A stretch of DNA of 45,949 nucleotides from a virus, in IMG/VR virus record IMGVR_UViG_3300020020_000067, positions 1 through 45,949 of that record. One strand, given 5' to 3'. Positions 1 through 45,949 of this stretch are shown here, piece by piece (the stretch's first letter is position 1; every line of letters begins with the position of its first letter). A program made the translations under genes and the position numbers. The notes below the pieces were generated by a model, which ran no database searches, had not been told where the DNA came from, and worked only from the letters and a program-made list of their open reading frames with translations.

Positions 1-146
1 TGTTTGTAGATAGCGGTCATATGCCTATTGAAGAAGTGAGCGAGTTGGATAAAATATTAAACGCTGGGCCAAATGGACAAGGCAATAGAGAAAATGGTAA
101 TGGAAAAGTATCCAATAACGGACAAGGAAAAAAATTGTCGCATTGA
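1..146 (+). CDS. Portal protein, C-terminal fragment (gene continues from the other end)
   Basis: Partial gene read from the second base of a codon. Its 47 visible codons, ending at TGA, repeat the C-terminus of the portal gene found at 44488-45948, with two residue differences. The tail is low-complexity and rich in Gly, Asn and Lys, as expected for a disordered portal C-terminus. It is not a separate gene: on a circular map it is the same portal, and the MuF-like gene follows after 38 bp. Confidence 0.85.
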   Translation, partial: FVDSGHMPIEEVSELDKILNAGPNGQGNRENGNGKVSNNGQGKKLSH

Positions 147-147
147 A
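1..147. repeat. Left copy of 147-bp terminal repeat
   Basis: These bases match the last 147 bases of the window apart from two substitutions (T here versus G at offset 20, A versus C at offset 142). The repeat lies inside the 3' end of the portal gene, so the coding sequence runs across the ends and the map is circular or terminally redundant. Both differences change an amino acid (His versus Gln, His versus Pro). It is either overlap of a circular assembly with population variation, or a direct terminal repeat. Confidence 0.9.
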
Positions 148-184
148 AGAGATAAACGGAATTGGTTAAGGTTGAATTATACAA

Positions 185-1048
185 ATGAGCTTGAACAAAA
201 GAAAAATAGCGAGGGCGCATCACGTAATCAACAAGAGATTAGAAACGAAGTGGTATAAGGTCATCTATAGTTCTTTGAGGGAGTTGGCTAAACAAGTGGG
301 TGAAATGGTTGAGACATTAGGCCCGAATGAAGCAAGGTTAAGACTAAATAACCAATTAGTGAATAACGGAATTAGTGATGAGGTAGTAAGATTATGGACA
401 GAGGTAGGGCTTATTTGGGCTGAAAGGACTTATAAAGGTTTAGTAAGGGAAGAAAAGAAAGCAACATTAGGGTTTAGTGAACTATGGACAAGACAGATGA
501 GAGATGATTTACGAATCTTCTTAATTGAGAAAGTTCTTTTTAGTGCAAGTGAAACAACAAAAGAGATTTTATATAAAGCGATTAGCGAAGGAATAGAGGA
601 GGGTTGGAGTGTTGATAGAATAGTAAATGAAATGATTAACTACCCCGGTTTACGGTATCAGGCAGCAAGGATAGCGAGAACCGAAGTAAACAGGGCGGCG
701 AATTTAGGGGTAAAGACAGGGGGTAGTTCTTTTAAATACGAACAAAATAAAGTGTGGATCTCGGTACATGATTACAGAACAAGAGGAAGAAATCCCGAAG
801 ACCATGCGGATCACTTTAGGATGGATGGGCAAACAGTTCCTTATGATGGAAAGTTTGTTGATCCTAAAAACGGGGTTGAGTTAGATTTTCCCGGTGATCC
901 TTCAGCTCCTGCGGGTGATACGATTAATTGTAGGTGTACGATGGGACTTGTAGCGGTAAGGGATAGACAGGGACGATTAATACCAAAGGAAAGCAGAATA
1001 AGTGTGATAAGAAGTTTTAATAGAGAACAAAGAACGATTACAATATGA
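185..1048 (+). CDS. MuF-like minor head / head morphogenesis protein (SPP1 gp7 family)
   Basis: A 287-residue protein in the usual place between portal and prohead protease. The family signature is visible. An 'ARTEVNRAAN' motif lies at about residues 163-172, followed by a C-terminal domain with HADHF (207-211), the MDGQTV segment (213-218), a P-G-D-P turn near 236-239 and the terminal NCRC motif (248-251) that could bind metal. In SPP1 and Mu this family joins the portal and capsid interior and helps head assembly or DNA entry. The ATG at 185 gives a full-length basic N-terminus. The stop overlaps the protease start as ATGA, suggesting translational coupling. Confidence 0.85.
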   Translation: MSLNKRKIARAHHVINKRLETKWYKVIYSSLRELAKQVGEMVETLGPNEARLRLNNQLVNNGISDEVVRLWTEVGLIWAERTYKGLVREEKKATLGFSELWTRQMRDDLRIFLIEKVLFSASETTKEILYKAISEGIEEGWSVDRIVNEMINYPGLRYQAARIARTEVNRAANLGVKTGGSSFKYEQNKVWISVHDYRTRGRNPEDHADHFRMDGQTVPYDGKFVDPKNGVELDFPGDPSAPAGDTINCRCTMGLVAVRDRQGRLIPKESRISVIRSFNREQRTITI

Positions 1049-1770
1049 AAAACATTGAAACAAAAGATATAGTCTTTGAATTAAAGGACATGGACAGGCA
1101 GAAAAGAACAGCCGTCATTGCTCATGCTGTGTACAACAACATAGACAGAGGCAAAGATGTTTCCCGTAAAGGAATGTTCAATAAATCATGGCAGGAAAGC
1201 AAAGGTGATATTTCTTTTTACTTGAACCATAACGATGAACAGGCCCCCGGTAAAGTGATTGATGTATTCGAGGACAACGATAGAGCATATACTAAAGCAT
1301 GGTTAGGTACTCACACTCTTGGCAACGATACTTTGATAATGATGGATGAGGGCATAATTAAGAAAGCATCATTTGGTTACATAACTGATAAATCAAATCC
1401 ATTATCAATAAAGGGGCAGATGGTAAGGGAATTAAAAGAGGTTAAGCATATCGAAACATCTGTTCTTACTAAGATGCCAATGAACCCACTTGCCGAAGTA
1501 GTAAATGTTACAAAGATGTTCGACGAAAACGATGCTGAAGAAATGGCTTTTCATATTAAGACAATGGAAAGGTTTTGTAGAAACACAAAGGCAAGTGATG
1601 AGTGTATTAAAAACATTTTATTCGAAATAGACAACATAAAAGCGATTTTATTAAAGTACAATACCGCAAACACTCAAATTCGGGACGCTGAAGTAGAGCC
1701 GGTTGCCAGTGGAAATAATGAAGATTCGGCATTTGCTGAGTCGCTTCATTTATTGAAACTCAACCTATAA
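1045..1770 (+). CDS. Prohead maturation protease (HK97 / U35 family)
   Basis: A 241-residue protein with the layout of caudoviral prohead serine proteases. The probable catalytic His lies in 'FYLNHNDEQAPGK' (His62) and the catalytic Ser in 'IKKASFGY' (Ser109), separated by the usual beta-rich stretch. It would cleave the N-terminal delta domain of the capsid protein encoded next, during head maturation. Its start overlaps the preceding stop (ATGA) and the capsid gene begins 5 bp downstream, so the three head genes form one operon. The C-terminal ~80 residues are more variable and could act as a scaffold or autocleaved tail. Confidence 0.88.
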   Translation: MKNIETKDIVFELKDMDRQKRTAVIAHAVYNNIDRGKDVSRKGMFNKSWQESKGDISFYLNHNDEQAPGKVIDVFEDNDRAYTKAWLGTHTLGNDTLIMMDEGIIKKASFGYITDKSNPLSIKGQMVRELKEVKHIETSVLTKMPMNPLAEVVNVTKMFDENDAEEMAFHIKTMERFCRNTKASDECIKNILFEIDNIKAILLKYNTANTQIRDAEVEPVASGNNEDSAFAESLHLLKLNL

Positions 1771-1775
1771 AAACA

Positions 1776-2978
1776 ATGGAAATTAAAGAAGCGGTAGACG
1801 ATCTTAAAGAATCACTAAAAGTATTTAAGAACGATATTACCGAAAAAGGCAAAAAGCAGATCAGCGAGTTCAAAGAAGAATTTGAAAAAGAAAACGCTGA
1901 ACTGAAAGAAAAAGTAAAAGAACTAAACAAGGTAGTCGCTGAAAAAGGCGGTACACTTGAAGACATCCAGGAAGAAGTAAAGAACCTTAAAGCAAAAGGC
2001 GGACGTTTTTCCGGTGGTGTTCAGCAGTTCAAAGGGCTAAGAGAAACAATAGCCAACGAAATGGCTAAAGCAATCGGCGAGGCTAAAGAAGATATCATGC
2101 AATCAGCAGCCGGTTCGCTGATGAAACCTAAAGAGATTAAAACAGTAGCAAATATAGCTTCTGCTAATCTTACGGTGGATAATTTCATTTCTTATCTTGA
2201 TTGGAGACCGGGTATGGAGCCTACGGGTCAATTCCATTTCCGTAACATGGTAAGGACTGTGCTTTCTGAAACTGATTTTGTTCAATACCCAAGAGCTAAC
2301 TCACCAATAGGTGAAGGTTCTTTTGGTAGACAAACAGAAGCAGCTACTAAAGCACAAGTTGATCGTGACTACACAATGCAAACATTGACCTTGCTTCCTA
2401 TGGCGGCTTTCGCTGTAGCATCAAGGCAGTCATTGAGAAACATTCTGTTTTTACAGAGCTGGCTTCCTGAATCAATGATGAATCAAATGGAGGAGTCAGA
2501 AGATACGCATTTTGCAAATTCACTTGTAGCAGCAGCAACAGGATCTACTTCAACAACCGGGTTTACCGGCACTCCGAATGTAGCTGATAAGCTTGTTTAC
2601 TACATTAAGAATTTGATTGCGGCTAAATTCAATCCTAATGGTATTGCTTGCGATCCCAACGTTTGGGCAAATCTTATTTTGCTCCGTCCGGGTACAGCAG
2701 GTGAGACTTATTCAGGCCCTCCGGTGGTATCAATAGATCAGAATGGTACTACAAGAGTTCTTGGCCGTCCTATCTATCCGGTAAACTGGTTGACAGGTAA
2801 CAGGGTGTTAGTCGGTGATTGGACAAAAGCAGCTATTGTACAAAGTGAAGGTTTGAGATTGCGTCAAAGTGATTCTCATGCTTCATTGTTCACATCAAAC
2901 GAAATTGCGTTCCTTCTTGAAAGAACTGAAGGTCTTGCAATCTTCCGTCCTGATGCGTTCAGTACAACTACAGTTTAA
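1776..2978 (+). CDS. Major capsid protein (HK97 fold) with N-terminal delta/scaffold domain
   Basis: A 400-residue protein. Residues 1 to about 75 are Lys/Glu-rich with heptad-like spacing, a predicted coiled coil equivalent to the HK97 delta domain that scaffolds the prohead and is then cleaved. The remainder is a Gly/Ala/Thr-rich globular region with the features of HK97-type capsid subunits, including a late 'LLRPGTAGETYSGPP' segment and the 'RVLVGDW' and 'EIAFLLERTEGLAIFRPDAF' C-terminal strands. The leader 'ataaaaacaATG' is A-rich with no Shine-Dalgarno, typical of Bacteroidota. A hairpin terminator follows immediately, which would enrich capsid mRNA relative to downstream genes. Confidence 0.9.
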   Translation: MEIKEAVDDLKESLKVFKNDITEKGKKQISEFKEEFEKENAELKEKVKELNKVVAEKGGTLEDIQEEVKNLKAKGGRFSGGVQQFKGLRETIANEMAKAIGEAKEDIMQSAAGSLMKPKEIKTVANIASANLTVDNFISYLDWRPGMEPTGQFHFRNMVRTVLSETDFVQYPRANSPIGEGSFGRQTEAATKAQVDRDYTMQTLTLLPMAAFAVASRQSLRNILFLQSWLPESMMNQMEESEDTHFANSLVAAATGSTSTTGFTGTPNVADKLVYYIKNLIAAKFNPNGIACDPNVWANLILLRPGTAGETYSGPPVVSIDQNGTTRVLGRPIYPVNWLTGNRVLVGDWTKAAIVQSEGLRLRQSDSHASLFTSNEIAFLLERTEGLAIFRPDAFSTTTV

Positions 2979-2983
2979 TTAAC

Positions 2984-3015
2984 AGGGGTGACCCCGTAAG
3001 GTCATCCCTTCTTTT
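2984..3015 (+). terminator. Intrinsic terminator after the capsid gene
   Basis: A 10-bp stem (aggggtgacc with ggtcatccct, one G-U pair), a 6-nt loop (ccgtaa), then a T-rich run (tctttt). It starts six bases after the capsid stop codon. It probably acts as a partial terminator, because the remaining morphogenesis genes continue on the same strand with no obvious new promoter. Confidence 0.75.
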
Positions 3016-3019
3016 AAGT

Positions 3020-3619
3020 ATGAGTTATATATTTTCAGTAGACGGCGATTATGTGAATTTCAATGGAGGTGGAAATATGCACCGGCTTCATAGCGATTCT
3101 AATTGCATTGCATGGCACTTTGACCAAACAGGGGATTTATTCTTTGATGTGTATGACCAAGAGTATGTGGTTAAGGCAGAGAATATAGCGACTGTGGTTA
3201 TTGATGGAGTTCCTTTATCGGCAGCTTCAGATTTTCCAGATGCGATAGTTGCAATATTTCCGGGGTTAGGTGGCGGAGCTTCTCCGGGTTCATCGTATTT
3301 GGTTTATACGGCTTTGTTAACACAGGATGGAACAAATGCACCAACAGCAACAATACTCCAAAACACAATCGGAGCAATAGTATGGACAAGAGCAGTAGCA
3401 GGAAGCTATGTCGGAACACTAACAGGAGCTTTCCCGGCTGAAAAAACATACTACATAATAACACCAAATAAAGACTTCGAACAGGCGCAAATAGTAATGG
3501 AGCAAAGCGGACAAGGGTTCCCTAACTCCGTAAACATATCAACATACGCAGGAGGAGGAGGGGCAGGACAAGACGGAAATATGTTCCAAACACCAATAGA
3601 AATAAGAGTATATCCATAA
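3020..3619 (+). CDS. Putative virion-associated protein, unknown function
   Basis: A 199-residue protein not assigned to a family. The first ~70 residues ('YVNFNGGGNMHRLHSDSNCIAW...') look like a small beta domain. The rest is Gly/Ala/Thr-rich with aromatic strands and a Gly-rich C-terminus (GGGGAGQDGN), a composition common in phage decoration or fibre proteins. It is the first gene after the capsid terminator, and its stop overlaps the start of the first glycosyltransferase (TAATG). A capsid decoration protein is a reasonable guess from position and composition only. Confidence 0.6.
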   Translation: MSYIFSVDGDYVNFNGGGNMHRLHSDSNCIAWHFDQTGDLFFDVYDQEYVVKAENIATVVIDGVPLSAASDFPDAIVAIFPGLGGGASPGSSYLVYTALLTQDGTNAPTATILQNTIGAIVWTRAVAGSYVGTLTGAFPAEKTYYIITPNKDFEQAQIVMEQSGQGFPNSVNISTYAGGGGAGQDGNMFQTPIEIRVYP

Positions 3620-4272
3620 TGAAAAAACTTTGTATAACTATTAATGATTGGCCGATAGCAGAGGCAGAATTTAACCGGGTAGGGTTAGAGGTTACGCCTT
3701 TTAAAGCAATCGTAGAAGATAACAGGGTTTTAGGGTTTAATAAATCCGTTTACGCTTGTATGGAGTTGTGCAGAAAGGCCGATATACTACAAGATGACAA
3801 AGGAATGATTTGGGATTGGGTTGAACACTATGAGGACTTATTGCTATTTGAAGATGATGTAAAATTTGATGGTGAGCTAAGATTTGATTTTCCCGAAGAT
3901 GCTTTAACGGTTCATTTGGGAGCGAATATAATCGGTTCTGATACTATGAATTGGCAGATGCCTACTAACAGTACACCGATGGGCTATGCAAGGTTACATA
4001 ACTGCTGGCAGAGTCATGCAACCTGGTATAGTGCAGAGTGTGTAAAGTTTATAGTAGAGAATTTCAAGTATGTGACCGATGAATATAAAACTGAAGGTTG
4101 TCAAATTTTTGACGAATGGTTAAGAGTAAATGTTTTTCCTATGGGAAGGAGTTATGTAGTTAATCCAATGGTGGCTTATCAAAGACCCCGATGGAGTGAG
4201 ATTTGGAATAGGGAAAGTGATTATACGGGGGCGCACATACAAGGGAACAGATGGCTTAAAGATAATCTATGA
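3619..4272 (+). CDS. Glycosyltransferase family 25-like protein
   Basis: A 217-residue protein resembling GT25 (LPS galactosyltransferase-like) enzymes. After an N-terminal strand comes 'LGFNKSVYACMELCRKA', matching the family's 'G..lSh..a...a' helix, then 'LLLFEDDV' with the acidic EDD metal/nucleotide-sugar motif at residues 78-80. It would transfer a sugar from an activated donor; acceptor unknown. It opens a compact cassette of sugar-transfer and methyltransferase genes linked by ATGA or TAATG overlaps, placed unusually between capsid and connector genes. Specificity cannot be read from sequence. Confidence 0.7.
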   Translation: MKKLCITINDWPIAEAEFNRVGLEVTPFKAIVEDNRVLGFNKSVYACMELCRKADILQDDKGMIWDWVEHYEDLLLFEDDVKFDGELRFDFPEDALTVHLGANIIGSDTMNWQMPTNSTPMGYARLHNCWQSHATWYSAECVKFIVENFKYVTDEYKTEGCQIFDEWLRVNVFPMGRSYVVNPMVAYQRPRWSEIWNRESDYTGAHIQGNRWLKDNL

Positions 4273-4382
4273 AGAATTTATTAAATGATCCAGTTTTTAC
4301 TTTTTTGCTTGGCCTTCTTATCGGGGTTATTGTTGGAGGTATAGCAACCGAGATCCAAAATTGGGCAAGAAATAACTTATGA
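4269..4382 (+). CDS. Small single-pass membrane protein (37 aa)
   Basis: A short gene with ATGA overlaps at both ends (ATG 4269 over the upstream TGA; its TGA at 4380-4382 over the next ATG at 4379), which is strong evidence that it is translated. The product has a short polar start, one hydrophobic helix of about 20 residues rich in Leu, Gly, Ile and Val (about residues 8-27), and a polar tail ending ARNNL. Function unknown. In this setting it could anchor or assist the neighbouring glycosyltransferases at the membrane. Confidence 0.65.
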   Translation: MKNLLNDPVFTFLLGLLIGVIVGGIATEIQNWARNNL

Positions 4383-5083
4383 TCGCATTAGTTAGCTATG
4401 CCTCTAATAATATGTATATATCACAAGAAAGACTTGTGGTTAGTTCTTTGAAGTTTGGGGTTGAAAAAACATTTACCTACGGTGTAAGAGATATAGATCC
4501 TTTATTCTATTCGATCAATAAAAAGACATTAGAACAAGAAAGAGGGGCGGGTTATTGGCTTTGGAAACCTTATGTAGTTAATAAAGCACTTCATTCTGGT
4601 TATTTGAACGATGGTGATATTTTGATTTATAGTGATGCAGGGGTTGAGATAATTAATGATGTGAAGCACTTGATTGAGAAAATGGATCAGGATATTCTAT
4701 TTTTTACTAACGGATTTCGTCAGGTTGAATGGTGCAAGGGTAATGTGTTAAGTTCTATTCTTGGCTCATGGGCTAAATACGAAAACGAAAAACAAGTTCA
4801 GGCGAGTGTGATAGTGATGAAAATAGGTGATAATGTAAGAAGTTTTATGGCTGAATGGTTGGCATGGTCACAGATACCGGGATTCATTGATGATTCACCT
4901 TCTGAAGGGAACTACCCAACATTCGCAGAACACAGGCACGATCAGGCGATTTTAACCTGTTTACAAATTAAATACGGTTATAAGCTTCATTGGTGGCCGA
5001 CAAAATATTCAGATCACTTACCCAGAACGGATAGTTACCCGGTCATGTTCGATCATCACAGAAGGAGGAATGGAGAATGGTAA
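4379..5083 (+). CDS. Putative GT-A type glycosyltransferase
   Basis: A 234-residue protein. The N-terminus 'MIALVSYASNNMY' is a typical first beta strand of a GT-A fold, followed by 'GAGYWLWKPYVVNKAL' (57-72) and 'LNDGDILIYSDAGVEI' (76-91). The 'GxGYWxWKP...DGDILIYxDAG' pattern is shared by a group of bacterial and phage glycosyltransferase-like proteins in which the Asp of DAG stands in for the DxD metal site. The C-terminal half contains 'RHDQAILTCL', resembling the 'DQ..l' element of related sugar transferases. Donor and acceptor are unknown. Confidence 0.65.
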   Translation: MIALVSYASNNMYISQERLVVSSLKFGVEKTFTYGVRDIDPLFYSINKKTLEQERGAGYWLWKPYVVNKALHSGYLNDGDILIYSDAGVEIINDVKHLIEKMDQDILFFTNGFRQVEWCKGNVLSSILGSWAKYENEKQVQASVIVMKIGDNVRSFMAEWLAWSQIPGFIDDSPSEGNYPTFAEHRHDQAILTCLQIKYGYKLHWWPTKYSDHLPRTDSYPVMFDHHRRRNGEW

Positions 5084-5250
5084 AGAGAATTTTAATATTT
5101 CTGGCAATACTATCCGTGTTCGCCTTGCTTATAATTGTTATACGAGGACATTCAAGGATGGCACTTTTGGTATTAGTGGTTATGTGTTCAATATTGTTTT
5201 TATATGCGGTGTGGTTTGCGGCGGGGGTAATAAAAGATGCACTATGGTAG
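5077..5250 (+). CDS. Small two-helix membrane protein (57 aa)
   Basis: A hidden gene in a frame different from its larger neighbours. It starts at ATG 5077, preceded by 'gaaggagg' (a rare recognisable Shine-Dalgarno-like sequence here), overlaps the end of the glycosyltransferase gene, and ends at TAG 5248-5250, overlapping the next gene's ATG at 5244. The product has two strongly hydrophobic segments (about residues 4-21 and 27-45) separated by a short basic turn (IRGHSR). Both overlaps and the hydrophobic pattern argue that this frame is used, not an N-terminal extension of the methyltransferase. Function unknown. Confidence 0.65.
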   Translation: MVKRILIFLAILSVFALLIIVIRGHSRMALLVLVVMCSILFLYAVWFAAGVIKDALW

Positions 5251-5783
5251 AGTTAGGAGACCAAACGGAATGGGTAGAAAAGAAATTAGAGTATTTAAGA
5301 TACGAATATGATCTTAAACCTACTGACTATGTAATTGATATAGGAAGTTACAGGAGAGAGTGGGCAGATGAGATAAAAAAGAAGTTCGGTTGTGAAGTGG
5401 AGTGTTTTGAGGCTTTGGATAATCGGGCGGCATGGACTTATGATGGTGAATTAGAAATAGGTGGGGTGTTTTTATACAGTTCAATATTTACCGATGAAGG
5501 AAAAAGGAAAGTTAAGTGTGAGGATATAGCGAAGTATTTAGATAGAGAGGTGGCACTATTGAAGATAAACATTGAAGGCGGGGAGTATGAGTTACTTAGT
5601 CATATTATTTACAAAGGATTGCATAAGAACATTAAAAATATTCAAGTGCAGTTTCATAAGGTTGAGGGTTTGTTGTGGGAAGTGAGGTATAGTTCTATTT
5701 GTAGGCAACTAATGAAAACGCATGAACTAACATGGCAATATCCCTTCGTTTGGGAGAATTGGTCACTTAAAATTCCAGAATGA
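5244..5783 (+). CDS. FkbM-like SAM-dependent methyltransferase
   Basis: A 179-residue protein starting at ATG 5244. A longer in-frame reading from 5070 exists but overlaps a membrane-protein gene and has no family-like N-terminus, so I reject it. SAM-binding motif I is 'DYVIDIGSYRREWADEI' (28-44). An acidic strand 'VECFEAL' (52-58) and the FkbM-type 'LLKINIEGGEYELL' (105-118) follow. Such enzymes methylate sugar hydroxyls in surface polysaccharides. The neighbouring glycosyltransferases fit a role in capping or modifying a glycan. It overlaps the next gene (ATGA). Confidence 0.72.
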   Translation: MVELGDQTEWVEKKLEYLRYEYDLKPTDYVIDIGSYRREWADEIKKKFGCEVECFEALDNRAAWTYDGELEIGGVFLYSSIFTDEGKRKVKCEDIAKYLDREVALLKINIEGGEYELLSHIIYKGLHKNIKNIQVQFHKVEGLLWEVRYSSICRQLMKTHELTWQYPFVWENWSLKIPE

Positions 5784-6322
5784 TTGAGTTTGTAGAAAAA
5801 TATAGTAAGAATATTTATTCGCAGAATGGCGAAGACGGGATTATAGAAGAATGTCTTAAACGAATGAAGATAGAGATTGGTTCTTGTTGTGAGTTCGGGG
5901 CGGCTGATGGTTATTTCTGTTCTAACACAAGAGCCTTAATTGAGAAGGGTTGGAATTTCACAATGCTCGAAGCAAGCAACGGGCAGTTTGTAACTCCTGA
6001 AAATGTAAATGTGTTAGTCCCTGATTGTGATGTTTTAAGTATTGATATAGATGGGAATGATTATGCGGTTTGGAAAGCGTACAAGCACAGACCAAAGATT
6101 GTAGTAATAGAAATTAATAGTTCGTTAGACCCGCAGAAGGATTTCTTTACACCTGAACAGGGATGTAATTATTCAATGATGATGAGATTAGGTTGGGATA
6201 AAGACTATTTTCTTTTATGTCATACTGGTAACATGATTTTTATAGACAGACAATATTTTGAACTATTCCCTGACTATTCCTATGGGATTACAGACAGATT
6301 TGATAAAAGTTGGTTATGCTAA
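5780..6322 (+). CDS. FkbM-family-like methyltransferase, second copy
   Basis: A 180-residue protein. It begins with a 'YSQNGEDGII' element (13-22), followed by 'CCEFGAADGYFCSNT' (36-50) as the SAM-binding Gly-rich loop, 'FTMLEAS' as the acidic strand and 'VLSIDIDGNDYAVWKA' (about 85-100). This combination (SQNGEDG, FGAxDG, NT, DIDGND) is typical of a group of FkbM-related proteins in polysaccharide clusters. It is not a close duplicate of the preceding gene. Probably an O-methyltransferase acting on a sugar; substrate unknown. It overlaps the fucosyltransferase gene by seven bases. Confidence 0.65.
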   Translation: MIEFVEKYSKNIYSQNGEDGIIEECLKRMKIEIGSCCEFGAADGYFCSNTRALIEKGWNFTMLEASNGQFVTPENVNVLVPDCDVLSIDIDGNDYAVWKAYKHRPKIVVIEINSSLDPQKDFFTPEQGCNYSMMMRLGWDKDYFLLCHTGNMIFIDRQYFELFPDYSYGITDRFDKSWLC

Positions 6323-7089
6323 CAAGTACAGCCATAGGGACAGGAGGATTGGGAAGATTCGGAAACCAATTATTCACCATTGCAGGAGTAATAGGTATAG
6401 CCGACAAAAACAACCAGGAGTTCGGTTTTCCTGAATGGAAGAATTATGATAACGCTCTTTTTGGCGGTGAGGTAACAGATTTTAGTTCACATTTTGTGAA
6501 CCCCTTACCTGATTTAAGAGGAATAGATCCGAGAAACTTTATTGAGTACGGATATTTCTGGGGTTATAGGGATGTGATGTTACAGATGGGTAATTGGAGT
6601 ATAAACGCTCATTTACAGAGTCCGAAGTTCTTTGAGCATAGTATAAATAAGGTTAGGCATTATTTTAAAATGAAAGATGAACCGGAGCAGAATGATTATG
6701 TAGCGATTCATTATAGAGCGGGTGATTATATAGACGATCCTAATGCCTATCATCCGAGATGCAGTAAAGAATATTATGAAGAAGCGATGGCAATGTTCCC
6801 TGATTCAAAGTTCTTATTGTTTAGTGATAATGTAAATAGTTGGTTTGAAATGATGGGTTCACTTGCGAAGGATGTTTATGTAATGGGGTATAAAACATAC
6901 TTAGAAGATTTTAGGAAGATGAAAAAATGCAAATCGTTCATAATAGCCAATTCTTCCTTTAGTGCAATGGCAGCAATATTAGCCGACCATCCTGAGAAGA
7001 AAGTTATTGCGCCTAAAAGATGGTTTGGAACACAAGCGGGAGACATGAATTGGAACGATGGTTATGATAAAAATTGGATAGTTATATGA
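6316..7089 (+). CDS. Alpha-1,2-fucosyltransferase-like glycosyltransferase (GT11)
   Basis: A 257-residue protein from ATG 6316; a TTG two codons earlier is possible. GT11 marks are clear: an N-terminal 'GGLGRFGNQLF' loop, the donor-binding 'HYRAGDY' (132-138, the family's HxRxGDY), and the later 'FLLFSDN' and 'FIIANSSFSAMAAILA' motifs that bind GDP-fucose in this fold. It would add L-fucose, or a related sugar, in alpha-1,2 linkage. No GDP-fucose synthesis genes are present, so the donor must come from the host, and many Bacteroidota make GDP-fucose. This is the best-defined enzyme of the cassette. Confidence 0.82.
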   Translation: MLTSTAIGTGGLGRFGNQLFTIAGVIGIADKNNQEFGFPEWKNYDNALFGGEVTDFSSHFVNPLPDLRGIDPRNFIEYGYFWGYRDVMLQMGNWSINAHLQSPKFFEHSINKVRHYFKMKDEPEQNDYVAIHYRAGDYIDDPNAYHPRCSKEYYEEAMAMFPDSKFLLFSDNVNSWFEMMGSLAKDVYVMGYKTYLEDFRKMKKCKSFIIANSSFSAMAAILADHPEKKVIAPKRWFGTQAGDMNWNDGYDKNWIVI

Positions 7090-7247
7090 TAACACAGACT
7101 TATGAAAACAAGATGGTGTCCTCTTTGGAGGAAAGAATGAAGGGTAAGGAAGGAATTGAAGTTCTTAGGGAGGCGATAAAAATAATGAAAGAGGATTATG
7201 AGAAGATTAAAAAAGAAGTAAAAAACCAACAAGAGGACGAAGATTGA
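7086..7247 (+). CDS. Small charged helical protein (53 aa)
   Basis: Starts at ATG 7086 over the fucosyltransferase TGA (ATGA) and ends at TGA 7245-7247, overlapping the TTG start of the next gene. The product is almost all charged and helix-favouring, rich in Lys and Glu with regular hydrophobic spacing (LEERMKGKEGIEVLREAIKI), suggesting a short coiled coil. No family recognised. Overlaps on both sides argue it is a genuine member of the operon, perhaps a partner of an adjacent enzyme. Confidence 0.55.
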   Translation: MITQTYENKMVSSLEERMKGKEGIEVLREAIKIMKEDYEKIKKEVKNQQEDED

Positions 7248-8269
7248 GAATACTGTACTCTATACATCTGTACCCGCCCATCCATAATTGTGGAGGTGAA
7301 GCGTATATACATAACCTTAACAAGTACCTTATTAAACAAGGTCACGAAGTTAGGGTAATGCTTCAACGTGCGCCACAGTTCAACTACCGTGTTCCTTACG
7401 AGTGGGAAGGTGTTTATGTAATGGGTAATAAAGACTGCTTAGATGCTTACCGTTGGGCCGATGTTTTAGTCACTCATTTGGATTTTACTCATTTCACAGT
7501 CACTTTAGGAAGAGATATAGGAAAGCCGGTGGTTCATATAGTTCACAATCATCATTTGTACGAATCAATTGAAAGGGCTGCGAATGTAAACGTAGTCTAT
7601 AATTCAGAATGGATAAATGAAAAACTAAAATATAAACATCCTTCGGTAGTGGTTCCTCCGGCGGTTGACTATGACAGATACAACGTAAATGATAACCCAG
7701 AAGGTAACGAATATGTTACCCTAATAAACCTAAACACTAACAAAGGGGGAAGAATTTTACAAAAGTTGGCTAAAGTGTTCCCAAACAAGAAATTCTTAGC
7801 GGTTAAAGGAAGTTATGATAAACAAATAACCGATCAACCAGATAATGTAAAAGTAATTGATAACACTCCTGATATTCTTCCTATTTACAAACAGACAAGG
7901 CTTTTAATTATGCCTTCTCAATATGAAAGCTGGGGAATGACAGCAACGGAGGCAATGTGTTCAGGGATTCCGGTTATCTGTTGCCCTACGCCTGGTTTAA
8001 AAGAGAACTGCGATTATGCGGGAAACTATATAGACCCAAGAAAAGACGATTTATTCGATGATAACGGGAATGTTTTAGATGACACAGATGAATATGATAT
8101 TTCTTCTTTGGTAGAGATGATTAAGAAATTCGATGACAAGAAATTCTACAAAGAAAGAAGCGAATTATCAAGACAGAGGGCAAAAGAACACGACCCTTTA
8201 GAGTATTGTAAACGATTTGAAAACTTTTTATACCAATCACAATCCGTAAACCTTAAACAGTATATATAA
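7244..8269 (+). CDS. GT4-family glycosyltransferase
   Basis: A 341-residue GT-B enzyme. The N-terminus 'MRILYSIHLYPPIHNCGGEAYIHNL' is the classic opening of GT4 enzymes, including the Gly-rich acceptor loop, and fixes the start at TTG 7244, since no ATG lies nearby. The C-terminal donor domain has 'LLIMPSQYESWGMTATEAMCSGIPVI' (220-245), where Glu228 and Glu236 form the E-x7-E motif. It retains the donor sugar's anomeric configuration. It ends the cassette: the next gene's ATG overlaps its stop (TAATG). Confidence 0.85.
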   Translation: MRILYSIHLYPPIHNCGGEAYIHNLNKYLIKQGHEVRVMLQRAPQFNYRVPYEWEGVYVMGNKDCLDAYRWADVLVTHLDFTHFTVTLGRDIGKPVVHIVHNHHLYESIERAANVNVVYNSEWINEKLKYKHPSVVVPPAVDYDRYNVNDNPEGNEYVTLINLNTNKGGRILQKLAKVFPNKKFLAVKGSYDKQITDQPDNVKVIDNTPDILPIYKQTRLLIMPSQYESWGMTATEAMCSGIPVICCPTPGLKENCDYAGNYIDPRKDDLFDDNGNVLDDTDEYDISSLVEMIKKFDDKKFYKERSELSRQRAKEHDPLEYCKRFENFLYQSQSVNLKQYI

Positions 8270-8700
8270 TGGCGACATTCACAAAATTTCAACAGTTCGT
8301 AGAAGACCTTGCAAAAGGTGTTCACAATTTCACATCAGATTCCACTTGTTCGGTAACGGTGGGGTTATCTAATGCGGCAAATGCTCCTTCAGTTTCGGCT
8401 GATGCGGTCATAGGCGATATTACTACAATAGCTTATACAAATTTATCGAGTAGAGTAGTAACGGGTGTTACAGCAGAACACACAACAGGAACGGTAATTT
8501 TTACCGCTACTGATTTGGTTATAACTGCAAGCGGTGGGCCTGCGGCTCCTTTTAGGTATGTGATTTTATATAACGACGATCCAACTTCTCCGGCAGATCC
8601 TTTAATAAGCTATGCTGATTATGGAAGTGATTTAACGTTAGCAGATGGGGAAACATTTACTATCAACTTCGGTTCAAACGGTTTTGGAACATTAGCATAA
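8269..8700 (+). CDS. Putative virion surface/decoration protein, common phage family
   Basis: A 143-residue protein starting 'MATFTKFQQFVEDLAKGVHNF', then Thr/Ser/Val-rich strands, 'FTASGGPAAPFRYVILYNDDP'-like core residues and a final 'LTLADGETFTINFGSNG'. This arrangement (start 'MATF.KF..FVE.LA.GVHN', middle 'ASGG...FRY..LYND', end 'LADGETFTI.F') is familiar from many siphovirus structural modules and predicts a beta sandwich. It is probably virion associated. It overlaps the GT4 gene (TAATG) and could be a glycan acceptor, which is inference from adjacency only. Confidence 0.6.
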   Translation: MATFTKFQQFVEDLAKGVHNFTSDSTCSVTVGLSNAANAPSVSADAVIGDITTIAYTNLSSRVVTGVTAEHTTGTVIFTATDLVITASGGPAAPFRYVILYNDDPTSPADPLISYADYGSDLTLADGETFTINFGSNGFGTLA

Positions 8701-8703
8701 ACT

Positions 8704-10830
8704 ATGGCTACTCCTGTTTTTTGTTGTGGTTTTGAGTGCGGAAATGGTCACTGGGCATTATCGGCAGGACTTTCGTTTGATACTACAATCAAACGAAACG
8801 GGAGTAGATCATTAAAGGGTCTTAATGTTGGGGATGCTACTGCTGCAACAGCCGGTATTACTTTTAGTAATAATATTTTAGTTGGTAGGTTTTATGTTTA
8901 TATAGCGACTATGCCAGCAGCAGATTCTGTTTACTTATGCAGAACAGGAGCTAATATATTGGGTGTACTTCTAAAGTCAGATAGTAAGATTTACTCACAT
9001 GGAGCAACAGCTCAGGGATCAACACCTGTAACGGTAACGACTAATACATGGTACAGAATTGATTTCAAGTTTAACATGAGCGGTAATCCGTGGCTGTGCG
9101 ATGTTCTTGTTGATGGTGTTAGTTGCGGCCAAGCAAATAGAGCTGTTGCCGCAAATACGTTTACTCAATTTTTATTAAACGAAAACGACGGTGGCGGTAA
9201 TCACGAAATTTATTATGATGATTTAATACTATCGACAACATCAGCAGATTATCCTTTAGGAGCAGGGAAAGTAGAACACTTCATTCCAACTTCAGACGGT
9301 ACTCATAATATAGCAGGGACAGGAGACTTCCAAAGAACAACTACAGGAACAGATATTTTAAACGCTACAACCACAGCTTTTCAATTAGTAGATGACGTTC
9401 CTTTGGAAAGCGGATCGGGGACTGATTGGATAAATATGCTTGCCCCTCCAAACGCTACAGATTACGTAGAGTGTGTTTTCGGCCCGGCTTCGGGTATTTC
9501 AACTCCTACAGTAGCACCAAGAGCCGTTGAGGTTATTGCTGGCATTCGTCAATCGGCTACGGGTACGGGTAATATGGAGATCCGTTTGAATGATAACGGA
9601 ACAATGGGGACTGTTTACACAGCTACAACGGTAGCGGGTGTGACTACGATAGCCTATAAGAGGGCGCATTTTGCCGATCCGCCAAGTGCAGCAAGTGTAT
9701 GGAATGTAAGTAACACAGGTAATAATGGTGACTTTAGAGATTTAAGAGTAAGGTTTGGTTCACCGGGGGCTTTAGATGTAAACCCTGACCAATATTTTAC
9801 GGGGATAATGATTGAGGCGGAATTTCCTGCTGCGGGTGGGACTATTGATGTTGATCCGGCCACTTATACTTTTACAACCGAGGCCGCAGGACTACAAGCC
9901 CAAAGGAAGTTAGATGTAACTAACGCTGTTTATACTTTTACGGGTGCTGATGTAACTTTTAACAAAGGATATAATTTCCCCGTAGTAGAAGCGGTTTATT
10001 CTTTCACTCCGGCTGATGTGACTTTCCAAGTAACAAGAATGTTAATTGTCACCCCTGCGAGTTATTCGTTCACTACTCAGGATGCAGGTATTCAGGCACA
10101 GAGAAAATTAAACGTTGATGAAGCGACTTACACATTCACTACTGCGGACGCTGGTTTAACGGCTCAAAGGAAACTTGACGTAACAAATGCTGTTTACTCT
10201 TTTACACCACAAGATGCAGGTTTATTAAGAGGGTTAAGATTTAATGTAGACCCGGCTTCTTACAGTTTTTCAACAGCAGACGCTTCGATATTAGCACAAA
10301 GAACCCTTTCAGGAACAGAGGCGGTTTATTTATTTACAACTCAGGATGCGGGTTTAGAATATACACCCGGTTCAGGTGATTATAATTTTGATGTAGATAA
10401 TGCGGTTTATTCTTTTAATACTGCTGATGCGGGATTAACAGTACAAAGGAAGTTGGATGTTGATGCGGCAAATTATTCTTTCGTAACTCAGGATGCCTCT
10501 ATACTTACACAAAGAACACTTTCAGGGACTAACGCTGTTTATGTTTTTACAACCGAGGACGCAAGTTTGCAATACGGCGCAACTACTGTTTTTAGTGTCG
10601 ATCCTGCTGTTTATTCTTTTACCGGGGCAGATGTAAGCCTATTAGCACAAAGGGCAATGATAGTTACCGAGGCCGAATATGATTTTGAAACCCAAGATGC
10701 AGGGTTAGTTTATTCTCTTACGAATAATATAGACTTCCCCGTAATTAGGGCTAAGTATAGATTCAATACTAAAACAGCGCAATTAATAGGGCCTAAAAGA
10801 CCCGGACTTATAAGAATGTACAATGAGTGA
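8704..10830 (+). CDS. Large repeat-containing virion protein with LamG-like N-terminus
   Basis: A 708-residue protein in two parts. Residues 1 to about 180 look like a concanavalin/LamG-type beta sandwich (repeated 'W-x-R-I-D-F-K-F' and 'EIYYDDLIL' strands), and residues 190-375 are a further beta-rich region. From residue 381 there are 14 imperfect repeats of about 22 residues with the core 'VDxAxYSFTTxDAGLxAQR'. Such Ser/Thr-rich beta repeats occur in fibrous phage surface proteins. It lies between the glycosyltransferase cassette and the neck genes, which suggests a fibre or head appendage. Its stop overlaps the connector gene by 8 bp. Confidence 0.65.
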   Translation: MATPVFCCGFECGNGHWALSAGLSFDTTIKRNGSRSLKGLNVGDATAATAGITFSNNILVGRFYVYIATMPAADSVYLCRTGANILGVLLKSDSKIYSHGATAQGSTPVTVTTNTWYRIDFKFNMSGNPWLCDVLVDGVSCGQANRAVAANTFTQFLLNENDGGGNHEIYYDDLILSTTSADYPLGAGKVEHFIPTSDGTHNIAGTGDFQRTTTGTDILNATTTAFQLVDDVPLESGSGTDWINMLAPPNATDYVECVFGPASGISTPTVAPRAVEVIAGIRQSATGTGNMEIRLNDNGTMGTVYTATTVAGVTTIAYKRAHFADPPSAASVWNVSNTGNNGDFRDLRVRFGSPGALDVNPDQYFTGIMIEAEFPAAGGTIDVDPATYTFTTEAAGLQAQRKLDVTNAVYTFTGADVTFNKGYNFPVVEAVYSFTPADVTFQVTRMLIVTPASYSFTTQDAGIQAQRKLNVDEATYTFTTADAGLTAQRKLDVTNAVYSFTPQDAGLLRGLRFNVDPASYSFSTADASILAQRTLSGTEAVYLFTTQDAGLEYTPGSGDYNFDVDNAVYSFNTADAGLTVQRKLDVDAANYSFVTQDASILTQRTLSGTNAVYVFTTEDASLQYGATTVFSVDPAVYSFTGADVSLLAQRAMIVTEAEYDFETQDAGLVYSLTNNIDFPVIRAKYRFNTKTAQLIGPKRPGLIRMYNE
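9844..10797 (+). repeat. 14 imperfect repeats of ~22 codons within the 708-aa gene
   Basis: In-frame tandem units encode the core 'VDPAxYSFTTxDAGLxAQRK'. Most are 22 codons long; units 8, 11 and 13 carry insertions of a few residues. Several units share near-identical DNA (for example the 'ccaaggaagttagatgtaac' type boundary), while others have diverged, suggesting growth by unequal recombination. Repeat number may vary between relatives. Confidence 0.8.
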
Positions 10831-11359
10831 GAGTAAAATCATAGGGTTCGCATTCTCTTCTGTAGGCACTACGGAGATATTAGACATTGCGGATATTAAA
10901 GAGCATCTATATATAGATTCTGCAAACACTTCTTTTGATACAAGACTAACCTCTTTAAATACAGAAGTAAGACAGTATATAGAAGAAATAACCGGAAAGA
11001 GTTTAATAGATAAAACGGTTGAGGTATTAATTAGATACTGTGGGCCGTTTGGGATTCCTTTCGGGCCGGTGGTAACGTTTGACACAGCGTATATAAAGAC
11101 AGGGATTAATGAATTTACAACACAGGTTGGAAACGATGAATATGAGATTCAATATAACAAGTTTGAAAGCTATGTGGGCGGTGATGTATGGAAACTGATT
11201 TACGAAGTTGGTTATACTGAAGATACTTTGCCATCGGGGTTGAGACTTGGTTGGTTAAACGAAATAGCAAAGAGGTTTGAGCATAGGGGCGACGAAGTAC
11301 AGGTTTTAGATACTAATGATTTGATTTTACCATATAAAGATTTAGAGTGGACGGTATAG
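10823..11359 (+). CDS. Head-tail connector protein (HK97 gp6-like)
   Basis: A 178-residue protein with the gp6-like connector pattern. After a short N-terminus, 'ADIKEHLYIDSANTSFDTRLTSLNTEVRQYIEEITGKSLI' (23-62) matches the family helix bundle 'l.e.K.hLrid....D..l..li.aA...iE..tgr.l'. A C-terminal helix contains 'LRLGWLNEIAKRFEHRGDEV'. In HK97 and SPP1 this family forms a ring under the portal, on which the head-closure protein docks. It starts the neck module and overlaps the next gene by 13 bp. Confidence 0.75.
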   Translation: MSESKIIGFAFSSVGTTEILDIADIKEHLYIDSANTSFDTRLTSLNTEVRQYIEEITGKSLIDKTVEVLIRYCGPFGIPFGPVVTFDTAYIKTGINEFTTQVGNDEYEIQYNKFESYVGGDVWKLIYEVGYTEDTLPSGLRLGWLNEIAKRFEHRGDEVQVLDTNDLILPYKDLEWTV

Positions 11360-11682
11360 GCAGAACAAGACGGAGAGTTTCATTTATTGACCTTACACCA
11401 ACTAAGGATTCTAATGGTGTTTGGGATAATCCAACGGGAACAACTTTGATTACTTGTTGGGCTATCAGGAAAAAGAATAGTTCAAATCGTTCTTATTCTC
11501 AGTTCTCACAAGGGTATAACAATTCGTATAGGTATGAAATTTATTATAATTCGGATTTGACATTAGATAGTAATGTGATATTAAGGGATGATAGTCAGGA
11601 TTATACAATAACAAGCATTGAATTGGTAGATGATAAGAAAAGAAAGTATTTAATAACAGCAGAACAGAAAGCGAGTGGTTAA
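11347..11682 (+). CDS. Head closure / head-tail joining protein (SPP1 gp16-like)
   Basis: A 111-residue protein with the size, beta-barrel-like pattern and position of head-tail joining proteins. The opening 'GRTRRRVSFIDLTPTKDSNGVWDNP' matches the family's 'l..rv.i......dd.Gg....w', and the end 'VILRDDSQDYTITSIELVDDKKRKYLITAE' matches 'i.i.g..Y.I..i......r..l.i...'. The only start near the N-terminus is GTG 11347, which overlaps the connector gene. It would close the portal channel after packaging and receive the tail. Confidence 0.65.
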   Translation: MDGIGRTRRRVSFIDLTPTKDSNGVWDNPTGTTLITCWAIRKKNSSNRSYSQFSQGYNNSYRYEIYYNSDLTLDSNVILRDDSQDYTITSIELVDDKKRKYLITAEQKASG

Positions 11683-12250
11683 GGTAGAGATACAAGGATT
11701 GACGAATATTAAAACAAAGCTTAGTGAGCTGGCTTCAAATCTTCGTGATGTTGTAGATGCGGAGATCGAAGAAGGGGCAAGAGATTTTGTTATCAGAGCG
11801 CAAACAGATGCTCCGGTTGATACTGCTATTCTAAAGAATCACATTGCTTATAAAAAAATAGGCGATTTCGATTATGAAATATTTTCCCAGAGTGCGGCGG
11901 CTGCTTATATGGAATTTGGAACTAAAGGGAATTATAGACCGGTTCCCGGAGCCGAACAAATAGCCGCAAGATTCAGAGGAAGAGGAGAAGGGAGTTTTAA
12001 GGATATGGTTAGAGCGATTATAGAATGGGTAAGAAGGAAGGGAATTGCAGGAAGATATTCTGTAAAAACCCGTAGAAGGGTTGGTAATAAATCGAAACAG
12101 CAACAGGAAAATATATCTGTAGCATGGCCGATTATAATGAGCATATTAAAAAACGGTGTTAAGGCTCATCCGTATTTTTTTAAGCAGCAAGGAATAGTAG
12201 TTCCCAAGATGATACAAAGAATAAATGCGGCAATAGATAATATATTATGA
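11675..12250 (+). CDS. HK97 gp10-like neck / tail completion protein
   Basis: A 191-residue protein. An N-terminal helix 'LTNIKTKLSELASNLRDVVDAEIEEGARDFVIRAQTDAPVDTAILKNHI' is the hallmark of the gp10-like family ('...a...A.aP..tG.Lr.si'), followed by 'YMEFGTKGNYRPVPG' (the 'yvEfGT....p' motif) and the late 'AHPYFF', corresponding to 'a.Pfl.pA'. This family forms part of the neck, linking closure and tail terminator proteins. Start is GTG 11675, overlapping the upstream gene by 8 bp; it overlaps the next gene with ATGA. Confidence 0.8.
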   Translation: MVKVEIQGLTNIKTKLSELASNLRDVVDAEIEEGARDFVIRAQTDAPVDTAILKNHIAYKKIGDFDYEIFSQSAAAAYMEFGTKGNYRPVPGAEQIAARFRGRGEGSFKDMVRAIIEWVRRKGIAGRYSVKTRRRVGNKSKQQQENISVAWPIIMSILKNGVKAHPYFFKQQGIVVPKMIQRINAAIDNIL

Positions 12251-12705
12251 AGAACCCTATAGGAAGATTGAAAACAGCATGGTACTCCAAATTATCCGGT
12301 GGGGGCATGACAGTCGTTTACTTAGGTAGCACGATTGCAGTTAAAGTATTCAGGGAAGACGCTGATTCAAACCCCGGCCCATGCTATGTAATTATCAGGG
12401 CCGAAAGTTCTACAGACGAAAGCACAGCAGATGCCCATTTTACCCGACCTATTATTATCACAGATATTATAACAAGGTTCTCAGGACAAACAGGAATAAA
12501 AGATGACATAGCGGAAAGTATAGATGAGCAAATAAAAGAGTTAGTTATTCCTTCGGCTAACAACGATGGATTAACAGACCCTACAGGATTTCAGTTTTTA
12601 TGCGTAGGCCCACAATCAGAAAGTTATTTAACCGAAGATGACGGCCAATATAAATATTACAGAAAAATAATTAGGTGGGAACACTTAGTAACACAAACAA
12701 TTTAA
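12247..12705 (+). CDS. Tail terminator-like protein
   Basis: A 152-residue protein in the exact slot, between the gp10-like and tail tube genes, occupied by tail terminators (SPP1 gp17, lambda U type). It starts with a basic helix, followed by alternating strands ('VVYLGSTIAVKVFRE', 'CYVIIRAE', 'RPIIITDIITRFSG') and a helix containing 'IDEQIKELVI', consistent with the small alpha/beta terminator fold. No decisive motif, so the call rests on position and fold pattern. It would cap the tail tube and join it to the neck. Confidence 0.6.
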   Translation: MKNPIGRLKTAWYSKLSGGGMTVVYLGSTIAVKVFREDADSNPGPCYVIIRAESSTDESTADAHFTRPIIITDIITRFSGQTGIKDDIAESIDEQIKELVIPSANNDGLTDPTGFQFLCVGPQSESYLTEDDGQYKYYRKIIRWEHLVTQTI

Positions 12706-12727
12706 ACCCTATAAAAAAAGAAAACAA

Positions 12728-13156
12728 ATGTCAACAACAGCAGTACAGAGTTCGGCACTTCCTTTTTACGTTTCAACTGACTCAGGTTATTCAAATACCA
12801 GGATGATCGTATGTAAGAAAGGATTAACGTTTACCGGCACAACTCCGGTGAACACAGAAGATACAGATTGTGGCCCTATCATTGGATTAGGCTCTAACGC
12901 ATGGTCTTTTGAATTTGAAGGAGTAGCAAATATGACTCCCGACATTGGCACAGCAGAAAGTTATGAGCAACTTTTAAAATGGTGGAATGCCCAAACACTT
13001 CTTTATGTAAGATGGAACTACCCTGATGCAGGTGGTACAGATTTTACACATAAAGGTGCGGCTTACATCACCAATATTACCGGTGCAGTAGCTCAAGGCG
13101 CAGCAATGAATTTTACAATTACGTTCACAGGACAAGGATCATTAACTACGGCTTAA
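12728..13156 (+). CDS. Major tail tube protein
   Basis: A 142-residue protein. It is beta rich, with 'WSFEFEGVANMTPDIGTAESYEQLLKWWNAQTLLYVRWNYP' and the closing 'GAAMNFTITFTGQGSLT', typical of tube proteins of the TP901-1/phi13 type, whose final strand reads 'fs.tf.G.G.l'. It has its own A-rich leader and a 22-bp gap before the start, unlike the overlapping neck genes, as expected for a highly expressed subunit. Polymerised hexamers form the tail tube. Downstream come the chaperones and tape measure in canonical order. Confidence 0.82.
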   Translation: MSTTAVQSSALPFYVSTDSGYSNTRMIVCKKGLTFTGTTPVNTEDTDCGPIIGLGSNAWSFEFEGVANMTPDIGTAESYEQLLKWWNAQTLLYVRWNYPDAGGTDFTHKGAAYITNITGAVAQGAAMNFTITFTGQGSLTTA

Positions 13157-13157
13157 T

Positions 13158-13511
13158 ATGGGATTACAATTATTCCCTTCAGGTGGTTTTGAGATCACCC
13201 TGACGGATGGTACTATTATCAAAGGTCAGTTTAATACGGCATCACTAAAAAGACTTGCCTTGTTTAAGGGAGGTCTTGGTTTTACCGATACTATAAAGCT
13301 TCTGGAAAAAACAGATACTGTTTCCGGGTTTGAATATATAGATAACCTGTTACAGTTGGTTAAGTTCGCCGCTATTGGTGATTATTCGGATTTTGACGTA
13401 GCACAATGGGTGGAAGAGTTGGGCGGCTTTGATGGTGATGAGTTCCAAAGGTTACTCGGTCATTATACGGACGCATACGTTTCGAAAAAAAAAATAGTAG
13501 CGGCAGTTTAA
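13158..13511 (+). CDS. Tail assembly chaperone G (zero-frame product)
   Basis: A 117-residue protein between tail tube and tape measure, the position of lambda G/GT-type chaperones. It is acidic, with short helices ('LKRLALFKGGLGFTDTIKLLEK', 'DVAQWVEELGG'). Near its end is a run of ten A residues at 13485-13494 (codons TCG AAA AAA AAA ATA), a strong slippery site, after which only six codons remain before TAA. The zero-frame protein corresponds to G; a fraction of ribosomes would continue into the T frame. Confidence 0.78.
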   Translation: MGLQLFPSGGFEITLTDGTIIKGQFNTASLKRLALFKGGLGFTDTIKLLEKTDTVSGFEYIDNLLQLVKFAAIGDYSDFDVAQWVEELGGFDGDEFQRLLGHYTDAYVSKKKIVAAV

Positions 13512-13852
13512 GTTGGCAGGAGTTAATTGAAATATGCGGTGAGGCCGGTATGATGCCGAAAGATGTTTGGGAATGTGGACTATTTGATTTGATTACTTTT
13601 CTTGATGGACATGATAACAGGATTAGAAAACAATGGGAGCAGTCAAGAATCATAGCTTATGGAATACACTCTTTACCGTATGTGATTTTTGGTAAGATGG
13701 ATGACATACAGGAGATGGAAGATTTTATGCCTTTATGGTTTGACCCCACTCCTGAAGAAAGAGCTAAGAACGTCAAGATGGAAAAGTTAAAAAGAGGCAT
13801 GGTAGCAGAGCATCAGTTGGAAGAGTTTAGAAAAATGGGAATTAATATCTAA
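13158..13852 (+). CDS. Tail assembly chaperone GT, frameshift fusion
   Basis: Moving one base backward within the A10 run joins the G frame to an open -1 frame that continues to TAA 13850-13852. It predicts a fusion of about 231 residues: 112 from G and about 119 from T. The T part begins 'NSSGSLSWQELIEICGEAGM' and ends 'LEEFRKMGINI'. No stop lies between the slippery site and T, and T has no good independent start near the junction, both expected for programmed -1 frameshifting. GT binds tape-measure protein and recruits tube subunits in lambda. The next gene's ATG overlaps the T stop (TAATG). Confidence 0.75.
13485..13494 (+). promoter_or_regulatory. Slippery A10 site for -1 frameshift
   Basis: Ten consecutive A residues (within TCG AAA AAA AAA ATA G). 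The A AAA AAA heptamer allows tandem tRNA-Lys slippage by -1. Transcriptional slippage on the same run could give the same product. The -1 frame is open through to the end of the downstream chaperone frame. Confidence 0.75.
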
Positions 13853-16800
13853 TGGCAGATCAGAAACTCAATATAATATTTACGGGTGATGTAAGTCAGC
13901 TTGATAAAGCTATCAATGAAGCATTACAAGACGTTACTAGCTTTGAGAATAAGATAAAGGGGCTTGCTAGTTTAGATTTAGGTAAACTAAGTTCTGAGAT
14001 AGATTCTATCCGAAGTAAGTTTTCTACGCTAGATATTAAGATTGATTCTCAAAAAGCATTATCAGAACTTAATAAAATTTCCGGTCAACTATCGGGAGTT
14101 AAAGATGTTCTGATTGATGTTGATGTAAATGATGCAGAAGTTAAGTCTCAAATTGATTCAATTGTACAGAGAATTAAAGCGATTGATTTAGGGACATTAA
14201 GTTTTCCGGATATTCAAGGCGAAACGAGTGAGATAAATCAAATCTTAGCCGACCTTTCGAAGTTAAAAGATACCGATGTTTTACTGAAGGTTGATAATGC
14301 TCCTGCACTTGCAGCGATCAACCAGGTAGAGGCGAATTTAAAAGATGTCCGAAGTAATATAGTTGTTCAGGTTGATTCTACAAAGGTCAATCAGGACATA
14401 CAGGATATTAAAGCAAAGTTTGCCGCCTTTGGTGAAATAGATATTAAAGCCGATCCTTCGGGTGCATTGGCAGCGATTGACAAAATACTGATTGATATAA
14501 ATTCAGTTAAAAGTCAAGAGGTAATTTTACAGGCTGACAATTCAGAGGCTTTAGCTTCTATCAACGAGGTTCAAAGCAGGTTACAAGCAGTCAAGAGTAA
14601 TATTTTAGTTTCGGTTGATATTGGTCAGTCGGTAGAGGAGATCAAAGCTAAGTTCTTAGCGTTAGGAGAGATTGATATTAAGGCCGACCCATCACAGGCG
14701 TTAGATGCGGTTGATGTTGTCTTAGCAGACATAGCGAAATTAAAGAGTAGCGAAGTATTTTTAAAGGCTGACAATAGTCAGTTATTGGCTGCTATCAATC
14801 AGGTAGAGAATAGAGCGAAGGATATAAAAGCAAGAATAACTGTTGATACTTCGGCTGCTTTATCTGAGGTCAATTCTTTGCTGACTAAGATTAATGGGTT
14901 AAAGGGGAAGGATATTTCTATTAATCTAAACGGTACACAAGTAATAAGAACTGTTGACCAAATTGAAAAAGAACTTTTACAACTTGCCGCAGCGTTAAAA
15001 AAAGCCACCGATCCCAGAGATGTAGCAAAACTTACTCAACAACTATCTCTTCTTAGTAGATCCATTAATGGAATAAATGTTAATCAGTTTTCCAATATTG
15101 CAAGAGGGTCACAATCAGCTACGTTTGCTTTAACGAATTTAGGAAGGGTTGCACAAGATTCAAGTTTTGGCTTTATTGGAATAGCCAACAACTTAAATCC
15201 GTTATTAGAATCGTTCCAAAGATTAAGGGCAGAAGCCGGGTCAAATGCAAAGGCGTTAAAGCTATTAGCATCTTCATTGATGGGGGCCGGAGGTGTTGGA
15301 CTTGGTTTATCAATAGTTACGGCGGCACTACAATTTTCACAGTTAGGTTTTTCTGCATGGACAAGGGGGATGAATGGTGCGAAGGATAAGGCGGAAGAAA
15401 CCGGGGAAGCTTTGTTTGATTTAAGCAGCACATTGGAACAGGTTGCCGGTGATCTTAGTAAGAACGCATCAAAAGTTACTGGTTTATTTGCTGCAATAAA
15501 TAGCGGCAAACTAAATTTTGAAGAAAGAAAAGCAGCATTAAAAGAGCTTGGAGAAATCAATAGAGAATTTTTTGGATCACTTAAAGAAGAAGAAGGATTA
15601 ATAAAGGGTTTACAAACTGCTTATGATGGGTATCTATTAAGATTAAAAGAAATTGGAAGGTCTAAGGCAATTGAAATACAGTTGACAAAACTGTTTAATA
15701 AAAAGCTGGAACTTGAATTAGCTATAGATCCAAAGTTTGTAGACGCTGTTGACCCTGTATTACAAAAACAGATTGGAGCATTAAGAGAGCAATTAAAATC
15801 CCTTGGCGGTGCTGTTGATTTCTCAAAAGAGAAGTTTGATATATCTCAAATAGTACCAGAGTTCAAGGTAGATACTGCTACAAAAAAGGTAATAGATTTA
15901 TCAAATGCGATGAATACTATTCCTGAGTGGGGTAAAGAGGTTGATAAAAACGCAAAGGGATTAGACAAGGTAAACGGGAACCTTGCTGCAAGAATATCAT
16001 TAATGCAGCGCATTTCTCAATTAGAAAGAACAGGATTTTCGGCAATTACAGGAGAGGCACTTAGTGGAGCATCAAAAGAATTAAATGATATTAATCTTCA
16101 GATAGAAGCCCTATCAGCCCTGTTACAAAAAACGGGTCAATTTGAAATTAAAACTCCGGATCCAAAAAAGTTAAAAGACGCAACAGACGATATTATTGCA
16201 AGAGCAAAATTATTCGTAAAAGAATTTGGTGATTCCTTTGTTGTTCCTGATTTAGAGATTACATTCTTTAAAGATAAAAATGCTGTTTTAAAAGACGCCA
16301 AACAACTACTTGGCGACATTGCTAAAGGCAATCTTAAAATTAAACTTCCTGTCCAAACAGAATTTGAATTTCTTCCAGTTACAGAAGGTGTTCCGCAAAG
16401 TGTAATTGATAACTTCTTTAAGGGAATATCATTAGAAAAAGGAATACCATTAGATGTTAAAATAGATCCTTCATTAAGCGTTGACAGTAGAAAATTAGCT
16501 GATGAAAAAGTAAAACTGTTCGGGGAGTTCTCGAAACTTGGAAAACTAGGAACTGATGAGTTTTTCAAAATAGATTTCTCCAATATCAACAAAGGAATAC
16601 AAGAAGGCACAAGGCTGCTTCAAGGAATGGTTGATATAGCCAGTACTTTAAATCAATCAATCGGTCAAGGATTAACAAACGCTTTCAATGCGGCTTTTGA
16701 CGCTGCCTTAGAAGGTAAGAATGTATTTAAAGCATTAGGAGAGGCTTTAAAACAATTAATAATAGGAACTATTAAAGCGATTGCTCAAATGTTGATTTTA

Positions 16801-17019
16801 AAAGCGATCACAAGTTTAATATTTCCGGGGCTTAATACTCCGCTTCCTTTAAGTATTCCAGGTATTTCAAGAGGTAGAGTTGGATCTGCGGCCCCTTCAT
16901 TTGGAGGTGGTATAGGTGGCGGAAGGATGGCTCCTAGTTTTATAGAGTTAAGGGCAAGGGGTGCAGATTTAGTTGGTATTGTTCAATTGGGTTCAAATCA
17001 AATCGGAAGAGTAGGATAA
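13852..17019 (+). CDS. Tape measure protein
   Basis: A 1055-residue protein, the longest in the genome, following the chaperones. Residues ~20-360 are helical with a repeat of about 80 residues ('ADNSxALAxINEVQxRLxxVKSNI...IKAKFxALGEIDIKADPSxALDAID') in at least two clear copies plus partial ones. The middle contains a Gly/Ala-rich hydrophobic stretch ('LLASSLMGAGGVGLGLSIVTAAL', about residue 472-494), and a hydrophobic helix ('LIIGTIKAIAQMLILKAITSLIF') lies near the C-terminus. Tape measures set tail length and help DNA entry through the membrane. At about 0.15 nm per residue the tail would be roughly 150-160 nm. Confidence 0.88.
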   Translation: MADQKLNIIFTGDVSQLDKAINEALQDVTSFENKIKGLASLDLGKLSSEIDSIRSKFSTLDIKIDSQKALSELNKISGQLSGVKDVLIDVDVNDAEVKSQIDSIVQRIKAIDLGTLSFPDIQGETSEINQILADLSKLKDTDVLLKVDNAPALAAINQVEANLKDVRSNIVVQVDSTKVNQDIQDIKAKFAAFGEIDIKADPSGALAAIDKILIDINSVKSQEVILQADNSEALASINEVQSRLQAVKSNILVSVDIGQSVEEIKAKFLALGEIDIKADPSQALDAVDVVLADIAKLKSSEVFLKADNSQLLAAINQVENRAKDIKARITVDTSAALSEVNSLLTKINGLKGKDISINLNGTQVIRTVDQIEKELLQLAAALKKATDPRDVAKLTQQLSLLSRSINGINVNQFSNIARGSQSATFALTNLGRVAQDSSFGFIGIANNLNPLLESFQRLRAEAGSNAKALKLLASSLMGAGGVGLGLSIVTAALQFSQLGFSAWTRGMNGAKDKAEETGEALFDLSSTLEQVAGDLSKNASKVTGLFAAINSGKLNFEERKAALKELGEINREFFGSLKEEEGLIKGLQTAYDGYLLRLKEIGRSKAIEIQLTKLFNKKLELELAIDPKFVDAVDPVLQKQIGALREQLKSLGGAVDFSKEKFDISQIVPEFKVDTATKKVIDLSNAMNTIPEWGKEVDKNAKGLDKVNGNLAARISLMQRISQLERTGFSAITGEALSGASKELNDINLQIEALSALLQKTGQFEIKTPDPKKLKDATDDIIARAKLFVKEFGDSFVVPDLEITFFKDKNAVLKDAKQLLGDIAKGNLKIKLPVQTEFEFLPVTEGVPQSVIDNFFKGISLEKGIPLDVKIDPSLSVDSRKLADEKVKLFGEFSKLGKLGTDEFFKIDFSNINKGIQEGTRLLQGMVDIASTLNQSIGQGLTNAFNAAFDAALEGKNVFKALGEALKQLIIGTIKAIAQMLILKAITSLIFPGLNTPLPLSIPGISRGRVGSAAPSFGGGIGGGRMAPSFIELRARGADLVGIVQLGSNQIGRVG

Positions 17020-19148
17020 TGGGGCAGATAATATTTTACGATATTGAATTTATAAACAGGCAAAATGACGATGTTCTCATAAGAATAACGGATAGGAAAG
17101 ATTATGACTATACCGGATTCAATGATACTACAACGATCAGTCTTACTGGTTATGCTCCGGCTTTAGAGTTAGAAACCTTTAACGTAAATGAAGATAAGTT
17201 CAATCCGATTATAGGTCAAAGGGCCACGATAAGATTTAAGAGTACAGATGCGGTTAATTTTTCCACCTTTTCAAGTGGCGAAGATTATAGATTCTTTGTA
17301 AGAGTTTCTACAGGATCTGATATAATTTTTAATGGTTGGTTAGTGATGGATGACAACCAACAGCCTTTCCTTCCGTCTGGTCAGGAAGTTGTTTTAACTG
17401 CTACGGATAATTTCGGAGTGTTAAAAGATGTTGAACTTTCTGATTTCAACGGTGCAAGACCTTCGGGTAAATACAGATTAATAGAGATCATTTCTTGGTG
17501 TTTACGGAAGACAGAAGGCCCTTATCCAGGTGAGGGAGCCGCTATTTACGATGGGATAAAAGTAGCAATGAATCTTTTTGAGTTCAATCATCACTCAACC
17601 GTAGACAATTGCCCACTCAATCAAACTTATATAGATCCGGTAATAGCCTTCAGTAAGAGCGCAACCGAATTAGAAGACTGCCATACGGTATTAAGTAAGA
17701 TACTCACTTCTTTAATGTGCCGTGTTTGTCAGTATAATAACTATTGGTACATACTAAGAATTGACGAATATAAAAATTCTGCTTTTGTAGTTCATAATTA
17801 CCAATTAGGCGGAACTTATATTGATAGAACTTTAGGTGTAACGCTTGATAAAGATTTAGACGGTAATGATATTATTTTTATAGATGCTCAAAGCTTACAA
17901 AGAATACAGCGTCCTTATAAGTCAACTACTATAATAGCTGATTTAGAATTACCAGAAGAGTTCTTTACTAATATGTTCTTTGAAAGAGGAGCCGTTATAG
18001 ACGACGTTCCCCCAACAAGAACATTTAATTTGGATGGTTGGACTTTATTAAACGGGGAACCGGGGGCTTATGGAGTAACGGATTCTACTTTTTATATAGA
18101 AAGAACTTATACAGCCGAAGATTACATTGATGAGCATTATGTAGTAATAACTCCCGAATCAGGGAATAGTACGTTAGCAAGTACAGATCAAAGTTATATA
18201 GAATCTGAAGGGGCGGGAATATGTGAGAAGGATAAATTCACGGCTCAAATAGATTGGAGGGTAATGATAAATCCTGCAACCGCAAGCGGAGGAGGGCAGT
18301 ATTTTGTGATGATATTTATTCTTCACGGTGACGATGGTTCTTATTGGCAATTAGGAAATGAAACGCTTTCAGATCCATCAACTCCTTTTAAATGGTGGGA
18401 CACTTCAAACTTTACTGTAGCAACTTCAGCAGGGCAGATAGATATAACGTGGACGGACATAGAAGATGAAAACGAATGGATGACGCAAGAAGTAGAAGCT
18501 CCCCCGGCCCCCGTAACGGGAACTTTAACGGTAAGGCTTCACCAAATAAATCAAATAACAGGAACTACTGACCTTAAAAATATTCATTATACAAACTTTG
18601 AATTTAATTATAATCCTTTCTTAAATGGTGGTTATAGAGAGAAGACAGGGTTACAGTTTAAAATGTCTTCGGATTTAAATTATGCTAAGAAGTTTGAAAA
18701 GCAGTTTTATTTATTAGATGCTCCATGTAAAAGTTATAGATACGCAATGCACTATGAAGATAGCGGGGATTATCTTTTGACCTCTCAATGGGTAGACTTT
18801 GCAATGGAGCAATACGCAATACCTGATCTTTTAGATTTCGGATATGCTTTTCTTCATTGGCAATGTAATGCAGTATGGAATCAAAACAGATTAGAAACGT
18901 GGATTCTTAACTCGTTCTTATACGGGCTTGATGTGGCGAATGGGTATGTTTCACCCATTCATAAATTTTCAATACCGTCTCAATTAGAACCATTAAGCAG
19001 AATGAGTTTTATCATTTTAAGCATGAGACAGAATTGGCATGACTGCACATGGCAGGCAACCGTAGCAGAAATAAACGATTCAGCGAGTGTAAGACAAGGG
19101 GGAAACAGTAACGGAGAGAATTTTGAATTTAAATATTTAGAAGAATAA
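17019..19148 (+). CDS. Distal tail / baseplate protein
   Basis: A 709-residue protein directly after the tape measure, where Dit/Tal-type proteins are encoded. The N-terminal ~150 residues are beta rich ('IIFYDIEFINRQNDDVLIRITDRKDYDYTG...FNVNEDKFNPIIGQRATIRFKST...FNGWLVMDD'), resembling the phage hub pattern in which strands end with a '.G.i..d' turn. The middle is Cys- and Trp-containing ('CRVCQYNNYWYILRID'), and the C-terminal part contains a long beta domain. No enzymatic motif was seen. I read it as the tail-tip hub of this phage, as in other Bacteroidota siphoviruses, on positional grounds. Confidence 0.6.
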   Translation: MGQIIFYDIEFINRQNDDVLIRITDRKDYDYTGFNDTTTISLTGYAPALELETFNVNEDKFNPIIGQRATIRFKSTDAVNFSTFSSGEDYRFFVRVSTGSDIIFNGWLVMDDNQQPFLPSGQEVVLTATDNFGVLKDVELSDFNGARPSGKYRLIEIISWCLRKTEGPYPGEGAAIYDGIKVAMNLFEFNHHSTVDNCPLNQTYIDPVIAFSKSATELEDCHTVLSKILTSLMCRVCQYNNYWYILRIDEYKNSAFVVHNYQLGGTYIDRTLGVTLDKDLDGNDIIFIDAQSLQRIQRPYKSTTIIADLELPEEFFTNMFFERGAVIDDVPPTRTFNLDGWTLLNGEPGAYGVTDSTFYIERTYTAEDYIDEHYVVITPESGNSTLASTDQSYIESEGAGICEKDKFTAQIDWRVMINPATASGGGQYFVMIFILHGDDGSYWQLGNETLSDPSTPFKWWDTSNFTVATSAGQIDITWTDIEDENEWMTQEVEAPPAPVTGTLTVRLHQINQITGTTDLKNIHYTNFEFNYNPFLNGGYREKTGLQFKMSSDLNYAKKFEKQFYLLDAPCKSYRYAMHYEDSGDYLLTSQWVDFAMEQYAIPDLLDFGYAFLHWQCNAVWNQNRLETWILNSFLYGLDVANGYVSPIHKFSIPSQLEPLSRMSFIILSMRQNWHDCTWQATVAEINDSASVRQGGNSNGENFEFKYLEE

Positions 19149-19822
19149 TGGCGTACCCGGTACAAAGTAAGAACGTAATATTTAGGGCATCGAAACTCGG
19201 TGACTATAGGGTTTGGGGTTGCGCTCAAACTATGCGGCTTACAGTAAATACAGATATTAAAGAAACATCAACTCCGGTTACAGGAAGAGATAGAACGTTC
19301 GCTTCGGTTGGTTTAAGAGAGTGGTCTGTAAATCTTGGCGGGGTTCTTATTTTAAGAGATGAATCAGTAGTCAAGAATTACGCTTTTGAGACAATTTCAG
19401 ACGATGTAATGGATAATGGTTATGACATCACAATAACCTTTACCGATGACGGAGGATTTATAAATGTTTTTACGGGATCGGTTTTGGTTCCTCAATCCGA
19501 TTTCTTTAAAGAGAATGGATCAATATCAAAATGGAGTGTAGAATTTAAAGGAACGGGAGGTTATACAATATTACCCGTAGATGATACAACAGTTATAGGA
19601 ACATTGGTTACATCTGATTCTTATACAGTAGCGGGGGGCGTAATTCAAAATAATGACTGGATAGGATTAGGTGCTTCAAATATTATAGAAGTGTGCAGAG
19701 AAGGAACAGAACAGTTAAGTATGGGGCTTGTTTATTCATTTAATTCAGGAACAGGAACGATCACACCTGATGCTGCGACAACTATTGACGGACAAAGAAT
19801 GTTTGTAATATGGACATATTAA
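19148..19822 (+). CDS. Tail-tip protein with tail-tube-like N-terminal domain
   Basis: A 224-residue protein. Residues ~30-140 ('TPVTGRDRTFASVGLREWSVNLGGVLILRDESV...FTGSVLVPQSDFFKENGSISKWSVEFKGTG') resemble the tail-tube fold: a 'W.v...g.' strand, a helix, and a closing strand ending in '.f.G.G'. Residues ~165-224 form a second domain ('LGASNIIEVCREG...IDGQRMFVIWTY') that resembles the separate 83-residue protein encoded next. It may be a tube-derived tip or hub component. It overlaps the next gene by 13 bp. Confidence 0.5.
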   Translation: MAYPVQSKNVIFRASKLGDYRVWGCAQTMRLTVNTDIKETSTPVTGRDRTFASVGLREWSVNLGGVLILRDESVVKNYAFETISDDVMDNGYDITITFTDDGGFINVFTGSVLVPQSDFFKENGSISKWSVEFKGTGGYTILPVDDTTVIGTLVTSDSYTVAGGVIQNNDWIGLGASNIIEVCREGTEQLSMGLVYSFNSGTGTITPDAATTIDGQRMFVIWTY

Positions 19823-20061
19823 AAAGTAAAACGGTTATAGGATCAGAAGGGGCAAGTACTGTTAATTCAGGGCTGAATGTAAGTAAGATCATTAAGGTTT
19901 CCAGGCAAGGGGAGCAAAAAGATTATTCTCCATTTGTTTCTGTGAGTAGTCTTGATGGAACTGATTGGACTTTTATTTCACCTACAAAAAGAATTGCCTT
20001 CGGGCCAAGTTTTCCTTTTGCGACAGGTGGAGAAACAATACATATAATTTATAAACTATGA
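19810..20061 (+). CDS. Small tail-tip protein, paralogous to the preceding C-terminal domain
   Basis: An 83-residue protein. It aligns by eye with the C-terminal domain of the preceding product: 'GLNVSKIIKVSRQGE' with 'GLGASNIIEVCREGT', then 'SSLDGTDWTFISPTKRIAF' with 'FNSGTGTITPDAATTI', and a closing 'ETIHIIYKL' with 'QRMFVIWTY'. This suggests an ancestral domain duplication. Function unknown; position points to the tail tip or fibre base. It overlaps genes on both sides (ATG within the upstream gene; ATGA into the next). Confidence 0.5.
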   Translation: MDILKSKTVIGSEGASTVNSGLNVSKIIKVSRQGEQKDYSPFVSVSSLDGTDWTFISPTKRIAFGPSFPFATGGETIHIIYKL

Positions 20062-21827
20062 GAATATTTTTAATCCTTACCCTTTTAATTTCTATACAGT
20101 CTTTCGGGCAGGACTCGTATAGAGGAGATAGTAAAATAGGGAAATTTATTTTTTATTATGGTCAATACGGAGTGCCTACTAACTATCAATACAGGGTAGT
20201 TAGGGAAAGAAGTATAGCAGCCATGTTTGACTCTTCTCTTCATGTACCAAGATATAACGGAACTCCTGTAGGGCTTAGAACGGGTTCAAGTACTAATGAT
20301 GGATTGATTGCGGTTGATACTCTTAATCATTTGTTTTATTATTATTCAGGGGGTGCATGGATTCAAGCTGGGTCATCATCAACACTTCAAGAAGTTTTTG
20401 ATGAAGAAACAGGTGAAGCGTTACAAGATAAGAATGATACTATAAACAATGGCGCATATCGTTTTAACATTAGGTCATTAACAACAAACGCTTCAATTGG
20501 TGGTGTTCAGATTCTTCAAAACGACGGTACATCAAAATATGGGTATATTAACGTCTTACCTAATAACATTGTTCTTGATGCAGAAGATGTAAACAAAAAC
20601 ACTCAAATTGTAATGGCAGGAAGTGGTGTTACTGGTGTTAGTCTACACGCATTAGATAATGCCGGAAGAACAAAGTCTTTGGACTTAAAAGTTTATCCCG
20701 ATAGTTTATATATTCATCCAAACCCTACAGACTTATTTAATTTTATAGTAGAAGGCTTACCTAATAAATCTATTGGCGGAACTGATTCTGTTCTTATACA
20801 AGATGCTAATGATAAAATTTGGAAAGTTCCTACTTCAGCCGTTGGCGGTTCAGGAACAATCAACTCCGGCACAACAGGCAAACCGGCTTACTATGTTGGT
20901 GCGACAACCTTAGATGATTTTGCAGCCGTTGACTACGCAACAAGTGGAACGAATGTTTTAATAACAACACAGAATACTACTGATGTTGGACTAAATATTA
21001 AAGGGCAAAGTTCACAAAGTGCGAACTATCTAAACATCTCATCAAGTGCGGGAACGGGGGATTTAGCTTTTATAAACGCTTCGGGAGAAATGATCTTCGG
21101 AGGTAATACTGATGCTGGTGTTTATGACCTTCAAATCAATGACGGCCTTTGGGTGAATAATGTTTCTGCTGCTGCCGGCAATGGATTGGTTCTTTCTCCA
21201 TCTACAACTATTTCAAGCGGGTTTGTAATTCAAAATAATGGCGGCGGTGAATGGATAATGGCAGCTTTAAATGCTACGTCATTAAAAATGTTTACGTCAA
21301 GTAGTCCAATTTATATTTCACCGGGAGGAACTGATAAGGCTATATTCTTATCTGGCGGAGGAATGACCCAACCCGAACAATCGGCCCCATCAACTCCGGC
21401 AAGTGGCCATACTGTTATCTATCCAAAGAGTGACGGTCTTATTTATGGCAAGGATGACGCAGGGGTGGAAACTAAATTGAGTAACCCATCATTAAATAAA
21501 GGCGCATTCATAGCCTTGCCAACTTCAGCAGATACTGTAGATGTTTGGCAAACTCCTGTTGCGATTACAATCACATCATTAAAGGCGGTATTAAGGGGAA
21601 CCACGCCTTCCGTAACTTATAACATAGGATTTGGAACAAGCATACAAAGTCCTACGGCGGTTTTTACTTCTGATATTACCTGTACTTCTATAACTACAGG
21701 ATGTAGTAATTCCTCCGGGTTTAACGATGCGACGATTCCGGCGGGTTCGTTTATTTGGATTTACACAAATGCGGCAAGTGGTACAATACGTTCAATTGCG
21801 TTCACTATAAACTATACTGAGGACTAA
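20058..21827 (+). CDS. Putative tail fibre / adsorption protein with an N-terminal signal peptide
   Basis: A 589-residue protein. The first 18 residues 'MRIFLILTLLISIQSFGQ' form a clean signal peptide (basic start, hydrophobic core, small residues before 'GQ|DS'). The body is Gly/Ser/Thr/Asn-rich and beta-predicted, with fibre-like text ('GGTDSVLIQDANDKIWKVP', 'TPASGHTVIYPKSDGLIYGKDDAGVETKL') that recurs in Bacteroidota phage fibres. The C-terminal ~110 residues form a compact jelly-roll-like domain. A Sec signal on a fibre-like protein is unexpected for a virion component assembled in the cytoplasm. It may instead be exported to the cell surface, or the hydrophobic segment may anchor it. Confidence 0.6.
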   Translation: MRIFLILTLLISIQSFGQDSYRGDSKIGKFIFYYGQYGVPTNYQYRVVRERSIAAMFDSSLHVPRYNGTPVGLRTGSSTNDGLIAVDTLNHLFYYYSGGAWIQAGSSSTLQEVFDEETGEALQDKNDTINNGAYRFNIRSLTTNASIGGVQILQNDGTSKYGYINVLPNNIVLDAEDVNKNTQIVMAGSGVTGVSLHALDNAGRTKSLDLKVYPDSLYIHPNPTDLFNFIVEGLPNKSIGGTDSVLIQDANDKIWKVPTSAVGGSGTINSGTTGKPAYYVGATTLDDFAAVDYATSGTNVLITTQNTTDVGLNIKGQSSQSANYLNISSSAGTGDLAFINASGEMIFGGNTDAGVYDLQINDGLWVNNVSAAAGNGLVLSPSTTISSGFVIQNNGGGEWIMAALNATSLKMFTSSSPIYISPGGTDKAIFLSGGGMTQPEQSAPSTPASGHTVIYPKSDGLIYGKDDAGVETKLSNPSLNKGAFIALPTSADTVDVWQTPVAITITSLKAVLRGTTPSVTYNIGFGTSIQSPTAVFTSDITCTSITTGCSNSSGFNDATIPAGSFIWIYTNAASGTIRSIAFTINYTED

Positions 21828-22354
21828 TGAAAATTTTTATATCAATATTATTTTTTGTTTTTTTCTTAGATACTGGGAATGTATTCCCAACGTCTGGATC
21901 AATTGCTAATAGGGCGGGAGGTACTGATAACTGGACTAACCCAAGCAACATAACAGCAGATGACGGAACTAATGCAGCCCTTAGTACTGCGTCTCAATCG
22001 CATTATTTAATTGCCAGTGGATTTGGATTTAGTATTCCTACGGGGGCTACTATTAATAGCGTTACTGTGAGAGCGGAGGCTGCTTCTGCTTTTGGCGGAC
22101 AACAATTTCATGCACAATTACAAGATGATACCGGGGCTTTAATAGGAGTAGATAAGTTTGAAAACATATCTGGCGCAATGACTGTTTATACTTACACCGT
22201 TGACAATTGGAGTGCAACGCTTACTCCTGCTATCGTAAATGATGCTGACTTTGGTGTTAGGTTTTACATAGCAAGTATATCAGACATAACAGTTGATTTC
22301 GTAACCGTTAAAATAACGTACACAGAGAACAGAAGAATAATAATAACAAATTAA
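21827..22354 (+). CDS. Secreted beta-sandwich protein, phage tail-associated type
   Basis: A 175-residue protein. A hydrophobic N-terminus 'MKIFISILFFVFFLDTGNVFPTSG' resembles a signal peptide or anchor. The remainder is a single beta sandwich ('NWTNPSNITADDGTNA...SHYLIASGFGFSIPTGATINSVTVRAEA...DFGVRFYIAS') of a kind seen in many phage tail-region proteins. Its start overlaps the previous stop (TAATG), so the fibre-like and beta-sandwich proteins are co-translated. Role unknown; surface binding is plausible. Confidence 0.55.
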   Translation: MKIFISILFFVFFLDTGNVFPTSGSIANRAGGTDNWTNPSNITADDGTNAALSTASQSHYLIASGFGFSIPTGATINSVTVRAEAASAFGGQQFHAQLQDDTGALIGVDKFENISGAMTVYTYTVDNWSATLTPAIVNDADFGVRFYIASISDITVDFVTVKITYTENRRIIITN

Positions 22355-22356
22355 AT

Positions 22357-22791
22357 ATGAAAAAGATACTCACATTAACAACAGGACTTTTTTTATCAGC
22401 GATCATCTACGCTCAAAACATAGATACAGTTTATGTTCGAAACCTTCAATTAAAGTACGAAGAATGGTCTTGGATAATCGGTGGAATAAATCCACAAGGG
22501 TTAGATTCTACTAATAAGAAACGATATAAGAAGTTTTTAAAATTCTTAGACGATGCAGATCCGGCTGGATTCTCAACTAATATAACTTTTGATTCCCTAC
22601 CTGGAAGATTTGCAATGTTTGCCTTTCAGGAGTATTGGGCAAATGCTAATGCTCGTGAACACATGGGGCAGGGTATAGATTCTAAATTAAGATTATACAC
22701 TCCTTTGGCTTCTTTTATAGCTGCGGCTGATGCAGCAAGGTTAGCAGCTTTTCAAACTCGGAGAAATAATGGAAGGGACGTAATTGAGTAA
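22357..22791 (+). CDS. Small exported protein, unknown function
   Basis: A 144-residue protein with a typical signal peptide 'MKKILTLTTGLFLSAIIYAQ' (cleavage likely after YAQ). The mature part (~124 residues) is mixed helix with 'YEEWSWIIGGINPQG', 'KKFLKFLDDADPAGF' and an Ala-rich helix 'ASFIAAADAARLAAFQTRR'. No family recognised. It is the third consecutive gene whose product carries an export signal and lies two bases after the preceding stop. Confidence 0.5.
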   Translation: MKKILTLTTGLFLSAIIYAQNIDTVYVRNLQLKYEEWSWIIGGINPQGLDSTNKKRYKKFLKFLDDADPAGFSTNITFDSLPGRFAMFAFQEYWANANAREHMGQGIDSKLRLYTPLASFIAAADAARLAAFQTRRNNGRDVIE

Positions 22792-22797
22792 AATACT

Positions 22798-22935
22798 ATG
22801 AAAAAACTAATAACAATCGCCATCGTTTTTTTCTTTCTTGGATGCAACGATCATAAAGACCCTCCTGATGACGGACTTGAAAGAATAGTAAAGATAGATT
22901 CATTAAGAGTAGACTCGTTAATAAATAAACCGTAA
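22798..22935 (+). CDS. Small lipoprotein (45 aa)
   Basis: A short gene in the gap before the subtilase. Its product begins 'MKKLITIAIVFFFLGC', a lipoprotein signal peptide with lipobox FLGC and acylated Cys16, then a charged tail 'NDHKDPPDDGLERIVKIDS'. Acidic residues just after the Cys are compatible with the surface-export signals described for Bacteroidota lipoproteins. The next ATG follows three bases after its stop. Function unknown. Confidence 0.6.
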   Translation: MKKLITIAIVFFFLGCNDHKDPPDDGLERIVKIDSLRVDSLINKP

Positions 22936-22938
22936 AAT

Positions 22939-25230
22939 ATGAAAACACTAATTCTTGTCTTAATCGTAGGAATTGGAATGTCTAGCTGTAAAAAGTTAGA
23001 TGCTCCAAGAGAGCTACCAAGTGAGACAAGTAAAGCAAATTTCTTCCCTAAACAAGAAAATATCCCAACACACAAACCTAATGAGGTTGTTGTAAAGTTT
23101 AAGTCAGGGACTCAAAAGAAATTACTAAAAGGTAGAATGTTCACTAAGACAGAAACCGCTACCATGAGAATGGCTAAGTTTCAAAGTGAGCCATACTATC
23201 AAGTGAACGTACAGGATGAAATTAAAGCATTACAGGAGTTTAAGAACGACCCGGAAGTAGAATACGCTTCACTCAATACCACTCACACAACGCAGGATAT
23301 TTTTGTCCCCAATGATCCGCAATATACAGGTGGCGGTCAATGGAACTTAACAAACATTGAAGCTAACAAAGCATGGGAAAGTGGTAATACAGGAAGCAAT
23401 ACAGTTTACATAGCTGTACTTGACGAAGGGGCCGCTTATTGGTTCTGTGATTATAATTCTAAAGTATGGACGAACCCGGAAGAAATGAACGGAGTTACAG
23501 GAGTTGACGATGATAACAATGGTCACATAGACGATTACAGGGGATGGAATTACTTTGATAATTCAAACCAACTATACACAGGCAATGACGATCATGGTAC
23601 ATGGTGCGGCTCAATGATCGGGGCTGAATCAGGAAATAATATTCGTATTGCCTCTCTTGCTCCAAATATTAAAATCATTCATTATAAATTCTTAGCCGAT
23701 TACGGTTATGATACAGAAGCAGCGAAAGCAGTAGATGATATTGTATGGCTCAAAGTAAATAAGGGATTGAACATTGTAGCTATTTCAAATTCATGGGGAG
23801 GCGGTGGGCCAAGCCAAATTCTTAAAGATGCTATTCATAGGGCGGGACTTGCTGATATTAATTTTGTTTGTGCAGCAGGCAATAATAATCAGAACACAGG
23901 GCCTAATCCAAGTTATCCGGCAGCATATAACGAACCAAATATTTTATCAGTTGGTGCAAGTGACCAAGCGAACAACAGAGCATCATTTTCTAATTACGGG
24001 TTAGACCCGATTACTGGAGTTGATATTTTTGCTCCCGGCGTAAACTGTGCTGCACTCGTTCCTATTAATCACCAGGAAGGGATTCAACTTTATTCAGGCA
24101 CAAGTATGGCCTGTCCATTAGTAGCCGGAGCGATAGGACTGCTTGCAAGTGTTAATCCTGAAATGACCTATCAACAAAGGGCGGCAGCTATTTTGGCAAC
24201 GGTTAAAAAAACAACATCATTAACGCAGTATTGTATATCAGGGGGAATTTTAAATTTAAACAACCCGGTATTTTTCGGTAATACTCAACCGGTAATTCCA
24301 GATGCTACTTGTGGCACTTCACCTATCTTGGACACCGAGCCCCCTTCTACAATGGTACTCAAACTTGATAGCACTCATGAAGATCCTGTTAGTGGTTATG
24401 CAGTTCTGTATATTAGTTGGACACCTCCAACCGATGCAAGTGAGATACCTTATTTACAATTCAAATTACTTCCGAATTGGTTCTGGACATTTGAAGGCAA
24501 TGCGTGGACGGGATGGCCTTTCAGAGTTCCTATGAATGCGCTTTACCAAATTTCAGGTAGAGCCGTTGATGCGTGGGGTAACGCAGGCATTCCATCGAAT
24601 GTAATTGTAAAAGACTATTCAGGTACGCCACCTCCAACAGATATTATTGCGCCATCAATACCGCAGAACTTACGGGCGAGTAGTATAACAACATCGGCCT
24701 TTACAGCCTCATGGAACGCATCAACGGATAACGTTGCCATGAAAGATTATAAGATTCATTGGCGACCTATTGGTAATCCAACATGGACGATGACCTATAC
24801 AACTAATTTATCATACAGGCCAACAGGATTGTTTACCGATACGGAGTATGAGTTTGGGGTAATGGCAAGAGATCAGGCCGATAACTTTTCAGACACCAGT
24901 ATAATCACATTAAGAACGTTAAGTGATGTACCCCCGCCAGTAGATGTTACGGCCCCCATTGTTACTATAACTAATCCACCAAACGGATATGTAATACCAC
25001 AAAAAGGAAATAAGAATATTAATATTCAAGTATCGGCTTCGGATAATGTTGGAGTAGTGAAGATTCAAATATTTATAGATGGAGTTTTAAAGAAAGAGTG
25101 TTTGAATACAACATCTTGTAACTATAATTGGAAAACAGGAAGCGAAAGTAGTGGACAACATACGATAACAGCAAAAGCATTTGACGCAGCAGGGAATGTA
25201 GATGAGAAAACTATTACGGTTATTAAATGA
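22939..25230 (+). CDS. Lipoprotein subtilisin-like serine protease (S8) with FN3 and Ig-like domains
   Basis: A 763-residue protein. Residues 1-17 'MKTLILVLIVGIGMSSC' are a lipoprotein signal (Cys17). An I9-like propeptide ('EVVVKFKSG...ALQEFKNDPEVEYAS', ~49-111) and the linker 'VPNDPQYTGGGQWNL' precede the S8 domain (~130-445), with Asp162 (VLDEG), His219 (DDHGT), oxyanion Asn315 (AAGNN) and Ser389 (YSGTSMACP), so the triad is complete. A fibronectin type III domain ('PQNLRASSITTSAFTASWNA', from ~575) and a bacterial Ig-like domain to the C-terminus ('APIVTITNPPNGYVI') follow. It would sit on the outer membrane and cleave proteins there, or act in virion or host-surface processing. It is an atypical cargo for a phage tail-lysis region. 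Confidence 0.85.
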   Translation: MKTLILVLIVGIGMSSCKKLDAPRELPSETSKANFFPKQENIPTHKPNEVVVKFKSGTQKKLLKGRMFTKTETATMRMAKFQSEPYYQVNVQDEIKALQEFKNDPEVEYASLNTTHTTQDIFVPNDPQYTGGGQWNLTNIEANKAWESGNTGSNTVYIAVLDEGAAYWFCDYNSKVWTNPEEMNGVTGVDDDNNGHIDDYRGWNYFDNSNQLYTGNDDHGTWCGSMIGAESGNNIRIASLAPNIKIIHYKFLADYGYDTEAAKAVDDIVWLKVNKGLNIVAISNSWGGGGPSQILKDAIHRAGLADINFVCAAGNNNQNTGPNPSYPAAYNEPNILSVGASDQANNRASFSNYGLDPITGVDIFAPGVNCAALVPINHQEGIQLYSGTSMACPLVAGAIGLLASVNPEMTYQQRAAAILATVKKTTSLTQYCISGGILNLNNPVFFGNTQPVIPDATCGTSPILDTEPPSTMVLKLDSTHEDPVSGYAVLYISWTPPTDASEIPYLQFKLLPNWFWTFEGNAWTGWPFRVPMNALYQISGRAVDAWGNAGIPSNVIVKDYSGTPPPTDIIAPSIPQNLRASSITTSAFTASWNASTDNVAMKDYKIHWRPIGNPTWTMTYTTNLSYRPTGLFTDTEYEFGVMARDQADNFSDTSIITLRTLSDVPPPVDVTAPIVTITNPPNGYVIPQKGNKNINIQVSASDNVGVVKIQIFIDGVLKKECLNTTSCNYNWKTGSESSGQHTITAKAFDAAGNVDEKTITVIK

Positions 25231-25236
25231 TAAACC

Positions 25237-25467
25237 ATGAAAGCAATGGAACAACCAGTGGATGTTGATTTAAGGGTAGGATTTATTTCAGGGGTTATAT
25301 GCGGCATAATTAAACTTCTTGACGTCTACCTATTAACTGATGTGTATATGATTGTTCTATTAAAGGTTTTTATAACGGCGGTTGTCGGAGGCTTAGGCGG
25401 TGTAGCTGGTAAGCACTTATTTACTTATTTGAAAAAACAATACGAACTAAAATTTAAAAAGAAATGA
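25237..25467 (+). CDS. Holin candidate, small membrane protein
   Basis: A 76-residue protein with two hydrophobic segments ('VGFISGVICGIIKLLDVYLL', 'MIVLLKVFITAVVGGLGGVAG') and a strongly basic C-terminus ('YLKKQYELKFKKK'). Size, topology and position at the head of the lysis region fit a class II-like holin that would permeabilise the inner membrane. Start is ATG 25237; an ATG at 25246 would give a dual-start pattern sometimes used by holins. It overlaps the next gene by four bases. No family match can be asserted. Confidence 0.5.
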   Translation: MKAMEQPVDVDLRVGFISGVICGIIKLLDVYLLTDVYMIVLLKVFITAVVGGLGGVAGKHLFTYLKKQYELKFKKK

Positions 25468-25823
25468 TTTACTTACTTACCGTCATTTGCCTATTACTCG
25501 GAGTTCTTTTCCATGTCATGGTAAAAGTTACTGGGTATAAAAAGAAATTCCCTGAATTAACCTTTAGAACAATATGGAAGGTTTTTCTAAAAGAAGAATG
25601 GGATTCTCTTATTGTATCTGCTTTGGTATTATTTGTTACCGAGTTATCCATTTTTATTATCAACTATGTAGGTGTTATGATACCTGATTGGCTTAATTGG
25701 GGCATCTATCCAATTGCTTTAGTTATGGGTTACCAGGGTCAGAGGATCGCTTACAAGTTCTTAAACACAGCTACAGAGGTATTGGAAAAAAGAGCGGAAA
25801 GCATTAATCCAAATAAACCATGA
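25464..25823 (+). CDS. Membrane protein of the lysis region
   Basis: A 119-residue protein with three hydrophobic stretches: residues 1-22 ('MIYLLTVICLLLGVLFHVMV'), ~48-70 ('SLIVSALVLFVTELSIFIIN') and ~78-92 ('WGIYPIALVMGYQGQ'). A charged 'EVLEKRAES' tail follows. ATGA overlaps link it to the holin candidate and to the putative spanin. It may be a second holin-like or antiholin protein. Family not recognised. Confidence 0.5.
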   Translation: MIYLLTVICLLLGVLFHVMVKVTGYKKKFPELTFRTIWKVFLKEEWDSLIVSALVLFVTELSIFIINYVGVMIPDWLNWGIYPIALVMGYQGQRIAYKFLNTATEVLEKRAESINPNKP

Positions 25824-26326
25824 GAGACACAGACAACGAGTTTAAAAGTATTATCAAAGGTGCATTTATAGTTGCGGCGGCAATTGTGATACTTTGTTTA
25901 TTGTGTTCATCCTGTAAGGTTCTGTCTGTAAAAAAGAAAGAAACAAGTGATTCAACTTCTGTAAAGAAAGAAACAAATGAACTAACTAAAATTGATACGA
26001 GCAAAACAAAGTCATCAGCAACCAACACAAAGGAAACCGTTTATTACCCTCAACCAATTATAGTACCGGGTAAGGATGGGGAGACCAAAATAGTTTTTGT
26101 CCCGCAGATGGTTAAAGAATCAGGGAGTAGCACTCAGGAAACGAATACTTACGACTTTGAAAAAAGGCTGAATGAAAAGATAGATAGCATGAACGCAAGT
26201 AAAGATGTAAAGAACACAGACACGAATGCGAAGGTGGGGCCGTCCTTTATTGAGTGGTGCTTAATTATCGGGTTGGCTTTATTGTTACTTAAAAACTTTT
26301 TACCATTTAAAATAATAAAAACATGA
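25820..26326 (+). CDS. Putative unimolecular spanin
   Basis: A 168-residue protein with an unusual two-membrane layout. An N-terminal hydrophobic segment (14-29) is followed by a lipobox-like 'LCSSC' with acceptor Cys32. About 100 polar, Lys/Thr/Ser-rich residues follow, and then a C-terminal transmembrane helix 'FIEWCLIIGLALLLLKNFL'. This is the architecture of T1 gp11-type u-spanins: outer-membrane lipid anchor, periplasmic linker, inner-membrane anchor. Such proteins fuse the inner and outer membranes at the end of lysis. It lies two genes after the holin candidate and upstream of the endolysin. The -3 lipobox position is Cys, not Leu, which weakens the lipoprotein call somewhat. Confidence 0.55.
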   Translation: MRDTDNEFKSIIKGAFIVAAAIVILCLLCSSCKVLSVKKKETSDSTSVKKETNELTKIDTSKTKSSATNTKETVYYPQPIIVPGKDGETKIVFVPQMVKESGSSTQETNTYDFEKRLNEKIDSMNASKDVKNTDTNAKVGPSFIEWCLIIGLALLLLKNFLPFKIIKT

Positions 26327-26532
26327 CAACATTTAAAGAAAGACTTCTTACGGAGAAGCAAGAGTTAGATGAAAAAAGAAGTAAACTTGAAACCTTCCAA
26401 AACAGCGAAGCGTTTTCAAAAATTGACCCCTTCCAAATGACGTTATTAAATATCCAATCCCAAGCAATGGCGGCCTATAGCCAATGTCTGCTTGAAAGAA
26501 TCGCATGGCTCGAAAAAGAAGTTGCTAACTAA
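26323..26532 (+). CDS. Small helical phage protein (crAss001_48-related type)
   Basis: A 69-residue all-helical protein reading 'FKERLLTEKQELDEKRSKLETF...DPFQMTLLNIQSQAMAAYSQCLLERIAWLEKE'. The pattern '.F.eRl..E..eL..k..kL..F...Q...M..Y...L..Ri' is shared by many small phage proteins of this class; function is unknown. It overlaps the upstream gene (ATGA). Confidence 0.6.
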   Translation: MTTFKERLLTEKQELDEKRSKLETFQNSEAFSKIDPFQMTLLNIQSQAMAAYSQCLLERIAWLEKEVAN

Positions 26533-26545
26533 TAAAAACATAATC

Positions 26546-26746
26546 ATGGACATTAAAAAAGCTAACAAGTTTTGGATATTAACGGCAGTCTTCGGATTCG
26601 CCTCATTCATTTCTTTCTTCCAAATAGACGGCGACAAGGGTGAGGGCCTATGGATTGTTTCTGGAATCGCTTGCGGTCTTGCTGCCCTTTATAGTATTTA
26701 CCAGGTCTCTAAGAACACAGGAGGCGGGGGAAGTCAAGAAAGGTAA
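26546..26746 (+). CDS. Small two-helix membrane protein (66 aa)
   Basis: I start it at ATG 26546, after the A-rich leader 'aataaaaacataatc'; an upstream TTG would add 18 polar residues and overlap the previous gene. Two hydrophobic helices ('FWILTAVFGFASFISFF', 'LWIVSGIACGLAALYSIYQV') enclose a charged loop with 'DGDKGEG'; the C-terminus is Gly-rich. Could be a holin or antiholin relative. Confidence 0.5.
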   Translation: MDIKKANKFWILTAVFGFASFISFFQIDGDKGEGLWIVSGIACGLAALYSIYQVSKNTGGGGSQER

Positions 26747-26749
26747 AAA

Positions 26750-26777
26750 TTACCCTCGTTATTTTGAACGAAGGTAA
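26750..26777. other. Hairpin in the lysis region
   Basis: An 11-bp dyad (ttaccctcgtt / aacgaaggtaa, one mismatch) around the loop attttg. Runs of A flank both sides, so on the - strand it is followed by T5 like an intrinsic terminator; on the + strand it would only be an RNA hairpin. It could protect the mRNA or block antisense transcription coming from the convergent - strand arm. Confidence 0.4.
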
Positions 26778-26796
26778 AAAACACTAAAAAACGCCC

Positions 26797-27204
26797 TTGT
26801 TATTTATCCTCCTATATCAATGCTTGGCAGGCTTACTGGCTTGGTGGAATTATATTCTAATCAAAGACGGTAAAAGGATTTATCATGCCTTAAATGGTCT
26901 CTTACACATCTCTGCGGCGGTTCTGATTGGGTATTTCTACGGTTGGAATTTCGGGGTGTCTTGTCTGTTATTTACAAGGGTGGTTTTTGATTTCGTATTA
27001 AACGTTTTAAGACACAAGGGGGCGGGTTATGTTTCTGCACATCCTGTGAGTAAAATGGATTTGTTAGAGAAAGAAATAATCTTTAAGATCGTGAAGCTGC
27101 TTTATCGTAAGAGGACAATTATAAGCGAGAGGGAGATTGAGTTGACAGCGATAAAGTTTAGGGTGTTTATTTTAATTAGCGCAATCTTAATACTGTTTAT
27201 ATGA
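26797..27204 (+). CDS. Multi-pass membrane protein, unknown function
   Basis: A 135-residue protein. The only usable start is TTG 26797, since no in-frame ATG lies near. Hydrophobic segments at ~1-20, ~34-62 ('LLHISAAVLIGYFYGWNFGVSCLLFTRVVF') and at the C-terminus ('FRVFILISAILILFI') suggest three or more membrane spans, with a Lys/Arg-rich internal loop. It overlaps the next gene (ATGA). Confidence 0.5.
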   Translation: MLFILLYQCLAGLLAWWNYILIKDGKRIYHALNGLLHISAAVLIGYFYGWNFGVSCLLFTRVVFDFVLNVLRHKGAGYVSAHPVSKMDLLEKEIIFKIVKLLYRKRTIISEREIELTAIKFRVFILISAILILFI

Positions 27205-27458
27205 GTTATAAAGTTGTTGAAATAGAAAGACACCATGTAAAGAAATGGGTGGTTGAAAATTCTAAAGTAACAAATCCGTATAAAAAGAAATGGTGGTACG
27301 CATCTGTTACTATCGGTTATGATTATAATGAAAAAGGGGAAAGCATTGAAAAGGCGTATATCAATCTTGTTGAACTAATTTTTTCAACTCCATTTATAAT
27401 GAATCAACTTAAAAACTATAATTCATTTAGGATTATTCTTGGACTCGACCCGAAATGA
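27201..27458 (+). CDS. Hypothetical protein (85 aa)
   Basis: No family recognised. It is basic and beta/alpha mixed ('WWYASVTIGYDYNEKGESIEKAYINLVELIF'). It overlaps both neighbours through ATGA junctions, supporting expression as part of the operon. Confidence 0.45.
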   Translation: MSYKVVEIERHHVKKWVVENSKVTNPYKKKWWYASVTIGYDYNEKGESIEKAYINLVELIFSTPFIMNQLKNYNSFRIILGLDPK

Positions 27459-27571
27459 TTTTCCGCATTTCAATATCAGGCCGTACTATTTACCGAATAG
27501 GAAACATGGAAAGACTTTGGAATAAGTGGAAAGTAAGAAAAGGATTTTTGTATATAGAAAAAGTATGGTAA
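27455..27571 (+). CDS. Small basic protein (38 aa)
   Basis: Begins at ATG 27455 over the previous TGA and stops at TAA 27569-27571, overlapping the ATG of the HNH gene at 27565. The product is basic and aromatic ('MIFRISISGRTIYRIGNMER', 'LWNKWKVRKGFLYIEKVW'). No family recognised; the double overlap is the main evidence. Confidence 0.4.
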   Translation: MIFRISISGRTIYRIGNMERLWNKWKVRKGFLYIEKVW

Positions 27572-27909
27572 TTAAAAAAGCAGACAGGCAAAGGGTTTAT
27601 GATAAATACGATGGCAAGTGTGCTTATTGTGGATGTGAGCTTGTGAAGGGGTGGCACGTTGACCACATTAACCCAATAGTTTATGGAGGCACAAACGACC
27701 TAAATAATTTAAACCCATCTTGTAAATATTGTAATAATTATAAATGTCATTCAAAGCTTGAAACATTTAGAACGTACACCAAGCAAATGCTTAACGAAAA
27801 GTTACACTATCTATTTAAGAGCAAAACCAAAATGCAGGTGGCAATAAATTTAGGATCAGTAACCCTTAAAGAATGGGACGGGTTATTCTATTTTGAAACG
27901 CTGAATTAG
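27565..27909 (+). CDS. HNH endonuclease
   Basis: A 114-residue protein, taking ATG 27565, which overlaps the small upstream gene (ATGGTAA); a GTG at 27526 would add 13 residues. The HNH beta-beta-alpha-metal site is clear: Cys19/Cys22 (CAYC), 'VDHINPIVYGGTNDLNNLNPSCKYCNNYK' with His34, Asn50 and the second zinc pair Cys53/Cys56. It is a free-standing nuclease that could nick or cut DNA. Inside the lysis region it is more likely mobile or accessory than the packaging-associated HNH usually found next to terminase. Confidence 0.85.
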   Translation: MVIKKADRQRVYDKYDGKCAYCGCELVKGWHVDHINPIVYGGTNDLNNLNPSCKYCNNYKCHSKLETFRTYTKQMLNEKLHYLFKSKTKMQVAINLGSVTLKEWDGLFYFETLN

Positions 27910-27924
27910 AAGAATATTAAATCT

Positions 27925-28368
27925 ATGAAACCCTCTGAAAACTGTTACTCAATTATTAAACAATTTGAGGGCTGCAAACTCAAAGCATATAAAGACCCTG
28001 TTGGAATTTGGACTATTGGTTTTGGAACTATCATTTACCCCGATGGAGCCAAAGTAAAACAAGGCGATTCAATAACTATTGACAGGGCAGATTTTCTCCT
28101 AAAGTGGCAAGTATTAACAAAATCAGGAGCGGTTGAAAGTTTAGTAAAGAATGTAAACCAAAATCAATTTGATTCACTTGTTTCATTTGCTTACAATGTA
28201 GGAACAGGGGCATTAAAGAAAAGTACTTTACTAAAAAAGTTATTGGTTAATCCTAATGATCCGTCAATAGAACAGGAGTTTTTAAAGTGGAATAAAGCGG
28301 GTGGAAAAGAATTAGCCGGACTTACAAAGAGAAGGCAAGCGGAAGCAGATTTATATTTTAAGAAATGA
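27925..28368 (+). CDS. Endolysin, GH24 lysozyme (T4/P21 type)
   Basis: A 147-residue muramidase. The N-terminus 'IIKQFEGCKLKAYKDPVGIWTIGFGT' holds Glu15, Asp24 and Thr30 in the E-8-D-5-T spacing of T4 lysozyme. Later helices include 'NQFDSLVSFAYNVGTGALKKSTLLKKL' and the 'LAGLTKRRQAEADLY' C-terminal pattern typical of the family. There is no signal peptide or SAR helix, so release of the enzyme needs a holin. It degrades host peptidoglycan. It overlaps the methyltransferase start (ATGA). Confidence 0.93.
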   Translation: MKPSENCYSIIKQFEGCKLKAYKDPVGIWTIGFGTIIYPDGAKVKQGDSITIDRADFLLKWQVLTKSGAVESLVKNVNQNQFDSLVSFAYNVGTGALKKSTLLKKLLVNPNDPSIEQEFLKWNKAGGKELAGLTKRRQAEADLYFKK

Positions 28369-29009
28369 TTAGTGAAGTGTTTTTACAAGACTGTATGGAA
28401 GGGATGAAAACTTATCCTGATAAGTATTTTGACTTAGCAGTAGTTGACCCGCCTTATGGGATTGGGGCGGGTGGCAAAAGATTTATGAATGGTACAAGCA
28501 AGGCGGAAAATAATATTTACAAAGATGTTGATTGGGATATAAAACCAGATGTAAGATATTTCAATGAATTATTACGGGTGTCTAAAAATCAGATTATCTG
28601 GGGTGCAAATCATTTTATTAGCAGAATGCCTTACGATAGTTCTTGTTGGATATTTTGGGACAAGGGGACGGGGAACAATAGTTACGCTGACGGAGAATTG
28701 GCTTGGACTTCTTTTGATAAAACAGTCAGAAAGTTTATTAAATCATGGGTGGGCGCAAACGCAAAGGACGGCATAGAAAGAGTTCATCCTACGCAAAAGC
28801 CCATTTCTCTTTATGATTGGTTGTTTAAAAACTATCTCCCCGAAGGCGGCAAAGTATTAGACACTCATTTAGGAAGCGGCTCAAACAGAATAGCAGCAGA
28901 CAAATCGGGTAATATAGATTTCACCGGATACGAGATTGATAAAGATTATTATGAAGCACAAGAAAAGAGATGGAAGAATTACAAAGCACAATTAACAATG
29001 TTTGCATGA
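28365..29009 (+). CDS. DNA methyltransferase (N6-adenine/N4-cytosine, beta class)
   Basis: A 214-residue enzyme. Catalytic motif IV is 'VVDPPYGIG' (27-35), and 'HPTQKP' precedes motif I 'LDTHLGSGSNRIAADKSG', giving the IV-then-I order of the beta group. It is short with a small recognition region and stands alone without a restriction gene, so it probably protects phage DNA from host restriction. Target sequence unknown. It overlaps neighbours on both sides with ATGA. Confidence 0.88.
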   Translation: MISEVFLQDCMEGMKTYPDKYFDLAVVDPPYGIGAGGKRFMNGTSKAENNIYKDVDWDIKPDVRYFNELLRVSKNQIIWGANHFISRMPYDSSCWIFWDKGTGNNSYADGELAWTSFDKTVRKFIKSWVGANAKDGIERVHPTQKPISLYDWLFKNYLPEGGKVLDTHLGSGSNRIAADKSGNIDFTGYEIDKDYYEAQEKRWKNYKAQLTMFA

Positions 29010-29197
29010 GCCAATTCTTATTTCATTACAGAGGCTATAGGATTGTCCATGAAAATGGATTGTATAGAGTACCTGAATTATTCAAAACCTTTCTTTCATC
29101 TACTGAAGCAATAAAACAAATAGATAAGGATGTAAAGGAGACTATTGTTAATCTAAAAACCCTAAATGGCAAAACAAATCAGACCACGTTTAAGTAA
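29006..29197 (+). CDS. Small hypothetical protein (63 aa)
   Basis: Starts at ATG 29006 over the methyltransferase TGA (ATGA); an upstream in-frame reading would add 12 residues inside the methyltransferase gene. Begins 'MSQFLFHYRGYRIVHENGLY', which looks like a small beta hairpin domain, then a Lys-rich helix. It overlaps the next gene by 32 bases. No family recognised. Confidence 0.45.
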   Translation: MSQFLFHYRGYRIVHENGLYRVPELFKTFLSSTEAIKQIDKDVKETIVNLKTLNGKTNQTTFK

Positions 29198-29921
29198 GGT
29201 TGAATTTGATTTGATAAACAACTACAGAAATGGAAACAATGTAGGAATAATAGGAGATACACACGAACCCTTCTGTCATCCTGAATACAGGGATTTTTGC
29301 TACGAGGTGTTCAATAAATTCGGTTGTTCATGTATCATGAACATCGGTGATGAGGTAGATAACCACGCTATAAGCTACCATGAGACAGACCCTGACGGGC
29401 ATAGTGCCGGAAAGGAGGCAGAATTGGCACAGGAGAACTTGAACAAATGGTATAAGACTTTTCCTAATGTGAAAGTGTGTATAGGTAATCATACCGCCCT
29501 AATCGAAAGACAGGCCAAAACGGCGGGGATGCCAAAGAAGTTCGTTAAGACCTATGAGGAAGCCTGGGAAGCCCCAAAGGGCTGGAAATGGGCCTTAGAT
29601 TGGGAAATAGACAACGTTCTTTATATGCACGGCACAGGGTCAAGCGGACAGAACGGGGCGATCAACAGGGCAAAGGATAATAGGCAAAGTACGGTGATAG
29701 GTCATATACACAGTTTCGGAGGAGTTCTTTATTCAGCAAGTGACAAGGATTTGATTTTTGGATTAAACGTAGGCTGCGGGATTGATATTAACGCTTATGC
29801 AATGGAATATGGACGACCCTTCGCTAAAAGACCAACGTTAGGCTGTGGGGTGGTTTTAGGGGGTAAGATCGGGTTATTTGTTCCAATGCCATTAGGGAGT
29901 AAAATAGAATATAAAAAATGA
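29166..29921 (+). CDS. Calcineurin-like metallophosphoesterase
   Basis: A 251-residue protein with the full metallophosphatase motif set: 'GDTHEP' (Asp31, His33), 'GDEVDNH' (Asp62), 'GNHT' (Asn108, His109), 'YMHG' (His155) and 'GHIHSFGG' (His180, His182). These residues bind two metals and hydrolyse phosphoesters; substrate unknown (nucleotide, nucleic acid end or protein phosphate). Related genes occur in many phages of environmental Bacteroidota, near recombination or replication genes. It overlaps both neighbours. Confidence 0.85.
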   Translation: MAKQIRPRLSKVEFDLINNYRNGNNVGIIGDTHEPFCHPEYRDFCYEVFNKFGCSCIMNIGDEVDNHAISYHETDPDGHSAGKEAELAQENLNKWYKTFPNVKVCIGNHTALIERQAKTAGMPKKFVKTYEEAWEAPKGWKWALDWEIDNVLYMHGTGSSGQNGAINRAKDNRQSTVIGHIHSFGGVLYSASDKDLIFGLNVGCGIDINAYAMEYGRPFAKRPTLGCGVVLGGKIGLFVPMPLGSKIEYKK

Positions 29922-30121
29922 GCAAACAAGAAGACTTAATGATGGTGGCGATATTAAATGTAATGAAGCCATTAAAAACAAAGACTAGTAAAATAAGGGT
30001 GCTTGAAAAGCTTGGCAAGATATTGAGGCGGGAAAATTCGGCAGAGATATATGAGGCAGAGGCTAAGGATAGATTAAAGATTCACGGTAAAAGAATTTTA
30101 GACGTAGACTCTAATTTATGA
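29918..30121 (+). CDS. Small helical hypothetical protein (67 aa)
   Basis: Charged, Lys/Glu-rich helical protein ('VLEKLGKILRRENSAEIYEAEAKDRLKI'). ATGA overlaps on both sides support expression. No family recognised. Confidence 0.45.
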   Translation: MSKQEDLMMVAILNVMKPLKTKTSKIRVLEKLGKILRRENSAEIYEAEAKDRLKIHGKRILDVDSNL

Positions 30122-30330
30122 AAGAGAAAATATTAAGCAAAATAGAGGTTTCAATTCCCCAGGAGATCATTTGTCAAAACCTCAATAATCTTTCGGTAAC
30201 GTTAGCTACTTTATCAGAGATTGATACTGCTATTATGGGTAAAGAACTTCAGAAAAAAATGGAGGACACTAAAGATAATTTAATGAACGCTATTCATTAT
30301 TATTCGACCTTTTTACAGACGCAGGAATAG
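30118..30330 (+). CDS. Small helical hypothetical protein (70 aa)
   Basis: A mostly helical protein ('ICQNLNNLSVTLATLSEIDTAIMGKELQKKMEDTKDNLMNAI'). It is the last gene of the + strand late arm; its stop lies six bases from the stop of the first convergent - strand gene, with no obvious bidirectional hairpin between them. Confidence 0.45.
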   Translation: MKEKILSKIEVSIPQEIICQNLNNLSVTLATLSEIDTAIMGKELQKKMEDTKDNLMNAIHYYSTFLQTQE

Positions 30331-30336
30331 TACTAC

Positions 30337-30591
30337 TTATTTAGGGGTGATGAAATATTTTGAAAATAAATGGATTACCGCTTCAGCCGCTTCACATCTT
30401 TTCTTCCAGTATCCTTCTTCGGGTTGTTCCTCACAGGGAGTTGATAGGGATGCCCCGGCTATGAATGCTTTGCGCTGAAGTATAACCTTAGATTGATTTG
30501 GCATTTCAAGAAAAGTGCCTGTTTCGTCAGGATATAATTCCTTAGCTTTTTCTTCAATAGTAGTATTATCCATTGTCTCTTTCGGTATCAT
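30337..30591 (-). CDS. Hypothetical phage protein (84 aa)
   Basis: Contains 'IEEKAKELYPDE' and 'KVILQRKAFIAGA', a pairing seen in many small phage proteins of unknown role. The start lies after the A-rich leader 'aaaaataaaaacaATG'. It is the last gene of the early - strand arm. Confidence 0.5.
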   Translation of the reverse strand: MIPKETMDNTTIEEKAKELYPDETGTFLEMPNQSKVILQRKAFIAGASLSTPCEEQPEEGYWKKRCEAAEAVIHLFSKYFITPK

Positions 30592-30615
30592 TGTTTTTAT
30601 TTTTGGTTTGATTAG

Positions 30616-30888
30616 TTAAAGTTCGTTGTTCATTGCACAGATTAATAAAACTATTGTTTGGCGAAGGGGTGTGTATTCTTTCCATGCCCTGCTGTCTCTT
30701 GGCGGTTTTTCACTATGCGCCCAATACATTTTAGGAAATTTCCAATAAATAGATTTAAGCGGGACAAAAAGTTGAAACGACTTGTATTTGTACTTGTCTG
30801 GCATTAGGCCACACAATCCATACCCGTTTTTGGCTGATGGCATTTCCCCTTTCTCCATCCACTCTTTATGCAAATCAATTAGCTTCAT
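30616..30888 (-). CDS. Hypothetical protein (90 aa)
   Basis: No family recognised. The sequence is rich in aromatic and basic residues ('YKYKSFQLFVPLKSIYWKF'), with 'EKPPRDSRAWKEYTPLRQTIVLLICAMN' at the C-terminus. Upstream on the - strand is a small hairpin (ccgtc-taaa-gacgg at about 30918-30931 on +) and an A/T-rich leader. Confidence 0.45.
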   Translation of the reverse strand: MKLIDLHKEWMEKGEMPSAKNGYGLCGLMPDKYKYKSFQLFVPLKSIYWKFPKMYWAHSEKPPRDSRAWKEYTPLRQTIVLLICAMNNEL

Positions 30889-30934
30889 AATTTTTATTTT
30901 TTATCCCCCGTCTAAAGACGGAAGCGGTTAGAGA

Positions 30935-31240
30935 TTACTTTTTTTCATTCAATAATTCACCTGCCGTGTAAACGATCTTACAATTCTCAATTAACTCCGC
31001 TTTGCTCTTACCTGGAAAGTTCGTCCTTGCCCATTCCCAAAACTCTTTTTTATCTGATTCAGGGATTGTTTCAATCTTAGGAAATAAATTATAAACGGTT
31101 AAAAATGCTTTTCTCGAAACAACACAATTGCAAATCGGAATAATATCTTTTAAGTCTTTAAGGTTTATAATAAGTTTCTTTGCTAAGTCTCTTTCAACTC
31201 CGGTAAAAGCCTCAACGATCATGTAATCGAAAACTGTCAT
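30935..31240 (-). CDS. Hypothetical helical protein (101 aa)
   Basis: I start it at ATG 31240, which overlaps the upstream gene's TGA (ATGA); an earlier in-frame ATG at 31264 lies deeper in that gene. The product is helical ('ERDLAKKLIINLKDLKDIIPICNCVVSRKAFLTVYNLF', 'FWEWARTNFPGKSKAELIENC'). No family recognised. Its place beside the replication-associated genes suggests a DNA-metabolism accessory. Confidence 0.5.
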   Translation of the reverse strand: MTVFDYMIVEAFTGVERDLAKKLIINLKDLKDIIPICNCVVSRKAFLTVYNLFPKIETIPESDKKEFWEWARTNFPGKSKAELIENCKIVYTAGELLNEKK

Positions 31241-31794
31241 GATATAAAATAAATTGTTTGCCAACCCATTCTTTTATGCTGTGCAAAAACATCTCTCAAA
31301 ACCTTTTGTTTTGCTGCTTTCACTTTTGCTAACGCATCCGGCCACAAAGGAGAATCAAAAATTAACCCATCTGGAATTTTATAATATTTTTCATAAGCTG
31401 AAATTTCAATCTTTCCATCTATCATCATTCGGTCATAAACACAAGGATGAAACAGATTCTCGTTTACCCCGCTCATGTAAGCCAAGAAGCACTTATTAGC
31501 CTCTTTATCCCAATCCCATGATTCAGCCTGATTCATGTTTACATCTGCAAGGCTTGTGTCTAAATAGTTTTTATCGCTATGCTTAGACCTTGTGTACTTG
31601 TCAACCCATCCTATCAACGTTTGCGGATCGGCTTGGTAAACCTTCCCATAAACCCCTGAGATGCCATTCTCAAAAATGTTTATTAGTTCGGTTTGAGAAA
31701 CTTTGTTCTTTACCTGTTTCAGGACAAGGGTTTCCGTTTCCGGTGTTACTTCTTTGTGCCGTCTTACTAATTCAAAAGCGGGGTTAGTTATCAT
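31237..31794 (-). CDS. Hypothetical protein downstream of the replication-associated gene (185 aa)
   Basis: Soluble, mostly helical, with 'LINIFENGISGVYGKVYQADPQTLIGWVDKY' in its first half and 'KVKAAKQKVLRDVFAQHKRMGWQ' near the end. The 'FENGISG.YGKVY..D.QTL..W' segment is familiar from proteins next to phage replication genes, but I cannot name a function. It overlaps the DUF6291-type gene by 11 bp. Confidence 0.5.
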   Translation of the reverse strand: MITNPAFELVRRHKEVTPETETLVLKQVKNKVSQTELINIFENGISGVYGKVYQADPQTLIGWVDKYTRSKHSDKNYLDTSLADVNMNQAESWDWDKEANKCFLAYMSGVNENLFHPCVYDRMMIDGKIEISAYEKYYKIPDGLIFDSPLWPDALAKVKAAKQKVLRDVFAQHKRMGWQTIYFIS

Positions 31795-32425
31795 TGTTTT
31801 GTAGGTCTAATTGTTTTGCCATCTCTTTTAAATCATCAACCGAGTATTCTTTTTTAAGTAGATGCGGGTATTTGCTTTTTATCGTTGAAAAATATTTTTT
31901 ATAGTCTTTAGGAATGAATTGATACTGGCTTGTTTTTGTTAGGTAGTCGTTAAAGACGGTTAACTCTTCAATGGTTGCTTTATTTGCTTTTACCCATCGT
32001 GGGTCACCTAAAGAAATTTCCAAACACCTCTCTATAGAGAAAACATTAACATCTACATTTACATCTACATATTCAAATACATTAACATCTACAGCTTGCT
32101 TTGCTTCAATTTTCGAAGCAGGTTCAACGATTGCTTGACTTTGCTTGGAATTGGTTGCTCTTTTTTCTGCACTTTTTTTACCCCCTATCTTACCTGCGGC
32201 AGACCTTCTTTTTCTCTCTAACCTCCAATCCTTTAAGTCTCTTTTTAATTGTTGCTTTATTGGCTCAAAAGCAACTCTTACCAAAGTGTCTTCTTCAACA
32301 GGATCAAAATCGTTCACATAATTTAAAATATGTTTAAAAAGTTTTCCTGCTTGCTCATTTGATAGCAACTCGATGGAGTGAACGTAACTTGTGTAAAGAA
32401 CGAAACTACTTTTACCTTTCGCCAT
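31784..32425 (-). CDS. Replication-associated protein with DUF6291-type N-terminus
   Basis: A 213-residue protein. Residues ~5-85 match the DUF6291 pattern ('SFVLYTSYVHSIELLSNEQAGKLFKHILNYVND..P......VRVAFEPIKQQLKRDLKDW', then 'RSAAGKIGGKKSAEKR'), common in phage genes at the DnaD/replication-initiator position. A low-complexity linker 'VDVNVFEYVDVNVDVNVF' is encoded by repeated DNA, and a C-terminal helical domain follows. By analogy with lambda O, the repeats could be the origin and this protein the initiator; that is inference. Confidence 0.6.
   Translation of the reverse strand: MAKGKSSFVLYTSYVHSIELLSNEQAGKLFKHILNYVNDFDPVEEDTLVRVAFEPIKQQLKRDLKDWRLERKRRSAAGKIGGKKSAEKRATNSKQSQAIVEPASKIEAKQAVDVNVFEYVDVNVDVNVFSIERCLEISLGDPRWVKANKATIEELTVFNDYLTKTSQYQFIPKDYKKYFSTIKSKYPHLLKKEYSVDDLKEMAKQLDLQNNDN
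32043..32093. repeat. Iteron-like short direct repeats inside the replication gene
   Basis: The 15-mer acattaacatctaca occurs perfectly at 32043-32057 and 32079-32093, and the core acatctacat also at 32061-32070, a cluster of three related units in 51 bp. They encode a Val/Asn/Asp-rich linker in the DUF6291-type protein. Initiator genes carrying their own origin repeats are known from lambdoid phages. Confidence 0.6.
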
Positions 32426-32452
32426 AGGTGGACTTCGTGTTTATCAGCATTA

Positions 32453-32557
32453 TCAGATTACCTTAAAAATTGGTTGTAGCACATCATAAAGACTAATACC
32501 TACGGTCATTCTCCAGCGCACGATTAGGCTGTTTTTTCGGCATCGACCACACACCAC
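32453..32557 (-). CDS. Possible tiny protein (34 aa), doubtful
   Basis: An open frame from GTG 32557 to TGA 32453-32455 on the - strand, starting with a CxxC pair ('VVCGRCRKNSLIVRWR'). It fills most of the gap between the small basic gene and the replication gene, but lacks an ATG or any family resemblance. The gap may equally be an untranslated leader. Confidence 0.2.
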   Translation of the reverse strand: MVCGRCRKNSLIVRWRMTVGISLYDVLQPIFKVI

Positions 32558-32562
32558 TTTAA

Positions 32563-32730
32563 TTAAAAAGGACTTCCAGTAATCTTTTTATAGTTTACTT
32601 TCATCCGCTTACGGTTACCGAGTTTTAACGTTAATGACCCCGAACTATTTGCATTTGACCAACCAAATGAATAGCTGCGTTTTCTCCGCTTTCTAGCCGC
32701 CCGTTCCCGTTTACCAAGATGTTTACTCAT
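32563..32730 (-). CDS. Small highly basic protein (55 aa)
   Basis: Short gene from ATG 32730 to TAA 32563. The product starts 'MSKHLGKRERAARKRRKRSY', with many Lys/Arg residues, then a neutral middle and 'KLGNRKRMKVNYKKITGSPF'. Its charge suggests nucleic-acid or ribosome binding. It is preceded on the - strand by 'aattaaaaacagATG', the A-rich start context used elsewhere here. No family recognised. Confidence 0.5.
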   Translation of the reverse strand: MSKHLGKRERAARKRRKRSYSFGWSNANSSGSLTLKLGNRKRMKVNYKKITGSPF

Positions 32731-33001
32731 CTGTTTTTAATTAACGTTGCGTTATCTCTTTTGCCTACTACTGAAACACGCTGTTTACAGCTTCGTGCTA
32801 CAACCAAAAGAACTTACTAACATAAATAGTATTTCTACTATAAAAATTAGCATATAATATCACGAGCCGCCGGGACGCAGACAATACTTAGTTAAAGTAT
32901 GATCCTATCGGGACTGTGACCCGCCAGCGACTCTTATCATTCGAAAATTTATAAACTTGTAAAGAACTAAGTAGTGTATCTGCGTAATCCAAAATTACTA
33001 T
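32731..33001 (-). ncRNA. Structured noncoding region, possible small RNA or origin
   Basis: No credible gene in 271 bp, but several hairpins. (1) 32864-32933 pairs GAGTCGC..CGGG with CCCG..GCGGCTC (read on the - strand, 11 bp including a G-U pair, 3-nt bulge), enclosing the hairpin atactt-agtta-aagtat at 32884-32900. (2) 32826-32841 forms ATAGTA-GAAA-TACTAT on the - strand, with a GNRA-type loop. (3) 32777-32797 pairs cacg/cgtg and ctg/cag. G-U pairing favours - strand RNA. A TAATTTTG box at 32990-32997 (-) fits the Bacteroidota -7 element but lacks a clear -33. A replication origin is the alternative reading. Confidence 0.4.
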
Positions 33002-33271
33002 TTATTCCGATCCTAAAAAATATTTTTTATACCTACCTTCCAATAATTCGTCTTTAATATTTACCCCTGCATCTCTAAGGTCTTTGATTCTACGGGGAAG
33101 GTGTCCTATCTTATATTTTAGTAAAGCATCGACAGTCGTTAACCTTTCCCCTCTTTCAAACGCTTCTTTTAACACTATACATTGCCTTGAAAAGTGTTTT
33201 ACGTTATCCCGAAGGATCTGAGTTGATTCAGAGTTGTTTTCTTTCCTGGTATAGTCAAATACTAATTGCAT
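33002..33271 (-). CDS. Helix-turn-helix DNA-binding protein (HTH_39-like)
   Basis: An 89-residue protein. The C-terminal half 'ERLTTVDALLKYKIGHLPRRIKDLRDAGVNIKDELL' matches the small winged-helix pattern 'lt..dAl..y.i..L..RI.dLr..G..I' of HTH_39. This family is common in phages beside recombination and replication genes. It probably regulates early transcription or assists replication. It is the last gene before the structured noncoding region. Confidence 0.7.
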   Translation of the reverse strand: MQLVFDYTRKENNSESTQILRDNVKHFSRQCIVLKEAFERGERLTTVDALLKYKIGHLPRRIKDLRDAGVNIKDELLEGRYKKYFLGSE

Positions 33272-33307
33272 TTATTTAGTCGGCTTTTGTTCCTTGATTT
33301 AACTTCG

Positions 33308-33324
33308 TTGCGACGCTCCGTTCA
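33308..33324. repeat. Inverted 17-bp partial copy of the leader repeat
   Basis: ttgcgacgctccgttca, the exact reverse complement of tgaacggagcgtcgcaa found at 33629-33645 and 38231-38247. Homology extends a few bases more (cgaag/cgatg). It overlaps the stop of the 94-residue gene, so that gene is flanked by inverted copies. Confidence 0.85.
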
Positions 33325-33606
33325 GGGTTCTGTTCGCTTATCATCTTTGTTACTCGCATTAAACGACACTAATTGTTTTTCATCAACTATTCCCCAAACT
33401 TCTTTATACAAACCAAGTCGCTCAATTTTTTCTCCTTTTGCATCAAATGTAAAATTGAAACTATACACCCCGACTTTTACACAAACCCAAGATGCGCTTC
33501 TATCACTAAGCATACCCGTATCAATATCCCCAATGTTTAATAGTTTACCAGCAAGTCTTTCAGCAAATGTCATTCTTGGTTTTTTCGGTTTTGTTTCTTT
33601 TTTCAT
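33322..33606 (-). CDS. Hypothetical protein flanked by inverted repeats (94 aa)
   Basis: N-terminus 'MKKETKPKKPRMTFAERLAGKLLNIGD' is basic and helical; the rest has beta character ('SWVCVKVGVYSFNFTFDAKGE'). No family recognised. The start overlaps the upstream stop (ATGA). A 17-bp inverted repeat flanks the gene (33308-33324 and 33629-33645), and the longer repeat lies 12 bp before the start codon. Confidence 0.5.
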   Translation of the reverse strand: MKKETKPKKPRMTFAERLAGKLLNIGDIDTGMLSDRSASWVCVKVGVYSFNFTFDAKGEKIERLGLYKEVWGIVDEKQLVSFNASNKDDKRTEP

Positions 33607-33896
33607 TGCTCAATAGAATTACAGGTGATGAACGGAGCGTCGCAAGGGACTTCGCTCAAGGCTTCTTCGCTGGCTAACAAATTCATTTTACTTTCAAATA
33701 CTAAATAATACTCTGCTCTTTTAATACAGGTAACTAATCTATTATTCATTAGTTGTCTTAACATAAATCTTACTATCCTTTCTCTTTTTACTACATCCTC
33801 ATCCCAATTTCTTGTAACCATTTCCATTAAATCAGTCTCCCCTAAAGGGATTCTTAAAAACAATTCATCATTAGTGTATATGTCTAAGAACTGCAT
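33603..33896 (-). CDS. Hypothetical protein, C-terminus encoded by repeat (97 aa)
   Basis: Helical protein ('LMEMVTRNWDEDVVKRERIVRFMLRQLMNNRLVTC'), perhaps a small winged-helix domain. Its last ~12 codons ('CDAPFITCNSIEQ') are made by the 28-bp repeat that also occurs at 38220-38247, suggesting that the repeat was inserted into, or shaped, the gene end. Confidence 0.5.
   Translation of the reverse strand: MQFLDIYTNDELFLRIPLGETDLMEMVTRNWDEDVVKRERIVRFMLRQLMNNRLVTCIKRAEYYLVFESKMNLLASEEALSEVPCDAPFITCNSIEQ
33618..33645. repeat. 28-bp direct repeat, copy 1
   Basis: Identical over 28 bp to 38220-38247, with near-identity continuing toward the start codon (aatag[a/t]att). It ends 12 bp before the ATG of the - strand gene at 33606, while copy 2 ends 13 bp before the ATG at 38207, so both occupy the same leader position. 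It includes tgaacggagcgtcgcaa, whose inverted copy is at 33308. Confidence 0.9.
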
Positions 33897-33897
33897 T

Positions 33898-34077
33898 TTA
33901 TAAATGAATAACTTTTGCTAACCGCCATGCTGTGCTAAATCCTATTCTTGTTTTCCATAAATGCGGCCCGTTATAGGGGCAACCATGCGGCTCATGCTGT
34001 CCTTTAAACGGGTACAGGTAATCATTTTGCCTTCCCAAAAAGGAAAAGAAACACCTGATAAAATTTAAATACTTCAT
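33898..34077 (-). CDS. Small basic/aromatic protein (59 aa)
   Basis: Gene from ATG 34077 to TAA 33898-33900, fitting exactly between neighbours (2 bp before the HTH gene's stop; one base before the next ATG). Starts 'MKYLNFIRCFFSFLGRQNDY' and continues with a His/Pro/Gly-rich middle ('KGQHEPHGCPYNGPHLWKTR') and 'FSTAWRLAKVIHL'. No family recognised; the fit in the operon supports it. Confidence 0.5.
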   Translation of the reverse strand: MKYLNFIRCFFSFLGRQNDYLYPFKGQHEPHGCPYNGPHLWKTRIGFSTAWRLAKVIHL

Positions 34078-34079
34078 AA

Positions 34080-34442
34080 TTAATAAGAATAATAAGGATC
34101 GTGCTGAAAAAATTCTGTTTCCTCCCTTTGCTTTATTGGCCTGATTTTAAAATCTAATTTGTTAGCCCTTGCAATATCATAGACCTGATAAGGCTCTAAT
34201 CCGATAGCCCTTCCCACTTCTGCCTGTGTCATTTTTTTATGATTAGCAATTACAAATTCAATCTGATCTTTAGCGTATTCTTTTTTCCTTCTTATTGGCA
34301 AATCAAACTTGTTGCAGTACTGATGTGCAGTAGAATAGGCTACTCCTGATTTTTCAGCAAGTGAACGGGAGCTGTACTTGCCGGGATTCTCTTTGGCAAT
34401 CCTTATCATTTCGTTTATAAACGGTTCTAAACTTTTTCTCAT
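34080..34442 (-). CDS. Double helix-turn-helix DNA-binding protein
   Basis: A 120-residue protein with two HTH-like units: 'SSRSLAEKSGVAYSTAHQYCNKFDLPIRR' and 'KKMTQAEVGRAIGLEPYQVYDIARANKLDFKIR'. Each has the helix-turn-helix pattern of AraC/resolvase-like readers. Likely a transcription regulator or site-specific DNA binder of the early operon. It overlaps the upstream gene (ATGA). Confidence 0.7.
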   Translation of the reverse strand: MRKSLEPFINEMIRIAKENPGKYSSRSLAEKSGVAYSTAHQYCNKFDLPIRRKKEYAKDQIEFVIANHKKMTQAEVGRAIGLEPYQVYDIARANKLDFKIRPIKQREETEFFQHDPYYSY

Positions 34443-34687
34443 GCGGTAAAGTATAAATCCTGACCAATTGTTTCCCCCTTGTGACGGATGTTTTTAATTT
34501 TAGTCTTTTCAACTTTAAACAACATATCAAGAACTTCTTTTACCCTATCTATTCCGTCTTTACAGATGTAGTAAACGGTTCCATCGACGATCTTTTCTCC
34601 TAATATTATTGGGCATTTTAAAAATGGCTTTTCGGGATGATAATTAATGTCGCTTTTGGTTCCATAATTGGTGACTGTTTTGGTCAT
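34439..34687 (-). CDS. Hypothetical protein (82 aa)
   Basis: No family recognised. Contains 'CPIILGEKIVDGTVYYICKDGIDRVKEVLDMLFKVE', a likely beta-hairpin then helix. Overlaps NinG (upstream) and the HTH gene (downstream) via ATGA, so part of the recombination operon. Confidence 0.5.
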   Translation of the reverse strand: MTKTVTNYGTKSDINYHPEKPFLKCPIILGEKIVDGTVYYICKDGIDRVKEVLDMLFKVEKTKIKNIRHKGETIGQDLYFTA

Positions 34688-35049
34688 AGCTTGTATTTTT
34701 GGATGATTAAATCAAGTTCGTCTGGCCGCCATTTCTTAACCGGATTTCTTGTACCTACCGCATCAAGCAAATCCAATTCCTTTTGTCCGTACCTACTTAT
34801 TAATCCGTTCCTGTAGTGAATTAGATTCCCATGAAGCCATCGGTTGCATCTGGTACATTGTCCGTTAGTATTTACCTCTGAGTAACGCAGGGCCGAATGA
34901 TGCCCTTGAGAATAATAATGTCCTGCTTCTGTTACTTCTGCTCCGCAACTGATACACCCCTTTTCCTTGTCCCTCGTTCTGATCCACTTATTAAATACGC
35001 TCTGTGTTTTCTGTAAAAGTTTGGGTAACGTGATTGTTTTAGTTTTCAT
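34684..35049 (-). CDS. ninG: NinG-like recombination nuclease (Rap family)
   Basis: A 121-residue protein matching lambda NinG/Rap: 'LLQKTQSVFNKWIRTRDKEKGCISCGAEVTEAGHYYSQGHHSALRYSEVNTNGQCTRCNRWLHGNLIHYRNGLISRYG'. Metal-binding residues Cys32/Cys35, His44 and Cys65/Cys68 are visible. Lambda Rap is a structure-specific (Holliday/D-loop) endonuclease acting with recombinase. ERF and an SSB-like protein are encoded upstream in the same operon, consistent with a phage recombination module. The upstream frameshifted gene's stop abuts its ATG. Confidence 0.85.
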   Translation of the reverse strand: MKTKTITLPKLLQKTQSVFNKWIRTRDKEKGCISCGAEVTEAGHYYSQGHHSALRYSEVNTNGQCTRCNRWLHGNLIHYRNGLISRYGQKELDLLDAVGTRNPVKKWRPDELDLIIQKYKL

Positions 35050-35233
35050 TTATTTTACAACGGATTGAACTTGGATAACTCTAACATAATACTCGGTACA
35101 AGTGGCTTGATATATCTTTTCTGATACACTTAATTCAACCTTCATTCCGGTTTTATCCTCTAGCTCACAACACAAGTCATCTATCTTTTTTTTCTAATTC
35201 TCTGTTTAGTTCAGCTATTTTTTCTGGTGTCAT
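35050..35233 (-). pseudogene. Frameshifted small gene (60 aa if repaired)
   Basis: ATG 35233 overlaps the upstream TGA (ATGA). Frame zero stops after 18 codons, just past a run of eight A residues (- strand, about 35188-35195). Removing one A gives a 60-residue protein: 'MTPEKIAELNRELEKKIDDL' then 'CCELEDKTGMKVELSVSEK' and so on, ending at TAA that abuts the NinG ATG. Perfect fit at both ends shows a real gene. The extra base may be a sequencing error, a true mutation, or slippage-dependent expression. Confidence 0.65.
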
Positions 35234-35607
35234 AGGATTTGCATCTCTGCTTTTTTATATGATATTACCGATCTCAAACCGTCAAGTTGATGAACAGCCG
35301 CAGAATTTAACCTATCAATCCAGTTCACTAAATAATTATGCTCCTTTGCTGCTGTGGTCACAAACTTGTTTATAGTTGAGGCCGAAAGTTTTTCCTCATA
35401 AGCCTTTTGTAAAGCCTCCATAATTGCCCCATTAACTACTGTGTCCTGATAATACTTAGCATCTGCAAGCATTGAGGAAGTTTGAGCGATCATTATTGAA
35501 AGGTTATTAACCCTATCAATTAAATCCTGCGGCTCTGATGGAATTTTACTTTCCAGGTAAGCCTGCATCCGTTCTGCTTTTGCTTTTAAATCTTCGGGGC
35601 GTGTCAT
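35230..35607 (-). CDS. Hypothetical helical protein (125 aa)
   Basis: All-helical protein ('DLIDRVNNLSIMIAQTSSMLADAKYYQDTVVNGAIMEALQKAYEEKLSASTINKFVTTAAKEHNYLVNWIDRLNSAAVHQLDGLRSVISYKK'). It lies two bases after the SSB-like gene in the recombination operon and overlaps the next gene with ATGA. A partner of the recombinase or SSB-like protein is plausible; function unknown. Confidence 0.55.
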   Translation of the reverse strand: MTRPEDLKAKAERMQAYLESKIPSEPQDLIDRVNNLSIMIAQTSSMLADAKYYQDTVVNGAIMEALQKAYEEKLSASTINKFVTTAAKEHNYLVNWIDRLNSAAVHQLDGLRSVISYKKAEMQIL

Positions 35608-35609
35608 GG

Positions 35610-35873
35610 TTAAAATGGCAGATCATTTGCCGGTTCTTTTTTATCCGATGGTTTATATGTGTTTACTGATAAGAACAATTTGCCATCTTTATTACTTAGT
35701 AAGTCAAGGCTTAATTGCTTCTTGTCTTTGTAATCGGTTAGAAGATTCTTGTTAGCTTTTAACCATTCAATCAAATCATTTGGAGTAATCACTATTGATC
35801 CTTTTACAAAGTCCGGTGCGCCATTTCGGGGGCTAAATACTCTGATTCCTTCGGGGAAAATTTTGTCTGCCAT
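35610..35873 (-). CDS. SSB-like protein with acidic DLPF tail
   Basis: An 87-residue protein. The body 'KIFPEGIRVFSPRNGAPDFVKGSIVITPNDLIEWLKAN...DYKDKKQLSLDLLSNKDGKLFLSVNTYKPS' matches a recurring phage family ('Gi.vF.pr.nAPdFV.G...it...L..w........y...kQl.l.ll..kdGk.y..l..y'). It ends in 'ANDLPF', resembling the conserved acidic tip of single-strand DNA-binding proteins that recruits partners. Located between ERF and NinG, it fits an ssDNA-binding role. This is inferred from tail and context, since a canonical OB-fold signature is not proven. Confidence 0.6.
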   Translation of the reverse strand: MADKIFPEGIRVFSPRNGAPDFVKGSIVITPNDLIEWLKANKNLLTDYKDKKQLSLDLLSNKDGKLFLSVNTYKPSDKKEPANDLPF

Positions 35874-35875
35874 AA

Positions 35876-36532
35876 TTATGCGGGTTGTTTAGATATTTTA
35901 CGAACAATTTTTTTTGCGTCTGTTGCTGATGGGTTAGGTATTTCGTCGTAAGAGGGCTGCAAATCTTCAAGGCGGTGTTTTATTTTATCATACTCTTTAT
36001 AGCTGCCACATTCTTTAATCTTTAAAAATGCTTCGCTTTGTTTTTCTATTGAAAGGGTTGATGAATAAACAAGGCTTCTTAGTAACTCTCTTTCTTCTTG
36101 GTTTGGAGAATCATCTTCATTGGTATTAACAGCATCTGAGCTGTGGTTATTTGTTGCATCTGCGTCTTTTGTATCATCTATTGCAAAGAGTCCATTAAGG
36201 GCATACTTACGGGCATAGCTTGAAGCGGCCCCGGTGATCTGCGCCCCGTCCATTCCCTTCTTGGTTTCTTCCTCCCTTGCAAATGCTGATACCTCGAAAA
36301 CCTCAACCTCTCCTTCTCCTAATCCTCTCATAATAGATGCTGTTGCTTTTACATAAAATCTGTTACCTATCATAACAATTTCATCCGTTAGCGTTAAAGC
36401 GAATCCGTGTTTCGCTAAGATGGGTTTTGCAGCCTCTACGATGTCCTCACAGCTTCGGTACTTATAATTCCCGAACTTGTTCATTTGCCCTTTGGGGGCT
36501 TTGATTTCTGATTGAATAATAGATAGTGTCAT
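35876..36532 (-). CDS. erf: ERF-family single-strand annealing recombinase
   Basis: A 218-residue protein. The ERF core is visible: 'APKGQMNKFGNYKYRSCEDIVEAAKPILAKHGFALTLTDEIV' at the N-terminus and 'GMDGAQITGAASSYARKYALNGLFAIDDTKDADAT' (about 92-127), the signature G-[AS]-x-x-[ST]-Y-x-[RK]-[KR]-Y...L-F. ERF proteins anneal complementary ssDNA, which can circularise phage DNA with terminal repeats and drive recombination. A variable acidic C-terminal part follows. It starts the recombination module ahead of the SSB-like, helical and NinG genes. Confidence 0.88.
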   Translation of the reverse strand: MTLSIIQSEIKAPKGQMNKFGNYKYRSCEDIVEAAKPILAKHGFALTLTDEIVMIGNRFYVKATASIMRGLGEGEVEVFEVSAFAREEETKKGMDGAQITGAASSYARKYALNGLFAIDDTKDADATNNHSSDAVNTNEDDSPNQEERELLRSLVYSSTLSIEKQSEAFLKIKECGSYKEYDKIKHRLEDLQPSYDEIPNPSATDAKKIVRKISKQPA

Positions 36533-36542
36533 ATAGATGTTT

Positions 36543-36869
36543 TTATTCGGTTTCGCAATCTTGGTGTTTTATTAGTTCCTGCTCTGCCATGTATTCCAAC
36601 CACTCTGCAAATCTGTTTAAATCATCAAGACCATTTTCGTCTACTCTTTCATCTGGAATACATTTTGCTTCGGGCAGGATCACACCATACTTTTCTAACT
36701 GCCATCTTTCATAGGGATTCAGATTACTTATATCGGGTTTTTCAATTTCGTATTCGCAATGCTCACCACAATCCGAACACACACCCAAGTCTTCAGTAGT
36801 TTGGTCTCCTGCGCCGCTTTCATCACTGTATGCTATGGGATAAGCTCCGCAGCAATTACTTATTTTCAT
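36543..36869 (-). CDS. Zinc-ribbon-like small protein (108 aa)
   Basis: Starts 'MKISNCCGAYPIAYSDESGAGDQTTEDLGVCSDCGEHCEYEIEK': an N-terminal CC and a later CxxC(x2)C pair form a likely zinc ribbon. The rest is acidic and helical ('LNPYERWQLEKYGVILPEAKC', 'LNRFAEWLEYMAEQELIKHQ'). Such proteins are common in phages of Bacteroidota, function unknown. Lies 10 bp upstream of ERF. Confidence 0.55.
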   Translation of the reverse strand: MKISNCCGAYPIAYSDESGAGDQTTEDLGVCSDCGEHCEYEIEKPDISNLNPYERWQLEKYGVILPEAKCIPDERVDENGLDDLNRFAEWLEYMAEQELIKHQDCETE

Positions 36870-36870
36870 G

Positions 36871-37077
36871 TCAAGGTTTTTTAATATAAATAATTTGTTT
36901 TTCTTTATAAGGAACTACGCATTTACAAGATGTTTTATAGATAGCGTATTTTGTTTTCATGGTTACATAGGTTACTGAATCTTTTGTCTCAATCCTGGTT
37001 ATCTTGACTTTGATAGAATCTTGGCAAAACAGGAGAGTAGAAAAGAAAAGAGTTAGTATAGTAAGAAGGGGTTTCAT
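36871..37077 (-). CDS. Small exported protein (68 aa)
   Basis: N-terminus 'MKPLLTILTLFFSTLLFCQ' is a signal peptide, followed by ~49 residues ('DSIKVKITRIETKDSVTYVT...CKCVVPYKEKQIIYIKKP') rich in Lys and beta strand, with two Cys. It overlaps the upstream gene (ATGA). An early-expressed exported protein; role unknown. Confidence 0.5.
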   Translation of the reverse strand: MKPLLTILTLFFSTLLFCQDSIKVKITRIETKDSVTYVTMKTKYAIYKTSCKCVVPYKEKQIIYIKKP

Positions 37078-37220
37078 GCTTTCCGTCTTAAAAAGCTTAC
37101 CAGCACAAGAATGATTGCTATTAATATAAAAATCAGCCCAGCGACCCAGTTTTGGTCATACCCTATAACAAACCCGCCGCAAGCGAAAAAAACAGTTGAA
37201 AACGTTTCTAGATATTTCAT
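37074..37220 (-). CDS. Small two-helix membrane protein (48 aa)
   Basis: Found between neighbours through ATGA overlaps at both ends. Two hydrophobic stretches ('TFSTVFFACGGFVIGY', 'WVAGLIFILIAIILVLVSFL') with a basic 'RRKA' end. Function unknown. Confidence 0.55.
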   Translation of the reverse strand: MKYLETFSTVFFACGGFVIGYDQNWVAGLIFILIAIILVLVSFLRRKA

Positions 37221-37345
37221 TTTGTAAATTTTGTTTTTGATTCCCACCTATTATAATCACACTTTTGAGTAGCACATGAAGCCAGTAGCCAAACCAATAT
37301 CAAAGCAAGGATCCAATAGGTGAGGAATGGTTTATTCTTTTTCAT
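37217..37345 (-). CDS. Small lipoprotein (42 aa)
   Basis: Starts 'MKKNKPFLTYWILALILVWL' followed by LASC, a lipobox with Cys24. The mature part is 19 residues and basic ('ATQKCDYNRWESKTKFTK'). It overlaps the upstream gene by 14 bp and the downstream gene by ATGA. A mini-lipoprotein of unknown function expressed early, possibly involved in membrane or exclusion functions. Confidence 0.55.
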   Translation of the reverse strand: MKKNKPFLTYWILALILVWLLASCATQKCDYNRWESKTKFTK

Positions 37346-37616
37346 TTGACAGTTGGGTTAAAAGTTCTTTGTAATAAGAAATCTTTAGGCCATTTACAAT
37401 CTCATTATAAGAACGCAATCTTGGTTTATAAGAATCGTTATGCGGATTCGCCAATCTGTCTCTGGTAACTTGCGTATCAATATCACTTTTGCTTGGCTCG
37501 TAGTGGCCGTGAATTAACGCATATTCGAGTTTGGTTAAGCCATTTCTAATTACTTTATATTGGTCGCCGCCGTCATACTCTATGTCTTCGTGCGGGAAGG
37601 CTGGTTCATTTTTCAT
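37332..37616 (-). CDS. Hypothetical protein (94 aa)
   Basis: Begins 'MKNEPAFPHEDIEYDGGDQY' and contains 'GLTKLEYALIHGHYEPS', a pattern seen in small phage and prophage proteins ('PAFP....GLTKREY.A'). C-terminal helix 'YNEIVNGLKISYYKELLTQL'. Function unknown. Overlaps the upstream small gene (ATGA). Confidence 0.55.
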   Translation of the reverse strand: MKNEPAFPHEDIEYDGGDQYKVIRNGLTKLEYALIHGHYEPSKSDIDTQVTRDRLANPHNDSYKPRLRSYNEIVNGLKISYYKELLTQLSNEKE

Positions 37617-37738
37617 TTTCTTGTTTGATTTATTTTAAACATCAGGTACAAAACATAAACAACTGCAACTATCAGTAACCCCCACCAAACCCCATCCATC
37701 CAATGAGGCTCTATTAATTTCTTTGTAAAATCTTCCAT
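37613..37738 (-). CDS. Small single-pass membrane protein (41 aa)
   Basis: From ATG 37738 to TGA 37613, overlapping the next gene (ATGA). One hydrophobic helix ('VWWGLLIVAVVYVLYLMF', ~17-34) after 'MEDFTKKLIEPHWMDG'. Upstream of it lie about 90 bases (37739-37832) with no convincing gene. Confidence 0.5.
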   Translation of the reverse strand: MEDFTKKLIEPHWMDGVWWGLLIVAVVYVLYLMFKINQTRK

Positions 37739-37832
37739 AAGTTTTAAAGATGGCAGCCGTAGAAACAGCCGCCGTTTCAGGAGTGAAAATTGTTGTAAGC
37801 ATTATCTAAAACTGGGTTATGAAAAGAACTTT

Positions 37833-38207
37833 TTATTTTACCAATTCTCTTTTAGTGAATACAGGAACACTATCAACATCTTCCCCTCTTTCTTTGTGGA
37901 TTTGTTTTAAGACTTCAAGGGCGGCGCACATACCAGAGAAGATAGCGTCTTCCCATCCATCGCTAATTTCACCCAAATGCCAAACCTTGTCCAATAATGC
38001 CTTTTCCATTAAACCTAATTGACATCCGGTATATCCATAATAAGGATTGTGAATCACAGCAGTCGGGAAGGAAACGCCCCTATACCATTTATCGCCATTA
38101 CATAGTGTCCCACAAAAGCAAAAGGATGGCGAAAATGGCTTTATCTCATCTCTGAAATAAGCGGCAATGATTTTGTCGTAGGCTTCTTTGTAGGTTAACT
38201 TTTTCAT
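37833..38207 (-). CDS. Hypothetical early protein behind the leader repeat (124 aa)
   Basis: No family recognised. Contains 'CFCGTLCNGDKWYRGV' (paired Cys), 'HNPYYGYTGCQLGLMEKALLDKVW' and a helical C-terminus. Its start codon lies 13 bp after the 28-bp repeat that also precedes the gene at 33606, hinting at shared regulation. Confidence 0.5.
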   Translation of the reverse strand: MKKLTYKEAYDKIIAAYFRDEIKPFSPSFCFCGTLCNGDKWYRGVSFPTAVIHNPYYGYTGCQLGLMEKALLDKVWHLGEISDGWEDAIFSGMCAALEVLKQIHKERGEDVDSVPVFTKRELVK

Positions 38208-38219
38208 TTGTTAAATAGT

Positions 38220-38247
38220 ATTACAGGTGATGAACGGAGCGTCGCAA
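38220..38247. repeat. 28-bp direct repeat, copy 2
   Basis: Perfect copy of 33618-33645. It lies in the 65-bp gap between two - strand genes, ending 13 bp before the ATG at 38207, and is noncoding here. Its GC-rich part (tgaacggagcgtcgcaa) contrasts with the AT-rich surroundings, suggesting a conserved regulatory or mobile origin. Confidence 0.9.
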
Positions 38248-38272
38248 CGATGCTTAATAGTAGTACGTCCCT

Positions 38273-38401
38273 CTAATAAATATCTCTTTCGTCAAACTCT
38301 CTTACTTGTTTTCTTAAATCATTATATTTTATTTTTTCAATTACAGCCCATACAATAGCAGTAACTAAAAGAATTGAGGCGATGGAGATGATGACTATCA
38401 T
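38273..38401 (-). CDS. Small single-pass membrane protein (42 aa)
   Basis: From ATG 38401 to TAG 38273-38275. N-terminal hydrophobic helix 'MIVIISIASILLVTAIVWAV' then a charged helix 'EKIKYNDLRKQVREFDERD', a holin- or toxin-like layout without a recognised family. It fits the gap between two other - strand genes. Confidence 0.5.
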   Translation of the reverse strand: MIVIISIASILLVTAIVWAVIEKIKYNDLRKQVREFDERDIY

Positions 38402-38411
38402 GGTTTAGTTT

Positions 38412-38615
38412 TTAAGGCTTTGAAAATTGATGTACCTGGAGATTACTTTCATTCTCTGTTCCACCGTCCAAAAGGGTAGTCCTTGACTTTTTGCGTACTG
38501 AAGGAAAACCTTGTTCGCTGGAATTGCTGGAATCCCTTGCTTCCCATTTACGTTTGAGGTAGTCGGAAAAATCTTCATGTTTGGTTTTTTTTATATTGTT
38601 GACTACGATTTTCAT
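38412..38615 (-). CDS. Small basic hypothetical protein (67 aa)
   Basis: Charged and probably partly disordered ('KKTKHEDFSDYLKRKWEARDSSNSSEQG'). No family recognised. ATGA overlap with the upstream gene supports expression. Confidence 0.4.
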   Translation of the reverse strand: MKIVVNNIKKTKHEDFSDYLKRKWEARDSSNSSEQGFPSVRKKSRTTLLDGGTENESNLQVHQFSKP

Positions 38616-38914
38616 TGGTTACCGTGAATTATACATTTGTTATCCAGCTTCATTACTATTGGTCTGCAATTCTCATTACACCTATTTGCGTCTTTGTCCT
38701 GTCTTATATTATCTATTGTAAAGTGGGTGAGGGTAAAAAAAGTAACAGTACATTTCATGTATTTTTCTATTGAGCAATCATAGTATAATACGGTTTTTTT
38801 ATTCTTGCTGTAGTCTTTAAGTAGAACAGAGCTTCCTATTTCGTGTTTTGTTATTTCCTGCAACCGTTCTTTTATCCTCATCCCGACTATTTTATAATTT
38901 GTGATTGCGATCAT
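38612..38914 (-). CDS. Hypothetical protein (100 aa)
   Basis: Mixed alpha/beta with several Cys ('YYDCSIEKYMKCTV', 'NRCNENCRPIVMKLDNKCIIHG'). No family recognised. It is the second gene of the early - strand operon after the switch regulator; a 53-bp gap precedes it. Confidence 0.45.
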   Translation of the reverse strand: MIAITNYKIVGMRIKERLQEITKHEIGSSVLLKDYSKNKKTVLYYDCSIEKYMKCTVTFFTLTHFTIDNIRQDKDANRCNENCRPIVMKLDNKCIIHGNQ

Positions 38915-38967
38915 TGTTTGTGGTTTTTTAAGATTTACCTATAAGTGGTATTGACTTCGTATAATTA

Positions 38968-39192
38968 CTATGCTATCTTTGTTTCAACTTCTTCTTCCAG
39001 TATCTCCTGATCACTTAATCCTGTTTCCTCTCGTATTACCTGTAAAGCCTTTGCGGTGGTCAAGGTTCCGTTTTCTTTGTTTTTCCGTATCAACCTATCA
39101 ATCCATACTTCGGTGAATCCTAAAGCAAGAGCTAGCTTTAAAACGGTTTCTCTGGCACTAAGGGAGGCTATTGCTTTTTCTGTGAGTTTCAT
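38968..39192 (-). CDS. Small DNA-binding switch protein (Cro-like position)
   Basis: A 74-residue protein from ATG 39192; an apparent longer reading would run through the divergent promoter region and part of the repressor gene, so I reject it. It is helical: 'KLTEKAIASLSARETVLKLALALGFTEVWIDRLIRKNKENGTLTTAKALQVIREETGLSDQEIL', with an HTH-like turn around 'LALGFTEVWIDRLIRKN'. As the first early gene, divergent from an XRE repressor, it occupies the Cro position. Confidence 0.6.
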   Translation of the reverse strand: MKLTEKAIASLSARETVLKLALALGFTEVWIDRLIRKNKENGTLTTAKALQVIREETGLSDQEILEEEVETKIA

Positions 39193-39286
39193 TATATTCG
39201 TTTTACGTTTGTCCGAACAAATATACATACGGGAAAACGTTAAAACCAAATTTTCCGCAATATATTTTAAAACAAATTTTGAAACA
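39193..39286. promoter_or_regulatory. Divergent promoter/operator of the genetic switch
   Basis: For the - strand: TATATTTG (-7, 39225-39218) and TTG (-33, 39249-39247) separated by 21 bp match the Bacteroidota promoter (TTG-N17-23-TAnnTTTG). For the + strand: TACGTTTG at 39204-39211 fits a -7 box, with no clear -33. Both boxes overlap the dyad tttgtccgaacaaa (39208-39221), a likely operator. A second pair, ttaaaaccaaatttt (39240-39254) and ttaaaacaaatttt (39267-39280), forms direct repeats near the repressor start. Confidence 0.65.
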
Positions 39287-39667
39287 ATGTTGCATCTAGC
39301 TAAAAACATTAAGTGGATCAGGCTTTTAAGCGGAAAGAAGCAAACCGAATTTGCCGTAATATTAGGCATCACAGATGATCAACTTTACACTTATGAGAGT
39401 GGGAAGGCAAAACCAAACAGCGTAGTAAAGGGAAAAATTGCAACAATCGCAGGGATAACTATTGAAGATTTAGAAAACACGGATATAAAAAAGCAAACAG
39501 TACAGGTCATAAACCCAGACACAAAAAAAGTGGAATTTACACTCGCCCCCAATGGAGCGAATCAGCATGAAAAGGAATTGAAACACTTACAGGAAATGTT
39601 AGCAGAGAAGGAAAAGCAAATTAAGTTGTTAACTCAATTATTAGAAAAGACTTCTAAAAAAAGCTGA
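39287..39667 (+). CDS. XRE-family transcriptional repressor (CI-like)
   Basis: A 126-residue protein from ATG 39287; longer in-frame readings would extend through the divergent promoter. The N-terminal HTH 'LAKNIKWIRLLSGKKQTEFAVILGITDDQLYTYESGKAKPNSVVKGKIATIAGITIEDLEN' (4-64) is classic XRE/HTH_3. The C-terminal ~40 residues form a Leu-rich coiled coil ('LKHLQEMLAEKEKQIKLLTQLLEKT') for dimerisation. There is no peptidase domain, so induction would not be by RecA self-cleavage. It resembles small repressors common in Bacteroidota phages and bacteria, and is divergent from the early operon. Confidence 0.82.
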   Translation: MLHLAKNIKWIRLLSGKKQTEFAVILGITDDQLYTYESGKAKPNSVVKGKIATIAGITIEDLENTDIKKQTVQVINPDTKKVEFTLAPNGANQHEKELKHLQEMLAEKEKQIKLLTQLLEKTSKKS

Positions 39668-39748
39668 TTCGTACTAACTGAAACACATACTCGATTCCCC
39701 ACTTAACAGTTCATACATTATAAGAAAAGGGGAGGCGGGAAGTTGTAC

Positions 39749-39780
39749 AATAAACTCAACGGTCAACCGTTAGTTTATTT
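39749..39780 (+). terminator. Hairpin downstream of the repressor gene
   Basis: aataaact and aacgg pair with ccgtt and agtttatt around a tcaa loop, with one bulged C: 13 bp in all. A short T-rich tail follows (ttta). It sits 82 bp after the repressor stop and 25 bp before the next gene. It may end the repressor transcript or act as an operator for the following gene. Confidence 0.45.
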
Positions 39781-39804
39781 ATTAACGAACTAAATCCCAA
39801 CCTT

Positions 39805-40113
39805 ATGCAAAACACCGTAACTAAGGAAGCGTTTCTATTGCTACAGAAAATGACTTTCAATAAAACGATAACTGAAACAATACGCCGTTCTGTTCGTGTT
39901 CGATTAATTAGTATCTTAGAATCAGAACAAAAGGCTCATTATTTTTGGGTAGATCATGTAAAGGATAAATTAAATGCCACAAGAAAGAAACAGGTTGAAC
40001 GGGAGTATAATAAGCGAATCCAGGCATTAAAAATTGTGATCTATTCACTCACTCCGTATTTAGAAAGAACAGAAGATGTGCCAACTTTTGTAGTTAAAAA
40101 ACCAAAACAATGA
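39805..40113 (+). CDS. Hypothetical helical protein (102 aa)
   Basis: Helical, basic protein ('ITETIRRSVRVRLISILESEQKAHYFWVDHVKDKLNATRKKQVEREYNKRIQALKIVIYSL'). No family recognised. Next after the repressor; overlaps the lipoprotein gene (ATGA), so the two are probably co-expressed. Confidence 0.5.
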   Translation: MQNTVTKEAFLLLQKMTFNKTITETIRRSVRVRLISILESEQKAHYFWVDHVKDKLNATRKKQVEREYNKRIQALKIVIYSLTPYLERTEDVPTFVVKKPKQ

Positions 40114-40322
40114 ATAAGATAATTTATTTTTTACTTTTAGCCTCCCTCCTCTCCTGTTCAAAGAAAAACGGGAAAGGCGATTATTGTTACCGCTGCCATA
40201 TAACAGGCGGCTACCCTTATCAGGACAGATATTTAGATACTTGTACTCAGGTTGAAAGTCGCGGGTTTGGTTTCCAAGATGCAAATGGCAACGATCTAAA
40301 TTCATTTTGTACTAGGCAATAG
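40110..40322 (+). CDS. Small Cys-rich lipoprotein (70 aa)
   Basis: Starts 'MNKIIYFLLLASLLSC', a clear lipoprotein signal with Cys16. The mature part has five further-spaced Cys ('YCYRCH', 'DTCTQ', 'SFCTRQ') that may form disulphides outside the inner membrane, plus a basic 'SKKNGKG' start. A lipoprotein encoded beside a repressor is a candidate superinfection-exclusion or lysogenic-conversion protein, like other phage lipoproteins that block receptors. That function is inference. A strong GC hairpin follows. Confidence 0.6.
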   Translation: MNKIIYFLLLASLLSCSKKNGKGDYCYRCHITGGYPYQDRYLDTCTQVESRGFGFQDANGNDLNSFCTRQ

Positions 40323-40359
40323 CCCCTCCCCTATCAGTAAATATTAATAGGGGGAGGGG
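40323..40359 (+). terminator. Strong hairpin, probable terminator after the lipoprotein gene
   Basis: cccctcccctat pairs with atagggggagggg (12 bp with one bulged G) around a 12-nt A/T loop, right at the lipoprotein stop codon. It lacks a good T tract, so it may act as an mRNA stabiliser or a rho-type pause. From 40360 to 40457 no gene is seen. Confidence 0.55.
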
Positions 40360-40457
40360 ATCCTTATCTCATTACTAAAATCCATAGCCCTAAAGATACT
40401 AAAAATAATAGCATCAACAGAGAAGGAATTAGGTTTTAATAAAGTAAATTTGGGAAT

Positions 40458-40727
40458 ATGAAAGTATTTGAAACAGAAAAACAAATTAAAGAGGTATATG
40501 TAACATTAGAAAGTTACACGCTATGCGATAAGTGCAATGAGAAAATAAAAAAGGACACTTATGAGCAGTTTAAGTGTGAATTAATCCATGAGACCGGAAC
40601 GAATTATCCGGAAGGAGGCAGTGGCGAAAAGCAAGAAATGGAGTTATGTCAAAAATGCGCTGTTGAGTTAATTGAATTACTAAAAACCAATGGTTACAGG
40701 ATTGCTGATTCCGAGTGGGATTGGTAG
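40458..40727 (+). CDS. Zinc-finger-like small protein (89 aa)
   Basis: Two CxxC pairs ('LCDKCNEKIKK' and 'LCQKCAVELIELL') enclose a beta-rich middle, consistent with a treble-clef-like zinc fold. No family name can be asserted. Its leader 'gtaaatttgggaatATG' is nearly repeated before the next gene. Confidence 0.5.
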   Translation: MKVFETEKQIKEVYVTLESYTLCDKCNEKIKKDTYEQFKCELIHETGTNYPEGGSGEKQEMELCQKCAVELIELLKTNGYRIADSEWDW

Positions 40728-40740
40728 TAAATTTGTGAAT

Positions 40741-41097
40741 ATGATAAAAGCAAACGAATTAAGAATAGGTAATTGGGTAAACGACACAGTTAGCGGGAAT
40801 CCTATTAGGCGGATTAAAACACATGATTTCACAAGCGACCTTAGTTATTTAGAACCAATTGAATTATCTCCTGAAATATTAGAGAAGGCGGGGTTTAATA
40901 GAAAAGAATCCCCTATAAACTTTCCTAACCCATACAGGTTTTTATATGAGAAAGGATGCGTAATCATTAGATTTTTTGATGACAAGAAATTCAATATAAA
41001 AATAAAAGACCACAGAGACGATAGACAATTAAACCTCCACCAACTTCAGAACTTATATTGGGTTTTGGTTGGCGAGGAGTTAGAGATAAATTTATAA
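40741..41097 (+). CDS. Hypothetical protein (118 aa)
   Basis: I start at ATG 40741 ('MIKANELRIGNWVNDTVSGN'); the 'ikanelRiGNwv' opening is typical of a common small phage and Bacteroidota protein group, which fixes the start. The rest includes 'IELSPEILEKAGF' and 'LHQLQNLYWVLVGEELEINL', the latter also typical of that group. Function unknown. Leader 'gtaaatttgtgaatATG'. Confidence 0.65.
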   Translation: MIKANELRIGNWVNDTVSGNPIRRIKTHDFTSDLSYLEPIELSPEILEKAGFNRKESPINFPNPYRFLYEKGCVIIRFFDDKKFNIKIKDHRDDRQLNLHQLQNLYWVLVGEELEINL

Positions 41098-41099
41098 AT

Positions 41100-41666
41100 A
41101 TGGAAGAATTTAGAACAATACCTTCTTTCCCCGATTATTCAGTTTCTAATAAGGGGCGAGTTAAGACAAACTCAAGAAGATTAAGATACACTCACGCTGT
41201 TACGGGACATGAGCATTTTAGGATTTGTCAAGAGAGACTCCTGAAGGTTCAATACAATATTCAAACTGGCTATAAATTTAACCAGTTATACAGGGGCGCA
41301 AAGATGTACAACAAACCAGTGCATCAATTAGTGGCGGATGCTTTCTTGCCTAAAGTAGATGGTCTTGATTATATTAATCACATTGACGGCAACAAGCATA
41401 ATAATACAGTTGAGAATCTTGAAAGGTGTACAAACGAATACAACCACGAACACGCTACAAAAACAGGACTAAAGCCACGAGGATCACGAATTGCAACAGC
41501 TAAATTAAACGAACGGTCTGTTGAGGCAATAAAGAACATGGTTAAAGATGGAGTTAGTCATGGGCAAATAGCCAAATGGTTTAATGTTTCTCGGTCTAAT
41601 ATTTCTCTAATTGCCGAAGGTAAAACATGGCAACCCCTCGCGGAAGAATTAGCAATCGAATTATGA
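41100..41666 (+). CDS. NUMOD4/HNH homing endonuclease
   Basis: A 188-residue protein from ATG 41100. Three modules are visible: NUMOD4 ('FRTIPSFPDYSVSNKGRVK', 4-22), an HNH nuclease ('VHQLVADAFLPKVDGLDYINHIDGNKHNNTVENLERC', His75, His94, Asn102), and a C-terminal helix-turn-helix DNA-recognition domain ('VSHGQIAKWFNVSRSNISLIAEGKTWQPL'). This is a free-standing homing endonuclease as found in many phages, able to mobilise itself into phages lacking it. The next gene overlaps (ATGA). Confidence 0.88.
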   Translation: MEEFRTIPSFPDYSVSNKGRVKTNSRRLRYTHAVTGHEHFRICQERLLKVQYNIQTGYKFNQLYRGAKMYNKPVHQLVADAFLPKVDGLDYINHIDGNKHNNTVENLERCTNEYNHEHATKTGLKPRGSRIATAKLNERSVEAIKNMVKDGVSHGQIAKWFNVSRSNISLIAEGKTWQPLAEELAIEL

Positions 41667-41866
41667 AATGTTTTCTCTCTCTATTATATTTATCGACCAG
41701 GACTCCGAAGGGTGAAGTATGCGACCTTTGTAAATTACCGATAGAAGGAAAGAAATGGGTTTTAATGCTCGACCATAATGACCCGGTAAACTTCCTGCCT
41801 AAACCACTACTAGGAACGTTTTGCACACCATGTAAAGAGAACTACCTAACGAAAGAGAATGCTTAA
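41663..41866 (+). CDS. Small zinc-binding protein (67 aa)
   Basis: Start ATG 41663 overlaps the upstream TGA (ATGA). A CxxC ('VCDLCKLPIEGKKW') and a later CxxC ('FCTPCKENYL') suggest zinc binding, with 'MLDHNDPVNF' between. No family recognised. After it, 41867-42018 has no firm gene: a TTG-initiated extension of the next gene is possible. Confidence 0.5.
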   Translation: MKCFLSLLYLSTRTPKGEVCDLCKLPIEGKKWVLMLDHNDPVNFLPKPLLGTFCTPCKENYLTKENA

Positions 41867-42018
41867 ATCTTTAGCACATCTGTTGATAAAAAATTTAGCA
41901 ATATAAGATATTATTTCTGTGTTTGATTCTTATTATTGTGTCTGTGTACCCCCTTTTATTATTTAATGAAAACTGCTCAAGTCCTGATCTTAAGGAAGAG
42001 GCTTACCCAGAGGATATA

Positions 42019-42321
42019 ATGTGGACTAATCAGCGAGGCATTGGTATGGACTGCACTTCTTTATATTTTCTGGTTCATAACGGTACGGTTAAAATAGGAA
42101 GGACTGAAAAGCCGGAACGCAGGTTAGACACAATGAAAGTTTATCTAAGCCATGCAGCTATCATGTATGTTTTTGATGGGAAGGGTCACATGGAAAAGAA
42201 TATGCACAGGTGTTTTGCTGATTTTAAATTAAGTGGGGAATGGTTTAAGTACAACGCACGAATAAAGAGGTTTTTAAAGAAGTTCCATTTCGGCAAGTCG
42301 ATAATACTTGAAAAATACTGA
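42019..42321 (+). CDS. T5orf172/GIY-YIG-like nuclease domain protein
   Basis: About 100 residues from ATG 42019. A TTG at 41923 would add a 32-residue hydrophobic N-terminus, and ATG 42046 is also possible. The core 'SLYFLVHNGTVKIGRTEKPERRLDTMK...MEKNMHRCFADFKLSGEWFKYNARIKRFL' is the T5orf172 (MUG113) form of the GIY-YIG domain: 'YF...g.vKIG.t..pe.Rl' and 'Ek.lH..F...r..GEWF'. Such proteins occur in phages as small nucleases or DNA-binding factors; target unknown. Confidence 0.78.
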   Translation: MWTNQRGIGMDCTSLYFLVHNGTVKIGRTEKPERRLDTMKVYLSHAAIMYVFDGKGHMEKNMHRCFADFKLSGEWFKYNARIKRFLKKFHFGKSIILEKY

Positions 42322-42327
42322 TACCCT

Positions 42328-42534
42328 ATGATAATAACCGAGAAGACTCTCGATGACAAAGACAAGAAAATTATACAATTGGTTATTCGGAGAGTTAGCT
42401 ACAAGAAAATGAGCAAAATTGTTTTTCTGTCTGAGGTCGGAATCCGTGCCCGTTTGAAAACAATGAGAAACTACTACAAATGTGAATCTACTTCAGACCT
42501 AATTTCCTACCTAATAGACAACGCTATTATCTAA
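42328..42534 (+). CDS. LuxR/NarL-type HTH protein
   Basis: A 68-residue protein consisting of little more than a GerE-like HTH: 'LDDKDKKIIQLVIRRVSYKKMSKIVFLSEVGIRARLKTMRNYYKCESTSDLISYLIDNAII', matching 'lt..E.eil.li..G.s.keIa..l..s..TV...l..i..Kl.v.s...l...a'. No receiver domain. It lies just upstream of the late operon and could activate late transcription, by analogy with small phage late regulators. Confidence 0.7.
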   Translation: MIITEKTLDDKDKKIIQLVIRRVSYKKMSKIVFLSEVGIRARLKTMRNYYKCESTSDLISYLIDNAII

Positions 42535-42616
42535 GCGAAACAAAAGTCTATCACTTTGCGATATAGTAAAGTATAATTCTCTATTTTAATTTTACATTCT
42601 TAATCCGGTCTCAACT

Positions 42617-42805
42617 GTGATAAAAGAGAATGTTTCCCGTACATGGAGTAATACTACTCCGATTGCAAGAGTAAGAAAGAAGCTGAATAACGGCCTATTC
42701 GATTTGAGAGAACACTTTCATAAACATCCTTCTTATATCAAGCGGTACACAGAAACAGATGAAGATGAAATAATTGAGACTGAAGATCCTATTGAACTGG
42801 ATTAA
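42617..42805 (+). CDS. Small charged protein (62 aa)
   Basis: Starts at GTG 42617. Basic first half ('NTTPIARVRKKLNNGLFDLREHFHKHPSYIKR'), acidic C-terminal half ('TETDEDEIIETEDPIELD'). No family recognised. The 82-bp gap before it contains TTTG (42555-42558) and TATTTTAA (42582-42589) separated by 23 bp, a weak promoter candidate for the late arm. Confidence 0.45.
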   Translation: MIKENVSRTWSNTTPIARVRKKLNNGLFDLREHFHKHPSYIKRYTETDEDEIIETEDPIELD

Positions 42806-42855
42806 GTAACGTACCCTAATGAATTATTATTATTCCGCTAACGTGGGATGGATTT

Positions 42856-42892
42856 AGCCTATAAGCTTAAACGCTTGTGGGCTTTTTGTTTT
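42856..42892 (+). terminator. Intrinsic terminator abutting the terminase start codon
   Basis: agcctataagc pairs with gcttgtgggct over 11 bp (two G-U pairs) around ttaaac, followed directly by tttttgtttt and then the ATG of the small terminase gene. The late operon therefore starts exactly where transcription should stop. Control by antitermination, or by a processed leader, would explain this. Confidence 0.75.
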
Positions 42893-43324
42893 ATGGCAAG
42901 ACCAAGAATATACGAATCAGTTGAAGAGATGGATAAGGCGATTGAAGACTATTTCAACCCGCTTTGCACAGTCAGTATGGAAACCGATTGCGGGACTATT
43001 GAATTTGAACCAAAGAGAGAAAGAATTAAGAAGCCGACCATTTCAGGTTTAACATTAGCACTCGGTTTTTCAGATAAGACAACGCTTTATGATTACAGGG
43101 ATAGGCCTGAGTTTTCCCACTCGATAAAGACCGCACTATTAAGAATTGAACAATATCACGAAGAAGGGTTATCAGAAAACAATGTAGCCGGTAGAATATT
43201 CGCACTAAAGAACATGGGATGGAAGGATAAGATTGAACAGGACTTAAATCATAATGGCGGGGTTCAGATAGTAATGAATAAGGTGGAATCAGTTAAGCCA
43301 TCCTATGAAACCAAAGCAGAATGA
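42893..43324 (+). CDS. terS: Terminase small subunit
   Basis: A 143-residue protein from ATG 42893 ('MARPRIYESVEEMDKAIEDYF'). A start at 42848 is rejected because it would read through the terminator hairpin. The core 'KKPTISGLTLALGFSDKTTLYDYRDRPEFSHSIKTALLRIEQYHEEGLSENNVAGRIFALKNMGWKDK' matches phage small terminases ('PT..GLa..LG.s..tl..Y......f...i..A...ie...e..l......aG.iF.LKN..gW'). It recognises the packaging site and overlaps the large subunit gene by 20 bp. Confidence 0.85.
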   Translation: MARPRIYESVEEMDKAIEDYFNPLCTVSMETDCGTIEFEPKRERIKKPTISGLTLALGFSDKTTLYDYRDRPEFSHSIKTALLRIEQYHEEGLSENNVAGRIFALKNMGWKDKIEQDLNHNGGVQIVMNKVESVKPSYETKAE

Positions 43325-44486
43325 AGTTCTTTATACTGATGTTTTAGAATGGAACCACAACGCCTATTATTCTAAGAAGTACAGAGTAGTAGCTAATCAG
43401 GGTTCAACCAGATCAGGAAAGACATATTCGATTTGTCAGTTATTAGCTCTTTTAATAGCACATAATGAAGTTAAGTCGATAAGTATAGTCAGTCCAAGTT
43501 TACCGCACTTGAAGCGGGGCGCACGTCGAGACTTCTTGCAGATCCTTGAGGATGCGGGAATCTATTCAGACGAGCAATTCAACAAGACTGACAATGTTTA
43601 TCACTTTCCTAACGGAAGTTATGTGGAGTTCTTTGGAGTAGATGAACCGGGAAAGGTCAGGGGGCCGGGAAGGGATATATTATTTGTCAATGAGGCAAAC
43701 TTAATTCCTTTTCCTGTTTACAAGCAGTTAGCCCTACGGACAAAGGAGATAATCTTTATCGACTTTAACCCGGTGGATGAGATGAATTGGGTTTATGATG
43801 TGGCTGATGCTGAAGGGAACCTAATGATTCATTCTACTTACCTGAATAATCCTTTTTTACCAAAGGAACAGGTTCAGGAAATAGAATCTCTTAGACTGGC
43901 AGATGAGAATATGTGGAATGTTTTCGGTCTGGGTTTGAGAGGTAAAACATCTGAGTTGGTGTACACCCATTGGAAGACTTGCGAAGAGTTACCATTAAGA
44001 GGGGAGGTTTTCATGGGTTGTGATTTTGGTTATAACGTACCAACCGCTTTAGTTCTTTGCGAATTGTATGAGGAAAGGATTTATGTAAAGGAGCTTCTTT
44101 ATGAGAATAGATTAACCACAAATGATTTGGTAGAAAGGTTTAAAGATATAGGTGTAAGCAAAACAATAGAAATCTATTGTGATAATGCTGAACCGAAAAC
44201 CATAGAAGAATTAAAGAGGGCAGGATATAACGCATGGGAGGCAGATAAGGACGTAACCGAGGGTATAAGAAAAGTAAAATCCTATCCGCTTTTTATAACT
44301 AACGATTCAACGAGTGTCTTAAAAGAGATTAAGGGTTACAAGTGGAGAACAGACGCAAGCGGTAAACCGATTAAGGACAAGGATAAGGATGAGCCGGTAA
44401 AATTCAACGATCACTCAATGGACGCTATGAGGTACGCAGTATTCACAAGATTAGCGGTAGATAGATTAACATGGACAGCTTTTTAA
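43305..44486 (+). CDS. terL: Terminase large subunit (PBSX/Terminase_3 type)
   Basis: A 393-residue packaging motor. ATPase: Walker A 'GSTRSGKT' (33-40), Walker B 'ILFVNE' (125-130). Nuclease (RNase H-like): Asp240 (MGCDFGY), Asp293 (YCDNAEP) and Asp369/Asp373 (FNDHSMDAMRYAVF). The sequence family (PBSX-type) is compatible with headful or cohesive packaging, and does not by itself decide the end structure. It is followed after one base by the portal gene. Confidence 0.95.
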   Translation: MKPKQNEVLYTDVLEWNHNAYYSKKYRVVANQGSTRSGKTYSICQLLALLIAHNEVKSISIVSPSLPHLKRGARRDFLQILEDAGIYSDEQFNKTDNVYHFPNGSYVEFFGVDEPGKVRGPGRDILFVNEANLIPFPVYKQLALRTKEIIFIDFNPVDEMNWVYDVADAEGNLMIHSTYLNNPFLPKEQVQEIESLRLADENMWNVFGLGLRGKTSELVYTHWKTCEELPLRGEVFMGCDFGYNVPTALVLCELYEERIYVKELLYENRLTTNDLVERFKDIGVSKTIEIYCDNAEPKTIEELKRAGYNAWEADKDVTEGIRKVKSYPLFITNDSTSVLKEIKGYKWRTDASGKPIKDKDKDEPVKFNDHSMDAMRYAVFTRLAVDRLTWTAF

Positions 44487-44487
44487 A

Positions 44488-45948
44488 ATGGGATTACTAG
44501 AAAGACTTTTTAATAGTATAAGAAGAATTGATAAGAGCGATAGTTCTTTGACATCTATAGTAAGACAATTCGGTGGGATGCCTGTTTATCCAGATCCTAA
44601 AGTAGAACGATTCTTAGAGGCATATACCGAAAACGCTGCTGTTTATTCAATAGTGAATTTAGCAGCAAGGAAGTTTTCTTTTATTCCCCGGTATGTAGTT
44701 AAAGAAGATAATGAAGAACAGGCTAAATCATATAAAAGACTATTAAGGCAAGGGCAATTCCTAAGAGCCAATAAGGTAAAAACAAAAGCTTACTCCACTC
44801 CGCAGGGGAAGGCGGGGCCTGAATCATTAGAGGCCCTACTTGCAAGACCTAACCCAAGTTATGGTCAGGATTTGTTTTATTACTCGATCTATGTTTCATA
44901 TAAAATATGCGGAGAAGCTTTTGTTTGGTTGAACAGGGGTGATTTAGGGCAATATAAAAATCCCGATGGGGGAGTTAATGATGAGGCAATAGATAAACTT
45001 CCTGTCTTAGAAATGTATTGGCTTCCGGCTGACCTGGTAACTATCATTCCAGATCCATTAGATGTATGGGGAATCATGGGTTATGAGTTAGACATTGATG
45101 GTAAGAGGGCTTTTGTAAGAAAGAACGATGTTATTCATTGGAAAACATTTAATCCCTTCTTTGACGCAACAACAAGAGAACATTTAAGAGGCTTACTTCC
45201 TCCGATAAATAAAATACTCCAACAAGAGGAAGATTCAACAGATGCAGCCGTAGCAATGTATCAACATGGGGGCGCAAGAGGTGTGTTATTTGAGAAGACG
45301 TTGGGAATGAAGATGACTGTTGAGCAGAAGAGTAAGATTGAGGAGATAACCGGAAAGAGGATAAACAATAAGGATCTAAAGAGTGCAATTGCTAATCTAC
45401 AGGGTGATTGGGGCTTTATAGATATAGGTAAGGATTCGGTTGATATGCAACTCTTAGAAGGTAACGATAAGGCTTTTGCAAAGCTGTGTCATGCTTTCGG
45501 TGTTCCTCCTGGTTTATTCTTAGTAGATCAGACTTACGAGAACCAAAGAAGTAACAGGAAGAGAATGTTAAGTGAATTAATCATGCCCGATTGCGCTTCT
45601 TTCAATGATGAGATGAATAGGTTGTTGCTTCCTTCTTTCGGGTTAAAGGGACAAAAGATAGAACCGGATTATTCAGAATTACCAGAGATGCAGGAGGACA
45701 TGAAGGACATGATTACAACTCTTAAAGATGCTCCTGTAACTAAGAATGAATTTAGAGAGGCAATAGGGTATGATCCTTTACCTATTGAAGAAATGGATAA
45801 GGTGTTTGTAGATAGCGGTCAGATGCCTATTGAAGAAGTGAGCGAGTTGGATAAAATATTAAACGCTGGGCCAAATGGACAAGGCAATAGAGAAAATGGT
45901 AATGGAAAAGTATCCAATAACGGACAAGGAAAAAAATTGTCGCCTTGA
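44488..45948 (+). CDS. Portal protein (HK97 type), near-complete copy
   Basis: A 486-residue protein with the HK97 portal pattern: N-terminal 'YTENAAVYSIVNLAARKFSFIPRYVV', 'LLARPNPSYGQDLFYYSIYVSYKICGEAFVWLNRG' (about 115-150), 'DVIHWKTFNPFFDATTREHLRGLLPPINKILQQEEDSTDAAVAMYQHGGARGVL', 'FGVPPGLFLVDQTYENQRSNRKRMLSELIMPDCASFNDEMNRLLLPSFG', and 'APVTKNEFREAIGYDPLP'. It forms the dodecameric entry vertex for DNA. Its last 147 bases recur at the start of the window, so here the gene reaches its TGA (45946-45948) one base before the window ends. Confidence 0.93.
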   Translation: MGLLERLFNSIRRIDKSDSSLTSIVRQFGGMPVYPDPKVERFLEAYTENAAVYSIVNLAARKFSFIPRYVVKEDNEEQAKSYKRLLRQGQFLRANKVKTKAYSTPQGKAGPESLEALLARPNPSYGQDLFYYSIYVSYKICGEAFVWLNRGDLGQYKNPDGGVNDEAIDKLPVLEMYWLPADLVTIIPDPLDVWGIMGYELDIDGKRAFVRKNDVIHWKTFNPFFDATTREHLRGLLPPINKILQQEEDSTDAAVAMYQHGGARGVLFEKTLGMKMTVEQKSKIEEITGKRINNKDLKSAIANLQGDWGFIDIGKDSVDMQLLEGNDKAFAKLCHAFGVPPGLFLVDQTYENQRSNRKRMLSELIMPDCASFNDEMNRLLLPSFGLKGQKIEPDYSELPEMQEDMKDMITTLKDAPVTKNEFREAIGYDPLPIEEMDKVFVDSGQMPIEEVSELDKILNAGPNGQGNRENGNGKVSNNGQGKKLSP

Positions 45949-45949
45949 A
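45803..45949. repeat. Right copy of 147-bp terminal repeat
   Basis: Matches positions 1-147 except for two bases (G at 45822, C at 45944). See the left copy; together they imply a map of 45,802 unique bases. Confidence 0.9.

What the first reader, a model, noticed from the sequence alone, without database searches (positions are those of the whole stretch)
3619..8269. Glycosyltransferase/methyltransferase cassette embedded in the head-assembly operon
Between the capsid terminator and the connector gene lie a GT25-like enzyme, a second GT-A-like enzyme, two FkbM-like methyltransferases, a GT11 fucosyltransferase and a GT4 enzyme, plus three small linking genes, all chained by stop-start overlaps. 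Sugar-transfer genes in phages usually sit in accessory regions. Here they are expressed with structural genes, next to two Thr/Ser-rich beta proteins that could carry glycans. Two readings: virion glycosylation (a methylated, fucosylated glycan on a decoration protein or fibre), or modification of the host surface late in infection. Motifs and overlaps are seen; the purpose is inference.
Basis: partly seen in the sequence, partly recalled or inferred. Interest (0 to 1): 0.82.

Follow-up and report, generated by a model that had tools for sequence, protein, structure and literature searches.

The report
Phage head-operon sugar-transfer gene cassette
This uncultured bacterial virus carries six sugar-transferring and methylating enzymes between its capsid and head-tail connector genes, and over a hundred relatives keep one of these enzymes at the same spot while swapping the others, which suggests that the virus decorates its own particle with a variable, methylated, probably fucose-containing sugar chain.

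Summary
In detail: six enzyme genes and three small genes, chained by stop-start overlaps, lie between the capsid terminator (2984-3009) and the connector (10823). They are GT25-like, a Pfam-less GT-A enzyme, two FkbM-type methyltransferases, GT11 and GT4. The cassette is not random cargo. In 79 deduplicated IMG/VR loci spanning capsid to connector, the GT4 is there every time, with no change of order or strand. A capsid-only search gave 64/64. A sister lineage related to Cellulophaga phage phi10:1 shares the gene order but has 0/70. The enzymes evolve under purifying selection like structural genes. The GT4 is constant; the other enzymes turn over fast. Two phages with identical capsid proteins differ in the slot by a clean replacement of a GT25-like gene by an FkbM methyltransferase. 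One relative adds a GDP-L-fucose synthase. Best explanation: cytoplasmic glycosylation of a virion protein, as in mycobacteriophage Corndog-type phages, with the GT4 as the conserved step. Acceptor and sugars are not shown. The two Ser/Thr-rich neighbours are unlikely to be the main acceptors, because nearly all relatives lack them. New variant of a known kind, in a lineage with no isolate found.

The parts
1776..2978 (+). major capsid protein (HK97-type), anchor of the locus
   Evidence: Phage_capsid PF05065 8.7e-20; phrog_10 2.1e-22
2984..3009 (+). intrinsic terminator after the capsid gene
   Evidence: 10-bp stem plus T tail; terminator found after MCP in 111/119 relatives and in 75/79 of the sister lineage, at most 1 per gene class elsewhere
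3020..3619 (+). unknown 199-aa protein after the terminator (putative head accessory), present in few relatives
   Evidence: no Pfam/PHROG hit; homologues in L003 and L009
3619..4272 (+). gene A: GT25-like glycosyltransferase with invariant EDD motif
4269..4382 (+). 37-aa single-transmembrane linking ORF
   Evidence: hydropathy 2.41; 4-nt overlaps on both sides (sequence)
4379..5083 (+). gene B: GT-A-fold glycosyltransferase with no named family
   Evidence: no Pfam hit; model pLDDT 89.7; Foldseek to GT-A enzymes
5077..5250 (+). 57-aa two-helix membrane linking ORF
   Evidence: hydropathy 3.07
5247..5783 (+). gene M1: FkbM-type methyltransferase (motif KINIEG.EY invariant)
   Evidence: PF05050 1.1e-4; TIGR01444 5.4e-5; alignment A3
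5780..6322 (+). gene M2: FkbM-like methyltransferase
   Evidence: PF05050 weak, 5 of 11 orthologues; alignment A4
6316..7089 (+). gene F: GT11 fucosyltransferase-like enzyme, H-x-R-x-G-D-Y motif invariant (listed ORF starts at TTG 6310)
   Evidence: PF01531 1.4e-16; phrog_2644 1.7e-34; alignment A5
7086..7247 (+). 53-aa soluble charged linking ORF
   Evidence: sequence; 4-nt overlaps on both sides
7244..8269 (+). gene G4: GT4 glycosyltransferase, E-x7-E motif invariant; the universal member of the cassette
   Evidence: PF00534 6.2e-13; 79/79 and 64/64 relatives; alignment A6
8269..8700 (+). Ser/Thr-rich 143-aa protein (24% S+T), phrog_644, optional
   Evidence: recognised otherwise only in L004, L011 and L188
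8704..10830 (+). 708-aa repeat protein (18% S+T), optional
   Evidence: otherwise only in L004 and L011
10823..11359 (+). head-tail connector/adaptor, right-hand anchor
   Evidence: phrog_442 6.7e-4; conserved position in relatives

Best explanation
The cassette is a virion-glycosylation module built into the head gene cluster of an uncultured, probably Bacteroidota-infecting siphophage-like lineage. Late in infection, soluble enzymes in the cytoplasm put a short glycan on an abundant particle protein, most likely the major capsid protein or the tail tube. Host nucleotide sugars and SAM are the donors. GT4 (G4) does the step that all members share, probably the first transfer to protein; in the window A (GT25-like), B (GT-A) and F (GT11, probably fucose) extend it, and M1 and M2 O-methylate it. 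Related phages change the outer glycan by swapping the enzymes between the capsid terminator and G4. Shown: the enzyme classes (M2 weakly), fixed position, universality of G4, purifying selection, enzyme turnover and allele swaps. Inferred: acceptor, order of steps, sugars, host and benefit to the phage.
For: Fixed place and order: 79/79 deduplicated loci and 64/64 loci found by capsid alone; sister lineage 0/70. G4 is inherited with the head module: tree-distance r 0.85 with the capsid, 0 of 500 permutations as high; r 0.86-0.95 with portal, protease, capsid and connector. dN/dS of all enzymes 0.04-0.11, as for structural genes. Catalytic motifs invariant. Top structural matches of B include enzymes acting on proteins (glycogenin, UGGT, LH3) and the PBCV-1 capsid glycosyltransferase; A's profile hits collagen galactosyltransferase. 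GDP-L-fucose synthase beside F in L089. No lipid-carrier, flippase or polymerase gene was seen among the cassette genes. Enzyme set changes at least 28 times on the capsid tree; capsid-identical phages swap a GT25-like gene for an FkbM gene. Precedent: Cluster O mycobacteriophages carry an O-methyltransferase and three glycosyltransferases inside the structural genes, seen in infected cells and not in virions (PMC4351075), and reported to modify capsid and tail tube (PMC11600133).
Against: No direct evidence of a glycan: no isolate, no mass spectrometry. G4 is no closer to the capsid than to connector or portal in the distance correlations, so the acceptor is not identified. The window has two small transmembrane ORFs in the cassette, which could suggest a membrane substrate; only 8 of 119 relatives have any such ORF of 40 aa or more. 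Lineage-specific conserved Ser/Thr in the capsid protein (T166, S313) may be plain phylogeny.
Confidence: 0.7

Rival explanations
1. The enzymes modify the host surface (lipopolysaccharide, capsule or surface glycoprotein) late in infection, to stop superinfection or the loss of progeny on cell debris.
For: GT4, GT11, FkbM and GT25 families are common in bacterial polysaccharide clusters; distant homologues of B lie in many bacterial genomes, some with GT4- or GT11-like genes nearby. Two small transmembrane ORFs lie in the window's cassette.
Against: No flippase, polymerase or membrane-bound transferase was recognised, and small membrane ORFs are in only 8/119 relatives. No integrase in the window, so lysogenic conversion is unlikely. 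Strict linkage of G4 to the capsid-connector junction is not expected of a surface modifier, which could sit anywhere.
Confidence: 0.15
2. The enzymes hypermodify phage DNA with sugars to resist restriction.
For: Virus-encoded glycosyltransferases that hypermodify DNA are known (reference title cited in PMC12619734).
Against: No thymidylate-synthase-like base hydroxymethylase in the record. Tet/JBP gave no match but that search was uninformative. Late head-module position; collagen-type GT25 relationship.
Confidence: 0.05
3. The slot between capsid terminator and connector is a tolerant landing site that keeps collecting cargo, with no function tied to the particle.
For: HNH endonuclease-like ORFs also enter the region, and the enzyme set changes often.
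Against: G4 is never missing from the slot and never elsewhere in the loci read, its dN/dS is 0.08, and most large ORFs in the slot are glycosyltransferases, methyltransferases or sugar-nucleotide enzymes. The sister lineage with the same junction and terminator has no such genes in 70 loci.
Confidence: 0.05

Closest known systems
Cluster O mycobacteriophages (Corndog): O-methyltransferase gp35, glycosyltransferases gp36-gp38
   Same: Methyltransferase plus glycosyltransferases inside the head gene cluster; enzymes seen in infected cells but not in virions; capsid and tail tube reported glycosylated (PMC4351075, PMC11600133).
   Different: Position is between portal and protease, not between capsid and connector; different host phylum. 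Homology of the enzymes was not compared here. No cassette swap between capsid-identical phages was reported in the text read.
Streptomyces phage TurkishDelight gp20
   Same: GT4 enzyme 32% identical to G4, encoded between the major capsid gene and the major tail gene.
   Different: One 678-aa protein with two GT4-like segments; no GT25, GT11 or FkbM genes annotated beside it; isolated on an actinobacterial host.
Chlorovirus PBCV-1 capsid glycosylation (A064R, A061L, A111/114R)
   Same: Virus-encoded soluble glycosyltransferases and methyltransferases build a fucose-containing, O-methylated capsid glycan; enzyme mutations define antigenic classes (PMC9614988); gene B model resembles A64R domain 1.
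   Different: Eukaryotic algal virus, N-glycan on a capsid protein of another fold; genes scattered, not a capsid-adjacent cassette.
Cellulophaga phage phi10:1 / Flavobacterium phage 11b (nearest isolates by capsid)
   Same: Gene order terL-portal-MuF-protease-capsid-connector; capsid 27-35% identical; capsid terminator shared by the phi10:1-like loci.
   Different: No glycosyltransferase or methyltransferase annotated or recognised between capsid and connector.

Membership tests
Phage-encoded virion glycosylation systems (mycobacteriophage Cluster O type) | Glycosyltransferase genes in the phage, with head-module linkage as in Cluster O | tested here: met
Phage-encoded virion glycosylation systems (mycobacteriophage Cluster O type) | Associated O-methyltransferase | tested here: met
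   M1/M2 FkbM type; other class I SAM methyltransferases in relatives
Phage-encoded virion glycosylation systems (mycobacteriophage Cluster O type) | Covalent glycan on capsid or tail-tube protein | not testable with these tools
   needs virions
GT25 | sequence relationship to Glyco_transf_25 and EDD motif | tested here: met
   4/13 orthologues hit PF01755, best 5.1e-9; EDD invariant; the window copy alone gives no hit
GT11 | PF01531 above cut-off and H-x-R-x-G-D-Y motif | tested here: met
   61 bits against cut-off 23.9; motif invariant in 11 sequences
GT4 | GT-B group 1 domain with E-x7-E | tested here: met
   PF00534 49 bits against cut-off 26.4; motif
GT-A fold (gene B) | fold similarity to solved GT-A enzymes | tested here: met
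   217 PDB matches at E<=0.001, top ones GT-A; TM-scores only 0.4-0.56, so a family is not assigned
FkbM methyltransferase (M1) | PF05050 above cut-off | tested here: met
   22.9 against 22.7 bits, marginal
FkbM methyltransferase (M2) | PF05050 above cut-off | tested here: not met
   18.6 against 22.7 bits; best E among orthologues 0.0012; best called FkbM-like
Serotype-converting glycosylation (gtrABC type) | membrane flippase and bactoprenol-linked transferase | tested here: not met
   no such family among the cassette proteins scanned
DNA glucosylation systems | base hydroxymethylase of thymidylate-synthase type | tested here: not met

The most novel reading that the evidence does not exclude
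In this uncultured lineage a GT4 glycosyltransferase is an obligatory partner of the capsid module, and the slot between capsid terminator and GT4 is a 'phage serotype' locus: phages with the same capsid protein exchange glycosyltransferase and methyltransferase alleles, so the virion glycan varies independently of the capsid and governs how the particle is recognised or decays.
Probability: 0.4. Interest if true: 0.85.

Novelty: new variant of a known kind. Interest (0 to 1): 0.66.

Why it matters
Virion glycosylation in phages rests on a few mycobacteriophages. Here a whole uncultured lineage, probably infecting Bacteroidota, has a sugar transferase as constant as its connector gene, plus a fast-changing set of decorating enzymes. 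That predicts widespread methylated, sometimes fucosylated phage particles in the environments sampled, and gives a natural set of capsid-matched pairs (L345/L346, L348/L377) for asking what a phage glycan is for. It also offers small soluble glycosyltransferases and sugar methyltransferases, including one with no named family (gene B).

Tried and rejected
Random-cargo reading: rejected by fixed position and purifying selection. The two Ser/Thr-rich neighbours as general acceptors: rejected, because they are recognised in only a few relatives and in L011 lie inside the cassette between M1 and M2. Membrane linking genes as an essential part: rejected, 8/119. Acceptor by co-evolution: distance correlations do not single out the capsid. 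Acceptor by lineage-specific residues: only T166 and S313 among Ser/Thr, not convincing. Capsid model too poor (pLDDT 65.7), so not used for surface mapping. PDB profile searches of M1 and F found nothing useful. Bacteroidota promoter pattern not enriched. Isolated phages with gene A: none. Literature searches on head-embedded cassettes in Bacteroidota phages found none; the primary paper on mycobacteriophage virion glycosylation is not held. Tet/JBP search uninformative. One alignment call failed on coordinates.
Full report
WHAT IS THERE. The window is a virus record of 45,949 bases. Its two ends repeat each other over 147 bases with 2 differences, and L002 (about 95% identical DNA) runs across the joint, so it is very likely a complete circular genome of about 45.8 kb. 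The head cluster reads terL-portal (right end), then MuF-protease-capsid (185-2978), a terminator (2984-3009), a 199-aa unknown, the cassette (3619-8269), two Ser/Thr-rich proteins, connector (10823), neck and tail genes. Gene A is GT25-like, B has a GT-A fold but no named family, M1 is FkbM, M2 FkbM-like, F is GT11 and G4 is GT4. Two of the three small linkers are predicted membrane peptides, one is soluble. M1 begins at 5247, not 5070: its orthologues are 175-195 aa and 5077-5250 is a separate small ORF.

IS IT MORE THAN CHANCE. I collected relatives by capsid, by gene B and by G4, then labelled every ORF with profiles built from the family. In the B- and G4-based set plus the first capsid set, 128 deduplicated loci remain, 79 of which span capsid to connector. 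G4 lies between them in 79/79, A in 58, B and F in 50, M2 in 25, M1 in 14. No enzyme lies elsewhere in those loci, none is on the other strand, and the order is never broken; 49 partial loci agree. Loci found by B or G4 are selected for carrying them, though not for where they carry them, so the fairer count is the capsid-only search: 64/64 spanning loci carry G4 in the slot. Phages related to Cellulophaga phage phi10:1 have the same gene order and the same capsid terminator (75/79), but 0/70 spanning loci have any of these enzymes; capsid and connector are mostly separated by 0-2 tiny ORFs. So the cassette went into an existing junction just after the capsid terminator and became fixed in one lineage. 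Each scan keeps only the 80 best matches, so these counts describe relatives near the queries, and ORFs were called mechanically.

SELECTION AND INHERITANCE. Median dN/dS is 0.085 (A), 0.081 (B), 0.037 (M1, 3 pairs), 0.042 (M2, 7 pairs), 0.105 (F) and 0.081 (G4), against 0.089 for capsid and 0.071 for connector. Tree distances of G4 and capsid correlate at r = 0.85 (0 of 500 permutations), and G4 correlates 0.86-0.95 with portal, protease, capsid and connector. G4 is thus inherited as a head-module gene.

VARIABLE PART. Everything between the terminator and G4 turns over. On the capsid tree of 119 distinct phages the enzyme set changes at least 28 times: A 15, M1 6, M2 4, other large ORFs (mostly methyltransferases) 27, B and F 3 each (some of these may be ORF-calling misses). 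The smallest sets are G4 alone (L224), methyltransferase + G4, and A + G4; larger sets add B + F, then M2, then M1. The nested pattern suggests an order of steps, but shared descent could give the same pattern. Slot methyltransferases in relatives are FkbM or other class I families. Other relatives add a GDP-L-fucose synthase (L089, NF047922, 1e-133, below that model's strict cut-off), GT2 (L089, L015), an epimerase (L015) or an MptE-like protein (L067). The clearest case is L345 against L346: capsid proteins 100% identical, DNA aligned through the capsid terminator region (to 9232 in L345) and again from the start of G4 (9799), but between them a GT25-like gene in one and an FkbM methyltransferase in the other; L348/L377 show the same exchange.

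HOW IT LIKELY WORKS. The enzymes are soluble by sequence, their catalytic motifs are invariant, and no lipid-carrier, flippase or polymerase gene was seen beside them. A soluble, late, head-linked set points to cytoplasmic modification of a particle protein using host nucleotide sugars. Because G4 alone suffices in L224 and is never absent, I place it first (inference). F most likely transfers fucose (GT11; fucose synthase in L089). A and B extend, M1 and M2 methylate. The acceptor must be something all members share: capsid or tail tube are the best guesses. The optional Ser/Thr-rich proteins 8269-8700 and 8704-10830 are not, since nearly all relatives lack them. The terminator after the capsid gene (111/119) and the short overlaps downstream suggest that the enzymes are made at the lower level of connector and tail genes; median capsid-to-A spacing is 70 bases.

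COMPARISON. The nearest known arrangement is that of Cluster O mycobacteriophages, whose O-methyltransferase and three glycosyltransferases lie between portal and protease, are seen in infected cells but not in virions (PMC4351075), and are reported to modify capsid and tail tube (PMC11600133). TurkishDelight has a GT4 32% identical to G4 between capsid and major tail genes. PBCV-1 shows a viral methylated, fucose-containing capsid glycan whose enzyme variants form antigenic classes (PMC9614988). Against these, what differs here is the capsid-connector position, universality across a lineage with no isolate found in the phage collection (gene A: none; G4: TurkishDelight only), and allele exchange between capsid-identical phages.

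HOST. Nearest isolates by capsid infect Flavobacterium and Cellulophaga. One cassette-bearing contig sits in a Saprospiraceae assembly (L096). Only 4 of 41 larger plus-strand genes have a Shine-Dalgarno-like site, usual for Bacteroidota (own knowledge). Bacteroidota is therefore likely but not shown; the L096 contig could be mis-binned.

VERDICT. Observation confirmed, interpretation partly supported and sharpened. New variant of a known kind; function inferred.

Noticed in passing
window 1-147 and 45803-45949: Terminal direct repeat, 145/147 identical: the record is very likely a complete circular genome. The two mismatches may be assembly error.
   Followed up: partly
L345:9232-9799 against L346:2594-3181; L348/L377: Clean replacement of a GT25-like gene by an FkbM methyltransferase between phages with identical or nearly identical capsid proteins.
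   Followed up: yes
L341:3664-5368: HNH-endonuclease-like ORF, a GT25-like gene split into two ORFs (132 and 61 aa) and an FkbM-like gene together in one slot: possibly an allele exchange caught in progress.
   Followed up: no
L089:968-3598: Cassette that adds a small unknown protein, a GT2 enzyme and a GDP-L-fucose synthase ahead of the GT11 gene.
   Followed up: partly
L015:7286-12145: Most divergent capsid relative: same slot, same GT4, but with methyltransferase, GT2+DUF5672, epimerase and an unknown 248-aa protein in place of A, B and F.
   Followed up: partly
L011:14959-17207: Homologues of the window's 8704-10830 and 8269-8700 proteins lie inside the cassette between M1 and M2, in the opposite order.
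   Followed up: no
window 8704-10830: C-terminal half is a series of about 22-residue repeats of the type 'AVYTFTTADAGLxAQRKLDVTN'; the N-terminal part looks like a lectin-type beta domain by eye.
   Followed up: no
L178:7945-9981 (Streptomyces phage TurkishDelight gp20): Protein with two GT4-like segments in the head-tail region; both segments align with G4.
   Followed up: partly
Prochlorococcus phage P-TIM68 162217-163616: GT11 and gene-B homologues side by side in a cyanophage at about 162 kb of a 197-kb genome.
   Followed up: no
window 39056-39667: Repressor-like protein (PHROG transcriptional regulator 1e-8) although no integrase was found.
   Followed up: no
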